Part shown: in pieces, positions 1 to 51,835 of the stretch
Numbering within the stretch: position 1 is the first letter of the stretch
How the letters are laid out: each line of letters starts with the position of its first letter
NCBI GenBank assembly: GCA_023475265.1
Contig: JAMCWE010000045.1
Span: 1 to 51,835 of the forward strand
Reading direction: 5' to 3'
DNA length: 51,835 nucleotides
Source of the DNA: Bacteroidota bacterium
GTDB taxonomy: Bacteria > Bacteroidota > Ignavibacteria > Ignavibacteriales > Ignavibacteriaceae
Program-made: the position numbers and the translations under genes
The notes under the pieces: generated by a model
Told to the model about the DNA's origin: nothing
Database searches by the model: none
Seen by the model: only the letters and a program-made list of their open reading frames with translations

Positions 1-177
1 AGCCAGAGCAAAAATTGGTATGATGAATCTGACATACAATATTTGTCGTTGTGTTCAGTTGAAAATAGTTGTTGCCATGGAATAGCTATGCCCGGAAGCG
101 TTAAAATCTATGACATTGTCAAAGAATCTTTCTTTACAAACCGTTTAATAGCAGCATTCAATAAAACTAAGGGATAA
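1..177 (+). CDS. C-terminal part of an unrecognised protein (cut by window edge)
   Basis: Reading frame 1 is open from the first base to a TAA at 175-177 and gives the last 58 residues of a protein whose start lies outside the window. The tail has a Cys-Cys-His stretch around residues 25-27 and ends in AFNKTKG. I do not recognise the family. The composition looks like real coding sequence (mixed charged and hydrophobic residues, no low complexity). It lies upstream of a broken fragment and a DUF1828-like gene, so it may belong to an accessory island. Confidence 0.5.
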   Translation, partial: SQSKNWYDESDIQYLSLCSVENSCCHGIAMPGSVKIYDIVKESFFTNRLIAAFNKTKG

Positions 178-368
178 ATTTTGGTTTTAAGAGAACCATG
201 GGAGATGTTTTATCAAATCGCCGCATCCAGAAATGTAGTTTTTAGAGGTGCCCAAAAGAATATGCTTCTTTTGAACAAGCTTTGAATTATTTTTGCAGGT
301 ATGTTAATATAAAGGACGCAGACAAATATTTCCCAAACATCAATCAAATAAATATGTTTGATAAGTAA
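178..368 (+). pseudogene. Broken gene fragment with a frameshift
   Basis: Two adjacent frames read like consecutive parts of one protein. One frame encodes PWEMFYQIAASRNVVFRG (about 199-252). The next frame is open from 246 to the TAA at 366-368 and encodes 40 residues including KEYASFEQALNYF and KDADKYFPNINQ. The switch of protein-like sequence near 250 suggests a small indel in a once-intact gene, with no convincing start left. The parent family is not recognised. The alternative is that only the second half is expressed, but it has no upstream start codon. Confidence 0.35.
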
Positions 369-385
369 TTAATAATTAAGCAATA

Positions 386-1153
386 ATGGTTGAAGAGTAT
401 TTAGATAAGGTCAAAGAGCAGTTTAATAATTTCTTTTCGTTAAAAGAAAAGAGAGAAAATATACTTCAGGTAATTGCACCACTTTATCATGCTGACGGCG
501 ATATGATGGATATTTTCTTAACTGAATTACCTGTTAAGAATTTAGTACGGATTAGTGATTATGGTCTTACCCTTATGCGTTTATCTTATTCTTTTGATGT
601 CGATACTCCGAATAAGGAAAAAATATTAAATAAGATACTTGCGGAAAATTCGGTACAAAATGAAAACGGCAATCTATTTATTGATGTCAAGCCGGAATAT
701 ATTTATAATGGATTGATGCAGTTTGCTCAAGCAGTAAGTAAAATAACAAATATGCGGTTATACAAAAGAGAAATAATCCACAGCTTGTTTTTTGAAATGC
801 TTGATGAATTCATAATGGATAAGCTGCAGAAATATAATCCGCAAAAGAAATTTTATCCTATCCCGGAACATGAAGAATACGAAGTTGATTATTGCTTTAA
901 CAGCCGGAAAAGACCTATTTATTTATTTGGCGTAAATAATTCTTCCAATGCAAGACTTGCAACAATCAGTTGTCAAAAATTTATTGCAGAGAAGCTCAGC
1001 TTCAGCAGCTTGATAATTTTAGAAGACCTTGAAATAATCGGGAAAAAAGATCAAGCCAGACTAATGTCTGCTGCAGATAAACAATTTCCTTCGCTTGATG
1101 ATTTTCAGAAGCACGCAGAAGAATATATTGAGAGAGAAGGACAATTAAATTGA
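386..1153 (+). CDS. DUF1828-like domain protein
   Basis: A 255-residue soluble protein with no signal peptide or membrane segment. The N-terminal third (GDMMDIFLTELP ... VRISDYGLTLMRLSYSFDVD) matches the pattern of DUF1828: a strand, then a 'D-G-L-T-L' turn, as I recall it from that family. The C-terminal half (about 120-250) would correspond to the accompanying DUF1829-type region. DUF1828 proteins are found in bacterial accessory regions and phages and have no established activity. There is no clear ribosome site before the ATG. The gene follows decayed sequence, which supports an island-like context. Family assignment is moderate; function is unknown. Confidence 0.6.
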   Translation: MVEEYLDKVKEQFNNFFSLKEKRENILQVIAPLYHADGDMMDIFLTELPVKNLVRISDYGLTLMRLSYSFDVDTPNKEKILNKILAENSVQNENGNLFIDVKPEYIYNGLMQFAQAVSKITNMRLYKREIIHSLFFEMLDEFIMDKLQKYNPQKKFYPIPEHEEYEVDYCFNSRKRPIYLFGVNNSSNARLATISCQKFIAEKLSFSSLIILEDLEIIGKKDQARLMSAADKQFPSLDDFQKHAEEYIEREGQLN

Positions 1154-1223
1154 GTTAGAATGTTCTACCTTTATTAAAGCAATCTATCTAACAATAAAGC
1201 ATTCCTTCTATTTATTTTTAATC

Positions 1224-2609
1224 TTAATCTGGAAATGTAATTGTGAATGCCGTCCCCTTCCCAACTTCGCTTGAGACCGATAGTGAAATGTTCTGAAGAT
1301 CGGCTAATCTTTTAACGATCGCGAGGCCGATACCGTTTCCTTCAATATGCGAATTCCTTGATTCATCTCCGCGGTAAAATCTATCGAATATTTTTGAAGC
1401 TTGTTCCTGCGTCATCCCAATTCCAAAATCTTTTATCGAACAAATTGTCTTTCCTTCAACAGAATTAATTTTTATTTCAATCTCATTTCCTTCCGGAGAA
1501 TATTTAATTGCATTGGATAAAATATTTTCTAGAATTGTTTCAACCATTGAAGAATCAGCACGGACTAAGACCTTACCGGCATTACTATAATTGATTGAAA
1601 GTTTTTTCTCAGCAATAAATTTCTGCATCCTTTGCAAAGTAGATTCAATGCTTGAATTGATATCTATTTCGCTTATTACCGGAGTTATTTTTCCGCTTTC
1701 GAATCTTGCAAGCATTAAAAGTTGATCAATTAAAGCCGACATCCGGTCAACTTCGCTAATGCAGTATTTAATTTTATTTTCATACTCGGCAGCATTGCGC
1801 GGCTTTCGTATCAATACTTCAAGAGTTCCTTTAATAACAGACAACGGTGTGCGCAGCTCGTGCGATGCATCGGAAGTAAATTGCTTTTCGCGAAGCACCG
1901 CATCTTCAAGTCTGTTTAATAAATCATTTATTGTGGAGGTAAGCTTGTAAATTTCATCTTTATGAACGGGCAGTTCAATGCGTTCATCAAGATTTTCTTT
2001 GGTAATTCTTTCGGCAGTGGAAATAACTTTGTTTATAGGCGAGATGCTTTTACCGGCAATATATCTTGTTACATAAAACAACACGAAAAGTACCATCCAA
2101 TAGGTTGTCATTAATATGACAAATAAATTTTGAAGTACTACAGCGGATTCTTCCAACGGCATTGCAGCTACAATATAGCCTAAAGTTGTCCCAACCGGAT
2201 TCTTAATTGGAAGCTGAACTTGTCTGATCTGTGAACCGGACAGCGAAGTGTTAAAATAAGTTTGACTTTTTAGATTGGGATTGAAGTTTAATTGCTCGGT
2301 TAATAAATTTCCGGTCTTCTTTATCAGCTTCCCGGAGGGACCAACTATTTGAACGAAAACCGGATTGACTTCAATTTGACCGTGTTCGCGTTCATTCCAT
2401 TCAAAAGCATTTGCGATAATGAACTGATCGTTTAGTACAACGAGATTTTTTTCTATTTCATTAGACTCGGCATCAAGATCTTCATCCATATGACGGTAAA
2501 CTGTTTCGCGGACTGAAAAATATATGACCATGAAAAGAAGCCCTATTAAAACACCTGTGGAAACCAAATAGAAAAATGAAATACGATTCCTAAGATTAAG
2601 CTGCATCAT
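1224..2609 (-). CDS. Sensor histidine kinase (two-component system)
   Basis: A 461-residue membrane kinase. It has a TM helix at about 11-33, a periplasmic sensor region to about 155, a second TM at about 160-183, a HAMP linker at about 185-240, a HisKA box with SDASHELRTP (phosphoacceptor His250), then an ATPase domain with an N box (ENILSNAIKYSP), G1 (DFGIGM), F box (FDRFYRGD) and G2 (GNGIGLAIV). All catalytic motifs look intact. Its start overlaps the stop of the upstream response regulator by ATGA, so the two are translationally coupled. The architecture is that of CusS/ArlS-type kinases. Copper chaperone genes lie across the divergent gap, so a metal or redox signal is a reasonable inference, but the sensor region is not rich in His, Met or Cys, so the ligand is unproven. 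Confidence 0.93.
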   Translation of the reverse strand: MMQLNLRNRISFFYLVSTGVLIGLLFMVIYFSVRETVYRHMDEDLDAESNEIEKNLVVLNDQFIIANAFEWNEREHGQIEVNPVFVQIVGPSGKLIKKTGNLLTEQLNFNPNLKSQTYFNTSLSGSQIRQVQLPIKNPVGTTLGYIVAAMPLEESAVVLQNLFVILMTTYWMVLFVLFYVTRYIAGKSISPINKVISTAERITKENLDERIELPVHKDEIYKLTSTINDLLNRLEDAVLREKQFTSDASHELRTPLSVIKGTLEVLIRKPRNAAEYENKIKYCISEVDRMSALIDQLLMLARFESGKITPVISEIDINSSIESTLQRMQKFIAEKKLSINYSNAGKVLVRADSSMVETILENILSNAIKYSPEGNEIEIKINSVEGKTICSIKDFGIGMTQEQASKIFDRFYRGDESRNSHIEGNGIGLAIVKRLADLQNISLSVSSEVGKGTAFTITFPD

Positions 2610-3274
2610 TCCTCCCGTGCAACATAACCCACGCCCCGGATAGTATGAATAAAGCTTTTGCCTTTCCCTTCATCAAGCTTTTTGCGCAGAAAATTTATAT
2701 AAACATCAATGATCGAAGTATCTGCATCAAAGTGAATATCCCAAACGTGCTCAATTATTCTTGTGCGAGTGCAAACTTTACCTTTATTCCGTATAAGATA
2801 TTCAAGAAGAGAGAATTCCTTTTGAGTTAAAATTATTTCTTTCGAGCTGCTAAATACCTGATGAGTTCCCAGGTTCATAGTAATATTACCCAGCTTAAGA
2901 ATTGATTGCTCCCCTTCTTTAGTTCTAAGCTGAACTCTTATCCGGGCGAGAAGCTCTTCAAATTCAAAAGGTTTTTTTATGTAGTCATTCGCGCCTGCTT
3001 CAAGCCCGAACACAGTATCAGTAACCGTATCTTTAGCAGTTAAGAAAATAATCGGAACTAAAGAATTAGATTTTCTTATTTGTCTGCAGACTTCTATTCC
3101 GCTGATACCGGGAATCATCCAATCAAGCAAAATAAGATCATATTCATTTGCAGACGATAATTCAAGACCTTTATTTCCGTTAGCCGCAATATCAACCGCA
3201 AAAGATTCTTCGGTTAAGCCGTCTCTTAAAAAGTTTGCAATCCCGGGTTCGTCCTCGACAATAAGAATACGCAT
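2606..3274 (-). CDS. OmpR/PhoB-family response regulator
   Basis: A 222-residue regulator with an N-terminal receiver domain (acidic pocket VEDEP at 7-10, phosphoacceptor Asp51 in LLDWMIPG, LTAKD switch, KKPFEF lysine) and a C-terminal winged-helix DNA-binding domain from about 127 (LTQKEFSLLEYL ... VDVYINFLRKKLD ... IHTIRGVGYV). It follows the DUF2231 gene by 18 bp and overlaps its kinase by 4 bp, so the three genes form one leftward operon. Regulators of this class bind tandem direct repeats about 11 bp apart; such an array lies at 3861-3899 upstream of the operon. Autoregulation and control of the divergent SCO1/PCu(A)C genes are inferred. Confidence 0.95.
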   Translation of the reverse strand: MRILIVEDEPGIANFLRDGLTEESFAVDIAANGNKGLELSSANEYDLILLDWMIPGISGIEVCRQIRKSNSLVPIIFLTAKDTVTDTVFGLEAGANDYIKKPFEFEELLARIRVQLRTKEGEQSILKLGNITMNLGTHQVFSSSKEIILTQKEFSLLEYLIRNKGKVCTRTRIIEHVWDIHFDADTSIIDVYINFLRKKLDEGKGKSFIHTIRGVGYVAREE

Positions 3275-3292
3275 TAGAGAGATTCACTCATG

Positions 3293-3814
3293 TTAATCAT
3301 TATCTTTTTCTTTTTGCTTATCAGTATTTTGATTACCGGAATTTTCGTCGCTGCCTGAATCAAGAGTTGTACCGATATTAAATTGAACTCCGGCTGCATG
3401 TTTAAAAACTAACTCGCCGCCGTAATATCCTGTTCTTGCGATGGATAAAACTCCGACAAAAAATATTAAAAGACCAATCAACTGGAAAACTCCTTTATAA
3501 TTTTTTGTAAATACTAAAGCTATTCTAACAAGAGCTGCAAAGACCATAATCCATAAAGTAAGTTCGCCAGCATTTTCGTGTGTTTCCAAAGCTTGTTTTA
3601 AAGTGCCTGCTTCAGTTATTCCTTCGCCTGCGGAGTTTCCGGATAAATAAGCAGCAACGACTCCTATTGTTCCCAAAATTAATAAATAGTAGCCTGTTCT
3701 GCTAAAGAAATCTTTTTTAATAATTAAACCTAGCAGATCAGAAAGAAATCCCACTATTAAAAGTGCTATGGGAAAATGAACAATCATCGGATGGATAAAC
3801 GATAAGTCAAACAT
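3293..3814 (-). CDS. DUF2231 family membrane protein
   Basis: A 173-residue protein with four predicted membrane helices. It opens with the DUF2231 signature HPMIVHFPIALL (His-rich first helix, residues 8-19), followed by helices at about 43-60, 87-105 and 112-130. A hydrophilic tail rich in Asp, Asn, Lys and Gln follows. A good ribosome site (AGGAG) precedes the ATG. DUF2231 proteins are often found near c-type cytochrome or copper genes in Bacteroidota; their role is not established, though the conserved membrane histidines suggest heme or metal binding. It is the first gene of the operon with the two-component system. Confidence 0.85.
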   Translation of the reverse strand: MFDLSFIHPMIVHFPIALLIVGFLSDLLGLIIKKDFFSRTGYYLLILGTIGVVAAYLSGNSAGEGITEAGTLKQALETHENAGELTLWIMVFAALVRIALVFTKNYKGVFQLIGLLIFFVGVLSIARTGYYGGELVFKHAAGVQFNIGTTLDSGSDENSGNQNTDKQKEKDND

Positions 3815-3860
3815 TTTTTACTCCTATTATTTTTGTTTGACACAAACTTAATTTTGATAT

Positions 3861-3899
3861 CTTAAATCTCTCTAAGAAGATTCTTAAAATTTGCTTAAA
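3861..3899. promoter_or_regulatory. Four direct half-sites at 11-bp spacing (probable response-regulator box)
   Basis: CTTAAA occurs at 3861, 3883 and 3894, and the degenerate CTAAGA at 3872, so all four start exactly 11 bp apart. OmpR/PhoB-type winged-helix regulators bind tandem direct repeats at one-helical-turn spacing. The site sits in the divergent gap between the two-component operon (start 3814) and the SCO1 gene (start 4039), where it could control both. The repeats are seen directly; binding is inferred. Confidence 0.55.
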
Positions 3900-4038
3900 A
3901 CGGTGCTTCTATTCACAATAAAAACTTAATGACTTCAATGTTTGTAGAGAATTCTTTAAACTTAATATTATAATTCTGACTCTAAGTTCATATAATTCTT
4001 TAATTATTAACTTAGATTTTACGAACAAACAAATCCAA

Positions 4039-4653
4039 ATGATGAATAAAAAAATTCTTAACAAAATATATTTTATAATTTTCTTTTCGATCATTTTAAT
4101 TTTATTAAACGGGTGCGGTAAAAAGCTTCCTGAAGACAGGCCAATCGGAGTTAAAAATATTGTATTATTAAACCAGGACAGCAGCAAAGTTATTTTCCCG
4201 GATAGTTTTAAAGGTAAGACTTTGCTTCTTTGTTTTATTTATACGAATTGCCCGGACATTTGCCCGATGACAACGCACAATATGCAATTGATCCAGGAAC
4301 AATTAAAGAAAGAAAATATTAATAACGTTCAATTTGCTGAAATGAGCTTTGATCCTCAGAGGGATACTCCTTCAATATTAAAAACCTTCGGTGATATTAG
4401 AAATATCGATTATAGTAATTTTACTTTTTTAACAGGAAAAAGTTCGGATATAAAATCTATTCTGAATAACATGAACATTCTTGCATTGCCGGGTGACACT
4501 ACAAAAACAGAAAGCGGTACACCGGTTTATTTCTTTACGCATACCGATAGAATAACTTTAATCGATAAAGACGGCAAAATTAGAAATGAATACCGCGGCA
4601 GCAAGGCAGATATTCAGGCAGTAGTCAACGATATAAAAATATTAGGAGATTAA
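4039..4653 (+). CDS. SCO1/SenC family lipoprotein (copper delivery to cytochrome oxidase)
   Basis: A 204-residue thioredoxin-fold protein. It has a signal peptide with lipobox LLNGC (Cys26 becomes the lipid-modified N-terminus), the copper/redox motif CPDIC (Cys71, Cys75) in FIYTNCPDICP, and the third copper ligand His168 (FFTHTD). The SCO-type FDPQRDTP segment is also present. Length is typical. SCO proteins load Cu(A) of heme-copper oxidases or maintain its cysteines in the periplasm. The start is one of two adjacent ATGs (4039 or 4042). The next gene begins 1 bp after its stop, forming a copper-chaperone operon. Confidence 0.93.
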   Translation: MMNKKILNKIYFIIFFSIILILLNGCGKKLPEDRPIGVKNIVLLNQDSSKVIFPDSFKGKTLLLCFIYTNCPDICPMTTHNMQLIQEQLKKENINNVQFAEMSFDPQRDTPSILKTFGDIRNIDYSNFTFLTGKSSDIKSILNNMNILALPGDTTKTESGTPVYFFTHTDRITLIDKDGKIRNEYRGSKADIQAVVNDIKILGD

Positions 4654-4654
4654 A

Positions 4655-5059
4655 ATGATATTTCTACTTTCGGTTCTAACAATTTTAAATTTTAATTCAC
4701 CTAAAATGGAAATTGACAGCGCATGGGTAAGGCCGGCGGCAAAGGGAATGAACAGCGCGTTATATTTTGATTTAAGGAATAATACTTCAAATACAGACAC
4801 ACTTATAAAAGTTTCTTCACCCGTTGCTGAACTCGTTCAAGTGCATGAGACGCTGAATAAAAATGGTTTGATGGAAATGAAGGAAGTAAAATCATTGGGA
4901 GTCCACAAGAACCAAATAATTAAATTTGCACCGGGTGGTTATCATGTAATGCTGATTAAACTAAAGAAAGACTTAAAAGCCGGAGCTAAAGTCGGGTTTG
5001 TATTTTATTTCAAGAAAGCAGGTAAAATTAAAGTAACAGCAGTTGTAAAAAGTTATTAA
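4655..5059 (+). CDS. PCu(A)C-type periplasmic copper chaperone
   Basis: A 134-residue single-domain protein of the PCu(A)C (DUF461) family. DSAWVRP opens the domain. The copper site is HxxxxxxxxMxM followed by GGYHVML: the His-Met-His-Met pattern is largely kept, but the Met usually found two residues after the first His is Thr here (HET instead of HEM). The N-terminus is a short hydrophobic stretch that could act as an export signal. With SCO1 just upstream it would deliver Cu(I) to the Cu(A) or Cu(B) site of a terminal oxidase. Family assignment is firm; the effect of the substituted Met is unknown. Confidence 0.92.
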   Translation: MIFLLSVLTILNFNSPKMEIDSAWVRPAAKGMNSALYFDLRNNTSNTDTLIKVSSPVAELVQVHETLNKNGLMEMKEVKSLGVHKNQIIKFAPGGYHVMLIKLKKDLKAGAKVGFVFYFKKAGKIKVTAVVKSY

Positions 5060-5100
5060 TAATTTCGTGAAAAAATTTAAGTAAAGATTACAGTCCGCTA

Positions 5101-5997
5101 TTATATTTGTCCCATCCAGCCGTCATTATTTTTCCGGAAAGCTGTTCTGATCTTATAATAAATATCCTTTGGAAGCGGACCTTTATTAATCATCTTAATG
5201 TTTTCTTTTAAATGATTAATGTTCGAAGTTCCGACAATTGCACAATCGACAACATCTGTAAAAACTACAAACCTCAGTGCAGTTTCATTCCAATCTTTAA
5301 CACTGTTTATTCCAAGGTCAAGATCCATTTTCTTCCAGCGCAGCCAGTACTGCTCGGAGTAATCGCCGTGCGGCTGCTGTTCGAAACGCCAGGGCACATT
5401 TGCGAGCGGACGTTTAGCGATAACGCCCATACCTTTACTCTTCGCTTCTTGAAGGAGATTATCAAGATGGTATTGTTCGGTGATGTTAACCGAAGTTTCA
5501 ACACTTCCAAATCTGCCCGAGCCGATTGAAAATCCGAGTTCATTATTTTCACCGGAATAAGCAGCAACTCGAACCTTTCCAGCTTCCACTGTTTTTAACA
5601 AGGCATCGATTACTCCGCCATACTCCAGTGTTCCGATCGGACAAGAATGAAGATGGACAATATCGATATAATCTGTTTTCATTATTCGAAGAGCTTCATC
5701 AACACCGGCAATTATGCAGTCATAAGTCCAATCGTTATAACCTGGAATTCCGTAACCAATTTTTGTTGAGAGAATAAAATCTTTTCTCCGGCGCGAAATA
5801 TATTTTCCTATTCTTTCCTCGGATAACCCGTAGCCGCGCGCTGTGTCTATCAAATTTATTCCAAGATCGAGAACAGAATTAAGAAGAATTGACGCTTCAT
5901 TTTCAGTAAGCTCGTTTCCGCCAATGTGTCCTGCTCCGAAACCAACTTGTGAAACCTTTAAACCGGTATTTCCAAATTCTCTTTTTTCCAAAATCAC
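5101..5997 (-). CDS. Aldo/keto reductase
   Basis: A 298-residue TIM-barrel oxidoreductase of the aldo/keto reductase superfamily. The catalytic tetrad is visible: Asp51 and Tyr56 (DTARGYG), Lys79 (STKIGYG) and His115 (IVHLHS). The C-terminal NADP-binding GTSNINHLKEN segment is also present. The reading frame begins at GTG (5997), which is plausible because FGNTGLKVSQVGFG follows at once as in family members. It is probably cytoplasmic and NADP(H)-dependent; the substrate cannot be read from sequence. It is a single gene convergent with the copper-chaperone operon and separated from the next gene by about 255 bp. Confidence 0.92.
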   Translation of the reverse strand: MILEKREFGNTGLKVSQVGFGAGHIGGNELTENEASILLNSVLDLGINLIDTARGYGLSEERIGKYISRRRKDFILSTKIGYGIPGYNDWTYDCIIAGVDEALRIMKTDYIDIVHLHSCPIGTLEYGGVIDALLKTVEAGKVRVAAYSGENNELGFSIGSGRFGSVETSVNITEQYHLDNLLQEAKSKGMGVIAKRPLANVPWRFEQQPHGDYSEQYWLRWKKMDLDLGINSVKDWNETALRFVVFTDVVDCAIVGTSNINHLKENIKMINKGPLPKDIYYKIRTAFRKNNDGWMGQI

Positions 5998-6252
5998 AAC
6001 CTGATTGTTATTTCTGATTTATCTTTTTAAAAAGAAATTAATTTTCTTTTTGTTACAAATAAAAATTATTGAGTTAAATAAAACAAACAGTGCATATTAG
6101 TCCTTCAAAAAATCATGTATAAATTTCGTAAGGCGGCAATTAATTCGCAGGAGTATGTAAAAAAAAATATCCAGAATGAATTTTTTTCGTGGCACTAAAA
6201 TTGGAATTATCAAGTTATGTTTTCAAAATACAATTTCATCTAGGAGTACAAA

Positions 6253-7050
6253 ATGAAGAAAATACTTCTTGGAATACCAATAATTAGTATTCTATTTTTT
6301 TTCGGATGCAGCAAAAACAATCCTACATCTCCTCAATCAGGAAACGGCGAAATGAAAATGTACATGGTAGATTCGCCTGCAAACTTCGACGCGGTTTTTG
6401 TAAACGTTACTGAGGTTGATGTACAATCGGCTACAAGTGATACTTCAAGCGGCTGGTATGTAATTAACAGCACTCCGCATATGTATGATTTGCTTTCATT
6501 AAGAAATGGAATTTCAGCTGTTCTTGGAGATACAATGCTGCCGGCAGGGCACTATACTCAAATCAGATTGATTTTAGGCGCTGGAAATTACGTCGTTATC
6601 AACGGATCGAATTATGATTTAACAGTTCCCAGCGGTTCGCAGACAGGAATAAAATTAACTAATGAATTTGATATTCAAGCTAACACAACTTATCAGCTTA
6701 CGCTTGATTTCGATGCGGATAAATCGATCGTACAAACCGGAAACGGAAAGTTTATTCTTAAGCCAACTATTAGACTTGTTTCAACTGTTACTTCCGGAAC
6801 AATATCAGGTGCGGTTTTACCAATCACTTCAAAAGCCACTATCTGGACAGTTGCAAACAGCGATACAGTAACCGCGTATGCAGATGCTATAACCGGTTAC
6901 TATAAACTGATGGCATTACCGGCGGGAAAATATACGGTAAATATAGATGCATCCGATACGACAATGTTCAGAGACACTACAATTACGAATGTTGCTGTAG
7001 TAAGCGGTCAGAATACTAATGCCGGAACAATAACTCTTTCCACCAAATAA
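6253..7050 (+). CDS. DUF4382 lipoprotein with a carboxypeptidase-regulatory-like tail
   Basis: A 265-residue lipoprotein. The signal peptide ends in FFFGC, with lipidated Cys19. Residues about 34-185 form a DUF4382 domain (MKMYMVDSPANFDAVFVNV ... LLSLRNG ... LPAGHYTQIRLIL), and about 186-262 a beta-sandwich resembling the carboxypeptidase D regulatory-like domain (SGTISGAVLP ... AGKYTVNIDA). A clear ribosome site (TAGGAG) precedes the ATG. DUF4382 proteins are common cell-surface or periplasmic lipoproteins in Bacteroidota; no activity is established. A hairpin terminator follows at 7079. Confidence 0.88.
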   Translation: MKKILLGIPIISILFFFGCSKNNPTSPQSGNGEMKMYMVDSPANFDAVFVNVTEVDVQSATSDTSSGWYVINSTPHMYDLLSLRNGISAVLGDTMLPAGHYTQIRLILGAGNYVVINGSNYDLTVPSGSQTGIKLTNEFDIQANTTYQLTLDFDADKSIVQTGNGKFILKPTIRLVSTVTSGTISGAVLPITSKATIWTVANSDTVTAYADAITGYYKLMALPAGKYTVNIDASDTTMFRDTTITNVAVVSGQNTNAGTITLSTK

Positions 7051-7078
7051 CTAATCCAATTCTCTCTCTGTTAACCTG

Positions 7079-7116
7079 CCGCTGCCGGTGATAACCTGCA
7101 GCGGTTTTTTTATTTT
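7079..7116 (+). terminator. Rho-independent terminator after the DUF4382 gene
   Basis: CCGCTGC (7079-7085) pairs with GCAGCGG (7098-7104) and is followed directly by a run of six T and then TATTTTT. Confidence 0.88.
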
Positions 7117-7218
7117 TACAAGACTGACACGATAAAATTTATATTCTTCCTCAAGTTGAAATTAGAATCATCGAAGCTTATCTTATAATAAATCAAACCA
7201 AATTTTTACAGGTTAGCT

Positions 7219-8493
7219 ATGAATAAACAGATACCAAAAACATTAATCGTAGGAATCAGCGTAACGGTAATTATCCTGCTGATAGTTTATCTATTTACTA
7301 AACTTCCTGCAGGAGGCGGAAAAACATCAACTGAACAGGTTTCTTACAGCGGCGCTGATAAATGCGCTACTTGCCACAAGCGTGTTACACCGGATATTGT
7401 CAACCAGTTCTCAATGAGCACTATGGCAAAAGCCGGTGTTAGGTGCGAAGACTGTCATGTCGTCGATAAGACAAATCCATCCGGTAAAAATCATGAAGGA
7501 TTTTTTATAACTGCATCGCCAACACCGATGCAATGCGCTAAATGTCATCCGGCTGAAACAAGACAGTTCGAACACAGCAGACATGGCGGGCCAGCCTGGG
7601 TTGCTTTATCAGGTTTATCTGACTTTATGCCTGAACAGCAAAAAGTTGTTGAGCAAATTCCGGAAGCCAACCGCGAGCCAAATGGAATTATTACTGCAAC
7701 TAGAAATTCATTATTTGATATCGAAGGTCCATCAGTTACTAAAGCTGCTTGCCAAACATGCCATTCGATTGGTAAGCCGAATGCCGACGGCTCTATCGGC
7801 AATTGCAGCAAGTGCCATCTTAGACATGAATTTTCACTTGGGCAAGTAAGAAAGCCTGAGATTTGCGGACAATGCCATCTTGGCCCGGATCATCCTCAAA
7901 TGGAAATTTACCACGAATCGGCGCACGGTGTAATTTATCAAACCGACGGTGATAAATTTAATTGGAAACAGAAAACCGGAAGATTAACAGTGAACGATAT
8001 GCCTTCACCAACATGCGCAACCTGCCATATGAGCGGCTTCGGCAATCAGGGTACAACACATGATGTCGGACAGCGGCTGTCTAAATTTTTATTTGCCGCA
8101 GTTACCAAAGACAGACCAAATGCAATCGAAGGCCGCGAAGCAATGAAAGCGATCTGCGCCAACTGTCATTCTTCAAACTTTGTGGATGAACAGTATGCGA
8201 AGGCAGACAGCGTTACCTCATTTGTAAATGCAAAAGTTTCCGAAGCATCGCAAATAATGCAGAGCCTTGTGAAAGACGGAATAATTTCAGATAAACCTTT
8301 CGCAAACCAGATCAGCTTTGATGCTTTCGACTTATGGCATTACTACGGTAGAACTGCAAAGTTTGGCGCTTATATGCAAGGTCCGGATTTTGTTCAATGG
8401 CACGGCATATATCCATTACTGAAGCAATTAACAAAAGTAAAAGAAGAAGCGGCAAGGCTTCGTTCCGAACATAGGAAAGGAGTAAAGCCATGA
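7219..8493 (+). CDS. Octaheme c-type cytochrome, hydroxylamine oxidoreductase-like
   Basis: A 424-residue exported cytochrome with an N-terminal hydrophobic anchor at about 8-27 and eight CXXCH motifs (CATCH at 49, then CEDCH, CAKCH, CQTCH, CSKCH, CGQCH, CATCH, CANCH). CGQCHLGPDHPQMEIYHES and the C-terminal GPDFVQWHGIYPL are hallmarks of the octaheme HAO family. Such proteins oxidise hydroxylamine or hydrazine, or, when the heme P460 tyrosine cross-link is missing, reduce nitrite or hydroxylamine. Whether the cross-linking Tyr exists here cannot be decided without an alignment. The retained N-terminal helix would tether it to the inner membrane. Its stop overlaps the start of the next gene (ATGA), a membrane protein that is probably its electron partner. 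Direction of catalysis is unproven. Confidence 0.9.
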   Translation: MNKQIPKTLIVGISVTVIILLIVYLFTKLPAGGGKTSTEQVSYSGADKCATCHKRVTPDIVNQFSMSTMAKAGVRCEDCHVVDKTNPSGKNHEGFFITASPTPMQCAKCHPAETRQFEHSRHGGPAWVALSGLSDFMPEQQKVVEQIPEANREPNGIITATRNSLFDIEGPSVTKAACQTCHSIGKPNADGSIGNCSKCHLRHEFSLGQVRKPEICGQCHLGPDHPQMEIYHESAHGVIYQTDGDKFNWKQKTGRLTVNDMPSPTCATCHMSGFGNQGTTHDVGQRLSKFLFAAVTKDRPNAIEGREAMKAICANCHSSNFVDEQYAKADSVTSFVNAKVSEASQIMQSLVKDGIISDKPFANQISFDAFDLWHYYGRTAKFGAYMQGPDFVQWHGIYPLLKQLTKVKEEAARLRSEHRKGVKP

Positions 8494-9362
8494 ACAGCGT
8501 TAATATTTTTCATCTTGCCAACATTCGTCTTCCGATGGAAAAAAACAGATTGCTGATGCTGTTCGTCGGGATTAATTTAATGTTTACCGGAATAGATGTT
8601 GTGCTGGCACATTCGATTAACGAATTTATACCGGTTTACGAATGGATACCGATAATATATTTTCCGCTTGGTGCTATTTCATGTCTGATTGCTGCATTCC
8701 CATCCAAGCCGCATAAATGGCTGGCTCTGACGCACATTGTTCTGATGATAATCGGAATTTTAGTCGGAATTTTAGGAACTGCATTCCATGGAAATGCAGT
8801 TTTAAATCCTGCCGGTTATTTATCATGGTCGTGGGTGGTCTTCGGTTCTCCAATATTAGCTCCGCTTGCTTTTGCCGGAATTTCTCTGCTTGGCCTTTAT
8901 GCAATCACTGAAGAGATAAATAACGAACCCGGCGTTTTAAATATTCCTGGACTTGGTACTTTTAAAGCGCCTATTTCAAGGGACAGGCATTTCCTTTGGC
9001 TTGTAGGTTTGGGTTTCGGTGCCAGCGCAATTACATCGATGATCGATCATGCACAATACGGTTATACTTTTTACAAAATGATTGCAATTATTTTCGGACT
9101 ATTTGCAACATCGGTTGTCATCTATTTATCAGTTGCAAAAGAATGGACTAAAGGAGACGAGCTTGTATATTTCTGGACGATGATAACAGCAGTGGTCATA
9201 GGTGTGCTTGGTTTTGGATTCCACCTTTCAGCCGATTTGGCCGGAACCGGAGCGCTAAGCATGGAAAGAATTTTAGCTTTTGCGCCAGTGCTTGCGCCGC
9301 TGCTTTTCAGCGATCTTGGATTGCTCGGGCTTTTAGTTGTTGCGCAAGAAAACAAGGAATGA
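8490..9362 (+). CDS. Polytopic membrane protein, predicted partner of the octaheme cytochrome
   Basis: A 290-residue protein with about eight predicted membrane helices. Histidines lie in or at the ends of helices: LAHSINEF, LTHIVLM, AFHGNAV, DRHFLWL, MIDHAQYGY and GFHLSADL. This number and placement would suit b-type heme or quinone binding, but I do not recognise a named family; it is not NapC, NrfD or NarI-like in sequence. It is translationally coupled to the octaheme cytochrome (4-bp overlap), so the two probably act as one complex that exchanges electrons with the quinone pool. That role is inferred from context. Confidence 0.75.
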   Translation: MNSVNIFHLANIRLPMEKNRLLMLFVGINLMFTGIDVVLAHSINEFIPVYEWIPIIYFPLGAISCLIAAFPSKPHKWLALTHIVLMIIGILVGILGTAFHGNAVLNPAGYLSWSWVVFGSPILAPLAFAGISLLGLYAITEEINNEPGVLNIPGLGTFKAPISRDRHFLWLVGLGFGASAITSMIDHAQYGYTFYKMIAIIFGLFATSVVIYLSVAKEWTKGDELVYFWTMITAVVIGVLGFGFHLSADLAGTGALSMERILAFAPVLAPLLFSDLGLLGLLVVAQENKE

Positions 9363-9772
9363 TAAAAAAGAATCCAAATTTTGTGGCGCAGGCAAATGCC
9401 GGCGCTACAATAATTCTAGGAAAATATTTATTAAGAAATAAATATCTTCGTAAAAAATCTTCATATAAAATCATTTTCAATAATTTCTTATTTAAAAGAT
9501 AATAAAGAATTAACACGAATGAATAGGTTGTAATAAAGATCATACGTATTCGATTGTTTTTAGAGGAATTTTTCACATTATCGAAAGGTTCAAAAATTTT
9601 TCAGTGGTTGCATCTTCGTTATTTATGCCTTACATTTATTTTAAATTATTCCTGATTAAGCTCTCATTTTTTTTTATAAAATAGAAGATTATTTTTTAAT
9701 ATAAGTGTAATGACCTCTCAAAGACCCAGTAAAAATATTATAATACAACATTAACGCAGCCGAAAATATTCT
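9363..9772. other. Intergenic region, AT-rich, with one GC-rich palindrome
   Basis: About 410 bp without a credible gene. The only strong structure is the palindrome at 9381-9410. An antisense open frame crosses the palindrome and the end of the upstream gene, but its composition looks non-coding. A promoter for the 9773 gene should lie in the AT-rich second half; none could be pinned down. Confidence 0.5.
9381..9410. repeat. GC-rich palindrome, possible REP-like element
   Basis: TTGTGGCGC (9381-9389) pairs with GCGCTACAA (9402-9410) with one G-T wobble. An inner GGC/GCC extends the stem around an AAAT loop. There is no T-run, so it is not a standard terminator. It stands out in an otherwise AT-rich gap. 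Confidence 0.5.
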
Positions 9773-10249
9773 ATGCGAACAATATTCCTTTATATAATTT
9801 TAGTCGGTGTTATGCTTGCCGCGTTGCTGGAAATTTTACGGGCAGGTGAAAATATTAAGGCGCCTTTGGATGTTTCCGGCAGCTGGAAAATTAAAAATGA
9901 ATTCATATATGCTTTAGATGGGAATTGCTCTGCTGTTACCTTTTTAAGAAGAAAACCAAAATTAAATATTGAACAATCAGGTAAATATTTAGAGCTTAAA
10001 TTAAACGATTCTGCAAACACAATAATGAACGGCACGCTTGAAAATGACACACTGAAATTCTCCGAGTCGCTTCCGGTGAAAAAGGCCAAAGACAATTCTT
10101 GCGGTAATAATGTTATTGTAAATCTAACACTAATGTTTATTAACCATAACAATTCACCGGATGAGATTGCCGGTTCATGGTCAACTCCAAATTGCAGCCG
10201 CTGTAATCAAATTAGTTTCTCGGCAGTAAAAGAAAACAATGATCAATAG
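9773..10249 (+). CDS. Small exported protein, function unknown
   Basis: A 158-residue protein with one N-terminal hydrophobic segment (about 4-22), either signal peptide or anchor. The rest looks like a beta-rich, lipocalin-like fold: DVSGSWKIKNEF near the start, alternating strands (KLNIEQSGKYLELKLN ... TLENDTLKF), and a closing IAGSWSTPNC. Four cysteines (GNC, SC, PNCSRC) could form two periplasmic disulfides. I do not recognise a family. It lies 9 bp upstream of the antiporter gene and is probably co-transcribed with it. Confidence 0.65.
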   Translation: MRTIFLYIILVGVMLAALLEILRAGENIKAPLDVSGSWKIKNEFIYALDGNCSAVTFLRRKPKLNIEQSGKYLELKLNDSANTIMNGTLENDTLKFSESLPVKKAKDNSCGNNVIVNLTLMFINHNNSPDEIAGSWSTPNCSRCNQISFSAVKENNDQ

Positions 10250-10258
10250 GAATTTATT

Positions 10259-12394
10259 ATGGAATTTCTTTTGCTTCTTATTATTCAAATCGCAGTTATA
10301 CTAATTACCTCAAGGGTAATCGGATTCGGCTTTAGAAAAATCCATCAGCCGCAGGTTGTGGGAGAAATGGTTGCCGGAATAATTCTGGGTCCTTCATTGC
10401 TGGGGTGGCTTTTTCCGCATGTATTCTCTTTTATTTTTCCACCGGCAAGTTTAAAATTTCTAAATACACTTAGCCAGTTAGGACTTCTTTTATTCATGTT
10501 TATTATCGGGTTGGAGCTTGACCCGAAACTACTAAAAGGGCGCGGTCATGCCGCAGTGCTGATAAGCCACGTAAGTATTGTTTTGCCCTTTATGCTCGGA
10601 ACAATTCTAGCTTTATATCTTTACCCGCTTTTATCCAATCAGCCGATTACATTTACAGCATTTGCCATGTTCATGGGTGCTTCGATGAGCATTACCGCTT
10701 TTCCGGTTCTTGCACGAATTTTAAGCGAGAAAAATTTAATCAAAACTAAAATCGGAGCTGTTACTATTGCCTGCGCTGCCGTAGATGATGTAACTGCCTG
10801 GAGCATATTGGCAATCGTCGTAGCAGTAGTTCGTTCCGGTTTATCTGCAGGCGAAATAGGAGCGCATAAAATTCCTTTCTGGTTTACAATTTCTGGCGCT
10901 ATAATTTTTATTTTAATTATGATATTTATCATCCGCCCGATCATCTCAAAGCTGGAAACATATTTTATAAATAAAGGAAACAAATTAACGAACGATATTC
11001 TCGGAGCTGTGCTTCTTTTAATGCTTGCCTCTGCCTGGACAACCGAGTGGCTGGGTATTCATGCACTCTTCGGCGCATTTTTTATGGGCGCAATGATGCC
11101 GAGAAATAAATATTTTCTAAACTCCATTATTGAAAAATTAAATGATGTTACCGTAGTTTTGCTACTGCCTATTTTTTTCGCTCTGACCGGATTAAACACC
11201 AGCTTAGGACTCATTCACGGTACGGAGATGTGGTTTTTCTTCGGACTAATTTTAGCTGCGGCAGTCATTGGCAAATTGGGAGGCTCAACAATTGCTGCGA
11301 AGTTATCTGCGTTGCACTGGCGCGAATCACTTGGGCTTGGGGTTTTGATGAACACACGCGGATTAATGGAATTAATTATTTTGTCGATCGGTCTGCAGTT
11401 CGGAGTTATATCGCACGCGCTTTTTACTATGATGGTAATGATGGCTCTTGTTACTACTTTTATGACTACTCCGTTTTTTGAATGGATTTATCCAAACAAA
11501 CTTATTAGAAAAGAGCTTGAAGAAGCCGATAAGGAAAAACAAAAATTTAGAATTTTAATTCCTGTTTCTCTTCCATCTTCCGGACCAGGATTATTGAAGA
11601 TTGCTTCAGCAATTTCACCAAACCATGATTTAAAAGTTTACGCTTTGCATTTATTGAGACCGAGTGATATATCAATCTCAAACCTTGAAGAAGAAAGTGA
11701 AACTCAAAAAAACCTTGAACCCTTCGAACCGCTTTTAAAATATGCTGAGGAAAATTCTATTTTGGTTAGTCCGCTTTCATTCGCTACAAGAAGTGCCGGA
11801 GATGATATTACCAATATTGCTAATTTGAAAGGTGTAAACGTAATTTTAATGGGCTGGCACAAACCAATTCTTGGCGAGAGCATTTTAAGCGGAGCTGTTA
11901 ATGAAGTAATGAACAATGCCCACGCTGATGTTTGCGTATATCTAGAAAGAAAATTTGAACCTTATAAAAATATTTTAGTTCCATTCCGGGAAGGCGTTCA
12001 TGATAAAGGAGCACTATTATTGGCTCGACAAATTGCAGCTAACACTAATGCATCACTAACAGTTTTGCATATAGTAAAACCAAAAACTGATGATAATAAT
12101 GAGAAACCTTCGCCGCTTAATCAGTTAAACAAAACGGGAAATAAAGATTATATAAGAAATGAAATCATGGAAGATTTTCCGGAAGACCATATGAAGCTGC
12201 GAGTTGTAGAAAGCGATTCGCCGCTGGATACCGCAGTAAAAATTGCAAATCAAAATTACGATTTAATTGTTGTCGGCTTATCTGAAACATGGGGACTTGA
12301 ACCATCATTATTCAGTAAAAGGCACGAGCGCTTAGCAAGAGAATGCCCTGCTTCACTTCTTATAATGAGGAAATATGTTTCTCCGAAAAATTAA
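10259..12394 (+). CDS. CPA2-family cation:proton antiporter with two USP domains
   Basis: A 711-residue protein. Residues about 1-400 form a 12- to 13-helix Na+/H+ (KefB/NhaS-like) exchanger with GEMVAGIILGPSLLGW in the second helix and the ion-binding Asp pair in AAVDDVTAW. The C-terminal 300 residues carry two universal-stress-protein-like domains (about 430-560 and 570-705), the second with the LIVVGLSETWG / CPASLLIMRK pattern, although the full nucleotide-binding G-2x-G-9x-G(S/T) signature is not obvious. It would exchange K+ or Na+ for protons across the inner membrane, with the USP part as a cytosolic regulator. It sits 9 bp after a small exported protein gene. Confidence 0.92.
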   Translation: MEFLLLLIIQIAVILITSRVIGFGFRKIHQPQVVGEMVAGIILGPSLLGWLFPHVFSFIFPPASLKFLNTLSQLGLLLFMFIIGLELDPKLLKGRGHAAVLISHVSIVLPFMLGTILALYLYPLLSNQPITFTAFAMFMGASMSITAFPVLARILSEKNLIKTKIGAVTIACAAVDDVTAWSILAIVVAVVRSGLSAGEIGAHKIPFWFTISGAIIFILIMIFIIRPIISKLETYFINKGNKLTNDILGAVLLLMLASAWTTEWLGIHALFGAFFMGAMMPRNKYFLNSIIEKLNDVTVVLLLPIFFALTGLNTSLGLIHGTEMWFFFGLILAAAVIGKLGGSTIAAKLSALHWRESLGLGVLMNTRGLMELIILSIGLQFGVISHALFTMMVMMALVTTFMTTPFFEWIYPNKLIRKELEEADKEKQKFRILIPVSLPSSGPGLLKIASAISPNHDLKVYALHLLRPSDISISNLEEESETQKNLEPFEPLLKYAEENSILVSPLSFATRSAGDDITNIANLKGVNVILMGWHKPILGESILSGAVNEVMNNAHADVCVYLERKFEPYKNILVPFREGVHDKGALLLARQIAANTNASLTVLHIVKPKTDDNNEKPSPLNQLNKTGNKDYIRNEIMEDFPEDHMKLRVVESDSPLDTAVKIANQNYDLIVVGLSETWGLEPSLFSKRHERLARECPASLLIMRKYVSPKN

Positions 12395-12406
12395 TTAGGA
12401 GAAAAA

Positions 12407-13375
12407 CTATTTCTCTACAATTAAACCGCCTTTATTCGTTCTTACTATTCTTGTGAAAAGTGAAATTTTCGGATCGAATAAAAACCGCAGCCAAAGTTTA
12501 AACCATGATTTATGAAATACAAGATTATCATAAGCTTCCGGCACCGCTGCTTTCAGCTTTGGAAGATTGTTCCAGGGAATTGATGGGAAATCATGATGCT
12601 CGTTATGGTAGCCAACATTCAACGCCGGAATATTTAAAATGCCGTAGTAGCTGTAAGTCTCCTGCGGGGGATTAACAATATAGTGTTCCTGTATCCATCT
12701 CGCACCAAGAGGATGAAAACCAATTGAGAAGAAAAATGAAAACACAAAATAAAGAAATGAAATTGGGCCAAAATAATTTATTATTAAAACATCAAATCCG
12801 AAAACGACAATCATGTTAACAATTACCCATGCATTCATAAATTTTATTTCATGAAGTCTCGGAGGCCGCAAACCTTGAAAGACCGGGAAAAATAATTCCC
12901 AAAATATTTTCCCGATGGTTCCACTTCCTATTAATTTCGCTTCCCATTTGCTGGCAAGATCGGCATCTAAATCATAATTGCCCTGAAATGAATGATGCTT
13001 TAAATGGTAACTCTTAAACGAAACTGAACTCGGAATAATGTTGGGAAGATCAGCAATTATTCCCGCAAAAATATTTAAGCTTTTCCTTTTGAAGATAAGA
13101 TGATGAGCGGCTTCATGAATCAGCACAAAGAGGCAGTGATTTGCAAACGCACCTATAAAATATGCGGCTATTAAAGCGAGCCACCACGGCTGAGAACTTA
13201 GTAGTATTGCAATTGTAATTTGGAGCGCCACTACAATTAATATTATAAAAAAGCTTAACGGATTTCGACCTATTAATTCTCTTACTTCTGGATGTTGTTT
13301 TAATATATCTTTTGTGCGCTGTTTGTGCGGTTCTGGTAAATCGGAATAAATAAAATCTCTAATTAACTCTTTCAT
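12407..13375 (-). CDS. Membrane fatty acid desaturase, dihydroceramide delta-4 desaturase (DEGS)-like
   Basis: A 322-residue di-iron membrane desaturase with about four to six hydrophobic helices. The three histidine boxes are HEAAHH (87-92), HLKHH (124-128) and HNEHH (257-261). The third box lies in NVGYHNEHHDFPSIPW, which I recognise as very close to the signature of animal and fungal sphingolipid delta-4 desaturases. GARWIQEHYIV and the N-terminal DLPEPHKQRTKDILKQHPE also follow the DEGS pattern, as does the tail (EAYDNL ... SWFKLW). Such enzymes insert a 4,5-trans double bond into a ceramide long-chain base. A plain acyl-lipid desaturase is the alternative. A ribosome site (GGAG) precedes the ATG. 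It converges on the antiporter gene with a 12-bp gap. Confidence 0.88.
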   Translation of the reverse strand: MKELIRDFIYSDLPEPHKQRTKDILKQHPEVRELIGRNPLSFFIILIVVALQITIAILLSSQPWWLALIAAYFIGAFANHCLFVLIHEAAHHLIFKRKSLNIFAGIIADLPNIIPSSVSFKSYHLKHHSFQGNYDLDADLASKWEAKLIGSGTIGKIFWELFFPVFQGLRPPRLHEIKFMNAWVIVNMIVVFGFDVLIINYFGPISFLYFVFSFFFSIGFHPLGARWIQEHYIVNPPQETYSYYGILNIPALNVGYHNEHHDFPSIPWNNLPKLKAAVPEAYDNLVFHKSWFKLWLRFLFDPKISLFTRIVRTNKGGLIVEK

Positions 13376-13535
13376 GATTTTACACTCCGCTTATGTTTTG
13401 AATGTTGACTGCAACGTAATAAAGAACTTATTAAAGATCAAAGATTAAAATCTATCTCTTTAGCTATGCAATAATTTTGTGTTATTTAAAATTAGAATTG
13501 TTTCATGATTGGAAAGTGTTATAAATTATTATCTT

Positions 13536-13745
13536 CTATTTTGCTAAAAGTATATTTAATTTATCAACAATATTTTGAATATCTTCATCTTCCATTCCCT
13601 TTTCTTTAGCTGTTGATTCGAGAGTTCCCCAAACCGGTTCGCCGCAGCGAATGCAGACGATTCCTTTATTCATTAAGTAATCAACTGACTTAGGAATTTT
13701 GTCAACGAGATCTTCAATCAGAATTTCTTTAGTTATTTTGTTCAT
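13536..13745 (-). CDS. DUF1858 small redox-type protein
   Basis: A 69-residue cytosolic protein. ITKEILIEDLVDKIPKSVDYLMNKGI and CIRCGEPVWGTLES match DUF1858, a domain related to 'hybrid cluster-associated disulfide redox' proteins. The CxxC pair (Cys52-type region, CIRC) is present. The family has no proven activity; the CxxC suggests redox or metal chemistry. Its start lies inside the end of the upstream DUF6132 gene (17-bp overlap), so they are coupled. Confidence 0.88.
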   Translation of the reverse strand: MNKITKEILIEDLVDKIPKSVDYLMNKGIVCIRCGEPVWGTLESTAKEKGMEDEDIQNIVDKLNILLAK

Positions 13746-13941
13746 CGGGGTTTTTATTTTTCTTCTTTGAAGGAATTGTATAAATCAATCCGATCACAGC
13801 GCCATAAATTGTTGATATGTAAGGATTGCTTGAAATTGGACAAGAGCCGGTTGTACAACCGATGAAATAATAATATGCAAATCCTAATGAAGCTCCAATA
13901 ATTACCGGCAGAATTTTTTTACCAAATTTTTTGTAATTCAT
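13729..13941 (-). CDS. DUF6132 small membrane protein
   Basis: About 70 residues if started at the inner ATG (MNYKKFGKK; 13941), 75 from the outer ATG at 13956. It has two membrane helices around a conserved loop GCTTGSCPISSNPYISTIYG, which is the DUF6132 signature with two cysteines. The C-terminus is Lys/Asn-rich and cytosolic. In related genomes this family sits beside rhodanese or thiol-redox genes; here it overlaps a DUF1858 gene with a CxxC, so a shared sulfur or thiol role is inferred. Confidence 0.82.
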   Translation of the reverse strand: MNYKKFGKKILPVIIGASLGFAYYYFIGCTTGSCPISSNPYISTIYGAVIGLIYTIPSKKKNKNPDEQNN

Positions 13942-14069
13942 AATAATCCAATACAATGCACAAAATCAATTAAAAAATTATTCGTTTGATGAAAATTGAA
14001 AAGATTGGATTCAAAGCAGAAAAGCTGGTTCAATGGTTTAGAAAATAAGAATTTAAATTGAAATCTCTT

Positions 14070-15323
14070 CTATCCTTTTTTTTGCGGATGAGAAGTAATT
14101 AATCTTACACCGCGACGGGATGTAAAGTAATACCAGATCCATTCCGCCATCACTCTAAATCTATTTCTAAAAGTAATCAGAAAGAATATGTGAACAAACG
14201 ACCACAAGAACCAGGCGAGCGTCTGTGAAAATTCAAATTTACGAATCTTTGCTACGGCTTTTTTCTTCCCAATTGTAGCCATAATTCCTTTATCAAAATA
14301 TTTAAAAGGTTTTCTTGTTCCTTGCAGCATCTCGTTCTCAATTAATTCCGCAACATATTTTCCTTGCTGCATTGCAACAGGTGCGATACCAGGAAGTAAT
14401 TCTCCATTTTCATTTGTAATATTTGCTGCATCCCCAATGACAAAAATATTTGGGTAATCTTTAATGGAAAGATCCTTTTCAACGATTACTCTTCCAATTC
14501 TATCGAGCGTAACATTTAGCGATTTGAGCAGCGGTGAAGCCTCATTGCCAGCTGCCCAAATAATATTTTTAGTTTGAATAAATTCATCTGCAATAGAAAC
14601 TCCATCTTCAGAAACATTAGTTACTCTAGCATTGAGTAGCACTTTCACTCCCATATTCTCCAAATCTTTTTGCGCTATTGAAGAAAGATTTTCGGAATAT
14701 GCCGGTAAAATTCTTTGTCCTGCCTCCAATAAATATACCTTAGTTTCTTTCGGATCTAGATTTCTAAAATCTTTCAACATTGTCTGCTTTGCAATTTCTA
14801 CAATAGCTCCAGCCATCTCAACGCCAGTAGGACCGCCTCCAACAACAACGAATGTTAAATATCTTTCTCTTAAATTTTTGCTTACTAAAATTTCTGCTTC
14901 TTCAAAAGAGCGTAAAATTTTCTCTCTAATTGATAAGGCATCATCTAATGTTTTTAGCCCGGGTGCATAATTCTCCCATTCGTTTTTACCGAAGTAGGAA
15001 TGAGAAGAACCCGGAGATAATATCAAGTAATCAAAATAAATTTTTCTATCGGTTAACTGGATGTAAGATTCTTCTTTATTAACTGATAATACTTCCGACA
15101 TGATAATCTCAATATTATATCTTCCACTGAAGATAGAACGAATTGGAACCGCTATATCGCCTGGTGAAAGTGCGGCGGTAGCTACTTGATAAAGTAAAGG
15201 TTGGAATAAATGATGATTTGTTTTGTCGACCAATATTATTTCTAAATTTTCTTTCTTAAGATTTTTGGCGGCAAGCACTCCTCCAAAACCTCCGCCGACA
15301 ATAACAACTTTTTTCTTGTGCAT
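14070..15323 (-). CDS. ndh: Type II NADH dehydrogenase (NDH-2)
   Basis: A 417-residue FAD/NAD(P)-binding protein. The N-terminal FAD motif VVIVGGGFGGVLAAKNL follows directly after the ATG at 15323; the longer frame starts at a TTG and was rejected. A second Rossmann motif VVVGGGPTGVEMAG (NADH) lies near residue 165, and the FAD-contact segment NIFVIGDAA near 300. The last 70 residues (AWFLWSFVHIFFLITFRNR) are hydrophobic and would attach it to the inner membrane. NDH-2 passes electrons from NADH to quinone without proton pumping, which fits the cytochrome-rich respiratory gene content of this window. It lies 58 bp after the saccharopine-dehydrogenase-like gene on the same strand. Confidence 0.93.
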   Translation of the reverse strand: MHKKKVVIVGGGFGGVLAAKNLKKENLEIILVDKTNHHLFQPLLYQVATAALSPGDIAVPIRSIFSGRYNIEIIMSEVLSVNKEESYIQLTDRKIYFDYLILSPGSSHSYFGKNEWENYAPGLKTLDDALSIREKILRSFEEAEILVSKNLRERYLTFVVVGGGPTGVEMAGAIVEIAKQTMLKDFRNLDPKETKVYLLEAGQRILPAYSENLSSIAQKDLENMGVKVLLNARVTNVSEDGVSIADEFIQTKNIIWAAGNEASPLLKSLNVTLDRIGRVIVEKDLSIKDYPNIFVIGDAANITNENGELLPGIAPVAMQQGKYVAELIENEMLQGTRKPFKYFDKGIMATIGKKKAVAKIRKFEFSQTLAWFLWSFVHIFFLITFRNRFRVMAEWIWYYFTSRRGVRLITSHPQKKG

Positions 15324-15380
15324 ATAAATGTTTATTAAATTATTTATGCTGTAAACTAAATAATTCAATAAACATTGAAC

Positions 15381-16502
15381 TTATTTTTCGACACATTTAA
15401 GAGTTATGTTTCGGTCTTTCAAATATTGATTTAGCTTTTTAAAACATTTTTCATCGGAACCGATATACTCCGGCGGAGAAATTCCTTTTTGAAAATAATC
15501 CCCATTAAGAATCAATCTAGCCACTGATGTGCATGTATAGCCTGTCGTTCTTGCCATTGATGTTGTTTTTGTTTTATTATCAAATACATCAAACAAGTTG
15601 TAGATATATTCTTTCTTCTTTCCTTTCTCGACGCCGGAAATTTTAATTTGCAAGATTGTAAATTCCCACTCGTTTGGTTCAAGTTTCCAATGACGGAATA
15701 AAAGATTAGAAGAAAAATCGATTGGCAAAATTTTCATTCCGTTTATTTCGATTTGTTCCTTGCTGAAAAATCCGGACTCGCGTAACGTTTTTATTATTTC
15801 GAGATGCCCGGGATAACGTAAAGTTTTTTCTTTCATGTGTGGTATTTTCATGGTCGTCAAAAGTGTTCGAAGTCCATCAGTATTAAATGCTTCAAGAGTT
15901 CCAACATCTTCAAAGTCAATTAATTCTGATTCTGAAAGAGCGGGCTTTATAACAACAGATCCATTTTCAACAATCCTGGCTGGTCTTGTATATTCCTCAA
16001 TTACATCTTTAGGCGAAAAAGGCGCTTTGTATTGAAAAGGCAAAATTCTTTTGAATGGCAGTCCGCCGACATAACCTTCAAAAGAATTAATTTTCATTTT
16101 AGAATTATGATAACCTAGAATGATGTTTCCAAGCCCTGGCGCAACTCCGCAATCTACAACAGCAGTTACTTTTTTCTTCTTTGCAATGTAATCAAGCTGA
16201 AAAGCATCTTCATCAAAGAAAGAAATATCAACAACATTTTTTCCCGCTTCGATTATAGATTTAAGTGTTTCAAATCCAATCCGGCTGGGTAACGCACCGA
16301 TAACTAAATCAAAATCTTTAATTATTTTTTTAACTGTGGCAGGTTTTGAAACGTCAGCTTGAATTACTTTTATAGAATGATTCTTCAGTAGTTCAAAATT
16401 ATTCTTGTTGACATCGGCAGCAGTAACATCAAAATCTTTTGCCAAATCTATGGCAATTGCGCTGCCGATCATTCCGGAGCCAAGTACAATTATTTTTTTC
16501 AT
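15381..16502 (-). CDS. Saccharopine dehydrogenase-family oxidoreductase
   Basis: A 373-residue protein. The Rossmann motif IIVLGSGMIGSAIAIDLA comes right after the ATG at 16502, which has a GGAAA ribosome site; the longer frame begins at TTG and was rejected. LVIGALPSRIGFETLKSIIEAGKNVVDISFF and VVDCGVAPGLGNIILG are typical of the saccharopine dehydrogenase / lysine 6-dehydrogenase group, as is the C-terminal MARTTGYTCTSVARLIL. Likely an NAD(P)-dependent cytosolic enzyme acting on an amino or imino acid. Lysine 6-dehydrogenase, saccharopine reductase and carboxynorspermidine synthase are all possible; motifs alone do not decide. Confidence 0.85.
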   Translation of the reverse strand: MKKIIVLGSGMIGSAIAIDLAKDFDVTAADVNKNNFELLKNHSIKVIQADVSKPATVKKIIKDFDLVIGALPSRIGFETLKSIIEAGKNVVDISFFDEDAFQLDYIAKKKKVTAVVDCGVAPGLGNIILGYHNSKMKINSFEGYVGGLPFKRILPFQYKAPFSPKDVIEEYTRPARIVENGSVVIKPALSESELIDFEDVGTLEAFNTDGLRTLLTTMKIPHMKEKTLRYPGHLEIIKTLRESGFFSKEQIEINGMKILPIDFSSNLLFRHWKLEPNEWEFTILQIKISGVEKGKKKEYIYNLFDVFDNKTKTTSMARTTGYTCTSVARLILNGDYFQKGISPPEYIGSDEKCFKKLNQYLKDRNITLKCVEK

Positions 16503-16606
16503 GTTATTTCCGATGAAGTAAATTTTCAAATAGAAATATAAATGATATTTTCTATTTATGGCGAATCTGGAATATTATTTTAGTTTAGGAGTTGGTAAGA
16601 ATGGGA

Positions 16607-16641
16607 AACGACAATTAAGATTTTCATCTTTAATTGTCGTT
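16607..16641 (-). terminator. Hairpin after the proton ATPase gene
   Basis: AACGACAATTAA (16607-16618) is complementary to TTAATTGTCGTT (16630-16641), a perfect 12-bp stem with an 11-nt loop, 21 bp past the ATPase stop on the minus strand. The T-run is short, so it may be a weak or protein-assisted terminator. Confidence 0.55.
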
Positions 16642-16661
16642 CAAAATTTCTAATTATTTTT

Positions 16662-19082
16662 TTATAAACCAAATAATTTGAATGAATAATATTTAGGAAT
16701 ATCTATCACTAGCGTAAAGGCTGCAGAGAAAATTAGAGAAACCATAACCTGAGTTAAAGTAAGAGCCGGAATAAAAATTCCATAAATGCCTAAGAAGATA
16801 AATACTATTACACTGACAAATGAAGATGTCATCAGAGCTTTGCCAGGCAGAGAATACCAGAAAAAATTTCTTTCTCGCACAATTAAAACTCTGAATTGAC
16901 TGGTAAATACAAGTGTAAGCATCATAAAGGCTTGTAATTCTTTAAGATCCATTTGAAAATAATTTTTACCGATTAGGATTGCTAAGATTCCCTGAACAAC
17001 CAATAGCGCGCCGATAATCAATGAAGCAAAAGTGATGTTCTTAACATTCCATTTATTTGGATCATCAGTATGTTTAACATTATCGGTCGCAAGAGACATT
17101 GTTACAAAATCATTCGCAAAAACCAGTAATGACATTCCAAGTAATGAAAGCACCATCTTATCCATCATAAAAAATCCTACGGTAAGCAGACCAACTACTT
17201 GTATTACTTTTGTAACTTTATTGATTACCCAAGTCAACATGCGCTGATAAGTTTCGCGGCTTCGTTTAATAGCTTCAACTATTTCGCTTACTCCTGAATT
17301 AGTAAGCACAACACTAGCTGAGGCTTTCGCAACATCCGTAGCATTGCTTACAGCAATTCCCATTTCCGCTTGCTTAAGAGCGGGGGCATCGTTTACTCCA
17401 TCTCCAGTCATTCCAACTAAAAAACCTTCCGATTGAAGAAGTTTTACAATTTTATATTTATCCTCAGGATAAATTTCCGCAAACCCGCTTATCTCATTTA
17501 CAATTTTTATTTGTTCATCTGCGCTTAATCCTTCGATGTCCTTTAGCTTTATAATTTTATCACCTAATCCAACTTGCTGAGCAACTTCTTTTGCAATTGA
17601 AATGTTATCGCCGGTAAGCATAATGGCTTTTACACCAAGTTTTTTAGCTTCCTCAATCATTGTTTTGGAATCAGGTCTCGGAGGATCAGCAAGAGGCAAC
17701 AGCCCAACAAACTTTAGATTATCAAAATTCCCATCTTCCGATTTTGCAACAGCAATCGTTCTATATCCTTTTTGTGAAAGTTTATCAATTGTACTATCAA
17801 CCAAATCAAGAACATTTTTCTCAATGCCTTTACACATTGGTACAATTACCTGAGCAGCACCTTTTACAACTTTATATTTTGTTCCATCATACTCAATCAC
17901 TGCTTCAGTTCGTCTAATTGCTGGATTGAACGGAGTGTAATCAATCTGTTTGTGAGAACTATGATTAACTCCAATATTTTTTGCATATTCAATGATAGCC
18001 GTATCAATCAAATCCATTCCTTCGGAACGCGAAGCAAGATTAGCAACTGACACTACATCTTCTTTGGTAAACCCTGAGAAAGAAATACTTTCAATAACAG
18101 ATAACTTATTTTGGGTTATTGTTCCGGTTTTATCCAAACACAATATGCTGATTGAAGCAGCGTCTTCAATCGAATCAAGTCTAGTAACAAGAACTCCTTC
18201 TTCTGCAAGTTTCATTCCTGTTGCTGCCTGAACAATTGTAAGCACTGCAGGAAGAGCAACCGGTACGGCGCCCATAAGAAAAATTACAGCAAAGGTCATT
18301 ATTAATAAAACGCTGACGTGAATGAAGACTGCATAAACAGCTACTATAATTGATGCGGCTATTCCCAAATACATCATGTATTTTACGATCGCAAGCATAA
18401 TTTCTTCTTGATGAGATTTAGGTTTTGCAATTTTTACTAATTCTGCCGTTCTTCCAAAATAAGTATTCGCACCAGTATTTATAACTATGCAGCGAGCTTC
18501 TCCGCGTCTGACAACTGAGCCGGAATAAATAACATCTAATGCTTGACTATCAACTGGAAGTGATTCACCGGTTAGAGCCGATTCATCGACAGAAAGATCA
18601 CCGCTGATTATTTTTGCATCAGCAGGAATAATGTCTCCAAGTTTTACAACGATTATATCTCCGGGAACAATTTCGCTTGATTCAACCATTGTCCAATCGT
18701 TGTTCCTTAAAACTTTAGCTCTAATCGCAAGACGTTGTTTTAATAATTCAACTGCCTTTTGAGAGCCTCTTGAATGCATAAAACCAATTATTGCATTTAC
18801 CGTCAGCAAAACGAAAATAATTATACCTTCTATATCATGACCGAGGAAAAAAGATAAAGCCATTGCAAGTTCTAACAGCCAGGGCATTGGTCCCCAAAAT
18901 CGGCGAACAAATTCTAAGATAGGATTTTTCTTTTTTTCTTCAATCTTATTGTGACCAAAAATTTTAAGTCTGTCTTTAACAACAGCGTCATTTAATCCGC
19001 TCTCTGTTGCCTCCAAGAATTTAAATGTTTCATCAAGGGAGATTTTTTTATAATCGGCTGTAGTCTTAATCTTTAGTTCCAT
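16662..19082 (-). CDS. P3A-type plasma-membrane proton-pumping ATPase
   Basis: An 806-residue P-type ATPase. TGES (171-174) is in the actuator domain, the phosphorylation site is Asp317 in DKTGTIT, TGDGVNDAPALKQAEMGIAV is the hinge, and MGAVPVALPAV is TM4. The absence of an N-terminal metal-binding domain, the compact N-terminus and the PVALPAV motif place it in the H+-ATPase (P3A) group known from fungi, plants, archaea and some bacteria. It would pump protons outward at the cost of ATP. About ten membrane helices are present. It is transcribed alone, with a hairpin after the stop. Confidence 0.93.
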   Translation of the reverse strand: MELKIKTTADYKKISLDETFKFLEATESGLNDAVVKDRLKIFGHNKIEEKKKNPILEFVRRFWGPMPWLLELAMALSFFLGHDIEGIIIFVLLTVNAIIGFMHSRGSQKAVELLKQRLAIRAKVLRNNDWTMVESSEIVPGDIIVVKLGDIIPADAKIISGDLSVDESALTGESLPVDSQALDVIYSGSVVRRGEARCIVINTGANTYFGRTAELVKIAKPKSHQEEIMLAIVKYMMYLGIAASIIVAVYAVFIHVSVLLIMTFAVIFLMGAVPVALPAVLTIVQAATGMKLAEEGVLVTRLDSIEDAASISILCLDKTGTITQNKLSVIESISFSGFTKEDVVSVANLASRSEGMDLIDTAIIEYAKNIGVNHSSHKQIDYTPFNPAIRRTEAVIEYDGTKYKVVKGAAQVIVPMCKGIEKNVLDLVDSTIDKLSQKGYRTIAVAKSEDGNFDNLKFVGLLPLADPPRPDSKTMIEEAKKLGVKAIMLTGDNISIAKEVAQQVGLGDKIIKLKDIEGLSADEQIKIVNEISGFAEIYPEDKYKIVKLLQSEGFLVGMTGDGVNDAPALKQAEMGIAVSNATDVAKASASVVLTNSGVSEIVEAIKRSRETYQRMLTWVINKVTKVIQVVGLLTVGFFMMDKMVLSLLGMSLLVFANDFVTMSLATDNVKHTDDPNKWNVKNITFASLIIGALLVVQGILAILIGKNYFQMDLKELQAFMMLTLVFTSQFRVLIVRERNFFWYSLPGKALMTSSFVSVIVFIFLGIYGIFIPALTLTQVMVSLIFSAAFTLVIDIPKYYSFKLFGL

Positions 19083-19273
19083 TAATTTTTATCCAAGTTA
19101 TAATTACGAGCAAAAATATTAAACAAAAGTGTGTAAATATATTTCTTTACATAATGTGTGCATTCGAGATTCATCACAAGAAATTTTAAATTTAGATTCA
19201 TTAGAATTCGGCAGGATTCAATTTGCGGTAATTAAAATTTATTTTAATCAAATCGGGAATATTATTTAGCATC

Positions 19274-20296
19274 CTACTTTTCTAAAAATTCATTTATTGT
19301 TTTATTAACCTTTTCAATTTCACACCCTGGTCCAAGATGCCCGCAATCATTATTGAGTTCAATAGTTTGAGCATGAATCAATTTTGCAAAATCAATTGCC
19401 GGCTGCGGATCAACCATATGGTCTTGCAAAGAAACAATTGATAATACTTTAGTTTTAACTCTTGCCGCCGCTTTATTCATATCGTTACCGTAAGGTGCAG
19501 AAACATTGTGCGCAATCATTGCTTTGAGCTGACTTTTCCAATCGTAGAGATTAAAGTTCTTAGAAAAATTTTCTTGATATTTTTTTAGTTGAGAATAAAA
19601 CTCTTCCGGTTTTGTATGAGAAACATGATATTCCGGAGTTTCAATATTTAAATCAGTAATATCGGCTATAGTTTTCATAATCATTTCAGAAGGCGCGCCG
19701 CATTGCTGAGCCATATTTATTGCTTGAAGCTCGGTGTTCCAAAGAAGCAGATCGTAGGAAGTTAGTTTTGGAGAACCAACCCATGCAACAGCTTTATCCA
19801 TAAAATCCGGGTATGAAACGATCCATTGAAAAGTCTGCATTCCGCCCATCGATCCGCCTATTACACAAAACAAATGGTTAAGTTTTAAAAATTTTGTTAC
19901 AAATTCATATTGGGAATTAACCATATCTCTAATATTAAATTCAGGAAATTTTTCTTTCGGTTGAAGTATACTATTCGAAGGAGATGATGAAATTCCATCA
20001 CCCAATGCATCGATGGCAATAACAAAATATTTTGTACTATCAGCTATTTTCCCTGGACCTATTAACCAAACTAATCCTTGAGAATTCCCGCCGAACCAGG
20101 TTGGAAATAACATTGCGTTTGATTTTGCTTCATTCAATTTTCCAAAAGTGCGATAACCAATTTTGCAATCTTTTATTACCTGTCCGTTTTCTAATTTGAA
20201 GTCACCTATATCAGCATATTTCTGAATTGACTGCGCAAATATTTGAAATGACAAAATCAAAAAAATGGAAAGCGAAAAGCAAATTCTTCTATTCAT
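19274..20296 (-). CDS. Exported alpha/beta hydrolase of the homoserine O-acetyltransferase (MetX) fold
   Basis: A 340-residue protein with a clear signal peptide (residues 1-21, cut after IFAQ). The body follows MetX: GYRTFGKLNEAKSNA, nucleophile Ser149 in GGSMGGMQ, acid Asp296 in QDHMVDP, and His320 in NDCGHLGPG. IRDMVNSQ is also typical. Cytosolic MetX acetylates homoserine; an exported copy cannot easily reach acetyl-CoA, so hydrolase activity in the periplasm is more likely. A good ribosome site (AGGAACTGAGA) precedes the ATG. It is a single gene facing the efflux locus across a 350-bp gap. Confidence 0.88.
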   Translation of the reverse strand: MNRRICFSLSIFLILSFQIFAQSIQKYADIGDFKLENGQVIKDCKIGYRTFGKLNEAKSNAMLFPTWFGGNSQGLVWLIGPGKIADSTKYFVIAIDALGDGISSSPSNSILQPKEKFPEFNIRDMVNSQYEFVTKFLKLNHLFCVIGGSMGGMQTFQWIVSYPDFMDKAVAWVGSPKLTSYDLLLWNTELQAINMAQQCGAPSEMIMKTIADITDLNIETPEYHVSHTKPEEFYSQLKKYQENFSKNFNLYDWKSQLKAMIAHNVSAPYGNDMNKAAARVKTKVLSIVSLQDHMVDPQPAIDFAKLIHAQTIELNNDCGHLGPGCEIEKVNKTINEFLEK

Positions 20297-20465
20297 TCTC
20301 AGTTCCTAAAATTTTTCGTGATTTTCTTTTCATTATTAAATTATTTATGAATTATAACTTACTTAAAACTTTCGATTCATAAAATTTTATTCCAAAAGAA
20401 TTGACTGAAAAGTTTATAATCAGTAATAATTATTTTAAGAAATTTTTATTCTAAAGCAATTGTTC

Positions 20466-20483
20466 GAGTCATATTATCGACTC
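20466..20483. promoter_or_regulatory. Inverted repeat, candidate regulator site
   Basis: GAGTC (20466-20470) and GACTC (20479-20483) form a perfect inverted repeat with an 8-bp spacer, about 165 bp upstream of the TetR gene. It may be a second operator or serve the divergent gene. Confidence 0.3.
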
Positions 20484-20581
20484 AATAAAGAGAATCTTAC
20501 TTCATGAAAATTTATCGGTTTATGTAATTTTTATCACAGCAATTATTGTAAAAATAACTAAAAACAAATAGTCACAATTTT

Positions 20582-20589
20582 TATATTTG
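20582..20589 (+). promoter_or_regulatory. Candidate Bacteroidota -7 promoter box
   Basis: TATATTTG matches TAnnTTTG, about 58 bp before the TetR start. No convincing -33 TTTG was seen, so this is tentative. Confidence 0.3.
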
Positions 20590-20615
20590 CTGAATAAGAA
20601 TTATTTTTTTAATTT

Positions 20616-20640
20616 TCGACCAGTCAAGTAAAATAGTCGA
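20616..20640. promoter_or_regulatory. Candidate TetR operator just upstream of the regulator gene
   Basis: TCGAC (20616-20620) and GTCGA (20636-20640) form an inverted repeat around a 15-bp centre that itself contains GACcaGTC-type symmetry. It ends 6 bp before the TetR start codon, the usual place for autorepression. The symmetry is seen; binding is inferred. Confidence 0.45.
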
Positions 20641-20646
20641 TTAAGA

Positions 20647-21252
20647 ATGTCAGAAAATTTATTAAAAGAAAAAAATATCATAAGCGCAGCACGAAAACGG
20701 TTTGCGCATTATGGATTTTCTAAAGTTACGATGGATGAAATTGCCGGCGATGTGGAGATGGGCAAGGCGTCGCTTTATTATTATTTTCCGACAAAAGAAG
20801 ATCTTTTCAAAGCGGTAGTTGTCGAGGAACAAAATGAATTTACAAAGAAAATTGAGACGATTCTACAAAAGCAGACTTCGTTTTCTGAAAAGTTAAATGA
20901 ATATGTTGAACAGCGGCTAAAATATTTTCATGATCTAGTCAACCTGGGGATGTTGAGCGTTCATTCTTTATTTGATATTAAATCAATGTTCAAAAAGTTA
21001 TTTGAAGATTTTGAAGCTCAGGAATTAATTCTTCTTAAACGAATAATTGAAGATGGAAAGAACGCCGGTGAATTCAGAAAAGATTTACCTGAAGATTTAA
21101 CAAAAATATTTTTACATATGCTTCAAGGTTTGAGATTAAGAGTTATTAAAATTTTAACAGAGCATAGATCCGAAGATGACACCTATAAAGAACTGGAACG
21201 TGAAATGAAAATTGCTGCTGAAATTTTTATCAAAGGAATTATACAAGAATAA
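20647..21252 (+). CDS. TetR/AcrR-family transcriptional regulator
   Basis: A 201-residue repressor-type protein. The N-terminal helix-turn-helix covers about residues 10-55 (IISAARKRFAHYGFSKVTMDEIAGDVEMGKASLYYYFPTKEDLF pattern), followed by an all-helical ligand-binding domain. It starts the efflux locus: the HlyD, MFS and TolC genes follow on the same strand (42-bp, 3-bp and 111-bp gaps). It is likely to repress the pump and itself until a toxic compound binds; a candidate operator overlaps its promoter region. Confidence 0.95.
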   Translation: MSENLLKEKNIISAARKRFAHYGFSKVTMDEIAGDVEMGKASLYYYFPTKEDLFKAVVVEEQNEFTKKIETILQKQTSFSEKLNEYVEQRLKYFHDLVNLGMLSVHSLFDIKSMFKKLFEDFEAQELILLKRIIEDGKNAGEFRKDLPEDLTKIFLHMLQGLRLRVIKILTEHRSEDDTYKELEREMKIAAEIFIKGIIQE

Positions 21253-21294
21253 ATTTTATTAAAGAAAATTTTTAAGCTAAAAAGGAAAATAAAA

Positions 21295-22260
21295 ATGAGT
21301 GAAGAAATTAAACATAATGATAGCGCTGTTGATCAAGAAGTTGATGAAGTCCCTTTATTCCGAAAGAAGCGAATGATAATTCCGCTTCTTATCTTGTTAG
21401 TTGCAGCAGCTGTTGGCGGTTATTATTGGTATTTGAATATGCAGGATTTCGTTTCTACTGATGACGCCTATGTAGATGCAAATAGCGTTTCGATCAGTAC
21501 AAAGATGCTTGGCAGAATTGATTATCTCGGAACAGGCGAAGGCGATACTGTAAAAGCTGGACAAGTCATCGTCAAGCTTGATGATAGTGATCTTCGTGCG
21601 CAAGAAGTTTCCGCAAAAGCCGGGCTTGAACTTGCACAAAAAAATGTTCCTCTTGCTCAAGTAAATTTAAGCCGGGCGCAGGACGATTTTAGCCGTGCTG
21701 AAACTCAATATAAAAATGGAATTATTACCAAAGAACAATATGACCATGCGCAGAAATCACTTGAAGCTGCACGCGCCGAATTAAATATTGAGCTCTCTAA
21801 AATCTCTGCTGCCAAAAGCCAGATTGGTCTAATCAAATCTCAATTAAACAATACGACAATCATTTCGCCAATGGACGGAGTTGTTGCAAAAAGATGGGTG
21901 CTGACTGGAGATGTTGTTCAAGCCGGACAACCAATATTTACAATCTACGACTTGAAAAATATTTGGGTTACCGCAAATCTTGAAGAGACAAAAATCAGTC
22001 ATATTAAGATAGGCGATCCGGTGGAAATCAATGTTGATTCATATCCCGGTATTAAATTTTATGGTAAGCTGTTTGAAATCGGGAATTATACTGCATCGGA
22101 GTTTTCTCTTATTCCCCCAAACAATGCCTCGGGGAATTTTACAAAAGTAACACAACGTGTACCGGTAAAAATTTCAATTGAAGATTCTGCTGCCGCCAAA
22201 AATCAAGATCCGGTTTTAAGACCGGGAATGTCGGTAGAAGTATCGGTGAAGGTGAAATAA
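21295..22260 (+). CDS. HlyD/EmrA-family membrane fusion protein
   Basis: A 321-residue periplasmic adaptor. One N-terminal membrane helix (about 28-48), then a biotinyl-lipoyl half (STDDAYVDANSVSISTKMLGRI ... VKAGQVIVKLDDSDL), a coiled-coil hairpin (about 100-175), the second lipoyl half (NTTIISPMDGVVAKRWVLTGDVVQAGQPIFTI pattern) and a C-terminal beta-barrel. The DDAYV motif is typical of EmrA. It links the MFS pump encoded 3 bp downstream to the TolC-type channel. A ribosome site (AAAGGAAAA) precedes the start. Confidence 0.95.
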   Translation: MSEEIKHNDSAVDQEVDEVPLFRKKRMIIPLLILLVAAAVGGYYWYLNMQDFVSTDDAYVDANSVSISTKMLGRIDYLGTGEGDTVKAGQVIVKLDDSDLRAQEVSAKAGLELAQKNVPLAQVNLSRAQDDFSRAETQYKNGIITKEQYDHAQKSLEAARAELNIELSKISAAKSQIGLIKSQLNNTTIISPMDGVVAKRWVLTGDVVQAGQPIFTIYDLKNIWVTANLEETKISHIKIGDPVEINVDSYPGIKFYGKLFEIGNYTASEFSLIPPNNASGNFTKVTQRVPVKISIEDSAAAKNQDPVLRPGMSVEVSVKVK

Positions 22261-22263
22261 TTA

Positions 22264-23886
22264 ATGTCTAACATGAAGAAAAAATCTCTCAGAGGCGCTG
22301 CTGTTAGCCAGATATCTTCGCTTCATTACGAGCATCCGTCATATAAATGGTGGGTGTTGGGTAATGTAATGATTGGAACCTTCATGGCTGTTCTCGATGC
22401 AACTATTGTTGATGTTTCTCTTGCAAAAATAATGGCAACTTTTGGTATTGGCGTCGATTCAGTAAAGTGGGTGGCTACAGCTTATCTTTTAGTGTTTGCA
22501 GTTATGCTTCCGACTTCCGGCTGGATTGCAGATCATTTCGGTTACAAGAGAACTTATTCAATGGGCCTTAGTCTTTTCACTCTAGGGTCGCTTCTTTGTT
22601 CTTTTTCTTGGAACGAAACGGCACTTATTTTTTTCCGTGTTATACAAGGAGCCGGGGCGGGATTTATTATGCCGGTTGGTATGGCGATAGTGACAAGAGA
22701 ATTTCCACCGGAGAAGAGAGGCGTGGCTCTTGGATTCTGGGCAATTGCCGCCGCCGCATCTGTTTCTCTTGGTCCAACTCTCGGCGGTTATTTGATAGAC
22801 AATTTTTCATGGCATTCCATATTCGATATAAATGTACCGGTTGGTATTGTCGGGATATTTGCAACATTTGTTATACAGCGTGAATATAGAACTGCAAGAA
22901 CCCGCTCTTTCGATATCGCCGGATTTATTTCCGTGTCCGTCTTTCTTACAACTCTTCTTATCGCGTTATCTGACGGCAACGCAGAATGGAATACGGGTGG
23001 ATGGACTTCACCGTTTATAATATCATGCTTTGCACTTTCGATAATTGGTTTAGTTGTTTTTCTAATAGTCGAATTAAATATTAAACACCCGTTGATAGAC
23101 CTAAGTCTTCTAAAAAATTTCAACTTCGCAATGGCAAACATTGTGTTGTTCATTTTTGGAATGGGGATGTTTGGCAGTACATTTCTTCTACCTCTGTACT
23201 TGCAAAATGGACTTGGCTACACTGCTTTTCAAGCTGGTTCTTTGTTCTTACCTATAGGAATTATTATGGCAATAATGGCGCCAATTGCAGGAACTTTTTC
23301 CGATAAGATGAATCCTAAAATTATTGCGCTAATAGGAATTATGCTTTTAGCGTCAAGCCTTTTTGTTAATCGTTATCTTTCTCTTTTTTCAGAAACATCT
23401 TCGATAATGATTTCGCTTTACCTGCGCGGTTTAGGGATGGGACTTATATTTACTCCTCTAAGCGCAATGGCCTTATCGGAAATTCCTCGTGAGAGAATGG
23501 CGCAGGCTTCCGGTCTCTTTAATGTTTTGCGCCAAATAGGCGGAAGCTTTGGAGTAGCGCTAATGGGAACTCTTTTAACCGATAGGACTATTTTCCATTA
23601 TACTTTTTATGGCGAAGCAGTTAATAAATATTCCCCGGTCGCAAAGAATATTGTTGGCGGTTTGTCGGAATTCTCTCAACATGCAATTGGAGGAACTAAT
23701 TCCATTTCTGTTTTGAGAGCTAATGCTTTGATAATTTATAATATCAGCCAGCAAGCTTTTGTTTCTGCAGTGGATGATGATTTTTTGATTGCTGCTATTA
23801 TAACTGTTCTTTGTATTATCCCGATTTTGTTTTTACGATATAAGAAGAAAAAAGGACCGGCGCAAAAAATTGTAACGATGGAATAA
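22264..23886 (+). CDS. DHA2-family MFS drug:proton antiporter (EmrB-like)
   Basis: A 540-residue inner-membrane transporter with about 14 helices. It has the DHA2 motifs FMAVLDATIVDVSL in TM1, WVATAYLL in TM2, the DHFGYKR loop (motif A) and GAGAGFIMPVGMAI. It exchanges drugs or other amphiphiles for protons, passing them to the fusion protein and TolC partner encoded beside it. Start 22264 is 3 bp after the fusion-protein stop; an inner ATG at 22273 is also possible. Substrate range is not predictable from sequence. Confidence 0.95.
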   Translation: MSNMKKKSLRGAAVSQISSLHYEHPSYKWWVLGNVMIGTFMAVLDATIVDVSLAKIMATFGIGVDSVKWVATAYLLVFAVMLPTSGWIADHFGYKRTYSMGLSLFTLGSLLCSFSWNETALIFFRVIQGAGAGFIMPVGMAIVTREFPPEKRGVALGFWAIAAAASVSLGPTLGGYLIDNFSWHSIFDINVPVGIVGIFATFVIQREYRTARTRSFDIAGFISVSVFLTTLLIALSDGNAEWNTGGWTSPFIISCFALSIIGLVVFLIVELNIKHPLIDLSLLKNFNFAMANIVLFIFGMGMFGSTFLLPLYLQNGLGYTAFQAGSLFLPIGIIMAIMAPIAGTFSDKMNPKIIALIGIMLLASSLFVNRYLSLFSETSSIMISLYLRGLGMGLIFTPLSAMALSEIPRERMAQASGLFNVLRQIGGSFGVALMGTLLTDRTIFHYTFYGEAVNKYSPVAKNIVGGLSEFSQHAIGGTNSISVLRANALIIYNISQQAFVSAVDDDFLIAAIITVLCIIPILFLRYKKKKGPAQKIVTME

Positions 23887-23905
23887 GCAACTTATTTAAT
23901 AACAG

Positions 23906-23929
23906 TTTCAACAATTTTAAATGTTGAAA
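23906..23929. other. Inverted repeat between the pump and channel genes
   Basis: TTTCAACA (23906-23913) and TGTTGAAA (23922-23929) form a perfect 8-bp stem with an 8-nt loop in the 111-bp gap. No T-run follows. It could reduce read-through into the TolC gene or stabilise the mRNA end. Confidence 0.35.
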
Positions 23930-23997
23930 TAAAAGCCAACATTCTACTTGAACAATCTAAATGAGTTTCAGTAATATATCTAACAAGTGGTGAAATA

Positions 23998-25308
23998 ATG
24001 AAATTATATTTTAATCGGATATTCTTAATAATATTTTTTTCAATATCTTTAACAGCGTTTGCACAAACGGTTCAAACAGATTCGCTTTCATTGGATAAAG
24101 CAATAAAGCTTACTCTATCCAATCAGCCTTTAGTTAACCAGGCAGTCGAACAAATAAATGCCATCGATGCAAAGATAAAAGAGCAGAAAAGCAGCTACTA
24201 TCCGAACGTGGAAGGAAATCTTTCTTACGCATGGATTGGACCAATTATTTCTTTAGGCTTTCCTGGAATGGGAATTTTTGATTTTAATACACCAAACAAT
24301 TACGACATGCATGTAAGCGCAGCTTACACTCTTTATGATTTTGGACAAAGAGATGCTACACTGGATTTGATAAAGTCCTACAAGCTTTCCGCAGAAGAGA
24401 AAATAAATTTGGTAAGATCTAATCTCGCTTATAGCGCAATTCAAACTTTCTATTCAATTTTATTTCTTGAAAAGAGCATAGCAGTAAAAAATGATCAGAT
24501 CAATACTCTAAATCAACACATGGATATTACAAAGAAGAAAGTTGAAAGTGGAAGTGCAACTGATTTTGATGTCCTTACAACCGAGGTGCGTGTTGCATCC
24601 GCACAGAATGAAAAGATCGATCTGGAGAATGCACTTAATAAAGAAAAAATTTATTTACGAAACCTGTTGGGATTTTCTTCCGATCAGCCGCTAAATCTTG
24701 CTGGCGATTTTTCTATTGCTGAAGTTAATACTAATGAAGATTCACTTATCACTCTGGCATACGGCATGCGTCCCGAAATCAAGCTTGCAAGAGATGCAGA
24801 GAGCAGCGCAAAAATTTCTAAACGAGTTTCGGCTTTAGGCGATAGACCGACTATTTCTTTAGAGGCATCTTACGGGCTTAAAAACGGGTTCTTTCCCAAT
24901 CTTGATGTTCTTCGGGGTAATTGGCTTGCTGCTGTTTCCGCAAACATTCCAATCTTTAACGGAAATAGAACTGATGCTAAGGTTGAAGAATCAGAAGCAA
25001 ATTTGAAATCTAGTTCGCAGGAAATTCTTGTGCTTGAGAGAAAGATAAAAACAGAAGTGCAAAGCGCTCTTTCGGATTTGATGACAAATAAGAGCAAGCT
25101 AAACACGACTAAAATCCAGGTAAAGCAAGCTCAAGAAGCTGTTGATCGAGCAGAAATGCAATACAGAGATGGAGTAATTACAAACCTCGATTTAATTGAT
25201 TCGGAAACTGCCTTATCTGAAGCGCGTTTGCTTTACCTGCAGGTTCTTTACAAAAATGTAATAAGCAAATATGCTCTTGATAAAGTTGTGGGCACTGTAG
25301 TTTGGTAA
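23998..25308 (+). CDS. TolC-family outer membrane efflux protein
   Basis: A 436-residue protein with a signal peptide (cut near FAQ, residue 23) and two OEP repeats (about 30-215 and 240-430) of long helices with short barrel strands (ISAAYTLYDFGQRDATL-type segment; SANIPIFNGNRTDAKVEESE). It forms the outer membrane exit duct of the tripartite pump. Gap to the MFS gene is 111 bp and contains an inverted repeat. Length is typical. Confidence 0.94.
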   Translation: MKLYFNRIFLIIFFSISLTAFAQTVQTDSLSLDKAIKLTLSNQPLVNQAVEQINAIDAKIKEQKSSYYPNVEGNLSYAWIGPIISLGFPGMGIFDFNTPNNYDMHVSAAYTLYDFGQRDATLDLIKSYKLSAEEKINLVRSNLAYSAIQTFYSILFLEKSIAVKNDQINTLNQHMDITKKKVESGSATDFDVLTTEVRVASAQNEKIDLENALNKEKIYLRNLLGFSSDQPLNLAGDFSIAEVNTNEDSLITLAYGMRPEIKLARDAESSAKISKRVSALGDRPTISLEASYGLKNGFFPNLDVLRGNWLAAVSANIPIFNGNRTDAKVEESEANLKSSSQEILVLERKIKTEVQSALSDLMTNKSKLNTTKIQVKQAQEAVDRAEMQYRDGVITNLDLIDSETALSEARLLYLQVLYKNVISKYALDKVVGTVVW

Positions 25309-25316
25309 CCTATAAT

Positions 25317-25345
25317 GTGAGACTTGCTTTTGGAGTGAGTCTCAC
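25317..25345 (+). terminator. Hairpin after the TolC gene
   Basis: GTGAGACT (25317-25324) pairs with AGTCTCAC (25338-25345), a perfect 8-bp stem. It is followed by AAAAAATT, so it lacks the usual T-run and may act with Rho or as a 3'-end stabiliser. Confidence 0.5.
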
Positions 25346-25351
25346 AAAAAA

Positions 25352-25531
25352 TTAATATCCCATTAATCCTATAACTGCACCATAAATAAATCCAATGAGA
25401 GTTCCCGCTCCAGCCGTACTTAAAAATCCATGCACTTGAAAATAAACTATCACAATTGTATAGAGAAAAGCAAACACAATTCCATTAACAGTTTGAACAA
25501 TAATTCCTAAAAACTTGACTTGTGATGTATC
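25352..25531 (-). pseudogene. Remnant of a small glycine-rich membrane protein without a start
   Basis: The minus strand is open from a TAG (25532-25534) to a TAA (25352-25354) and encodes 59 residues that read like two membrane helices: FLGIIVQTVNGIVFAFLYTI and AGAGTLIGFIYGAVIGLMGY, with a glycine-zipper pattern. There is no upstream ATG; only a GTG near residue 19 could initiate. It looks like the tail of a once longer membrane protein. It lies in the otherwise unexplained 340-bp gap between the TolC gene and the 25651 gene. Family unknown. Confidence 0.4.
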
Positions 25532-25594
25532 CTAAATAACTTTAAAATCTTGGAGTAAGCTGAATAAATTTAATATTGATTTATTTAAAACAAG

Positions 25595-25634
25595 AAACCG
25601 GTATACGAAATTAAAAAATTACATATACCGGTTT
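25595..25634 (-). terminator. Strong hairpin after the SnoaL-like gene
   Basis: AAACCGGTATA (25595-25605) is perfectly complementary to TATACCGGTTT (25624-25634), with an 18-nt loop. It lies 17 bp past the stop of the leftward 25651 gene; on that strand the stem is followed by TTCTTGTTTT. It also has T's on the plus side, so it may work both ways. Confidence 0.75.
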
Positions 25635-25650
25635 TTAGAGTAGCGAATAT

Positions 25651-26094
25651 TTATTTATTCAGTTGAAGAGTAGTAACTTGGCCCGCAATTTTCCACGATC
25701 CGTTATCTTTAACTAATGTAAAATATCCGGATTCTTTTAATCTAGAATCTGTGATTGCAACCTGAGCAACTGCAGTATTACCATCAAATTCAACTGAGCT
25801 AACATGTACATTTCTCTGCCATCCGCCTTTTTGTCCATTTTTAACAAGATTGACAAATTGTGAAGCGGAAAAATTATCGAGATTTTTCGTTAGGTCATTT
25901 ATAGTTACAATTGATGCGGTAGGTAAAACAGTTTTGGATAATTCATCAGCATTTCTGGAATCAACATTTTTAACAAAGCTCGTAATTACTTGCTCAACAT
26001 CTCCTTTATCTTCTTTAATAAACTTATTTTCTGCATATGCAGAAAAAGATAATAATAGGAAGCTAACTAAAATTAGGATCTTTAAAGTTTTCAT
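25651..26094 (-). CDS. Exported NTF2-like (lumazine-binding/SnoaL-type) protein
   Basis: A 147-residue protein with a signal peptide (cut after AYA, residue 21). The rest fits the NTF2-like cone fold: a first helix with VEQVITSFVKNVDSRNADELSKTV, then strands SVEFDGNTAVAQVAITDSR, GYFTLVKDNGSWKIAGQ. Members bind small ligands or act in diverse enzymes; here no catalytic residues can be named. A strong ribosome site (GAGGAG) precedes the start. A perfect palindrome lies 38-58 bp upstream of the start, a possible operator. Transcribed alone. Confidence 0.75.
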   Translation of the reverse strand: MKTLKILILVSFLLLSFSAYAENKFIKEDKGDVEQVITSFVKNVDSRNADELSKTVLPTASIVTINDLTKNLDNFSASQFVNLVKNGQKGGWQRNVHVSSVEFDGNTAVAQVAITDSRLKESGYFTLVKDNGSWKIAGQVTTLQLNK

Positions 26095-26131
26095 AAGTTC
26101 TCCTCAGTTTTAAGATAATTTATTTAATTCC

Positions 26132-26152
26132 GATAATTGAACATCAATTATC
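26132..26152. promoter_or_regulatory. Perfect palindrome upstream of the NTF2-like gene
   Basis: GATAATTG (26132-26139), a 5-nt spacer, then CAATTATC (26145-26152), followed by TTTTTTAA. It resembles a terminator on the plus strand, but no gene on that strand ends nearby, so an operator for the leftward gene is more likely. Confidence 0.4.
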
Positions 26153-26375
26153 TTTTTTAATCGATTCAAATTTATTGATAAGTATAAAGAATGATTTGAA
26201 ATTATTAACAGCGGAAGCATAGTTACACGAATGGTCATTATTCTAAATAAAAAACTTGAGCTCTAATAAAAATTAATTTGAATATTTTATTTGATTTTAG
26301 TGATCACTTCCTTTTTGTTTTGAAATTATCACTCAATCGGTGTATATTATTAAAGGATAAATTAACTTCACAAAC

Positions 26376-26432
26376 ACCTTAAACCATACCGGATATAAAG
26401 CGGCTTAAGATGTATGGTAAAGTCTTTTAGGT
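26376..26432 (+). promoter_or_regulatory. Folded 5' leader of the GYD-domain gene
   Basis: ACCATAC (26383-26389) pairs with GTATGGT (26412-26418), and outside it ACCT (26376-26379) can pair with AGGT (26429-26432). The enclosed 22 nt include GGCTTAAG. The structure ends 42 bp before the start codon. It does not match a riboswitch class I know; it may be an operator or an RNA leader. Confidence 0.35.
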
Positions 26433-26474
26433 TAAAATTCTATAAAAGAAATCCATACGAGAGAGGGATAAGCC

Positions 26475-26795
26475 ATGAAAACATTCATCTTGATGACAAA
26501 ACTTTCTCCGGAAATTTCTAAGCATTTGAAAGACCGTGCTCAACTTGGACGCAGCTGGTTAGATCAAGTAAAAAAGAAATGTCCGGAAGTAAAATTTATT
26601 TCTCATTATGCTTTGCTAGGCCCTTACGATTTTCTAGATATTTATGAAGCTCCGGATGAAGAAACAGCAGCTAAAGTCTCTTTAATTAGTATGTCAAATG
26701 GAGCCTTCCAAGCAGAAAGCTTAACGGCAATACCGTACAAAAGATTTTTAGAACTTGTAAAGGAGGTTGAAGAGAAAGTAAGTATAATAGTATAA
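26475..26795 (+). CDS. GYD-domain protein
   Basis: A 106-residue soluble protein with the GYD pattern: a first strand TFILMTKLSPE, a helix, then ALLGPYDFLDIYEAPDEETAAKVSLIS and a final TAIPYKRFLELV. GYD proteins are dimeric alpha/beta-barrel-like domains with no established reaction. An AG-rich ribosome site (GAGAGGGATAAGCC) precedes the ATG. It is followed, after about 95 bp, by a YbaK-type gene on the same strand. Confidence 0.82.
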   Translation: MKTFILMTKLSPEISKHLKDRAQLGRSWLDQVKKKCPEVKFISHYALLGPYDFLDIYEAPDEETAAKVSLISMSNGAFQAESLTAIPYKRFLELVKEVEEKVSIIV

Positions 26796-26892
26796 TTACT
26801 TTTCTGTTTAGTAAAATGATTTTGATTTATGCATGAAAAGATAAACAATGATGCAGTAAAAATATTTATAATTAAAAATATTGGAGGTTGCT

Positions 26893-27366
26893 ATGCCAAT
26901 GCAAAAATTAAAAGAGTACTTAGATTTAAATAACGTCAAGTACGTTACAATAAGTCATTCGTCAGCCTATACAGCTCAAGAGATTGCAGCATCTGCACAT
27001 ATTCCCGGCAAGGTTATGGCAAAAACAGTTTTGGTAAAAATTGATGGGAAGATGGCAATGGCTGTTTTGCCCGCTTCGGATAAAGTTGATTTCGAATTAT
27101 TAAAAGAATTTATTGGTGCAGAAAATATTAGGCTTGCTTATGAACAGGAATTTATGGATAGATTTCCTGATTGCGAAGTTGGCGCAATGCCGCCATTCGG
27201 AAATTTATATGGAATGGATGTGTACGTTGCAAAAAGCTTAACCGAAGATGAAGAGATTGCATTTAATGCATGTTCACATTCGCAATTGCTTAAAATGCTT
27301 TACGGAGATTTCGAAAGATTGGTTAAACCCAAAGTATTAGATTTTTCATTTCAATCGATGCTTTAA
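26893..27366 (+). CDS. YbaK/EbsC-family aminoacyl-tRNA deacylase-like protein
   Basis: A 157-residue single-domain protein of the YbaK/ProX fold. HSSAYTAQEIAASAHIPGKVMAKTVLVKIDGKMAMAVLPASDKVD carries the family pattern, with the conserved Lys in MAKTV; EVGAMPPFGNLYGMDVYV corresponds to the G-x-x-P-P-G loop. YbaK-type enzymes hydrolyse mischarged tRNA (for example Cys-tRNA-Pro); some stand-alone members have other substrates. The ATG at 26893 was chosen because GGAGG lies 6 bp before it; the longer frame starts at a TTG inside that ribosome site. Confidence 0.9.
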   Translation: MPMQKLKEYLDLNNVKYVTISHSSAYTAQEIAASAHIPGKVMAKTVLVKIDGKMAMAVLPASDKVDFELLKEFIGAENIRLAYEQEFMDRFPDCEVGAMPPFGNLYGMDVYVAKSLTEDEEIAFNACSHSQLLKMLYGDFERLVKPKVLDFSFQSML

Positions 27367-27384
27367 CCTATTTAATTATGTTGG

Positions 27385-27414
27385 CTTATCCGAATAAAAT
27401 TTTATTCGGATAAG
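27385..27414 (+). terminator. Perfect 30-bp palindrome after the YbaK-type gene
   Basis: CTTATCCGAATAAAA (27385-27399) is followed at once by its exact complement TTTTATTCGGATAAG (27400-27414). It lies 19 bp after the stop codon. T's are inside the stem rather than after it. As RNA it folds into a long hairpin, so termination or mRNA-end protection is likely. Confidence 0.6.
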
Positions 27415-27541
27415 TCTATCATTTTCTTACTACATTTTATCACAATTTCTTCTAAAATTTAATTAATATTTTTTATATTTCTGTAATTTATCGAACTGAT
27501 GTTCTTTGAATAAAAATTAATTAAACAAAGAGGTTAATTTT

Positions 27542-29593
27542 ATGTCGATTTTCAAATACAAATTTCCAGCATTTCTTTTTTCAATTTTATTCTTAGTTGG
27601 AATTATGTCTTCAACCTTTAGCCAATCTGAAGTCCAAGGAGATGAAATTAATAAAAAAGATATGGATCCGGCAGTAAGTCCGGCAACAGATTTCTTTGAA
27701 TACGTAAACGGTACCTGGTTGAAAAATACCGAAATACCGGCAGCTTACTCCGGCTGGGGTTCGTTTTATATTTTGGGAGATGAGAACTTAACCAAGCTAA
27801 AAAATATTTTAACCACTGTTGAAAAAAATACAAAAGTTAAAAAAGGCAGCAGTGAACAGTTTGTCGGCGATTTTTATTTCACCGGTATGGATAGCGCAAA
27901 CATCGAAAAGCAAGGTTACAAACCAATCGAAAAAGATTTGGAAGCTGTAAATGCGATAAAAGGAATAAAAGATTTCTACAAAGAATTAGCTCGTGTTCAA
28001 CTTGGATACTCAAATCCGTTGTTTGGATTCGGGGCCGGTACTGATGCAAAAAACAGCAAGATGAATATTGCACAATTACACCAAAGCGGATTGGGAATGC
28101 CTGACCGCGATTATTATCTTAAAGATGATCCAAGTACAAAAAGCATTCGGGAAGATTATGCTCAGCTAATTAAAAAATCTTTCATGCTTATTGGCTATGA
28201 TGATTCAAAAGCGGCAAAAAGTGCAGATGAAATTCTGAGTTTAGAAACTCAACTCGCCAAAGCTTCTATGCCGCGCGTTGAGATGAGAAATCCGAATAAG
28301 ACATATCATAAAATGACAGCAAAAGAATTAATCGGCCTTACACCGGATTTTAAGTGGAATGAATATTTCACCTTTATTGGAGTAAAGGGACCGCAAGATA
28401 TAAATGTTGCGCAGCCGGATTTCTTTAAAGAAATAAATAATATAGTAAATACTACTCCGATCGAAACACTGAAAGAATATTTGAAATGGAATATCATTCG
28501 AACAGCGGCTCCATATTTAAGCAACAATTTTGTTGAAACTGAATTTAACTTTTATGGAAAAGTTCTTAATGGAACAAAAGAAATGCAGCCGCGATGGAAA
28601 AGAGTTTTAGGAACTATAGATGGGCAAATCGGTATGGAACTCGGTAAATTATTTGTGAAAGAATATTTTCCGCCGTACGCAAAAAAGCGCGCTTTGGATT
28701 TAGTTCATAACTTGATGACTTCGCTAAAAACAAGAATTGAAAACCTTGAATGGATGAGTCCGGAAACAAAAAAGGCGGCATTGAAGAAACTATCTGCGTT
28801 TACTGTTAAAATAGGCTATCCGGATAAATGGAAAAGTTTTAAAGGATTAGTAATAAACAGAAATTCATATTTTGAAAATGTTTTAAGTGCATCAATTTTC
28901 AATACAAAAAAGAATTTGGCTAAGATCGGCAAGCCAGTAGATAAAACCGAATGGGGTATGACACCGCAAACTGTTAATGCTTATTACAATCCACCAAATA
29001 ATGAGATTGTTTTTCCAGCAGGAATTTTGCAGCCGCCATTCTTTAATCCAAAAGCAGATGATGCCATTAATTATGGTGGAATCGGATGCGTAATTGGTCA
29101 TGAAATGACGCACGGTTTTGATGATCAAGGAAGACAATATGATGCGTCAGGAAATTTAAAAGATTGGTGGACAAAACAGGACGAAGAAAATTTCAATAAA
29201 AGAGCGGAAGGAATTGTAAATCAATTTGATAATTATATTGCGGTAGATACATTACACGTGAACGGCAAATTAACTGAAGGAGAAAATATTGCGGATCTTG
29301 GCGGTGTTAATATTTCATTTGATTCCTTCAAAAAAACTAATGAATATAAAAGTGGTAAACCAATCGATGGTTTTACTCCCGCTCAAAGATTTTTCATTTC
29401 ATATGCAACCATTTGGAAGATAAAAAATAGACCTGAAAGATTAAGGCTTCGTGTTAAAGTTGATCCTCATTCGCCAGAACATTATAGAGTTGACGGACCT
29501 TTAAGCAACACACCCGCTTTTTGGCAAGCATTTAATGTAAAACCAGGCGACCCGATGAGAAGAACCGGTGATAAATTAGTTAAAATCTGGTAA
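27542..29593 (+). CDS. M13-family zinc metallopeptidase (neprilysin/PepO-like)
   Basis: A 683-residue exported endopeptidase. Signal peptide 1-27 (SSTFSQ). The M13 N-terminal helical domain starts with DMDPAVSPATDFFEYVNGTWL. The C-terminal catalytic domain has NAYY (479-482, substrate binding), zinc motif HEMTH (His520, Glu521, His524), the third zinc ligand Glu581 in ENIADLGG, and the terminal VDGPLSNTPAFWQAF ... DKLVKIW. All catalytic residues are present. It would cleave oligopeptides in the periplasm or outside. Single-gene unit with a hairpin after the stop. Confidence 0.95.
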   Translation: MSIFKYKFPAFLFSILFLVGIMSSTFSQSEVQGDEINKKDMDPAVSPATDFFEYVNGTWLKNTEIPAAYSGWGSFYILGDENLTKLKNILTTVEKNTKVKKGSSEQFVGDFYFTGMDSANIEKQGYKPIEKDLEAVNAIKGIKDFYKELARVQLGYSNPLFGFGAGTDAKNSKMNIAQLHQSGLGMPDRDYYLKDDPSTKSIREDYAQLIKKSFMLIGYDDSKAAKSADEILSLETQLAKASMPRVEMRNPNKTYHKMTAKELIGLTPDFKWNEYFTFIGVKGPQDINVAQPDFFKEINNIVNTTPIETLKEYLKWNIIRTAAPYLSNNFVETEFNFYGKVLNGTKEMQPRWKRVLGTIDGQIGMELGKLFVKEYFPPYAKKRALDLVHNLMTSLKTRIENLEWMSPETKKAALKKLSAFTVKIGYPDKWKSFKGLVINRNSYFENVLSASIFNTKKNLAKIGKPVDKTEWGMTPQTVNAYYNPPNNEIVFPAGILQPPFFNPKADDAINYGGIGCVIGHEMTHGFDDQGRQYDASGNLKDWWTKQDEENFNKRAEGIVNQFDNYIAVDTLHVNGKLTEGENIADLGGVNISFDSFKKTNEYKSGKPIDGFTPAQRFFISYATIWKIKNRPERLRLRVKVDPHSPEHYRVDGPLSNTPAFWQAFNVKPGDPMRRTGDKLVKIW

Positions 29594-30076
29594 TGTTTTT
29601 CTAAAAGACAAAGTGGTTTTGATGCCGATAAAATAAGCTCAGAACCACTTTATACTTAACAAAAATATGTTACAAATTATTACAACTACTTACGTATCGT
29701 TACTTTTTTCTTCAAAATTATTCTTTAGATTATTTTTTTCTCACTAGAGAAACTTTTATAATATTTTTATTCCCATGTTTTAGAAAAAATGCAATTGATC
29801 TTTTAAGTTAAATAATAAAATTGCACTCAAAAATGTTGGAACAATATTTGTTTTTGTTATAGAACTTAATGTCTACGCTCTAGGATCTACAAAATAATTC
29901 GACATATTCTTAATTCTGTTGACATATTTATACTCTTAAATTAGAGTGATAAAGGCTACGACATTGGATATTACTTTTGGCAATCTTTGTTTGCTAATTT
30001 TTTTTTGAAAGCTACAAAGAAAACCAAAATGCAGCACAATATAAATTTTTACATTAATTATTTTCGGAGGTTCTCA
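29594..30076. other. Intergenic region upstream of the cytochrome-porin gene
   Basis: About 480 bp, very AT-rich. It starts with a terminator-like hairpin (29611-29650). A TTGACA at 29918 is present but no good -10 is spaced from it. No gene was recognised; the open frame upstream of 30077 is in phase with the next gene but lacks coding character. Confidence 0.45.
29611..29650 (+). terminator. Hairpin after the M13 peptidase gene
   Basis: AAGTGGTTTTGA (29611-29622) pairs with TCAGAACCACTT (29639-29650) with one G-T wobble; 12-bp stem, 16-nt loop. It lies 18 bp past the stop. Confidence 0.65.
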
Positions 30077-31420
30077 ATGTATGCAAAAGTAAAGAACTTA
30101 AAAGTTTTTACTATTGTAATGGGGATATTAATTTTGTCATTTTCAAATGTTTCATATTCAATTCCAAGCTTTGCTCGACAAACAAATCTTCCTTGCAGTG
30201 CCTGCCACTATGTTTATCCAGAATTAACACCATTCGGAAGATTATTTAAACTAAATGGATATACGATGACTGGAATTGCAACCATTCAATCCACATATAA
30301 AGAGGATAACACTAATCTAAAACTTTTAAGCATGCTTCCCATATCAGCGATGATTCAGGGCTCGCATAATAAAATTGCAAAATCAATTCCAGGCGTTCAG
30401 AATGATGTAACAGAATTTCCGCAGCAATTTAGCTTGTTCATTGCTGGTGCGATCTCTCCAAATTTTGGTTCATTTATTCAAGTTACATATGATGATCAAT
30501 CAGGACAATTTGGTTTGGATAATACTGATCTAAGATTTGCTGACCATACTTTACTTTTTTCTAATGATTTGCTTTATGGTGTAACGTTAAATAATAATCC
30601 AACCGTTCAGGATGTTTGGAATACAACTCCGGCTTGGGGGTTTCCATATGTTTCATCGGCAGTGGCACCAACACCTGGCGCAAACCCAATTATTGGCGGA
30701 CTCGGAGGTTCTGTATCAGGCTTAGGCGCGTATGCACTTTATAATAATTTAATCTATGGAGAGTTTAGTCTTTATCATGTTACAAAATTAGGAGGACCAA
30801 TTCCGGAAACAATTATGGATTCAACAATGACGATGGCCGGTTATTCACCATACTGGCGTGTTGCTTTACAACAGCAATGGGAAACAGACTATCTGGAAAT
30901 TGGAACTTTTGGTATAGCTTCACAATTTTATCCGACAGGTATTAACGACAATAGTTCGGATAAATACACTGACATAGGTATTGATGCCCAATATGAAAAA
31001 ACTTTTGACAACGGAACATTAATTGCTCATACTTCTTACGTAACCGAAAAACAAACGCTTGATGCAACATATGCTGCCGGCGGTTCGGCAAATCCTTCGT
31101 TAAAATTAAATGCATTCAAATTTGATGCAAGTTATAATTTACCTGTAGGCGTAGCATTTTCACTTGGCTATTTTGCTACCAGTGGAGACAGCGATCCAAT
31201 TCTTTACGCGCCTGAAGCTGTTAGCGGTTATAATTCTAATCAGCCAAACAGCAGCGGCGTAACTGCACAAGTAACATATTTGCCATGGTTAAACACACAA
31301 TTTTCAGTTCAATATGTTTTATATAATAAATTTAATGGAAGCAGTTCTAACTATGACGGATCAGGTAGAAACGCTTCAGATAATAATACTTTATATGTTG
31401 TTGGCTGGGTAGTTTTTTAA
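30077..31420 (+). CDS. Cyc2-like fused monoheme cytochrome c / outer membrane porin
   Basis: A 447-residue protein from the ATG at 30077, which has a strong ribosome site (CGGAGG); the 30-residue upstream extension was rejected. Signal peptide 1-28 is followed by PSFARQTNLPCSACH (heme c ligands Cys40, Cys43, His44) and LTPFGRLFKLNGYT. This block is the signature of Cyc2 fused cytochrome-porins, as I recall it. The remaining about 370 residues alternate polar and aromatic strands and end in VVGWVVF, with a terminal Phe as in outer membrane beta-barrels. Cyc2 carries electrons across the outer membrane, best known from iron oxidation. Two monoheme cytochromes follow. Related cytochrome-porins of unknown role exist in Bacteroidota, so iron oxidation is not assumed. 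Confidence 0.85.
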   Translation: MYAKVKNLKVFTIVMGILILSFSNVSYSIPSFARQTNLPCSACHYVYPELTPFGRLFKLNGYTMTGIATIQSTYKEDNTNLKLLSMLPISAMIQGSHNKIAKSIPGVQNDVTEFPQQFSLFIAGAISPNFGSFIQVTYDDQSGQFGLDNTDLRFADHTLLFSNDLLYGVTLNNNPTVQDVWNTTPAWGFPYVSSAVAPTPGANPIIGGLGGSVSGLGAYALYNNLIYGEFSLYHVTKLGGPIPETIMDSTMTMAGYSPYWRVALQQQWETDYLEIGTFGIASQFYPTGINDNSSDKYTDIGIDAQYEKTFDNGTLIAHTSYVTEKQTLDATYAAGGSANPSLKLNAFKFDASYNLPVGVAFSLGYFATSGDSDPILYAPEAVSGYNSNQPNSSGVTAQVTYLPWLNTQFSVQYVLYNKFNGSSSNYDGSGRNASDNNTLYVVGWVVF

Positions 31421-31466
31421 TCACTTAAAAATTAGAAACGATTTATAATCACTTTAGGAGAAAATA

Positions 31467-31937
31467 ATGAAAGTAATATTTGGAATCTTAACTCTAACTT
31501 TGATCGCTTTTTTTGGCCTTAACAATAGTCATGCTTCAAGCAAGCTGGAAAACTCTTTTGCTAATCAAGATACAGTTAAGAGCCAGAAGAAAGCAGCGAC
31601 AGAAGAGGAAGTTGGAATCGGCCCTATTAAAGAAGTTACACTCGGGCCTATAAATGAAAAATTTGTAAATGAAGGTAAGAAAATATTTAACACTAAATGT
31701 ATGGCTTGCCATAGGCTTGATACAAAATTAGTAGGACCGGCTTTAAAACCGATAGTGAAAAAATTATCACCAGTGTATTTGATGAACTATTTATTAAACA
31801 CCACTGAAATGCAGAAAAAAGATCCAAAGTTGAAAAAATTAATTAAAGAATATAACGGTGTTGTAATGCCTGATCAGCAATTGAAAGAGCCGCAAGCTCG
31901 CGCTGTATTGGAATATTTTAGATCAATCGAAAAATAA
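31467..31937 (+). CDS. Exported monoheme cytochrome c (paralogue 1)
   Basis: A 156-residue class I cytochrome c. The signal peptide ends near residue 24. Heme motif CMACH (Cys78, Cys81, His82) and a likely axial Met134 in VVMPDQQL. A conserved block GIGPIKEVTLGPI lies between signal and heme domain and is shared with the lipoprotein cytochrome at 33526. It starts 46 bp after the cytochrome-porin with an AGGAG ribosome site, so it is a likely periplasmic partner passing electrons to or from that porin. A terminator follows. Confidence 0.92.
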   Translation: MKVIFGILTLTLIAFFGLNNSHASSKLENSFANQDTVKSQKKAATEEEVGIGPIKEVTLGPINEKFVNEGKKIFNTKCMACHRLDTKLVGPALKPIVKKLSPVYLMNYLLNTTEMQKKDPKLKKLIKEYNGVVMPDQQLKEPQARAVLEYFRSIEK

Positions 31938-31966
31938 ATTTTCAACTTAATTCGTTTCTCAATAAT

Positions 31967-31997
31967 AGGCGGCTATTATTAAGCCGCCTTTTTTTAT
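31967..31997 (+). terminator. Rho-independent terminator closing the cytochrome-porin unit
   Basis: AGGCGGCT (31967-31974), loop ATTATTA, AGCCGCCT (31982-31989), then a run of seven T. Confidence 0.92.
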
Positions 31998-32064
31998 TTG
32001 GAATAATATAACTGATAAGCTTTTTTATTAATTTGTTTAATATCATTAAAAATATTCGTGAACA

Positions 32065-33243
32065 ATGGAAAAATCTAAAACTCATATTTTAATATTTATT
32101 TTATTCTTGGGATTTATAATTCCAAGCTTTGCACAAAAAAGCGAAACAACTACGGAACAAATTTTTCCCGGAATAATTCGTGAAAGAATAATAAATAAAG
32201 AAGACAAGCTTGTTATTAATATTTTGCAAATTGATTTGAAAAGTAATCGCTATGAAATCGAAGCGATGAAAGCCAACAATTTTTTGAAATCCAAAGAGAC
32301 GACAAGTGAAATGTCGAAAAGAATTTCAAATGATGGACACAAAGTAATCGCGGCAATTAACGCTGACTTTTGGGATAATGACGGTGAAATTATTAATAAT
32401 ATGATTTCAAATGGAACCTTTATTAAAGCGATTGCAAATCACTCTGACGATAAACTTAATCGAATATTTTCTCAATTTGCCCTTACAACAAACAATAAAC
32501 CTTTGATAGAAAAATTTAACTTTGAAGGAAAATTATTTTTAAAAAACGGAACAATTGAAAAAGTTAATAGAATAAATTCCAAAACAGATAGCTCTTCAAT
32601 AACTTTATATAATTTTTATCAAGGGAATAAAACTCCAAAGATTCATAATGGCTGGCATGAATTTGATGTCGATCTGCAACCGCTCGCAAAGAACAGTGAT
32701 ACTTTAATTTTTATAGCCACAGATAAATTTTTAAATCAAGATCAAAATGAAATCCCCCAAAATGGATTTGTCCTTTCAGCATCAAATAATATTGCAGATA
32801 AACTTGAAAAAGAAATTTCAACTGGTGATACCGTTAAAGCTTTGCTCCAGTTATTTCCGGATGAAGGAAATATTTTTACATTAACTGGCGGACTTCCACA
32901 AATTGTTCTTGACGGAAAAAATTTAGCTGCAGAATCTGATACACTTGAAGGGACAAAGCCATCTTTTACAGTTACAAAACATCCTAGAACCGGAATTGGA
33001 TTTTCAAAAGACAGTACTATGCTTTACTTTTTTACGGTGGATGGAAGACAAGAATCAAGTTCGGGAATGTCATTAAAGGAATTTGCTAACTTAATGATAG
33101 ATCACAGTGTTTATCAAGGATTGAATCTTGATGGCGGTGGTTCAACAACTATGGTTATAAATGGAAAGTTAGTTAATCATCCGTCAGATATAACCGGAGA
33201 ACGCCCGGTTGGGAGTTGTTTGTTAGTTATTATGAAAAACTAA
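32065..33243 (+). CDS. Phosphodiester glycosidase family (NAGPA-like) exported protein
   Basis: A 392-residue protein with a signal peptide (cut after SFAQ, residue 23). The catalytic-domain signature of the NAGPA/DUF2233 family is present: AAINADFWDNDGE, KHPRTGIGFSKD, FTVDGRQESSSGMSLKEFA, and GLNLDGGGSTTM. The human uncovering enzyme removes GlcNAc from a phosphodiester; bacterial members are thought to cut sugar-phosphodiesters in cell-envelope polymers. It lies between two paralogous cytochrome c genes, but a terminator upstream suggests it has its own promoter; functional connection to them is not evident. Confidence 0.9.
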   Translation: MEKSKTHILIFILFLGFIIPSFAQKSETTTEQIFPGIIRERIINKEDKLVINILQIDLKSNRYEIEAMKANNFLKSKETTSEMSKRISNDGHKVIAAINADFWDNDGEIINNMISNGTFIKAIANHSDDKLNRIFSQFALTTNNKPLIEKFNFEGKLFLKNGTIEKVNRINSKTDSSSITLYNFYQGNKTPKIHNGWHEFDVDLQPLAKNSDTLIFIATDKFLNQDQNEIPQNGFVLSASNNIADKLEKEISTGDTVKALLQLFPDEGNIFTLTGGLPQIVLDGKNLAAESDTLEGTKPSFTVTKHPRTGIGFSKDSTMLYFFTVDGRQESSSGMSLKEFANLMIDHSVYQGLNLDGGGSTTMVINGKLVNHPSDITGERPVGSCLLVIMKN

Positions 33244-33525
33244 AATTAATTAACTGAAATAAATATCTTATCGAAGTGATTTTTAGAATATCCCTTTTCT
33301 AAGTCTAAAAATATTGTTACCTGATTTCAAAATCTTTCATAAATCTTCTTCAAAATTATTTCTAAATGCTTAACCTCACATTCAAGGTAAAAAGTATATT
33401 ATATCTTTAAGAAAAAAGATTTAGTAGTATTTAATTTTTACAATTCAAAAGTTGAAATTCTAACTTGATTAGCTTTAGAAAATATTGTTAAGGACTGTAC
33501 AACATTTTCTATTCCGGAGGATTTA

Positions 33526-34047
33526 ATGAAATTAAAAATTTTGATCTCTCTAATTATTGCAATTGCTTTCATAAATATTTCATGCACAAATAAGAAATAC
33601 GACGAACAAAAGCAGCCGGCACCGGATAATTCCGAATCAGCTCAAATGCAGCAAACACAATCAACAACTCCGGTACAAAATACGCCACCAGCTCCAACTT
33701 CGAAATATGAATTTCCGAATGACATGGGAGTGGGACCGGTTAAAGAAGTTACACTTGGACCAATTGATAAGAAGCTCGCCGCAGCCGGTGCGAAAATTTT
33801 TAATTCTAAATGCATAGCATGCCATCAGCTTGATACGAGGCTTGTCGGTCCTCCGCTTCGAAATATTACTAAGAAAAATACTCCTGAATTTATAATGAAT
33901 TATCTATTGAATACGACTGAAATGCAAAAGAAAGATCCGTTATTAATTAAGCTCGTTAATGAATATAAAATCATAATGCCGGATCAACAACTTTCTAAAG
34001 ATGATGCAAGAGGAGTTTTAGAATATTTCCGTTCAACTGAAAAATAA
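33526..34047 (+). CDS. Monoheme cytochrome c lipoprotein (paralogue 2)
   Basis: A 173-residue cytochrome with a lipoprotein signal (INISC, lipidated Cys20), a Pro/Gln/Ser/Thr-rich flexible linker (about 25-60), and a class I heme domain with CIACH (Cys96, Cys99, His100) and probable axial Met151 (IMPDQQL). From GVGPVKEVTLGPI to the final EYFRSTEK it is closely similar to the 31467 cytochrome, so the two arose by duplication. The lipid anchor plus linker would hold the heme at a membrane surface. A GGAGG ribosome site precedes the start. Confidence 0.92.
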   Translation: MKLKILISLIIAIAFINISCTNKKYDEQKQPAPDNSESAQMQQTQSTTPVQNTPPAPTSKYEFPNDMGVGPVKEVTLGPIDKKLAAAGAKIFNSKCIACHQLDTRLVGPPLRNITKKNTPEFIMNYLLNTTEMQKKDPLLIKLVNEYKIIMPDQQLSKDDARGVLEYFRSTEK

Positions 34048-34060
34048 AATTTGTTAAATA

Positions 34061-34106
34061 GAGAATGATGAGTCTGCACGGGTGGGCTTGCAGATTCTGA
34101 TTTCTC
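34061..34106 (+). terminator. Hairpin after the cytochrome lipoprotein gene
   Basis: GAGTCTGCA (34070-34078) pairs with TGCAGATTC (34089-34097, one G-T wobble); GAGAA (34061-34065) and TTCTC (34102-34106) can extend it. Pyrimidine-rich sequence follows. Confidence 0.6.
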
Positions 34107-34166
34107 TTTATTGTCTTAACTTAAATTATTTCCCCTTAAATTAATTTCATTTTTTATTTTATTCAT

Positions 34167-34192
34167 GCCCCTTTGTTTTTAAGCAAAGGGGC
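34167..34192. terminator. Perfect hairpin between convergent genes
   Basis: GCCCCTTTG (34167-34175) and CAAAGGGGC (34184-34192), 8-nt loop. It lies between the convergent cytochrome and Tricorn-like genes and may end both transcripts. Confidence 0.65.
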
Positions 34193-34204
34193 TGATAAAA
34201 TATT

Positions 34205-37200
34205 TTATTTAGATTTATCCGGATAAGGCGGCTTATGCAAATCTTTCGGAGGATTTAATTTTAGTTCATCTTTAATTACCTCAATTGCTTTTTCAAGCTG
34301 TTGATCATTTCCTTTTGCAAGTTCTGCCGGATTATCAGTTACTTCATAATCAGGATCAACACCGTAACCTTCAACTGTCCAATGCCCGGTTGTATCCCAA
34401 ATTCCAAAACTTGGTGCTGATAAAAATCCACCGTCAATCGGCTGCGGATTATCACCGTAACCAATCAGGCCTCCCCAGGTTCTTTTACCGATTAGCTTAC
34501 CAACTTTTTCTTCTTTGAAATAATACGGGAAAGCGTCACCGCCGGAGCCCGACCAGCCGTTAATCAACATTACTTTGGGACCAGGACAAGCAATCATCGG
34601 TGTTTGTCCGCTATGAAAATCGCGTCTTGCCCAATAACTTAAAACAGGACGATTCATCAATTCAACAAAGCGGTCCGGGATTTGCCCGCCGCTGTTAAAG
34701 CGCTCGTCAATTATCATTGCTTCTTTTTTATATTGAGCCGTATATTGGCGAACCAATTCACTTTGACCATCAGTGCCAGTATTAGGAACATACACATAAC
34801 CAACTTTACCATCGGTTTCTTTATCAACTTTTTCTCTGTTCGCTTCAATCCACGCAAGATTTCGTAATCTTGCTTCGCTTGATAAAGGTTTAACTAAAAC
34901 TTTCCTGGCGCCATCAAAAGTTGGTTTAGAATTTATTGTTAATGTAACCGCTTCATTTGCTAAACCTTGAAATGCTGCCCAGGGATCTTTTTTCGTATCA
35001 ACAGTTTGTCCATTTACTGCAAGCAGATAATCACCTTCTTTAACGTCAACGCCAGGATCTAAAAGCGGAGAACGAACTTCTATATCATCCCAAGGACCGC
35101 CTTTATAAATTTTCTTAATTCGGTAATAACCATTTGAGATTTCATAGTCGCATCCGAGCAAACCGACATTAATAGTTTTCGGCTGTTCCATATCACCGCC
35201 GCCAACATAAGTGTGGGAAGAATTTAATTCTGAAATCATTTCGCCAATTATGTAATTTAAATCGTTCCGATCGACAACATAAGGAAGAAGTGATTCATAA
35301 CGATTTTTTATAGCTTCCCAATTTACGCCATGCATTCCGGGATCGTAAAAATAATCTCGCTCAATCCGCCAAGCATCATTGAAAATTTCTTTCCATTCTT
35401 CACGCGGGTTTATCCATGTTTCCATTTTATCGGTTTCAATTTTTCCATCGCCAACTTTTTTACCGGCAGCAACATCTATTATTCCGTAAGTCGAGCCGCT
35501 CTTATAAATAATTTTTTTGCCACCGGCAGAAACTTCAAAACTATTTACACCGGAAATAATTTCTTTTGATTCTCTTTCTTTCAAATCATAATAATAAACG
35601 GAACCGGATGGCGAACCGGGCTTAGCAGCGCCTGCAGCAGGTTCTTTTTGATAAAGAACTTTTCCTTCAACTGCATAAAGCGATCCGAAATTACCAATAT
35701 CTATTGGAAGTTTTACTGTTCGCTGATCAATATTTTCAAAATCAATTTTGACCGGCTTTACACCTTCTGCAGATTTTTCTTTTTTATCTTCCTCTTTTTT
35801 TGATTTAGTAGTTTCCGTTTTCTTTTTTGAAGTGTCGGCTTTTACTGTTTCTTCATCATTTTGAGGAGCTAGAGGCGAAGCCCCGTCTTTCTGAAGAGTG
35901 ATGGCAATGATTGAAGTTGAATTCGGATAAATCCAAGTTGCGTCAACATCGCTGTAGACTGGATGAAAATTATCATTAGAAAAATAATAAAGATATTTCC
36001 CGCCCGGATCAAAAACCGGCGAGTTGCTGTTGTAATATCCTGTTGTTACCTGGTGAGTTTTTCCATCTTCTAAACCATAAATAAAAACCGCATAAGATAA
36101 TTCATTTACATTTTTATCATACACAATCCATTTGCTGTCAGGCGACCAATTATAATGAACATGAAAATCCCAATTATTTTTATCGACAAGCTTTGGTTTT
36201 CCGTCTGCAATGTTTACAACATAAATGCTTCCGGTTTTATCGCTGAATGCTATCGACTTGCTATCGGGAGACCATTGAGGATTATATCTGAAACAATGTC
36301 CATCGCGAGTAATTTGTTTTTCTTCTCCGCTTCCATCACCCGGACGAACATACAATTCATATTCGCCGGTCCTATCTGAAAAGTAAGCAACATATTTTCC
36401 GTCCGGCGACCAAGAAGGAAATCTTTCGGCAATACCGGAAGTATTTGTAAGATCTTGAACACTTCCATATTTTTCCGGAACAGTTAACACTTCGCCGCGA
36501 GCTCCAAATAAGGCGCGTTTACCGGTTGGTGAAAGTGAATAAGTATTTATTAATCCGGAAAGATTTTTTAACTGTGATCTATCCTGCGGTAAATCAGCGG
36601 GAACTTTAATTTCAACCGGGTGAGATTTTTCAGTTGCGAGATCAAGCAGGAATACTTCCCCGCCTTTTTCAAAAACAATATCATCAGTACCTAAACTTGG
36701 CCACTTAACGTCGAAATCGGTAAAGTGCGTAACTTCTTTCAATTGTTTCGTGGTTACATCATAAGCCCAAATATTTCCAATTTTATTTTCGTCTCTATCT
36801 GAAAGAAAATAAATTGTATTGTTATGCCACATCGGAACGGCGTCGCTAGCTTTATCAAATGTTATTTGTTCAGCCGAATTATTTTTAAAATCATAAATCC
36901 ATAGTTTGCTTGCCCAGCCGCCGCGATACCTTTTCCATGTTCTAAATTCAAGAGAAGCAGTTTCAAAAACCAATTTGCTTGCATCAGAATTGAACGAACC
37001 AATTTCTGCAACCTTCATTGGCAATTGTTCAGGCAAGCCGCCATCAATTGATTCCTTAAAAAGTCGATTGAATCTGTTTGATGGGCTGTACATTCCGGAG
37101 CGATAAAGAATATCTTTTCCATTAGGATACCAATCAACTACAAAATCAACGGAAGGATTATGAGTTAATCTTTTTGGAAAACCACCGATTGACGGCATAA

Positions 37201-37489
37201 TATAAATGTCCATATTACCGTCGTAGTTTCCTGTAAACGAAATCCAATTCCCGTCGGGAGAAAATTTTGGAAAATATTCTTGTCCTTTCGCAGTGCTTAA
37301 TCGAGTTGCTATTCCACCTTCTTTAGGAACTGTCCAAATATCTCCGGCATAAACAAAAACAATTTTATCTTTGCTTACATCCGGGAAACGAAGCATAAGC
37401 GCATCTGGTTTCTGTACTGTATTTGGCTGGCCGAACACAACTACAGAAATTAAAATAACCAGCAAAATTGAATTGAACCAACGATTCAT
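34205..37489 (-). CDS. Exported Tricorn-like S41 protease
   Basis: A 1094-residue protein from the ATG at 37489, which has the ribosome site AAGGAG; a short upstream in-frame extension was rejected. Signal peptide 1-20. Two blocks of PD40/WD40-type beta-propeller repeats follow (FSPDGNWISFTGNYDG, WSPDGKYVAYFSDRTGEYEL, WSPDSKSIAFSDKTG), then a Lys/Glu-rich linker near 560-590, a PDZ domain (KEGDYLLAVNGQTVDTKKDPW, about 850) and an S41 tail with the Ser nucleophile in WSGSGGDAFPYYF. This is the Tricorn core/PDZ arrangement. It would trim peptides, probably in the periplasm because of the signal peptide. Common in Bacteroidota and relatives. Confidence 0.93.
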   Translation of the reverse strand: MNRWFNSILLVILISVVVFGQPNTVQKPDALMLRFPDVSKDKIVFVYAGDIWTVPKEGGIATRLSTAKGQEYFPKFSPDGNWISFTGNYDGNMDIYIMPSIGGFPKRLTHNPSVDFVVDWYPNGKDILYRSGMYSPSNRFNRLFKESIDGGLPEQLPMKVAEIGSFNSDASKLVFETASLEFRTWKRYRGGWASKLWIYDFKNNSAEQITFDKASDAVPMWHNNTIYFLSDRDENKIGNIWAYDVTTKQLKEVTHFTDFDVKWPSLGTDDIVFEKGGEVFLLDLATEKSHPVEIKVPADLPQDRSQLKNLSGLINTYSLSPTGKRALFGARGEVLTVPEKYGSVQDLTNTSGIAERFPSWSPDGKYVAYFSDRTGEYELYVRPGDGSGEEKQITRDGHCFRYNPQWSPDSKSIAFSDKTGSIYVVNIADGKPKLVDKNNWDFHVHYNWSPDSKWIVYDKNVNELSYAVFIYGLEDGKTHQVTTGYYNSNSPVFDPGGKYLYYFSNDNFHPVYSDVDATWIYPNSTSIIAITLQKDGASPLAPQNDEETVKADTSKKKTETTKSKKEEDKKEKSAEGVKPVKIDFENIDQRTVKLPIDIGNFGSLYAVEGKVLYQKEPAAGAAKPGSPSGSVYYYDLKERESKEIISGVNSFEVSAGGKKIIYKSGSTYGIIDVAAGKKVGDGKIETDKMETWINPREEWKEIFNDAWRIERDYFYDPGMHGVNWEAIKNRYESLLPYVVDRNDLNYIIGEMISELNSSHTYVGGGDMEQPKTINVGLLGCDYEISNGYYRIKKIYKGGPWDDIEVRSPLLDPGVDVKEGDYLLAVNGQTVDTKKDPWAAFQGLANEAVTLTINSKPTFDGARKVLVKPLSSEARLRNLAWIEANREKVDKETDGKVGYVYVPNTGTDGQSELVRQYTAQYKKEAMIIDERFNSGGQIPDRFVELMNRPVLSYWARRDFHSGQTPMIACPGPKVMLINGWSGSGGDAFPYYFKEEKVGKLIGKRTWGGLIGYGDNPQPIDGGFLSAPSFGIWDTTGHWTVEGYGVDPDYEVTDNPAELAKGNDQQLEKAIEVIKDELKLNPPKDLHKPPYPDKSK

Positions 37490-37716
37490 TATTTCTCCTT
37501 CCAAGGTTAAGATATTCTAACTTTAATTAAATTTGATATCCGTTAGTCAAAATATAAAAAACTTTATTAATTGCGTAGCCATTTATCATTTTTCCATTGA
37601 TGATTGAAATGGGAAATTATAATTTCGGCTTCGTCACTTAAGCCAATTGCGGAAATTATTATTTTCTTATAAACAATTTAATTTCTAATTTATTAAATAC
37701 TTAAAGAGGTTGCTGA

Positions 37717-38862
37717 ATGATTCACGCTAAATATTCGCACAGGTTTCTTTTATTAATATCCGGGATTTTAATTATACTTTCCTCGGCGGGATGGACTTTT
37801 GCTTATTCAAGTTCTTCATCCAATCCAAAGAAAAATAATTACAAGAGTGGAGGAGAAAAAACAACAGATGAAGTCTTTAAGAATATAAAAGTTCTTAAAG
37901 GTCTCCCGGCTTCGCAGTTAAATCCAACAATGCATTACTTCGAAGCTTCGCTTGGTTTTGATTGTTCTAATTGCCACGTACGCGGACACAACGACAGCGA
38001 CAAAAAACCAGAAAAAAGAAAAGCCCGCAAAATGATTGAGATGATGAATGTAATCAACAAAGATAATTTTGAAGGTAAACAGATAGTCACTTGCTATACA
38101 TGCCATCATGGTACTCCGGACCCACAAAAAATTCCTGCTGTAATGACTGAATCTATGATGAAAGAACAAAGAAATGAAAATAAGGAAGATGATATAATTA
38201 AAGTCCCGAACCGATTAAACACACCTGAAGAAATAATTTCAAAATACGAGCAGGCAATCGGTGGAAAAGAAGCATTTGAAAAAATAACTTCGCTTAAGTC
38301 GGAAGCATCTATTATTAATGCTAATGGAAGAAATTATCAAGTTACAATTATGCAGAAAGCACCAAATTTTTATTACTCTTCGATAAAACTTCCTTTCGGT
38401 CAATTTGAGAGGGGATATAACGGAACTACAGGTTGGATGAAAAATCCGCGTAATACGGAAGAACTAAAAGATGAGAATCTTCAAGACATTAAACTTGATG
38501 CTGATTTTTATGCGCCAATTGATTTCTTGAAAAATTATTCGGGATTAAAGTTTAGCGACGTCTCGGTAATTGACGGAGATACGGTTTATGTTGTAGAAGG
38601 CAAATCATCGGACATTAGAAGTTTCAAATTTTATTTCGATACTAAATCCGGATTGCTCGTTCGTCAAATTCAATTTGACAAAACACTGCTTGGAAGTCTA
38701 CAAACTCAAACTGATTTTAAAGACTATCGAAATGTAAGCGGAGTGTTATTCCCATTTGAACTTCATGTTGCTGATTACGAGCGTAATCAAGATATTAAAT
38801 TTTCAAACATTTCTTCAAACGCGACGATCGATAATAACATTTTCAATATGCCGGCTAAATAA
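37717..38862 (+). CDS. Diheme reaction-centre-type cytochrome c with a C-terminal LolA-like domain
   Basis: A 381-residue exported protein. Signal or anchor at about 9-30. The segment about 50-140 resembles the photosynthetic reaction-centre cytochrome subunit: KVLKGLPASQLNPTMHYFEASLGFDCSNCH (heme 1, Cys83/Cys86/His87) and VTCYTCHHG (heme 2, Cys126/Cys129/His130), each preceded by a helix with a Met that could be an axial ligand. Only two of the four hemes of the photosynthetic protein are present, and no other reaction-centre gene is seen, so a respiratory role is likely. Residues about 165-380 look like a beta-rich lipoprotein-sorting (LolA-like) domain. Start is preceded by AGAGG. Confidence 0.83.
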   Translation: MIHAKYSHRFLLLISGILIILSSAGWTFAYSSSSSNPKKNNYKSGGEKTTDEVFKNIKVLKGLPASQLNPTMHYFEASLGFDCSNCHVRGHNDSDKKPEKRKARKMIEMMNVINKDNFEGKQIVTCYTCHHGTPDPQKIPAVMTESMMKEQRNENKEDDIIKVPNRLNTPEEIISKYEQAIGGKEAFEKITSLKSEASIINANGRNYQVTIMQKAPNFYYSSIKLPFGQFERGYNGTTGWMKNPRNTEELKDENLQDIKLDADFYAPIDFLKNYSGLKFSDVSVIDGDTVYVVEGKSSDIRSFKFYFDTKSGLLVRQIQFDKTLLGSLQTQTDFKDYRNVSGVLFPFELHVADYERNQDIKFSNISSNATIDNNIFNMPAK

Positions 38863-38936
38863 TATCAAACTAATTATTGCATGGCTGCATGAAATAAAAA
38901 CTTGCAATCATGCTTTAATTAGATAAAAGATTTTTA

Positions 38937-39383
38937 TTAAATACACTTTCTCATAAAAATTCTATCAATCTCTTCATAACCTAAAGCTGCATAAAGTTTT
39001 TTTGCAGAAGAATTAAAATTTTTAACTTGAAGATGAATTGTTTCTACTCCATTTGCTTTGCAATTTTCCTCAACAAATTTTAAAGTTTCAGTTCCAATTC
39101 CTTTATTTCTGAATTCTTGTTTGATATAGAACTCATCTATAAGAGCGAATCGACCGCCATATTCAACGCTGAAGCCGTATGTTAAAATTAAATATCCAGC
39201 AGTTTCATTGTTGGATTGAATTAGCCAGATTTTTCCCAAGTCTGAATTATTTAAGAGTTCATGAACAATTTTCAAATTCTTTTCATGATTAAATTCAAGT
39301 TGTTCGTGCTGATAAAATATATTCATCATTTCAATTATTTCATTTATTTCTTCATGATCAGCAGCTTTAGAATTTATATTCAT
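38937..39383 (-). CDS. GNAT-family N-acetyltransferase
   Basis: A 148-residue cytosolic enzyme. Acetyl-CoA-binding motif A is present (IDEFYIKQEFRNKGIGTETLKFVEE, with R-x-x-G-I-G), followed by motif B (HLQVKNFNSSAKKLYAALGYEEIDRIFM). It would transfer an acetyl group from acetyl-CoA to an unidentified amine. Transcribed alone, convergent with the diheme cytochrome gene. Confidence 0.9.
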   Translation of the reverse strand: MNINSKAADHEEINEIIEMMNIFYQHEQLEFNHEKNLKIVHELLNNSDLGKIWLIQSNNETAGYLILTYGFSVEYGGRFALIDEFYIKQEFRNKGIGTETLKFVEENCKANGVETIHLQVKNFNSSAKKLYAALGYEEIDRIFMRKCI

Positions 39384-39486
39384 AATTTTAAAATCATTTT
39401 AGATGAAATGAAAGTTTGAGAATTTTTTGTTACGTAATTTTAACAAACAAATAATTCAATAACCAAAAATTTAAATCGCTTAATTT

Positions 39487-40569
39487 TTAGAATGAAATAT
39501 TTCCGAGATTAATTCGGAAAGGATAAAGCAATTTGAATTTTGTATTGCTCGGCGAAAATTCAATTGCAGGGGCTGGAAATTTTATGAAGTCTAATGTCTG
39601 CCTAAACCAATTCCAAAATGAGCCGCCGTCTGGAAGAAGCTTAATCAGATTATAATCTAAGCCAATAACATATCTTCGTTCAGATAATTGATCCGGCGGC
39701 CCATTAGGATCAGCCTTAACATCAACAGCATCGGCGCCATATCCAACAGCAATGTTTAACCAGGGCAGCCAATACTTTTTCAAATTATCCGGCAAAATAT
39801 TATAAACATTTACAGACCACCAAAACGTTGAACTGTTGTAATCATCAATGAAAGTTCGCACACGTCCAATAATTGGTTCCCCGGTCCATTCAGACGGAAC
39901 GTACTGCCATTTCGGAGTAATGTTTTGAAGCGCCGGAACATAATGTTGCGATAAGAAAAATAGCGGACCTAGCGCATCAAAGTACCAATCAGACGGACTG
40001 AAACCCCACTCGGTTGCAAATCCGTCTTCTGTTTCAACGTAAGTCTGATATGCCAATCCGAAAACGCTTCCCCAAAGTGTCGCATCTTTCCATGAAAATC
40101 CGGAAGCCATTAAACCTTCGCTCATAACATAAGAAGTAAAATAACCGCCAAAGGAATGCCCCGCTTTATCAACTTGCAAAGCGGACATCCAATCTTCCTC
40201 AAAATGAAAATTGCCGCGTTGGCCGCTCCACCAAGCGTTCTGCTGATGAATGTGAAGAAAAACTATTGCGCCTAAATAAACGCCGCCAAGTATTGCCATT
40301 GTAGCTGGTTTAATTTTAGTTGTTAATCTTGGAAGAGAGCCATCCATTGTATAACGACGGTGATCTGCATAAGTAAATTGAGAGAGAGGAATAAAATCTG
40401 TTGAACCATCTTTTTGATTTGAAATAGTTGAATCGGAATCTGAAATTATTTTTTCGCTTTGAGCAAAAATATTTGTATTCACTATTATAATCAGAATAAA
40501 TACTGTAGCAGTTATAGAAAGAAATTTCAAATTTCTTATGTATAAAAATTGTAGATTAAAAAATTTCAT
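39487..40569 (-). CDS. DUF2279 family exported or outer-envelope protein
   Basis: A 360-residue protein with an N-terminal hydrophobic segment (about 17-36, ending IFAQ) acting as signal peptide. The core about 130-215 (DKAGHSFGGYFTSYVMSEGLMASGF-type start, then GSVFGLAYQTYVETEDGF and PSDWYFDALGP) matches DUF2279 (YfiM-like). The C-terminus (PFRINLGNISF) ends like an outer membrane beta-barrel strand. Function is unknown; the family is found in the envelope of Bacteroidota. A second small envelope protein gene precedes it by 34 bp on the same strand. Confidence 0.8.
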   Translation of the reverse strand: MKFFNLQFLYIRNLKFLSITATVFILIIIVNTNIFAQSEKIISDSDSTISNQKDGSTDFIPLSQFTYADHRRYTMDGSLPRLTTKIKPATMAILGGVYLGAIVFLHIHQQNAWWSGQRGNFHFEEDWMSALQVDKAGHSFGGYFTSYVMSEGLMASGFSWKDATLWGSVFGLAYQTYVETEDGFATEWGFSPSDWYFDALGPLFFLSQHYVPALQNITPKWQYVPSEWTGEPIIGRVRTFIDDYNSSTFWWSVNVYNILPDNLKKYWLPWLNIAVGYGADAVDVKADPNGPPDQLSERRYVIGLDYNLIKLLPDGGSFWNWFRQTLDFIKFPAPAIEFSPSNTKFKLLYPFRINLGNISF

Positions 40570-40603
40570 TGGAGTTTTTCGTTTTTTTGTAAACTATAAA
40601 AAA

Positions 40604-41200
40604 TTAATATTTGCCAAATTTAAAAGTAAGTAAACCTGTTAAGCCTTTGAGATCATTACTTCTGATTCCAAAGGAGCCATTATAGCTAGAAATAATTCTA
40701 TAACTGACGCCCGTTGCTAAATGGAACCAATCAACAATTTTGAATTCAATATTAATTTGCGGTTCCCAAACTAAAAGGTTTTGGCTGAAATAACTTGTAT
40801 GAGGAACATTTTTATTTTCCACTGAATAAGTAGCGCCGCCGCCGGCAAAAAGCATATCGATTGAACCATGAACCGGTTCATCTGCAAGAAAGATGTATTC
40901 AAATTCAAGCCCGCCGCAATTAAATCCCAGAATTACATTTTGCCCGCTGATTGGGTCCGTTACATTTGTATTGACTTTGTTAACAAGCCCGTAAATGCCG
41001 CCGCCAAGCACAATGCTCTTGTCGATCACCCAGCCAAAGCGCCCGCCAAACAAGATTGCGTTTTGTCCCACCAAAGAAGTGTATTTTATTACCGGTGCGC
41101 CAAATGCGCTGTTATCGTTATTCTGTGCGTATGAAGAATTAATAAAAAACAGCAATAAAAATAAAACTATAGTAAACAAAGGATGCTTAAATGATTTCAT
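40604..41200 (-). CDS. Small outer membrane beta-barrel protein
   Basis: About 198 residues from the ATG at 41200, chosen because it gives a clean signal peptide (KSFKHPLFTIVLF ... SSYAQ, cut near residue 26); the longest frame starts at a TTG. The mature part alternates hydrophobic and polar residues with Gly and Tyr and ends in LTFKFGKY, as in small porin-like barrels. No family is recognised. It lies upstream of the DUF2279 gene and is probably co-transcribed with it. Confidence 0.7.
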   Translation of the reverse strand: MKSFKHPLFTIVLFLLLFFINSSYAQNNDNSAFGAPVIKYTSLVGQNAILFGGRFGWVIDKSIVLGGGIYGLVNKVNTNVTDPISGQNVILGFNCGGLEFEYIFLADEPVHGSIDMLFAGGGATYSVENKNVPHTSYFSQNLLVWEPQINIEFKIVDWFHLATGVSYRIISSYNGSFGIRSNDLKGLTGLLTFKFGKY

Positions 41201-41691
41201 AAGTTGAACTAATAATAAATTTTGTTCTTTCATATTCAATATTATTTATGTTTCATTAGAAAAATTATATCCAATATTTTGTTTTAACAAATTTAAATTA
41301 ATTGCATAAAACATTTTTTTTAAAACTAATTTTTATTTTATAATAAAAATGAACATGTTCTGAAAATAGCTCCTTCCCCTTTTTAAAAATTTTAAGAAAA
41401 TTTCAATTCAATTTGATTCCAATAAAAATCTGTCGTTCAATCTTTGCACCGGTCTGGAATTTTCACCCATTAAGGTTTTGAATTTATTTATTTGCTTTGC
41501 TGAAGCTTGAATTGGAGTTTTGAAAACATTCCAATCTATATTTTCACTGCAAGGCGGAGTAGTTAATGAACCGAAGTAATGATAGTATGTTCGATTACTT
41601 AATTAAGCTAATAATCTTCAAAATTATTTTTAGTAACCTTTTGCACAAAGTCAAAGTCTAAAAATTTATAAATGATATTAGGAGAATAGAC
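41201..41691. other. Divergent intergenic region with an interrupted palindrome
   Basis: About 490 bp. ATTGGAGTTTT (41511-41521) and AAAACATTCCAAT (41523-41535) form a near-perfect palindrome interrupted by two bases, a possible operator for either flanking gene. No gene was recognised here. Confidence 0.4.
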
Positions 41692-42639
41692 ATGAGATAC
41701 AAAATACAATTCAACAAAGAATTCGTTTGGCTTCCCATCATTTTATTTTTGAGCATCACAACTTCCGCCTGCGGACATTATACCGAATTTGATGGTGATT
41801 ATTCCGATTATAAAATTATAAAAGAAAAATCTTTTGATACTTCACCGGGTAAGAATCTAATTTTAAAAGCTTCTTCAGGTGATGTTGTTATTACAACTTC
41901 TGATTCGCCGCAAGTGTATGTAAAAATTCTTGGCAATGAAAGAGCAAGCAAAAAGATAAAATTCAATTTTGATAATTCTACAAATGGAGTTACTATCATT
42001 GCTGAAAATAAAGATGGCTGGAGCTTCTTCAATTTCGGCAAAGGAATAAAATTAAGATTTGAAATCAGTCTTCCGAAAAGCTACAATGCAAAAGTTTCCA
42101 GCAGCGGCGGTGATATTTCCTTAAACGAACTTAGCGGAAATGCCGATCTTCATTCATCAGGCGGAGACGTTAATGTTCAAAATACTTCCGGGGATATTAT
42201 TGTTTCAACTTCCGGAGGAGATATTATAATAACTAATAATTCCGGAAATCTTGAACTTAATACTTCCGGCGGAGATATTAAGACAATAGGATTTAATGGA
42301 AATGTTTCTGCTTCTTCTTCCGGAGGTGATATTATACTTGAAGGAAAGAACGGTCAAATTGATGCGCATACTTCCGGCGGTGAAATCAATTTAAATTATT
42401 CAGGACAGAATATGGGAATTAAGTTAGTCTCTTCAGGCGGCGATATTGCTGTTAAGCTTCCAAATGATTTTAATGCCCAGGCAAACCTGTACGCAACCGG
42501 TGGAGATATTCAATGCGACTTTGAAGGCAATAACGTTCAAAAAATTTCTTCTAGCACATACGAAGCTGATTTTAATAACGGCGGAAAAGATTTTGTTGCA
42601 AAAACTTCAGGCGGCGATATTACAATTAAAAAGAAATAA
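41692..42639 (+). CDS. DUF4097 beta-strand repeat envelope protein
   Basis: A 315-residue protein. Hydrophobic N-terminus (12-26) with a Cys in TTSACG that could be a weak lipobox. From about residue 60 it contains roughly ten copies of an SSGGDI/TSGGDI turn at intervals of about 18-20 residues (SSGGDISL, SSGGDVNV, TSGGDIII, TSGGDIKT, SSGGDIIL and so on), the pattern of the DUF4097 right-handed beta-helix. Some copies are nearly identical at the DNA level, so the array may vary in length by recombination. Likely surface or periplasmic; role unknown. TAGGAG precedes the ATG; a terminator follows. Confidence 0.88.
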   Translation: MRYKIQFNKEFVWLPIILFLSITTSACGHYTEFDGDYSDYKIIKEKSFDTSPGKNLILKASSGDVVITTSDSPQVYVKILGNERASKKIKFNFDNSTNGVTIIAENKDGWSFFNFGKGIKLRFEISLPKSYNAKVSSSGGDISLNELSGNADLHSSGGDVNVQNTSGDIIVSTSGGDIIITNNSGNLELNTSGGDIKTIGFNGNVSASSSGGDIILEGKNGQIDAHTSGGEINLNYSGQNMGIKLVSSGGDIAVKLPNDFNAQANLYATGGDIQCDFEGNNVQKISSSTYEADFNNGGKDFVAKTSGGDITIKKK

Positions 42640-42656
42640 TTTCATTCAAATTAGCT

Positions 42657-42690
42657 AAAGCGCTGTTTAGTTCAAGCAGCGCTTTTATTT
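42657..42690 (+). terminator. Rho-independent terminator after the DUF4097 gene
   Basis: AAAGCGCTG (42657-42665) pairs with CAGCGCTTT (42677-42685), followed by TATTTTG. Confidence 0.85.
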
Positions 42691-42780
42691 TGATATTATT
42701 AAATCTGTTATTGTAAAATTTGATTCTCTTTAATACCTTTCTTTAGAAAAATTATATCATTTAAGCCAAAGGCTTTTAAA

Positions 42781-43242
42781 ATGGAACCTCATTTAATTTA
42801 TCACTTTCTTAATGATGATGAACTTCTCCGGATTTCCAATAAGATTAAGGAGACAGAGAAAATAACAGCTGGAGAAATTTGTGTTACTATCAAGGAACAC
42901 CGTCACTTTTTGAAAAGAAAAAAATCCATTAGAGAACTTGCAGAAGAAGATTTCTTCCGCCTTGGTATTGATAAGACAAAAGACAAGACAGGAATTCTAA
43001 TTTTTATTCTACTTGAAGGAAGGCAGTTTTATATTCTTGCTGACAGCGGAATAAATGAAAAAGTTCCCGAAGCTACTTGGCATATTATAAAAGATGAAAT
43101 GCAAAACATGTTCATTAAAGGTGAGTTTTGTAAGGGAATTTTATTTGGCATAGATGAAGTTGGGAAAATTTTGAGCAAACATTTCCCCTTAAAGCCTGGC
43201 GATACAAATGAAATATCGGATAGAGTAAGAATAGAAAATTAA
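42781..43242 (+). CDS. TPM-domain (TLP18.3/Psb32-like) protein
   Basis: A 153-residue protein with no signal peptide. EKITAGEICVTIKEHR, DKTGILIFILLEGRQFYILADSGINEKVPEATWHIIKDEM and the closing KGILFGIDEVGKILSKHFP follow the TPM domain pattern. TPM domains occur in membrane-associated proteins and, in plants, in photosystem repair; bacterial soluble members have no defined role, and phosphatase activity has been suggested for some. It is a short form of the family without the usual C-terminal membrane helix. Confidence 0.88.
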   Translation: MEPHLIYHFLNDDELLRISNKIKETEKITAGEICVTIKEHRHFLKRKKSIRELAEEDFFRLGIDKTKDKTGILIFILLEGRQFYILADSGINEKVPEATWHIIKDEMQNMFIKGEFCKGILFGIDEVGKILSKHFPLKPGDTNEISDRVRIEN

Positions 43243-43244
43243 GA

Positions 43245-43270
43245 GGGCAAGTATTTCTTGCCCTTAATTT
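43245..43270. terminator. Bidirectional terminator between convergent genes
   Basis: GGGCAAG (43245-43251) pairs with CTTGCCC (43257-43263), 5-nt loop, followed by TTAATTTTT. It sits between the TPM-domain gene and the leftward thioredoxin gene. Confidence 0.8.
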
Positions 43271-43606
43271 TTAACTAGCTTCATGAATGAACGGTGTAAT
43301 TTTACTGACTAGCATGTGTTTTGGAACCGCTCCTATTATTCCATCTACAACTTGACCATTATTAAATATGCCAATAGTCGGAATGCTTCTTATTCCATAT
43401 TTGATTGCAACTTCTTGATTCTCATCAGTATTTAATTTTACAACTTTAAGTTTACCCTGAAATTCTTGTGCAATCTCATCGACTATAGGAGCAACCATTC
43501 TGCAAGGACCGCACCATGGAGCCCAAAAATCAACTAGTACCGGTACATTTGATTTTAATACTTCTTGACTAAAATTTGAATCCGTGCCTTCAACTGTGTG
43601 TTTCAT
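43271..43606 (-). CDS. trxA: Thioredoxin
   Basis: A 111-residue cytosolic thioredoxin with the WCGPC active site (Cys32, Cys35), preceding VLVDFWAPW and the cis-Pro loop [10 protein letters not shown]. Full-length and intact. It reduces protein disulfides with electrons from thioredoxin reductase. A good ribosome site (AAAGGAAA) precedes the start. Symbol given by family; other paralogues may exist elsewhere. Confidence 0.95.
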
Positions 43607-43704
43607 AATATTTCCTTTCTTTCAGATAATATGATGTAATTAATTAGCAAAAGATTCATAAGTGTAATTTCGATTTTAAATTCATCCGATTAAATTTTAA
43701 CATT

Positions 43705-44064
43705 CTATTTGTTTTTATTTCCTATCATACCAAGATGAGTATGATTAAACGAATCCAAATATTTTAGACCGAATCCAAGAAATCTATCGATGCTGGCATG
43801 ACCGAAAATTATTATACCTGCAATTATAAAAACATAGTTGTAAGTAAATGTACCGATTAAATATAAAATAATTGCGATACCTTTGTGATGAAAAACATTG
43901 TAAGTGATTCCGCCAATTTTGGAATTGATCAAATATCCGATCATAGATAAATCCGGAGTTAGAATAAGAAGAACATATAACCACCATGAATAGCCAAGCA
44001 TGTTGTAAAGAATAATCGAAAGGCAGAACATTCCTAGTTCCTCAAACTTTAAAACGTCTTTCAT
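43705..44064 (-). CDS. DUF4260 family membrane protein
   Basis: A 119-residue integral membrane protein with about four helices. The DUF4260 signature is visible: EELGMF at the start, LLILTPDLSMIGYL, GITYNVFHHKGIAI and FGHASIDRFLGFGLKY. Conserved His and Asp residues lie at helix ends. Function unknown. AAAGGAAA precedes the ATG. It lies 98 bp upstream of the thioredoxin gene on the same strand, but a link is not evident. Confidence 0.9.
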   Translation of the reverse strand: MKDVLKFEELGMFCLSIILYNMLGYSWWLYVLLILTPDLSMIGYLINSKIGGITYNVFHHKGIAIILYLIGTFTYNYVFIIAGIIIFGHASIDRFLGFGLKYLDSFNHTHLGMIGNKNK

Positions 44065-44307
44065 ATTTTCCTTTTTTGATTTTGCAACTTAGATTAATAA
44101 TTGTGGAGCTAAATCAAATATAGTTAAAAATTATAAAACCAAAATATCCACAGATCAAATTGGTTTAAACCTATTCCGTTAGTTTAAAATTTATTTGACG
44201 TTTGAATTTTAGTTTATAGATTAAATACTAATTTTTAATAATTTATATTTTGAAAGTGATCCTATTTTATTTGCTGATTCCTAAAATAATTTTGGAGTAA
44301 GAACAGA

Positions 44308-45236
44308 ATGGGAATTTCAAGAAATCTTTTGCTATGGGGATCAAAAAATCCTTGGCTTTTGAATCATGTTCCAATTATGGATTTGTAAAGAAGGCGGTAA
44401 AAAGATTTATGCCTGGTGAAAATCTTTCCGATGCAATAAACGCTACAAAAGATTTTATGCAGAAAGGAATTTTAACTGTATTTACTCACCTTGGAGAAAA
44501 TATAACTCAAATACAGGAAGCCGAAGAAGTAAAAAATCATTATCTGGATGTGCTTGAAAATATTCATAATGAAAAAATTAAAACTGAAATATCACTTAAG
44601 TTAACCCAGATTGGACTCGATCTTTCGTTTGATAATTCGTTATTATTTTTTAATCAAGTTGCTCAAAAAGCTTCTGAGTATCTTAACTTTGTGTGGATCG
44701 ATATGGAAGGAAGCGCTTATACAAATACAACGATAGATTTTTATCGACGTACAAAATTACTTAATGAAAATACCGGAGTTTGTCTGCAAGCATATCTGAA
44801 ACGAACTGAAAAAGATATTCAATCGTTGATCGATATAAGACCGAATATTCGCTTAGTTAAGGGCGCTTACAAAGAACCAAAAGAAATTGCATTTAAAGAT
44901 AAAAGCGATGTTGATAAAAATTATCTGCAGCTTGCGAAATTTCTTCTAACTCAAGTAAAAGAAAATGGGATCAAAGCTGTCTTCGGCACGCATGATCTAA
45001 AAATAATTAGTGAAATAAAAAAATTAGCTTCTAATCTGAACGTCCAACACGAACAAATAGAATTTCATATGCTTTATGGAATTAAAACTACCGAACAGCA
45101 TCGTTTAGTAAATGAAGGATATAAGCTTAAAGTCTTGATCAGCTATGGTTCTGCCTGGTACCCATGGTACATGCGTCGTCTTGCAGAAAGACCGGCAAAT
45201 GTTGGTTTTGTTTTGAAAAATATTTTTTCAAATTAA
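44308..45236 (+). CDS. Proline/hydroxyproline dehydrogenase-family enzyme with an N-terminal frameshift
   Basis: The main frame (44334-45236, 300 residues) is a PRODH TIM barrel: FVKKAVKRFMPGE, WIDMEGSAY, IRLVKGAYKEP, FGTHD and the C-terminal YPWYMRRLAERPANVGFVLKN. The Arg pair (RR) binds the substrate carboxylate; FAD is the cofactor. The family's N-terminal block RNLLLWGSKNPWLLNHVP is encoded in a different frame from an ATG at 44308 with GGAG upstream. One missing base near 44373 would join the two frames exactly. So the annotated 44334 start is probably an artefact, and the gene is either frameshifted or has a sequence error. The Tyr that selects against 4-hydroxyproline in PutA corresponds to Leu here (VLISYG). 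The HOGA1-like and AGXT-like genes downstream make hydroxyproline a plausible substrate. Confidence 0.85.
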
Positions 45237-45262
45237 ATTTTTATTAACGGGAAAAAGTAAAT

Positions 45263-46144
45263 ATGATAAAAGGAATAATGCCTCCGATTGCAACTCCATT
45301 TATAAATGATGAAATCGCATTTGATAAGCTCGGCGAAAATATTTCCAAATGGAATAAAACAAATCTAAGCGGTTATGTTGTGTTTGGCTCAAACGGTGAA
45401 AGTGTTTTTCTTACACGAAATGAAAAACTTAAGCTGATTGAGTTTGTGCAAAAGAATAAATCAGAGGATAAAAAATTAATTGCGGGTACCGGATCAGATT
45501 CAATTAAGGAAACAATCTCACTTTCAAATGATGGAGCCAAACTTGGCGCTGATGCAGCTTTAATTTTAACACCATCGTTTTATAAATCGCAGATGAAGCA
45601 TGAAGCATTCTTAAAATATTTTTCCGCTGTCGCTGATAATATTTCAATTCCATTGATCATTTATAATGTACCAAAGTTTACCGGAGTTAGTATCGAACCC
45701 GAAACTGTTGCAAAACTTTCAGAGCATCAGAATATTATTGGAATAAAAAACAGTGACGAAAATATTGCTCATCTTACTGAAATTATTCATCTCACTCCAC
45801 CAAATTTTTTAACAATTGTTGGAACAGCTTCAATTTTATTTGCCGGTTTAAGTGCTGGTGCAGCTGGCGGAATTTTAGCGCTCGCAAACATTGCAGCAAA
45901 TGAATGTGTACAAATAATGGAATACATAAATCAAGGGAAACTTGAAGAAGCAAAAAAATTACAAATGAATTTGATTTCAGTAAATAAAGCTGTTACTTCA
46001 AAATACGGAGTGCCTGGATTAAAAGCTGCTATGGATTTGCTTGGCTATTTCGGAGGCGAACCTCGTTCACCTTTAGCTCCTCTGAATTTATCACAAAAAG
46101 AAGATCTTATTTCTATATTAAAGAAAAGTAAACTGCTAAATTAA
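45263..46144 (+). CDS. 4-hydroxy-2-oxoglutarate aldolase (HOGA1-like), DapA superfamily
   Basis: A 293-residue TIM-barrel lyase. Schiff-base Lys162 (GIKNSDEN) and Tyr134 (IIYNVP) are present, with GSNGE at 42-46. The Arg that DapA uses after YNVP (YNVPxRTG) is replaced: here the loop is YNVPKFTG. Several segments read like human HOGA1: FGSNGESVFLT, GADAALILTPSFY, and near the end VTSKYGVPGLKAAMD followed by GYFGGEPRSPL. HOGA1 cleaves 4-hydroxy-2-oxoglutarate to pyruvate and glyoxylate, the fourth step of mammalian hydroxyproline breakdown. It lies 26 bp after the PRODH-family gene and 35 bp before an AGXT-like gene that would use the glyoxylate. Dihydrodipicolinate synthase is the less likely alternative. 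Confidence 0.88.
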   Translation: MIKGIMPPIATPFINDEIAFDKLGENISKWNKTNLSGYVVFGSNGESVFLTRNEKLKLIEFVQKNKSEDKKLIAGTGSDSIKETISLSNDGAKLGADAALILTPSFYKSQMKHEAFLKYFSAVADNISIPLIIYNVPKFTGVSIEPETVAKLSEHQNIIGIKNSDENIAHLTEIIHLTPPNFLTIVGTASILFAGLSAGAAGGILALANIAANECVQIMEYINQGKLEEAKKLQMNLISVNKAVTSKYGVPGLKAAMDLLGYFGGEPRSPLAPLNLSQKEDLISILKKSKLLN

Positions 46145-46179
46145 TTTTTCAAAACAGATTTTTAGAAAGTTGAACAAAA

Positions 46180-47307
46180 ATGAATTCAAAATCTTTTATT
46201 CCTCCACAAAGAATTTTAATGGGACCCGGACCATCAAACGTTCATCCGCGTGTGCTCGAAGCAATGGCACGACCAACAATTGGGCATCTCGATCCAAAAT
46301 TTATTGAGCTAATGGATGACATTAAATCATTATTGAGATATACATTTCAAACCGAGAATGAAGTTACATTCCCAGTATCTGGCCCCGGATCGGTAGGAAT
46401 GGAAACTTGTCTTGTAAATTTAATTGAACCGGGAATGAAAGTATTAGTTTGCGTTAATGGGGTATTTGGCGGAAGGATGAAAGATATTGTTGAAAGATGC
46501 GGTGCTCAGCCTGTTGTGGTAGAGGCTCAATGGGGAAGCGCAATTGATCCGCAAAAATTTGAAGATGCATTGAAGCAAAATCCGGATATCAAACTTACCG
46601 CATTTGTTCATGCAGAAACTTCTACCGGCGCTCGATCTGATATAAAAGCGCTTGCGGAAATTTCACATAAATATAATTGTATTGCTATAGCCGATACGGT
46701 AACATCTCTTGGTGGAATTCCCGTTAAAGTTGATGAATGGAATTTAGATATTACATATTCCGGAAGCCAGAAATGCCTTTCGTGTCCTCCCGGACTTTCG
46801 CCAGTTACTTTTAATGATCGATCTTTGCACGCAATAAAAAATCGAAAAACAAAAGTGCAAAGCTGGTTTATGGATTTAAATTTAATTACAAGTTATTGGG
46901 GAACCGGCAGCAGGAGGTCATATCATCATACAGCACCGATAAATGCATTGTACGGTTTGCATGAAGCGCTGCTTGTATTAAAAGAAGAAGGATTAGAAAA
47001 TTCATGGAACCGACATAGGAAGAACTGCGAAATAGTAATTGCCGGCTTAGAAAAATTAGGACTTAAAACTTTTGTTAATGAAGACGAAAGACTTCCGGAA
47101 TTAATTACTGTTACCGTTCCGGAAGGAATTGATGAAGCAGAAGTTCGAAAATTTCTTTTAGAAAAGCACAATATAGAAATAGGTGCGGGATTGGGCACGC
47201 TTGCCGGAAAGATCTGGCGAATAGGTTTAATGGGTTATACTTCAAACGAAGAAAATATTTCAAAATGTTTAAATGGATTAAAAGAAGCGCTTGCAAAATT
47301 CAATTGA
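46180..47307 (+). CDS. Alanine/serine:glyoxylate aminotransferase-family PLP enzyme (AGXT-like)
   Basis: A 375-residue class V aminotransferase. PLP Lys198 in YSGSQKCL, the Asp that contacts the PLP ring in ADTVTSLGG (Asp172), and the GPGPSN start are intact. SYHHTAPINALYGLHEAL and EEGLENSWNRHR closely follow human AGXT. The enzyme converts glyoxylate to glycine with alanine or serine as amino donor. In this operon it would remove glyoxylate made by the HOGA1-like aldolase. Alternatives are serine:pyruvate or phosphonate-type transaminases of the same family. Confidence 0.9.
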   Translation: MNSKSFIPPQRILMGPGPSNVHPRVLEAMARPTIGHLDPKFIELMDDIKSLLRYTFQTENEVTFPVSGPGSVGMETCLVNLIEPGMKVLVCVNGVFGGRMKDIVERCGAQPVVVEAQWGSAIDPQKFEDALKQNPDIKLTAFVHAETSTGARSDIKALAEISHKYNCIAIADTVTSLGGIPVKVDEWNLDITYSGSQKCLSCPPGLSPVTFNDRSLHAIKNRKTKVQSWFMDLNLITSYWGTGSRRSYHHTAPINALYGLHEALLVLKEEGLENSWNRHRKNCEIVIAGLEKLGLKTFVNEDERLPELITVTVPEGIDEAEVRKFLLEKHNIEIGAGLGTLAGKIWRIGLMGYTSNEENISKCLNGLKEALAKFN

Positions 47308-47338
47308 AAATTTGCTGACAGAGATTGTAAGATTAATT

Positions 47339-48094
47339 TTAATTACTAACCTTCAAACTTTGCTTTAACCAAAACGGTCGGTCGGTTGTAATTCCATCAA
47401 CTCCGAGTTTAAGGAATTTTTCAGCTTCATCAGAATTATTTATTGTCCAAACAAAAAGCTTTAGCCCGGCCTTCTTAACTTTTTCAACAAAGTGTTGATT
47501 TATAGACTTGTTACCTTTTATATCCAATCCATCAAGTCCGCAATCTAAAACCTTTTCAATTAATTCATCCGGATTTAATTTCCAAAATAGAAAATTTTTA
47601 CGTTCAACATTTCTAAGCCAATAAACTTCATATTGGAAAAATATTTTTTTAATCGAAGAAATTGTTTCAAGATTAAAGCCGATAAACCTAATCTGATTTT
47701 TATTCAGTTTGGAATGAACTAATATTTCTTGAAGCTCAGGTATAATTTCTGTCCCGCATTTTATTTCTATAAAAATTTCTTTCCCCACCGGTATTGTATT
47801 AAAAACTTCTTCAAGCGAAGGTATCTTTTCATCCAGCCACTGTTCACCTTTAAATTTCCCAACATCTATTTTTTTAAGCTCGTCCAGCGTTTCCGATTTG
47901 ATCTTCTTATATCTATCGCCGGTTCTATTCGTATGGCTGTCATGAATTACTGCAATTTTATTATCTCCTGTTAAATGAACATCTATCTCAACAGCATCGG
48001 CACCTCTGTTCCATGCTAAATTAATCGAAGCAAGTGTATTTTCCGGAGCTTCATAGGATTCTCCGCGGTGTGCAATTATTAAAGTCTTATTCAT
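47339..48094 (-). CDS. Glycerophosphodiester phosphodiesterase
   Basis: A 251-residue GDPD TIM barrel. IAHRGESYEAPENTLASI carries the catalytic His and the Glu-Asn metal site, VEIDVHLTGDNKIAVIHDSHTNRTG the Glu-Asp pair and second His. EIFIEIKCGTE and KLFVWTINNSDEAEKFLKLGVDGITTDRP complete the family pattern. It hydrolyses glycerophosphodiesters (phospholipid breakdown products) to glycerol-3-phosphate and an alcohol with a divalent metal. No signal peptide, so cytosolic. It converges on the aminotransferase gene with a 31-bp gap. Confidence 0.95.
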   Translation of the reverse strand: MNKTLIIAHRGESYEAPENTLASINLAWNRGADAVEIDVHLTGDNKIAVIHDSHTNRTGDRYKKIKSETLDELKKIDVGKFKGEQWLDEKIPSLEEVFNTIPVGKEIFIEIKCGTEIIPELQEILVHSKLNKNQIRFIGFNLETISSIKKIFFQYEVYWLRNVERKNFLFWKLNPDELIEKVLDCGLDGLDIKGNKSINQHFVEKVKKAGLKLFVWTINNSDEAEKFLKLGVDGITTDRPFWLKQSLKVSN

Positions 48095-48439
48095 TAAATC
48101 TAAATTATGAAATTCAAAATAATTTTAACCGGCATAAACAAAATACTTTGTTATAATAATAATAGATAAAAATTAGGTCATCTCGGAAATTTTACAAAAA
48201 ATATTTGAATTATTTTTTGTAAAGAAAATATAACTAAGCGAATAGAATTATATAAAATTAAAAGGATTAAGATAATTATTGAATCAAATTTTGATCAGTT
48301 AAATATGGAACTGGTTAATTTTACCATTCATAAAATTTTTGTTTTATGATGACCGAAAATTTATATATTTACAGCTAAGTTATTTCCTCTTTCACTATAA
48401 GGGAGTTAGGGGAAGTTCTAAATCTTCTGAAAGGTGTTG
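48095..48439. other. Divergent intergenic region with a long AT-rich inverted repeat
   Basis: 345 bp. It contains the 13-bp perfect inverted repeat at 48191-48223 described separately. No gene was recognised; the promoter of the TonB-dependent receptor operon should lie here. Confidence 0.45.
48191..48223. promoter_or_regulatory. 13-bp perfect inverted repeat upstream of the TonB receptor operon
   Basis: TTTACAAAAAATA (48191-48203) and TATTTTTTGTAAA (48211-48223) around a 7-nt loop. It is about 215 bp before the receptor start and 97 bp before the leftward GDPD start. It may be an operator or the end of an RNA. Confidence 0.4.
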
Positions 48440-50704
48440 ATGAAGAAATATTTCTTTAATAAAGGTGATTTATTTTCGATCTTCTTTTTTCTTCTATCTA
48501 TTACAATTCTTTTTAATCAAGATATACCAGCTCAGGAAAAAGGATCCTTAAGAGGAATAGTGGTTGATTCAACTAACGGCGAAGTGCTTCCATTTTGCAA
48601 CGCCATAATTGAAAATACAAGAATGGGAGCTACGACAAATTCAAACGGCTATTTTCTAATCCCTTCAATTCCAGCAAAAAAAAATTATAATGTTATTGTT
48701 TCGTTCGTGGGATATGCGACAAAAAAAATTAAAGTGTTTATTGTTCCGGATAAAATTACCGACATTGAAATAAAGCTTATTCCAACAAGCATACTATTAA
48801 AGCCTGTTGAACGCGTTGGTGAAAGAACAATTGAAAAAAATGCAACTGACATCGGCCTTCAAAGAATTTCAATTAAAGAATTGGAGATGCTACCCAAAGG
48901 CGTTGAATCGGATGTCTTCCGCTCACTTCAATATATTCCCGGAGTTCAATCAACCGGAGATGTATCGGCAAGATATTATGTTCGAGGAAGCCCCAGCAAT
49001 GAAAATCTTGTACTGATAAACGGTGCTACAATTTATAATCCGTTTCATGCTCTGGGAATTTTTAGTGTTATTGATCCTGATATGATCAACAGTATTGAAT
49101 TTTATAAAGGAGGATTTCCAGCACAGTATAACGGCAGACTTTCTTCTGTTCTCAACATCATTACTAAAGACGGCAATAAAAATAATTTTGGTGCAAAGGC
49201 AAGCGCAAGCTTTCTTTCCGGCAAAGCTTTGGTTGAAGGGCCGATTCCTTATGGATCATTTATTGTGACAGGGAGGAAAAGTTTTTCAACAGAAATATTG
49301 AAAAAGTTTCTCGACGAAAAAGATGTCCCGATAAATTTTTATGACCTTTCTTATAAGCTGAATTATGAAAATCCAAATTTCATTAAAGGATCAAAATTTG
49401 TTATTCAAGGATTTTCAAGCGGCGATAAAATTGAAAGTACAAATCCTCTTATCGAAAACATTAATTGGTACAATAATATTTTCGGTGTTGACTGGTCCCA
49501 AATAACAGATTCACCTTTATTCTTTAATATGGCTTTAAACTGGAGTAATTTTAACGGCGCTGTTACTCCGAATCTTTCAAGTGCAAAGCCGAAAACAAAT
49601 CAAGTGAATGATCTTTCTCTCAAAACCAGCTTCACATACATTTATGACTCAAAAGATGAAATGGAAGTTGGATTAAATGTTCAGGACCTTGATACAAAAT
49701 TATTATTAGAAAATTCTTTAGGCGCTACTTCCGACATTGGTTCTCACGGAACGAATATTAATATCTATGCTCTTTATAAGTTAATGCGATTCGATGATTT
49801 CGGCGCAAATATTGGAACTGCTTTGGATTTAACCGGCTTATCGCAAGCTCCAGGAAGCACTTTCCAATTTGGACCAAGATTGAGCTTAACTTATCGCGTA
49901 ATTCCTCAAATAGCTTTGAAAGCAGCTTGGGGAATCTACACTCAACAAGTAACCACACTATCAGACGAGAATGAAATTATTTCTCTCTTCGAACCTTGGA
50001 TAATTACTCCAAGTTATCTTAAACCTTCATCAGCTATTCATTATACAATCGGAATGAAAACAGATTTTACGGAAAATTTATCTCTCGATATTCAAGGTTA
50101 TTATAAAGTAATGCAAAACATTCCGACTTTAAATGACAACAAAATAACCGACAGCGATCCCGATCTTGTTGCTGCTAGCGGCGAGTCTTATGGCTGGGAA
50201 TTCCTTTTAAATTTTATTGGAAATCCCTTTAGCTTTACTGGTTCCTATTCATTAAGCTGGACGTATAAAGACGTAGCCGGCTGGCTTTACTATCCTAGAT
50301 ATGATGTTCGTAATGCATTAAATTTAATTTTAAGCGCAAACCTTGGTAAAGGCTGGGAAGCATCTGCTATCTGGGTATTAAATTCCGGGCTTCCATTTAC
50401 TCAGAATATGGGATATTATAATAAATTTTATTTCAACGATCTTTATGCTGATTGGTCAATTTTAGAAGATTATAAACCTTACGCTATCCTGGCTGACAAA
50501 AATCTGGGAAGGCTTCCGGATTATCATCGATTAGATTTAAGCTTATCTAAAAAGTTTACTATATCTGATTTCAAATTCAGTTTCGATATCAGCATAATAA
50601 ATGTTTATAACAGAAAAAATTTATTTTACTTCAAACGTGATACCGGCGAAATAGTAAATATGCTTCCGTTTTTACCAACTGCAACTTTGAAAATTGAAAT
50701 ATGA
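48440..50704 (+). CDS. TonB-dependent outer membrane receptor with an N-terminal carboxypeptidase-regulatory-like domain
   Basis: A 754-residue receptor from the ATG at 48440 (ribosome site AAAGG); the longer frame begins GTG-TTG. Signal peptide about 1-31, CarboxypepD_reg-like domain about 36-118 (LRGIVVDSTNGEVLPFCNAIIENTRMGATTNSNGYF pattern), plug about 130-240 (RYYVRGSPSNENLVLINGATIYNPFHALGIFS-type core), then a 22-strand barrel ending in ATLKIEI. It would import a large substrate such as a siderophore, a vitamin or a sugar polymer with TonB energy. It overlaps the DUF4249 lipoprotein gene by ATGA; such pairs are common in Bacteroidota. It is not a SusC in length, and no SusD is present. 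Confidence 0.92.
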   Translation: MKKYFFNKGDLFSIFFFLLSITILFNQDIPAQEKGSLRGIVVDSTNGEVLPFCNAIIENTRMGATTNSNGYFLIPSIPAKKNYNVIVSFVGYATKKIKVFIVPDKITDIEIKLIPTSILLKPVERVGERTIEKNATDIGLQRISIKELEMLPKGVESDVFRSLQYIPGVQSTGDVSARYYVRGSPSNENLVLINGATIYNPFHALGIFSVIDPDMINSIEFYKGGFPAQYNGRLSSVLNIITKDGNKNNFGAKASASFLSGKALVEGPIPYGSFIVTGRKSFSTEILKKFLDEKDVPINFYDLSYKLNYENPNFIKGSKFVIQGFSSGDKIESTNPLIENINWYNNIFGVDWSQITDSPLFFNMALNWSNFNGAVTPNLSSAKPKTNQVNDLSLKTSFTYIYDSKDEMEVGLNVQDLDTKLLLENSLGATSDIGSHGTNINIYALYKLMRFDDFGANIGTALDLTGLSQAPGSTFQFGPRLSLTYRVIPQIALKAAWGIYTQQVTTLSDENEIISLFEPWIITPSYLKPSSAIHYTIGMKTDFTENLSLDIQGYYKVMQNIPTLNDNKITDSDPDLVAASGESYGWEFLLNFIGNPFSFTGSYSLSWTYKDVAGWLYYPRYDVRNALNLILSANLGKGWEASAIWVLNSGLPFTQNMGYYNKFYFNDLYADWSILEDYKPYAILADKNLGRLPDYHRLDLSLSKKFTISDFKFSFDISIINVYNRKNLFYFKRDTGEIVNMLPFLPTATLKIEI

Positions 50705-51648
50705 AAAGATTTTTCTTTAAAATTATTTTTATTCTGCCTGTTGTTTTCTACTCATGTGATGTTCCGTTAAATCCTAACGCTCCATTTAGGCAAAGATATG
50801 CGCTTACCGGAATTATGCGGAATGATGCTTCGGTTCAACTTATTACTCTAACAAAAAGCTATCAACCTTCAGACGGATTAAATCCTTTATCAAATACGAA
50901 TGACCCGGCTGTTATTGGCGCTGAAGTTAATATGTGGTACAGAGATACACTTTACGAACTAAGAGATACGACAATTTTACGAACCGACACTTCGCAATAC
51001 AAAGATTCAGTTCATTGTTATTACGTAAATAATCTACAGCCTCAGCCGGGAGAATATATTGATATTGAAGCTGTGCTGCCGAATGGTTTACTTTTGCAAT
51101 CCACAACAAAATTACCGGATGTACAAAGTTATGGCTTCTTCAGCAGCCAAGATGATAGAACTATTCCGCCGGCCGATGGAAGAAATTATATCTATATTGG
51201 GTGGGAACAGATTCCTAATATTTTATATCATCCGAGAGTTGTAATAACTTATTATGTTAAAGGTTCTACGGAGAAGCGCGAGAAGGAAGTGCCGCTTTAT
51301 TATGATAATGGAAATTCTACACCAATTTATCCGGCACAAACAAAAGTTACTTTCTTTACTATTGATCTGGCAACAATCAATAGAGCGCTGAATGAAATTC
51401 CGGAAGGCAACAACGATAAATTACAATACACAATTGCCAATATTGATGTTCAGATGATTGTGTATGATGAAAACCTTACAACTTATTATTCCTCTATTCA
51501 AACCGGTGTAGACGCTTTTACGGTTAGATTAGATCAGCCGGATTATTCAGACATTACCGGCGGCTTTGGAATTTTTGGATCATTTGTCAGAACCGACTTT
51601 TATATCAAATTCACTGCCGAATATTTAAAGGCTTTAGGTTATTATTGA
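50701..51648 (+). CDS. DUF4249 lipoprotein
   Basis: A 315-residue lipoprotein with a signal ending VFYSC (lipidated Cys19). ALTGIMRNDASVQLITLTKSYQ, AEVNMWYRDTLYEL and LLQSTTKLPDV are typical of DUF4249, a beta-rich family encoded next to TonB-dependent receptors. It probably assists substrate capture on the outer membrane. It overlaps the receptor stop by 4 bp and shares 1 bp with the next start, so the three genes are coupled. Confidence 0.9.
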   Translation: MKRFFFKIIFILPVVFYSCDVPLNPNAPFRQRYALTGIMRNDASVQLITLTKSYQPSDGLNPLSNTNDPAVIGAEVNMWYRDTLYELRDTTILRTDTSQYKDSVHCYYVNNLQPQPGEYIDIEAVLPNGLLLQSTTKLPDVQSYGFFSSQDDRTIPPADGRNYIYIGWEQIPNILYHPRVVITYYVKGSTEKREKEVPLYYDNGNSTPIYPAQTKVTFFTIDLATINRALNEIPEGNNDKLQYTIANIDVQMIVYDENLTTYYSSIQTGVDAFTVRLDQPDYSDITGGFGIFGSFVRTDFYIKFTAEYLKALGYY

Positions 51649-51835
51649 TGATTGAAAATAAAAAAATATTTAAAAACGTTTGCCTGTTTACTTTAATTAT
51701 TTTAATTGCCGGAATTTCATTTTATTCCTGCACTAAAGATGTCTCCGTCAGCCCGCCGGATGCGCCTCCTCCAAATGGATATGTTTATGTTAATTCTTAT
51801 CCAACCGGCTTTCATATTTATCTTGATTCAAAAGC
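51648..51835 (+). CDS. PEGA-type lipoprotein, 5' part (cut by window edge)
   Basis: The first 62 residues are in the window. The signal peptide ends in FYSC (lipidated Cys29), followed by a Pro-rich linker and GYVYVNSYPTGFHIYLDSK, the start of a PEGA domain (a carbohydrate-facing beta domain often found in surface lipoproteins). The ATG overlaps the preceding stop by one base (TGATG). The remainder lies beyond the window. Confidence 0.8.
   Translation, partial: MIENKKIFKNVCLFTLIILIAGISFYSCTKDVSVSPPDAPPPNGYVYVNSYPTGFHIYLDSK

Follow-up and report, generated by a model that had tools for sequence, protein, structure and literature searches.

What kind of protein does the gene at 30077-31420 specify, what does it exchange electrons with, and in which direction? 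The gene lies in the window, by which we mean the whole 51,835-nucleotide stretch analysed here, contig 72 of a genome of 4.77 Mb in 270 contigs (96.8% complete, 3.7% contamination). A first-pass annotation had read there a 447-residue protein with a CSACH heme site behind a signal peptide and PSFARQT, likened its layout to that of Cyc2, and placed a monoheme cytochrome 46 bp further on under a common terminator. We are highly confident that the protein is a Cyc2-family cytochrome-porin. The fuller reading, that it is an outer-membrane conduit of the rusticyanin/oxidase-cluster type with a dedicated monoheme partner and inward electron flow, is one that we hold with slightly more belief than doubt, and it is called the main reading below. 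The features on which the argument draws are as follows.

30066-30070, + strand: GGAGG ribosome-binding site of the cytochrome-porin gene (GGAGGT identical in 7 of 7 aligned upstream regions)
30077-31420, + strand: Cyc2-family fused cytochrome-porin, 447 residues, ATG at 30077, as judged from sequence, profile, tree and predicted fold
30077-30160, + strand: presumed Sec signal peptide, residues 1-28, read by eye as ending SYS before IPSFAR
30161-30262, + strand: heme-binding N-terminal segment, residues 29-62 (PSFARQT, C40-x2-C43-H44, P48-E-L50, FGRLFKLNGY)
30341-31417, + strand: residues 89-447, modelled as a barrel with 16 long strands, the last residue being Phe (structure model, fold matches, C-terminal Phe)
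31467-31937, + strand: partner gene, periplasmic monoheme class-I cytochrome c, 156 residues (PF00034, 41.1 bits against a cut-off of 21.3)
31967-31989, + strand: terminator-like hairpin and T-run downstream of the partner gene
32065-33243, + strand: phosphodiester glycosidase (NAGPA) gene, flanked by the two monoheme genes (PF09992, 114.7 bits)
33526-34047, + strand: second, paralogous monoheme cytochrome, 173 residues (PF00034, 41.1 bits), with a lipoprotein-like Cys (INISC)

Heme motif and predicted fold

The N-terminal stretch of the cytochrome-porin reads IPSFARQTNLPCSACHYVYPELTPFGRLFKLNGYT, with an n-region and an h-region that on inspection by eye are typical of a signal peptide, and PSFARQT sits three residues ahead of CSACH (residues 40-44), the only CXXCH in the protein and close to its N-terminus, as the first-pass annotation had described. 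The frame itself stays open further upstream, to a TTG at 29987. Exactly one CXXCH is present in each of 66 aligned homologue rows, across which P30, Q35, T36, C40, C43, H44, P48, L50, G54, F57, K58 and G61 are invariant. Papers are cited here from excerpts; in that of Keffer et al. (PMC8406198), Cyc2 is screened for by PXFAR[Q/K][T/Y] ahead of CXXCH and a length of at least 365 residues, and the protein is described as fused to a porin, with PXL at a distance of four residues behind CXXCH. The window protein has the screening motif, the CXXCH and the length (447 residues), and P48 of its PEL is the fourth residue past H44; in the longer consensus AXPXFAR, which lies outside the screen, Ser replaces the first Ala. 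The exact form of the screening motif is found in 34 of the 66 rows and a relaxed form in all of them, and the spaced motif PxFAR[QK][TY]-x3-CxxCH-x3-PxL arose in none of 200,000 shuffles of the protein. Sequence searches of NCBIfam and the PDB with the cytochrome-porin gave no match, and its sole Pfam match (WW_2, E = 0.07) was sub-threshold and was dismissed as meaningless. An Rfam search of the leader returned nothing above threshold, and promoter-like matches stood at chance (21 observed, 21.0 expected).

A structure model built from 66 sequences (pLDDT 88.9, pTM 0.84) places 16 strands of at least nine residues (89-446), a count that leaves out four short strands of three to six residues, behind a helical N-terminal segment carrying the heme motif; this falls within the 14 to 18 strands that the first-pass annotation had named for the barrel. 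It replaced a first model from 21 sequences, also with 16 strands, because the pLDDT of that model was only 58. Foldseek returned 255 matches at E ≤ 0.001, nearly all porins among the 50 listed, and in a second look against solved structures OprP (Z = 22.0) and OprO (Z = 21.8) lead a tied porin list. OprO and OprP are named in connection with Cyc2 by Keffer et al. (PMC8406198), and PDB entry 5O78, named for A. ferrooxidans Cyc2 (PMC10654088), is also among the fold matches listed for our model. A common fold alone is no demonstration of function. In outer-membrane barrels a C-terminal Phe is expected; Phe is the last residue in 61 of the 66 aligned homologues, and together with the modelled porin fold it would agree with an outer-membrane location. 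Alternation of hydrophobicity along the strands was weak and uneven, and was dropped as evidence.

MtrAB, MtoAB and Pcc resemble the present system in that a barrel carries electrons across the outer membrane, but they differ in having a separate multiheme cytochrome and a larger barrel (PMC10654088), whereas here one heme is fused to a predicted 16-strand barrel. A multiheme MtrAB-type conduit was rejected on account of the single heme and the 16 long strands.

Placement among Cyc2 types

The protein type is known, and Cyc2 homologues in Ignavibacteriaceae and Ignavibacteriales bins have already been published (PMC6344600, PMC8478452); the window gene is a genuine further member. Searching one genome per species (tblastn, E ≤ 1e-3 reckoned against the candidate stretches) gave 544 relatives, the best 80 of which were kept. 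Sorted by the titles of their records, 48 of these loci are of Bacteroidota type, 16 are from Gemmatimonadota, 12 are proteobacterial and the remaining 4 are from other groups. Occurrence across the class is patchy: in a draw of 294 genomes that includes this one, 26 match at E ≤ 1e-30, spread over 6 of 151 genera. Within the genus, the cytochrome-porin gene is present in 10 of 12 other genomes at 82-94% identity, a 55-59% paralogue in 6 of the 12, and neither gene in one.

Three kinds of reference were used for comparison. Chlorobia were identified via the FMO protein (95 of the 395 genomes of a phylum draw, 80 of the 95 being searched), and a Cyc2-type match at E ≤ 0.001 was found in 51 of these 80 genomes, with a top score of 83.4 bits and as many as five matches within one genome. 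The second reference, a gammaproteobacterial cluster (L203), joins Cyc2 to CoxB-like, CoxA-like, heme A synthase-like, rusticyanin-family and SCO-like genes; the CoxB-like and SCO-like labels are our reading of the sequence, and the scores for CoxA (435 bits against 671), heme A synthase (42 against 550) and rusticyanin (135-137 against 146.7) are all below the NCBIfam cut-offs. It is the only rusticyanin-cluster Cyc2 reference that our searches found. The third comprises two plasmid homologues, from Acidiphilium and Caballeronia; the annotated Caballeronia protein, used in that form in profile and tree, starts past the heme site, and its upstream in-frame reading contains ALPAFARQTGLACVACH. 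Two other sources were rejected: a genome with the best rusticyanin match (G638), considered as a source of A. ferrooxidans Cyc2 itself, whose cluster is cut at a contig edge and which has no profile match, and a record labelled A. ferrooxidans, whose plasmid match equals the Acidiphilium plasmid in identity, E-value and bits.

The first-pass annotation had pointed to a Cyc2 profile, such as that of FeGenie, and to tree placement as checks. With a profile built from the family in place of FeGenie, the rusticyanin-cluster Cyc2 matches over its full length at 430 bits, followed by the Caballeronia (423 bits) and Acidiphilium (386 bits) proteins. For Cyc2-type proteins from Chlorobia and elsewhere, the match of this profile is to the common N-terminal part, at 59-82 bits for 21 Chlorobia RQT-type proteins and 47-68 bits for 18 FARKY-type proteins (7 from Chlorobia, 11 from Ignavibacteria) and two further paralogues in this genome. 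By BLAST, the rusticyanin-cluster, Caballeronia and Acidiphilium proteins align to the protein end and all others stop by residue 194; identity between the window protein and the rusticyanin-cluster Cyc2 is 35% over residues 10-447. Another 80 gammaproteobacterial genomes gave a match in 11, with scores split between 361-637 bits (full-length or long fragments) and 46-83 bits (short N-terminal matches). One extra gammaproteobacterial fragment, of 50 bits, belongs to a long match.

A quick maximum-likelihood tree was made from 107 sequences. One of its branches, with an SH-aLRT of 98, sets the window family and the rusticyanin-cluster, Caballeronia and Acidiphilium proteins apart from the Chlorobia and FARKY-like types; the program flagged long branches and unusual composition, and the tree was made without A. 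ferrooxidans Cyc2. We therefore describe the window protein as of the rusticyanin-cluster type, and as probably belonging to Cluster 2 of McAllister/Keffer. Judged by sequence comparison, it belongs neither to the Chlorobia RQT type nor to the FARKY-like types. A search for a distal heme ligand gave Met92, on the first strand, as a candidate only. The position is Met in 63 of the 66 family rows and in two of the three rusticyanin-cluster and plasmid rows; V, I or L stands there throughout the 21 RQT proteins of Chlorobia, and R or K throughout the 11 FARKY proteins of Ignavibacteria.

Set against known systems, the window protein resembles the Cyc2 of rusticyanin/aa3-oxidase clusters (A. ferrooxidans type) in forming a full-length family with one such Cyc2, and in its one N-terminal heme, predicted 16-strand porin and adjoining cytochrome gene. 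It differs from the A. ferrooxidans-type cluster in that its partner is a monoheme class-I protein rather than diheme Cyc1, no rusticyanin or oxidase genes lie alongside in the window, and the host is without a RuBisCO match. Cluster 1 Cyc2 (Mariprofundus, Gallionellaceae, Chlorobium) shares the N-terminal heme motif and porin layout, but the RQT proteins of FMO-bearing Chlorobia, which from the literature we take as Cluster 1, align only as far as residue 194. Cluster 3 Cyc2/Cyt572 and the FARKY-like proteins share the heme motif and general plan, but the FARKY-like proteins, presumably Cluster 3 in a comparison that excludes Cyt572 itself, match in the N-terminal part only.

The probable monoheme partner and a Qrc-like locus

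The partner gene follows the cytochrome-porin gene after a gap of 46 bp, as the first-pass annotation had it, and past it stands the terminator-like hairpin, the one with the most pairs among five in 29590-34210 (shuffles average 2.3 there), where the terminator common to both genes had been placed. Across 47 aligned sequences of the monoheme family C78, C81, H82 and M134 are present in all and M115 in 46, and M134 would be the distal heme ligand. A downstream monoheme gene is found at 9 of 10 same-genus loci, the tenth (L068) stopping at a contig edge. The two monoheme proteins of the window are identical at 80 of 154 aligned positions, and by eye the Cys after the signal of the second looks like a lipid anchor. 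In two loci (L046 and L047) the second monoheme gene lies directly behind the first without a NAGPA gene between them, and the NAGPA gene is no constant part of the locus.

A c cytochrome of no more than 260 residues, with one or two CXXCH, was counted as adjoining if encoded on the same strand within 400 bp. By this definition 35 of 48 Bacteroidota-type loci have a small cytochrome next to the cytochrome-porin gene, downstream in 24 and upstream in 11. One is likewise found at 4 of 12 proteobacterial loci, each time with two CXXCH, at 1 of 16 Gemmatimonadota loci and at none of the 4 others. For control ORFs of at least 250 residues, situated at least 3.5 kb off in the same loci, the figure is 4 of 369. 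Of 40 partnerless loci, 29 have at least 900 bp on both flanks, and the partner count is slightly low, the monoheme gene of two loci (L071 and L081) lying just beyond the distance limits. The proteobacterial partners with two CXXCH resemble the diheme Cyc1 that adjoins Cyc2 in A. ferrooxidans (PMC10654088, PMC7029218). The monoheme protein is very probably the redox partner of the cytochrome-porin. For a monoheme pairing of the window type, and for a Cyc2 gene that shares its operon with a Qrc-like complex, we found no description in the excerpted open-access literature, an absence that is weak evidence because the search covered open-access text only.

The second of these arrangements occurs elsewhere in the same genome, which has three Cyc2-family genes beyond that of the window, four in all. 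The closest paralogue (55%) is on contig 116, and the other two, on contigs 82 and 145, bear FSRKY and WARKT motifs. The operon-like run on contig 116 starts with a response regulator, a cytochrome-porin, a monoheme, a pentaheme, a molybdopterin-type, an FeS and an NrfD-type membrane protein, and ends with a small protein, a four-CXXCH protein and a carboxypeptidase-regulatory-like-domain protein with a sub-threshold copper-binding match. Among NCBIfam models, QrcA, QrcB and QrcC score highest against the first three subunits of the complex, and for the NrfD-type protein DsrP ranks above QrcD; as the scores for QrcA to QrcD (95, 246, 270 and 47 bits) all fall below their cut-offs (180, 440, 400 and 570 bits), we call the complex Qrc-like and not Qrc. 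Its pentaheme, MopB, FeS and NrfD-type subunits stand in the A-B-C-D order of Qrc and alternative complex III, but unlike Qrc the locus adds the four-CXXCH and carboxypeptidase-regulatory-like-domain proteins and is headed by the cytochrome-porin and monoheme genes. In 10 of the best 80 loci a protein of this MopB type is among the neighbours listed. In nine (L074-L080, L082 and L092) its gene lies in the run behind monoheme and pentaheme genes, with a response-regulator domain immediately upstream in seven of the nine and with L078 and L082 ending inside the run; in the tenth, from Nitrospirae (L112), it lies past intervening ORFs, without a monoheme gene. This Qrc-linked paralogue is the best lead to come from the analysis.

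Both gene arrangements bear on a non-energetic explanation, in which the protein would be a porin for small solutes, gated by a heme plug that senses redox state or detoxifies iron. The modelled fold is that of substrate porins, and detoxification has been raised for Cyc2 (PMC10734525), but the conserved pairing with periplasmic cytochromes and the paralogue's association with a quinone-type complex speak against such a gate, and we judge it very improbable.

Direction of electron flow

The genome has one COX1-type oxidase gene, whose neighbours read as cox and ACIII-like genes (the ACIII-like label being a reading only). Co-occurrence of Cyc2 and ACIII in iron oxidisers is described in PMC4643136. 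A copper nitrite reductase, NirK (330 bits against a cut-off of 296), is fused to a cytochrome c domain, and a search of this one genome for RuBisCO gave no match. Under the main reading, the heme segment would plug the barrel at its periplasmic mouth; a reduced donor in solution, in all likelihood Fe(II), would enter the pore and pass one electron to the heme from inside; and the monoheme cytochrome would accept that electron and relay it to the oxidase or the nitrite reductase. The paralogue in the Qrc-like operon would feed, or draw from, the quinone pool. In view of the negative RuBisCO search, the host would more probably gain additional energy as a heterotroph than live autotrophically.

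We consider inward flow moderately probable, because the three activity-tested members named in PMC8406198 oxidise Fe(II) and because PMC4643136 describes Qrc as a reductase of menaquinone, which points inward; the same passage has ACIII and Qrc as a group working in either direction. That Fe(II) is the main donor we put at an even chance. Flow in the opposite direction would take menaquinol electrons, by way of the Qrc-like complex or of other carriers, to the monoheme protein and out across the cytochrome-porin, with another cell, humics or Fe(III) chelates as acceptor; this appears rather unlikely to us. It draws on the operon that the paralogue shares with a quinone-type complex, on the listing of Ignavibacteriaceae as Fe(III) and humic reducers that also have Cyc2 homologues (PMC6344600), and on the statement of He et al. 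that the role of Cyc2 may lie in EET of a kind other than Fe(II) oxidation (PMC5566968). In addition to the tested activities and the description of Qrc, it is opposed by the single heme, which PMC8406198 sets at the periplasmic mouth, so that a dissolved rather than a solid partner is expected. An inward conduit fed by something else than iron, such as Mn(II) or reduced humics, is improbable in our estimation: Cyc2 has been proposed as a Mn(II) route in Ca. Manganitrophaceae (PMC9040806), and one homologue (L094) comes from a Melioribacter record named Mn-Melioribacter-1, but the sequence holds no Mn pointer and a record name is no evidence of activity.

For the main reading, then, speak the full-length homology to the rusticyanin-cluster Cyc2, the SH-aLRT of 98, the predicted barrel, the OprP and OprO matches, the gene pairing, COX1, NirK and the lack of a RuBisCO match. 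Against it count the Gemmatimonadota homologues, mostly without a small-cytochrome neighbour, as are 8 of the 12 proteobacterial and all 4 other loci; a linked quinone complex able to run either way; a single rusticyanin-cluster reference whose rusticyanin and CoxA score below cut-off; the Cyc2 homologues carried by many bacteria not known as iron oxidisers (PMC5566968); and the place of Ignavibacteriaceae among named Fe(III)-reducing taxa (PMC6344600). The literature, as excerpted, yielded no activity, location or potential for members from this bacterial group; for the Mariprofundus protein a potential of 208 mV is given (PMC8406198).

A further possibility, which we offer tentatively and think unlikely as it stands, is a split one-heme respiratory system in which two full-length cytochrome-porin paralogues each have their own monoheme protein, that of the window leading to the oxidase or nitrite reductase and the other linking the outer membrane directly to the menaquinone pool via the Qrc-like complex. 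If true, this would be a reversible single-heme route to lithotrophic energy in heterotrophic Ignavibacteria, and would parallel, with monoheme proteins, the downhill/uphill fork of A. ferrooxidans. Cyc2 serves as an iron-oxidation marker, and here nearly the whole genus carries it (10 of the 12 other genomes); a Cyc2 match in a metagenome spans several deeply different protein types. Being small and expressible, the gene sets of the window and of contig 116 offer two means of measuring which way a one-heme conduit runs.

Motifs upstream of the cytochrome-porin gene

Two short blocks lie upstream of the Cyc2-family cytochrome-porin gene of the window:

29873-29890, block matching CTACGCTTTAGGATCTAC with one mismatch
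29946-29965, block matching GTGATAAAGGCAACGACATT with one mismatch

Both recur 5' of the orthologue in the same three loci (L062, L063 and L070), with at most two mismatches for CTACGCTTTAGGATCTAC and at most three for GTGATAAAGGCAACGACATT; an Rfam search of the leader returned no match above threshold.

Cytochrome genes elsewhere in the genome

Three further loci of the same genome encode Cyc2-type proteins:

L042 (contig 116), 1225-10785, operon-like run of a cytochrome-porin paralogue, a monoheme cytochrome and a Qrc-like complex
L043 (contig 82), 7603-8793, Cyc2-type protein
L044 (contig 145), 5502-6776, Cyc2-type protein

The Qrc-like complex comprises pentaheme, MopB, FeS and NrfD proteins, and similar runs, their extent limited by contig ends, were found in L074-L080, L082 and L092; a stand-alone response-regulator domain is encoded directly 5' of the run on contig 116 and at seven of the nine other loci. 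With the Cyc2-type proteins of L043 and L044 the window protein has only the heme segment in common, and the L044 gene is followed by genes for a 119-aa monoheme protein and a protein with eight CXXCH motifs.

Other genes with CXXCH motifs include, within the window, one for a 424-aa protein with eight (7219-8493), apart from the cytochrome-porin locus, and one for a 381-aa protein with two (37717-38862). L045 and L046 each have a similar gene, also with two CXXCH motifs, near their cytochrome-porin locus. On contig 240, a copper nitrite reductase carries a C-terminally fused cytochrome c domain (L236, 5172-6668).

Cyc2-type homologues in other bacteria

FARKY-type porins, which match the window protein N-terminally only, have a multiheme gene immediately 5' in all four of these loci within the order.

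Pairs of a 440-457-aa protein with 4-5 CXXCH motifs and a FARKY-type Cyc2-like porin
L058, 5791-8342
L059, 5710-8251
L060, 4678-7363
L061, 5354-7855

Each pair could possibly form a separate multiheme/monoheme conduit.

Among 16 records of full-length Gemmatimonadota homologues (within L105-L140), one has an adjoining small cytochrome gene. The public start of the Caballeronia plasmid homologue (L147, 3941-5278), annotated 3' of the heme site, is probably wrong, because the open frame continues 5' of it and takes in both the Cyc2 motif and a signal peptide.

Several Cyc2-type matches per genome, up to five, are frequent in FMO-bearing Chlorobia (e.g. G141, G219, G260 and G300), where two or more deep types are represented. 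Taken by itself, a Cyc2 match may overstate iron oxidation.
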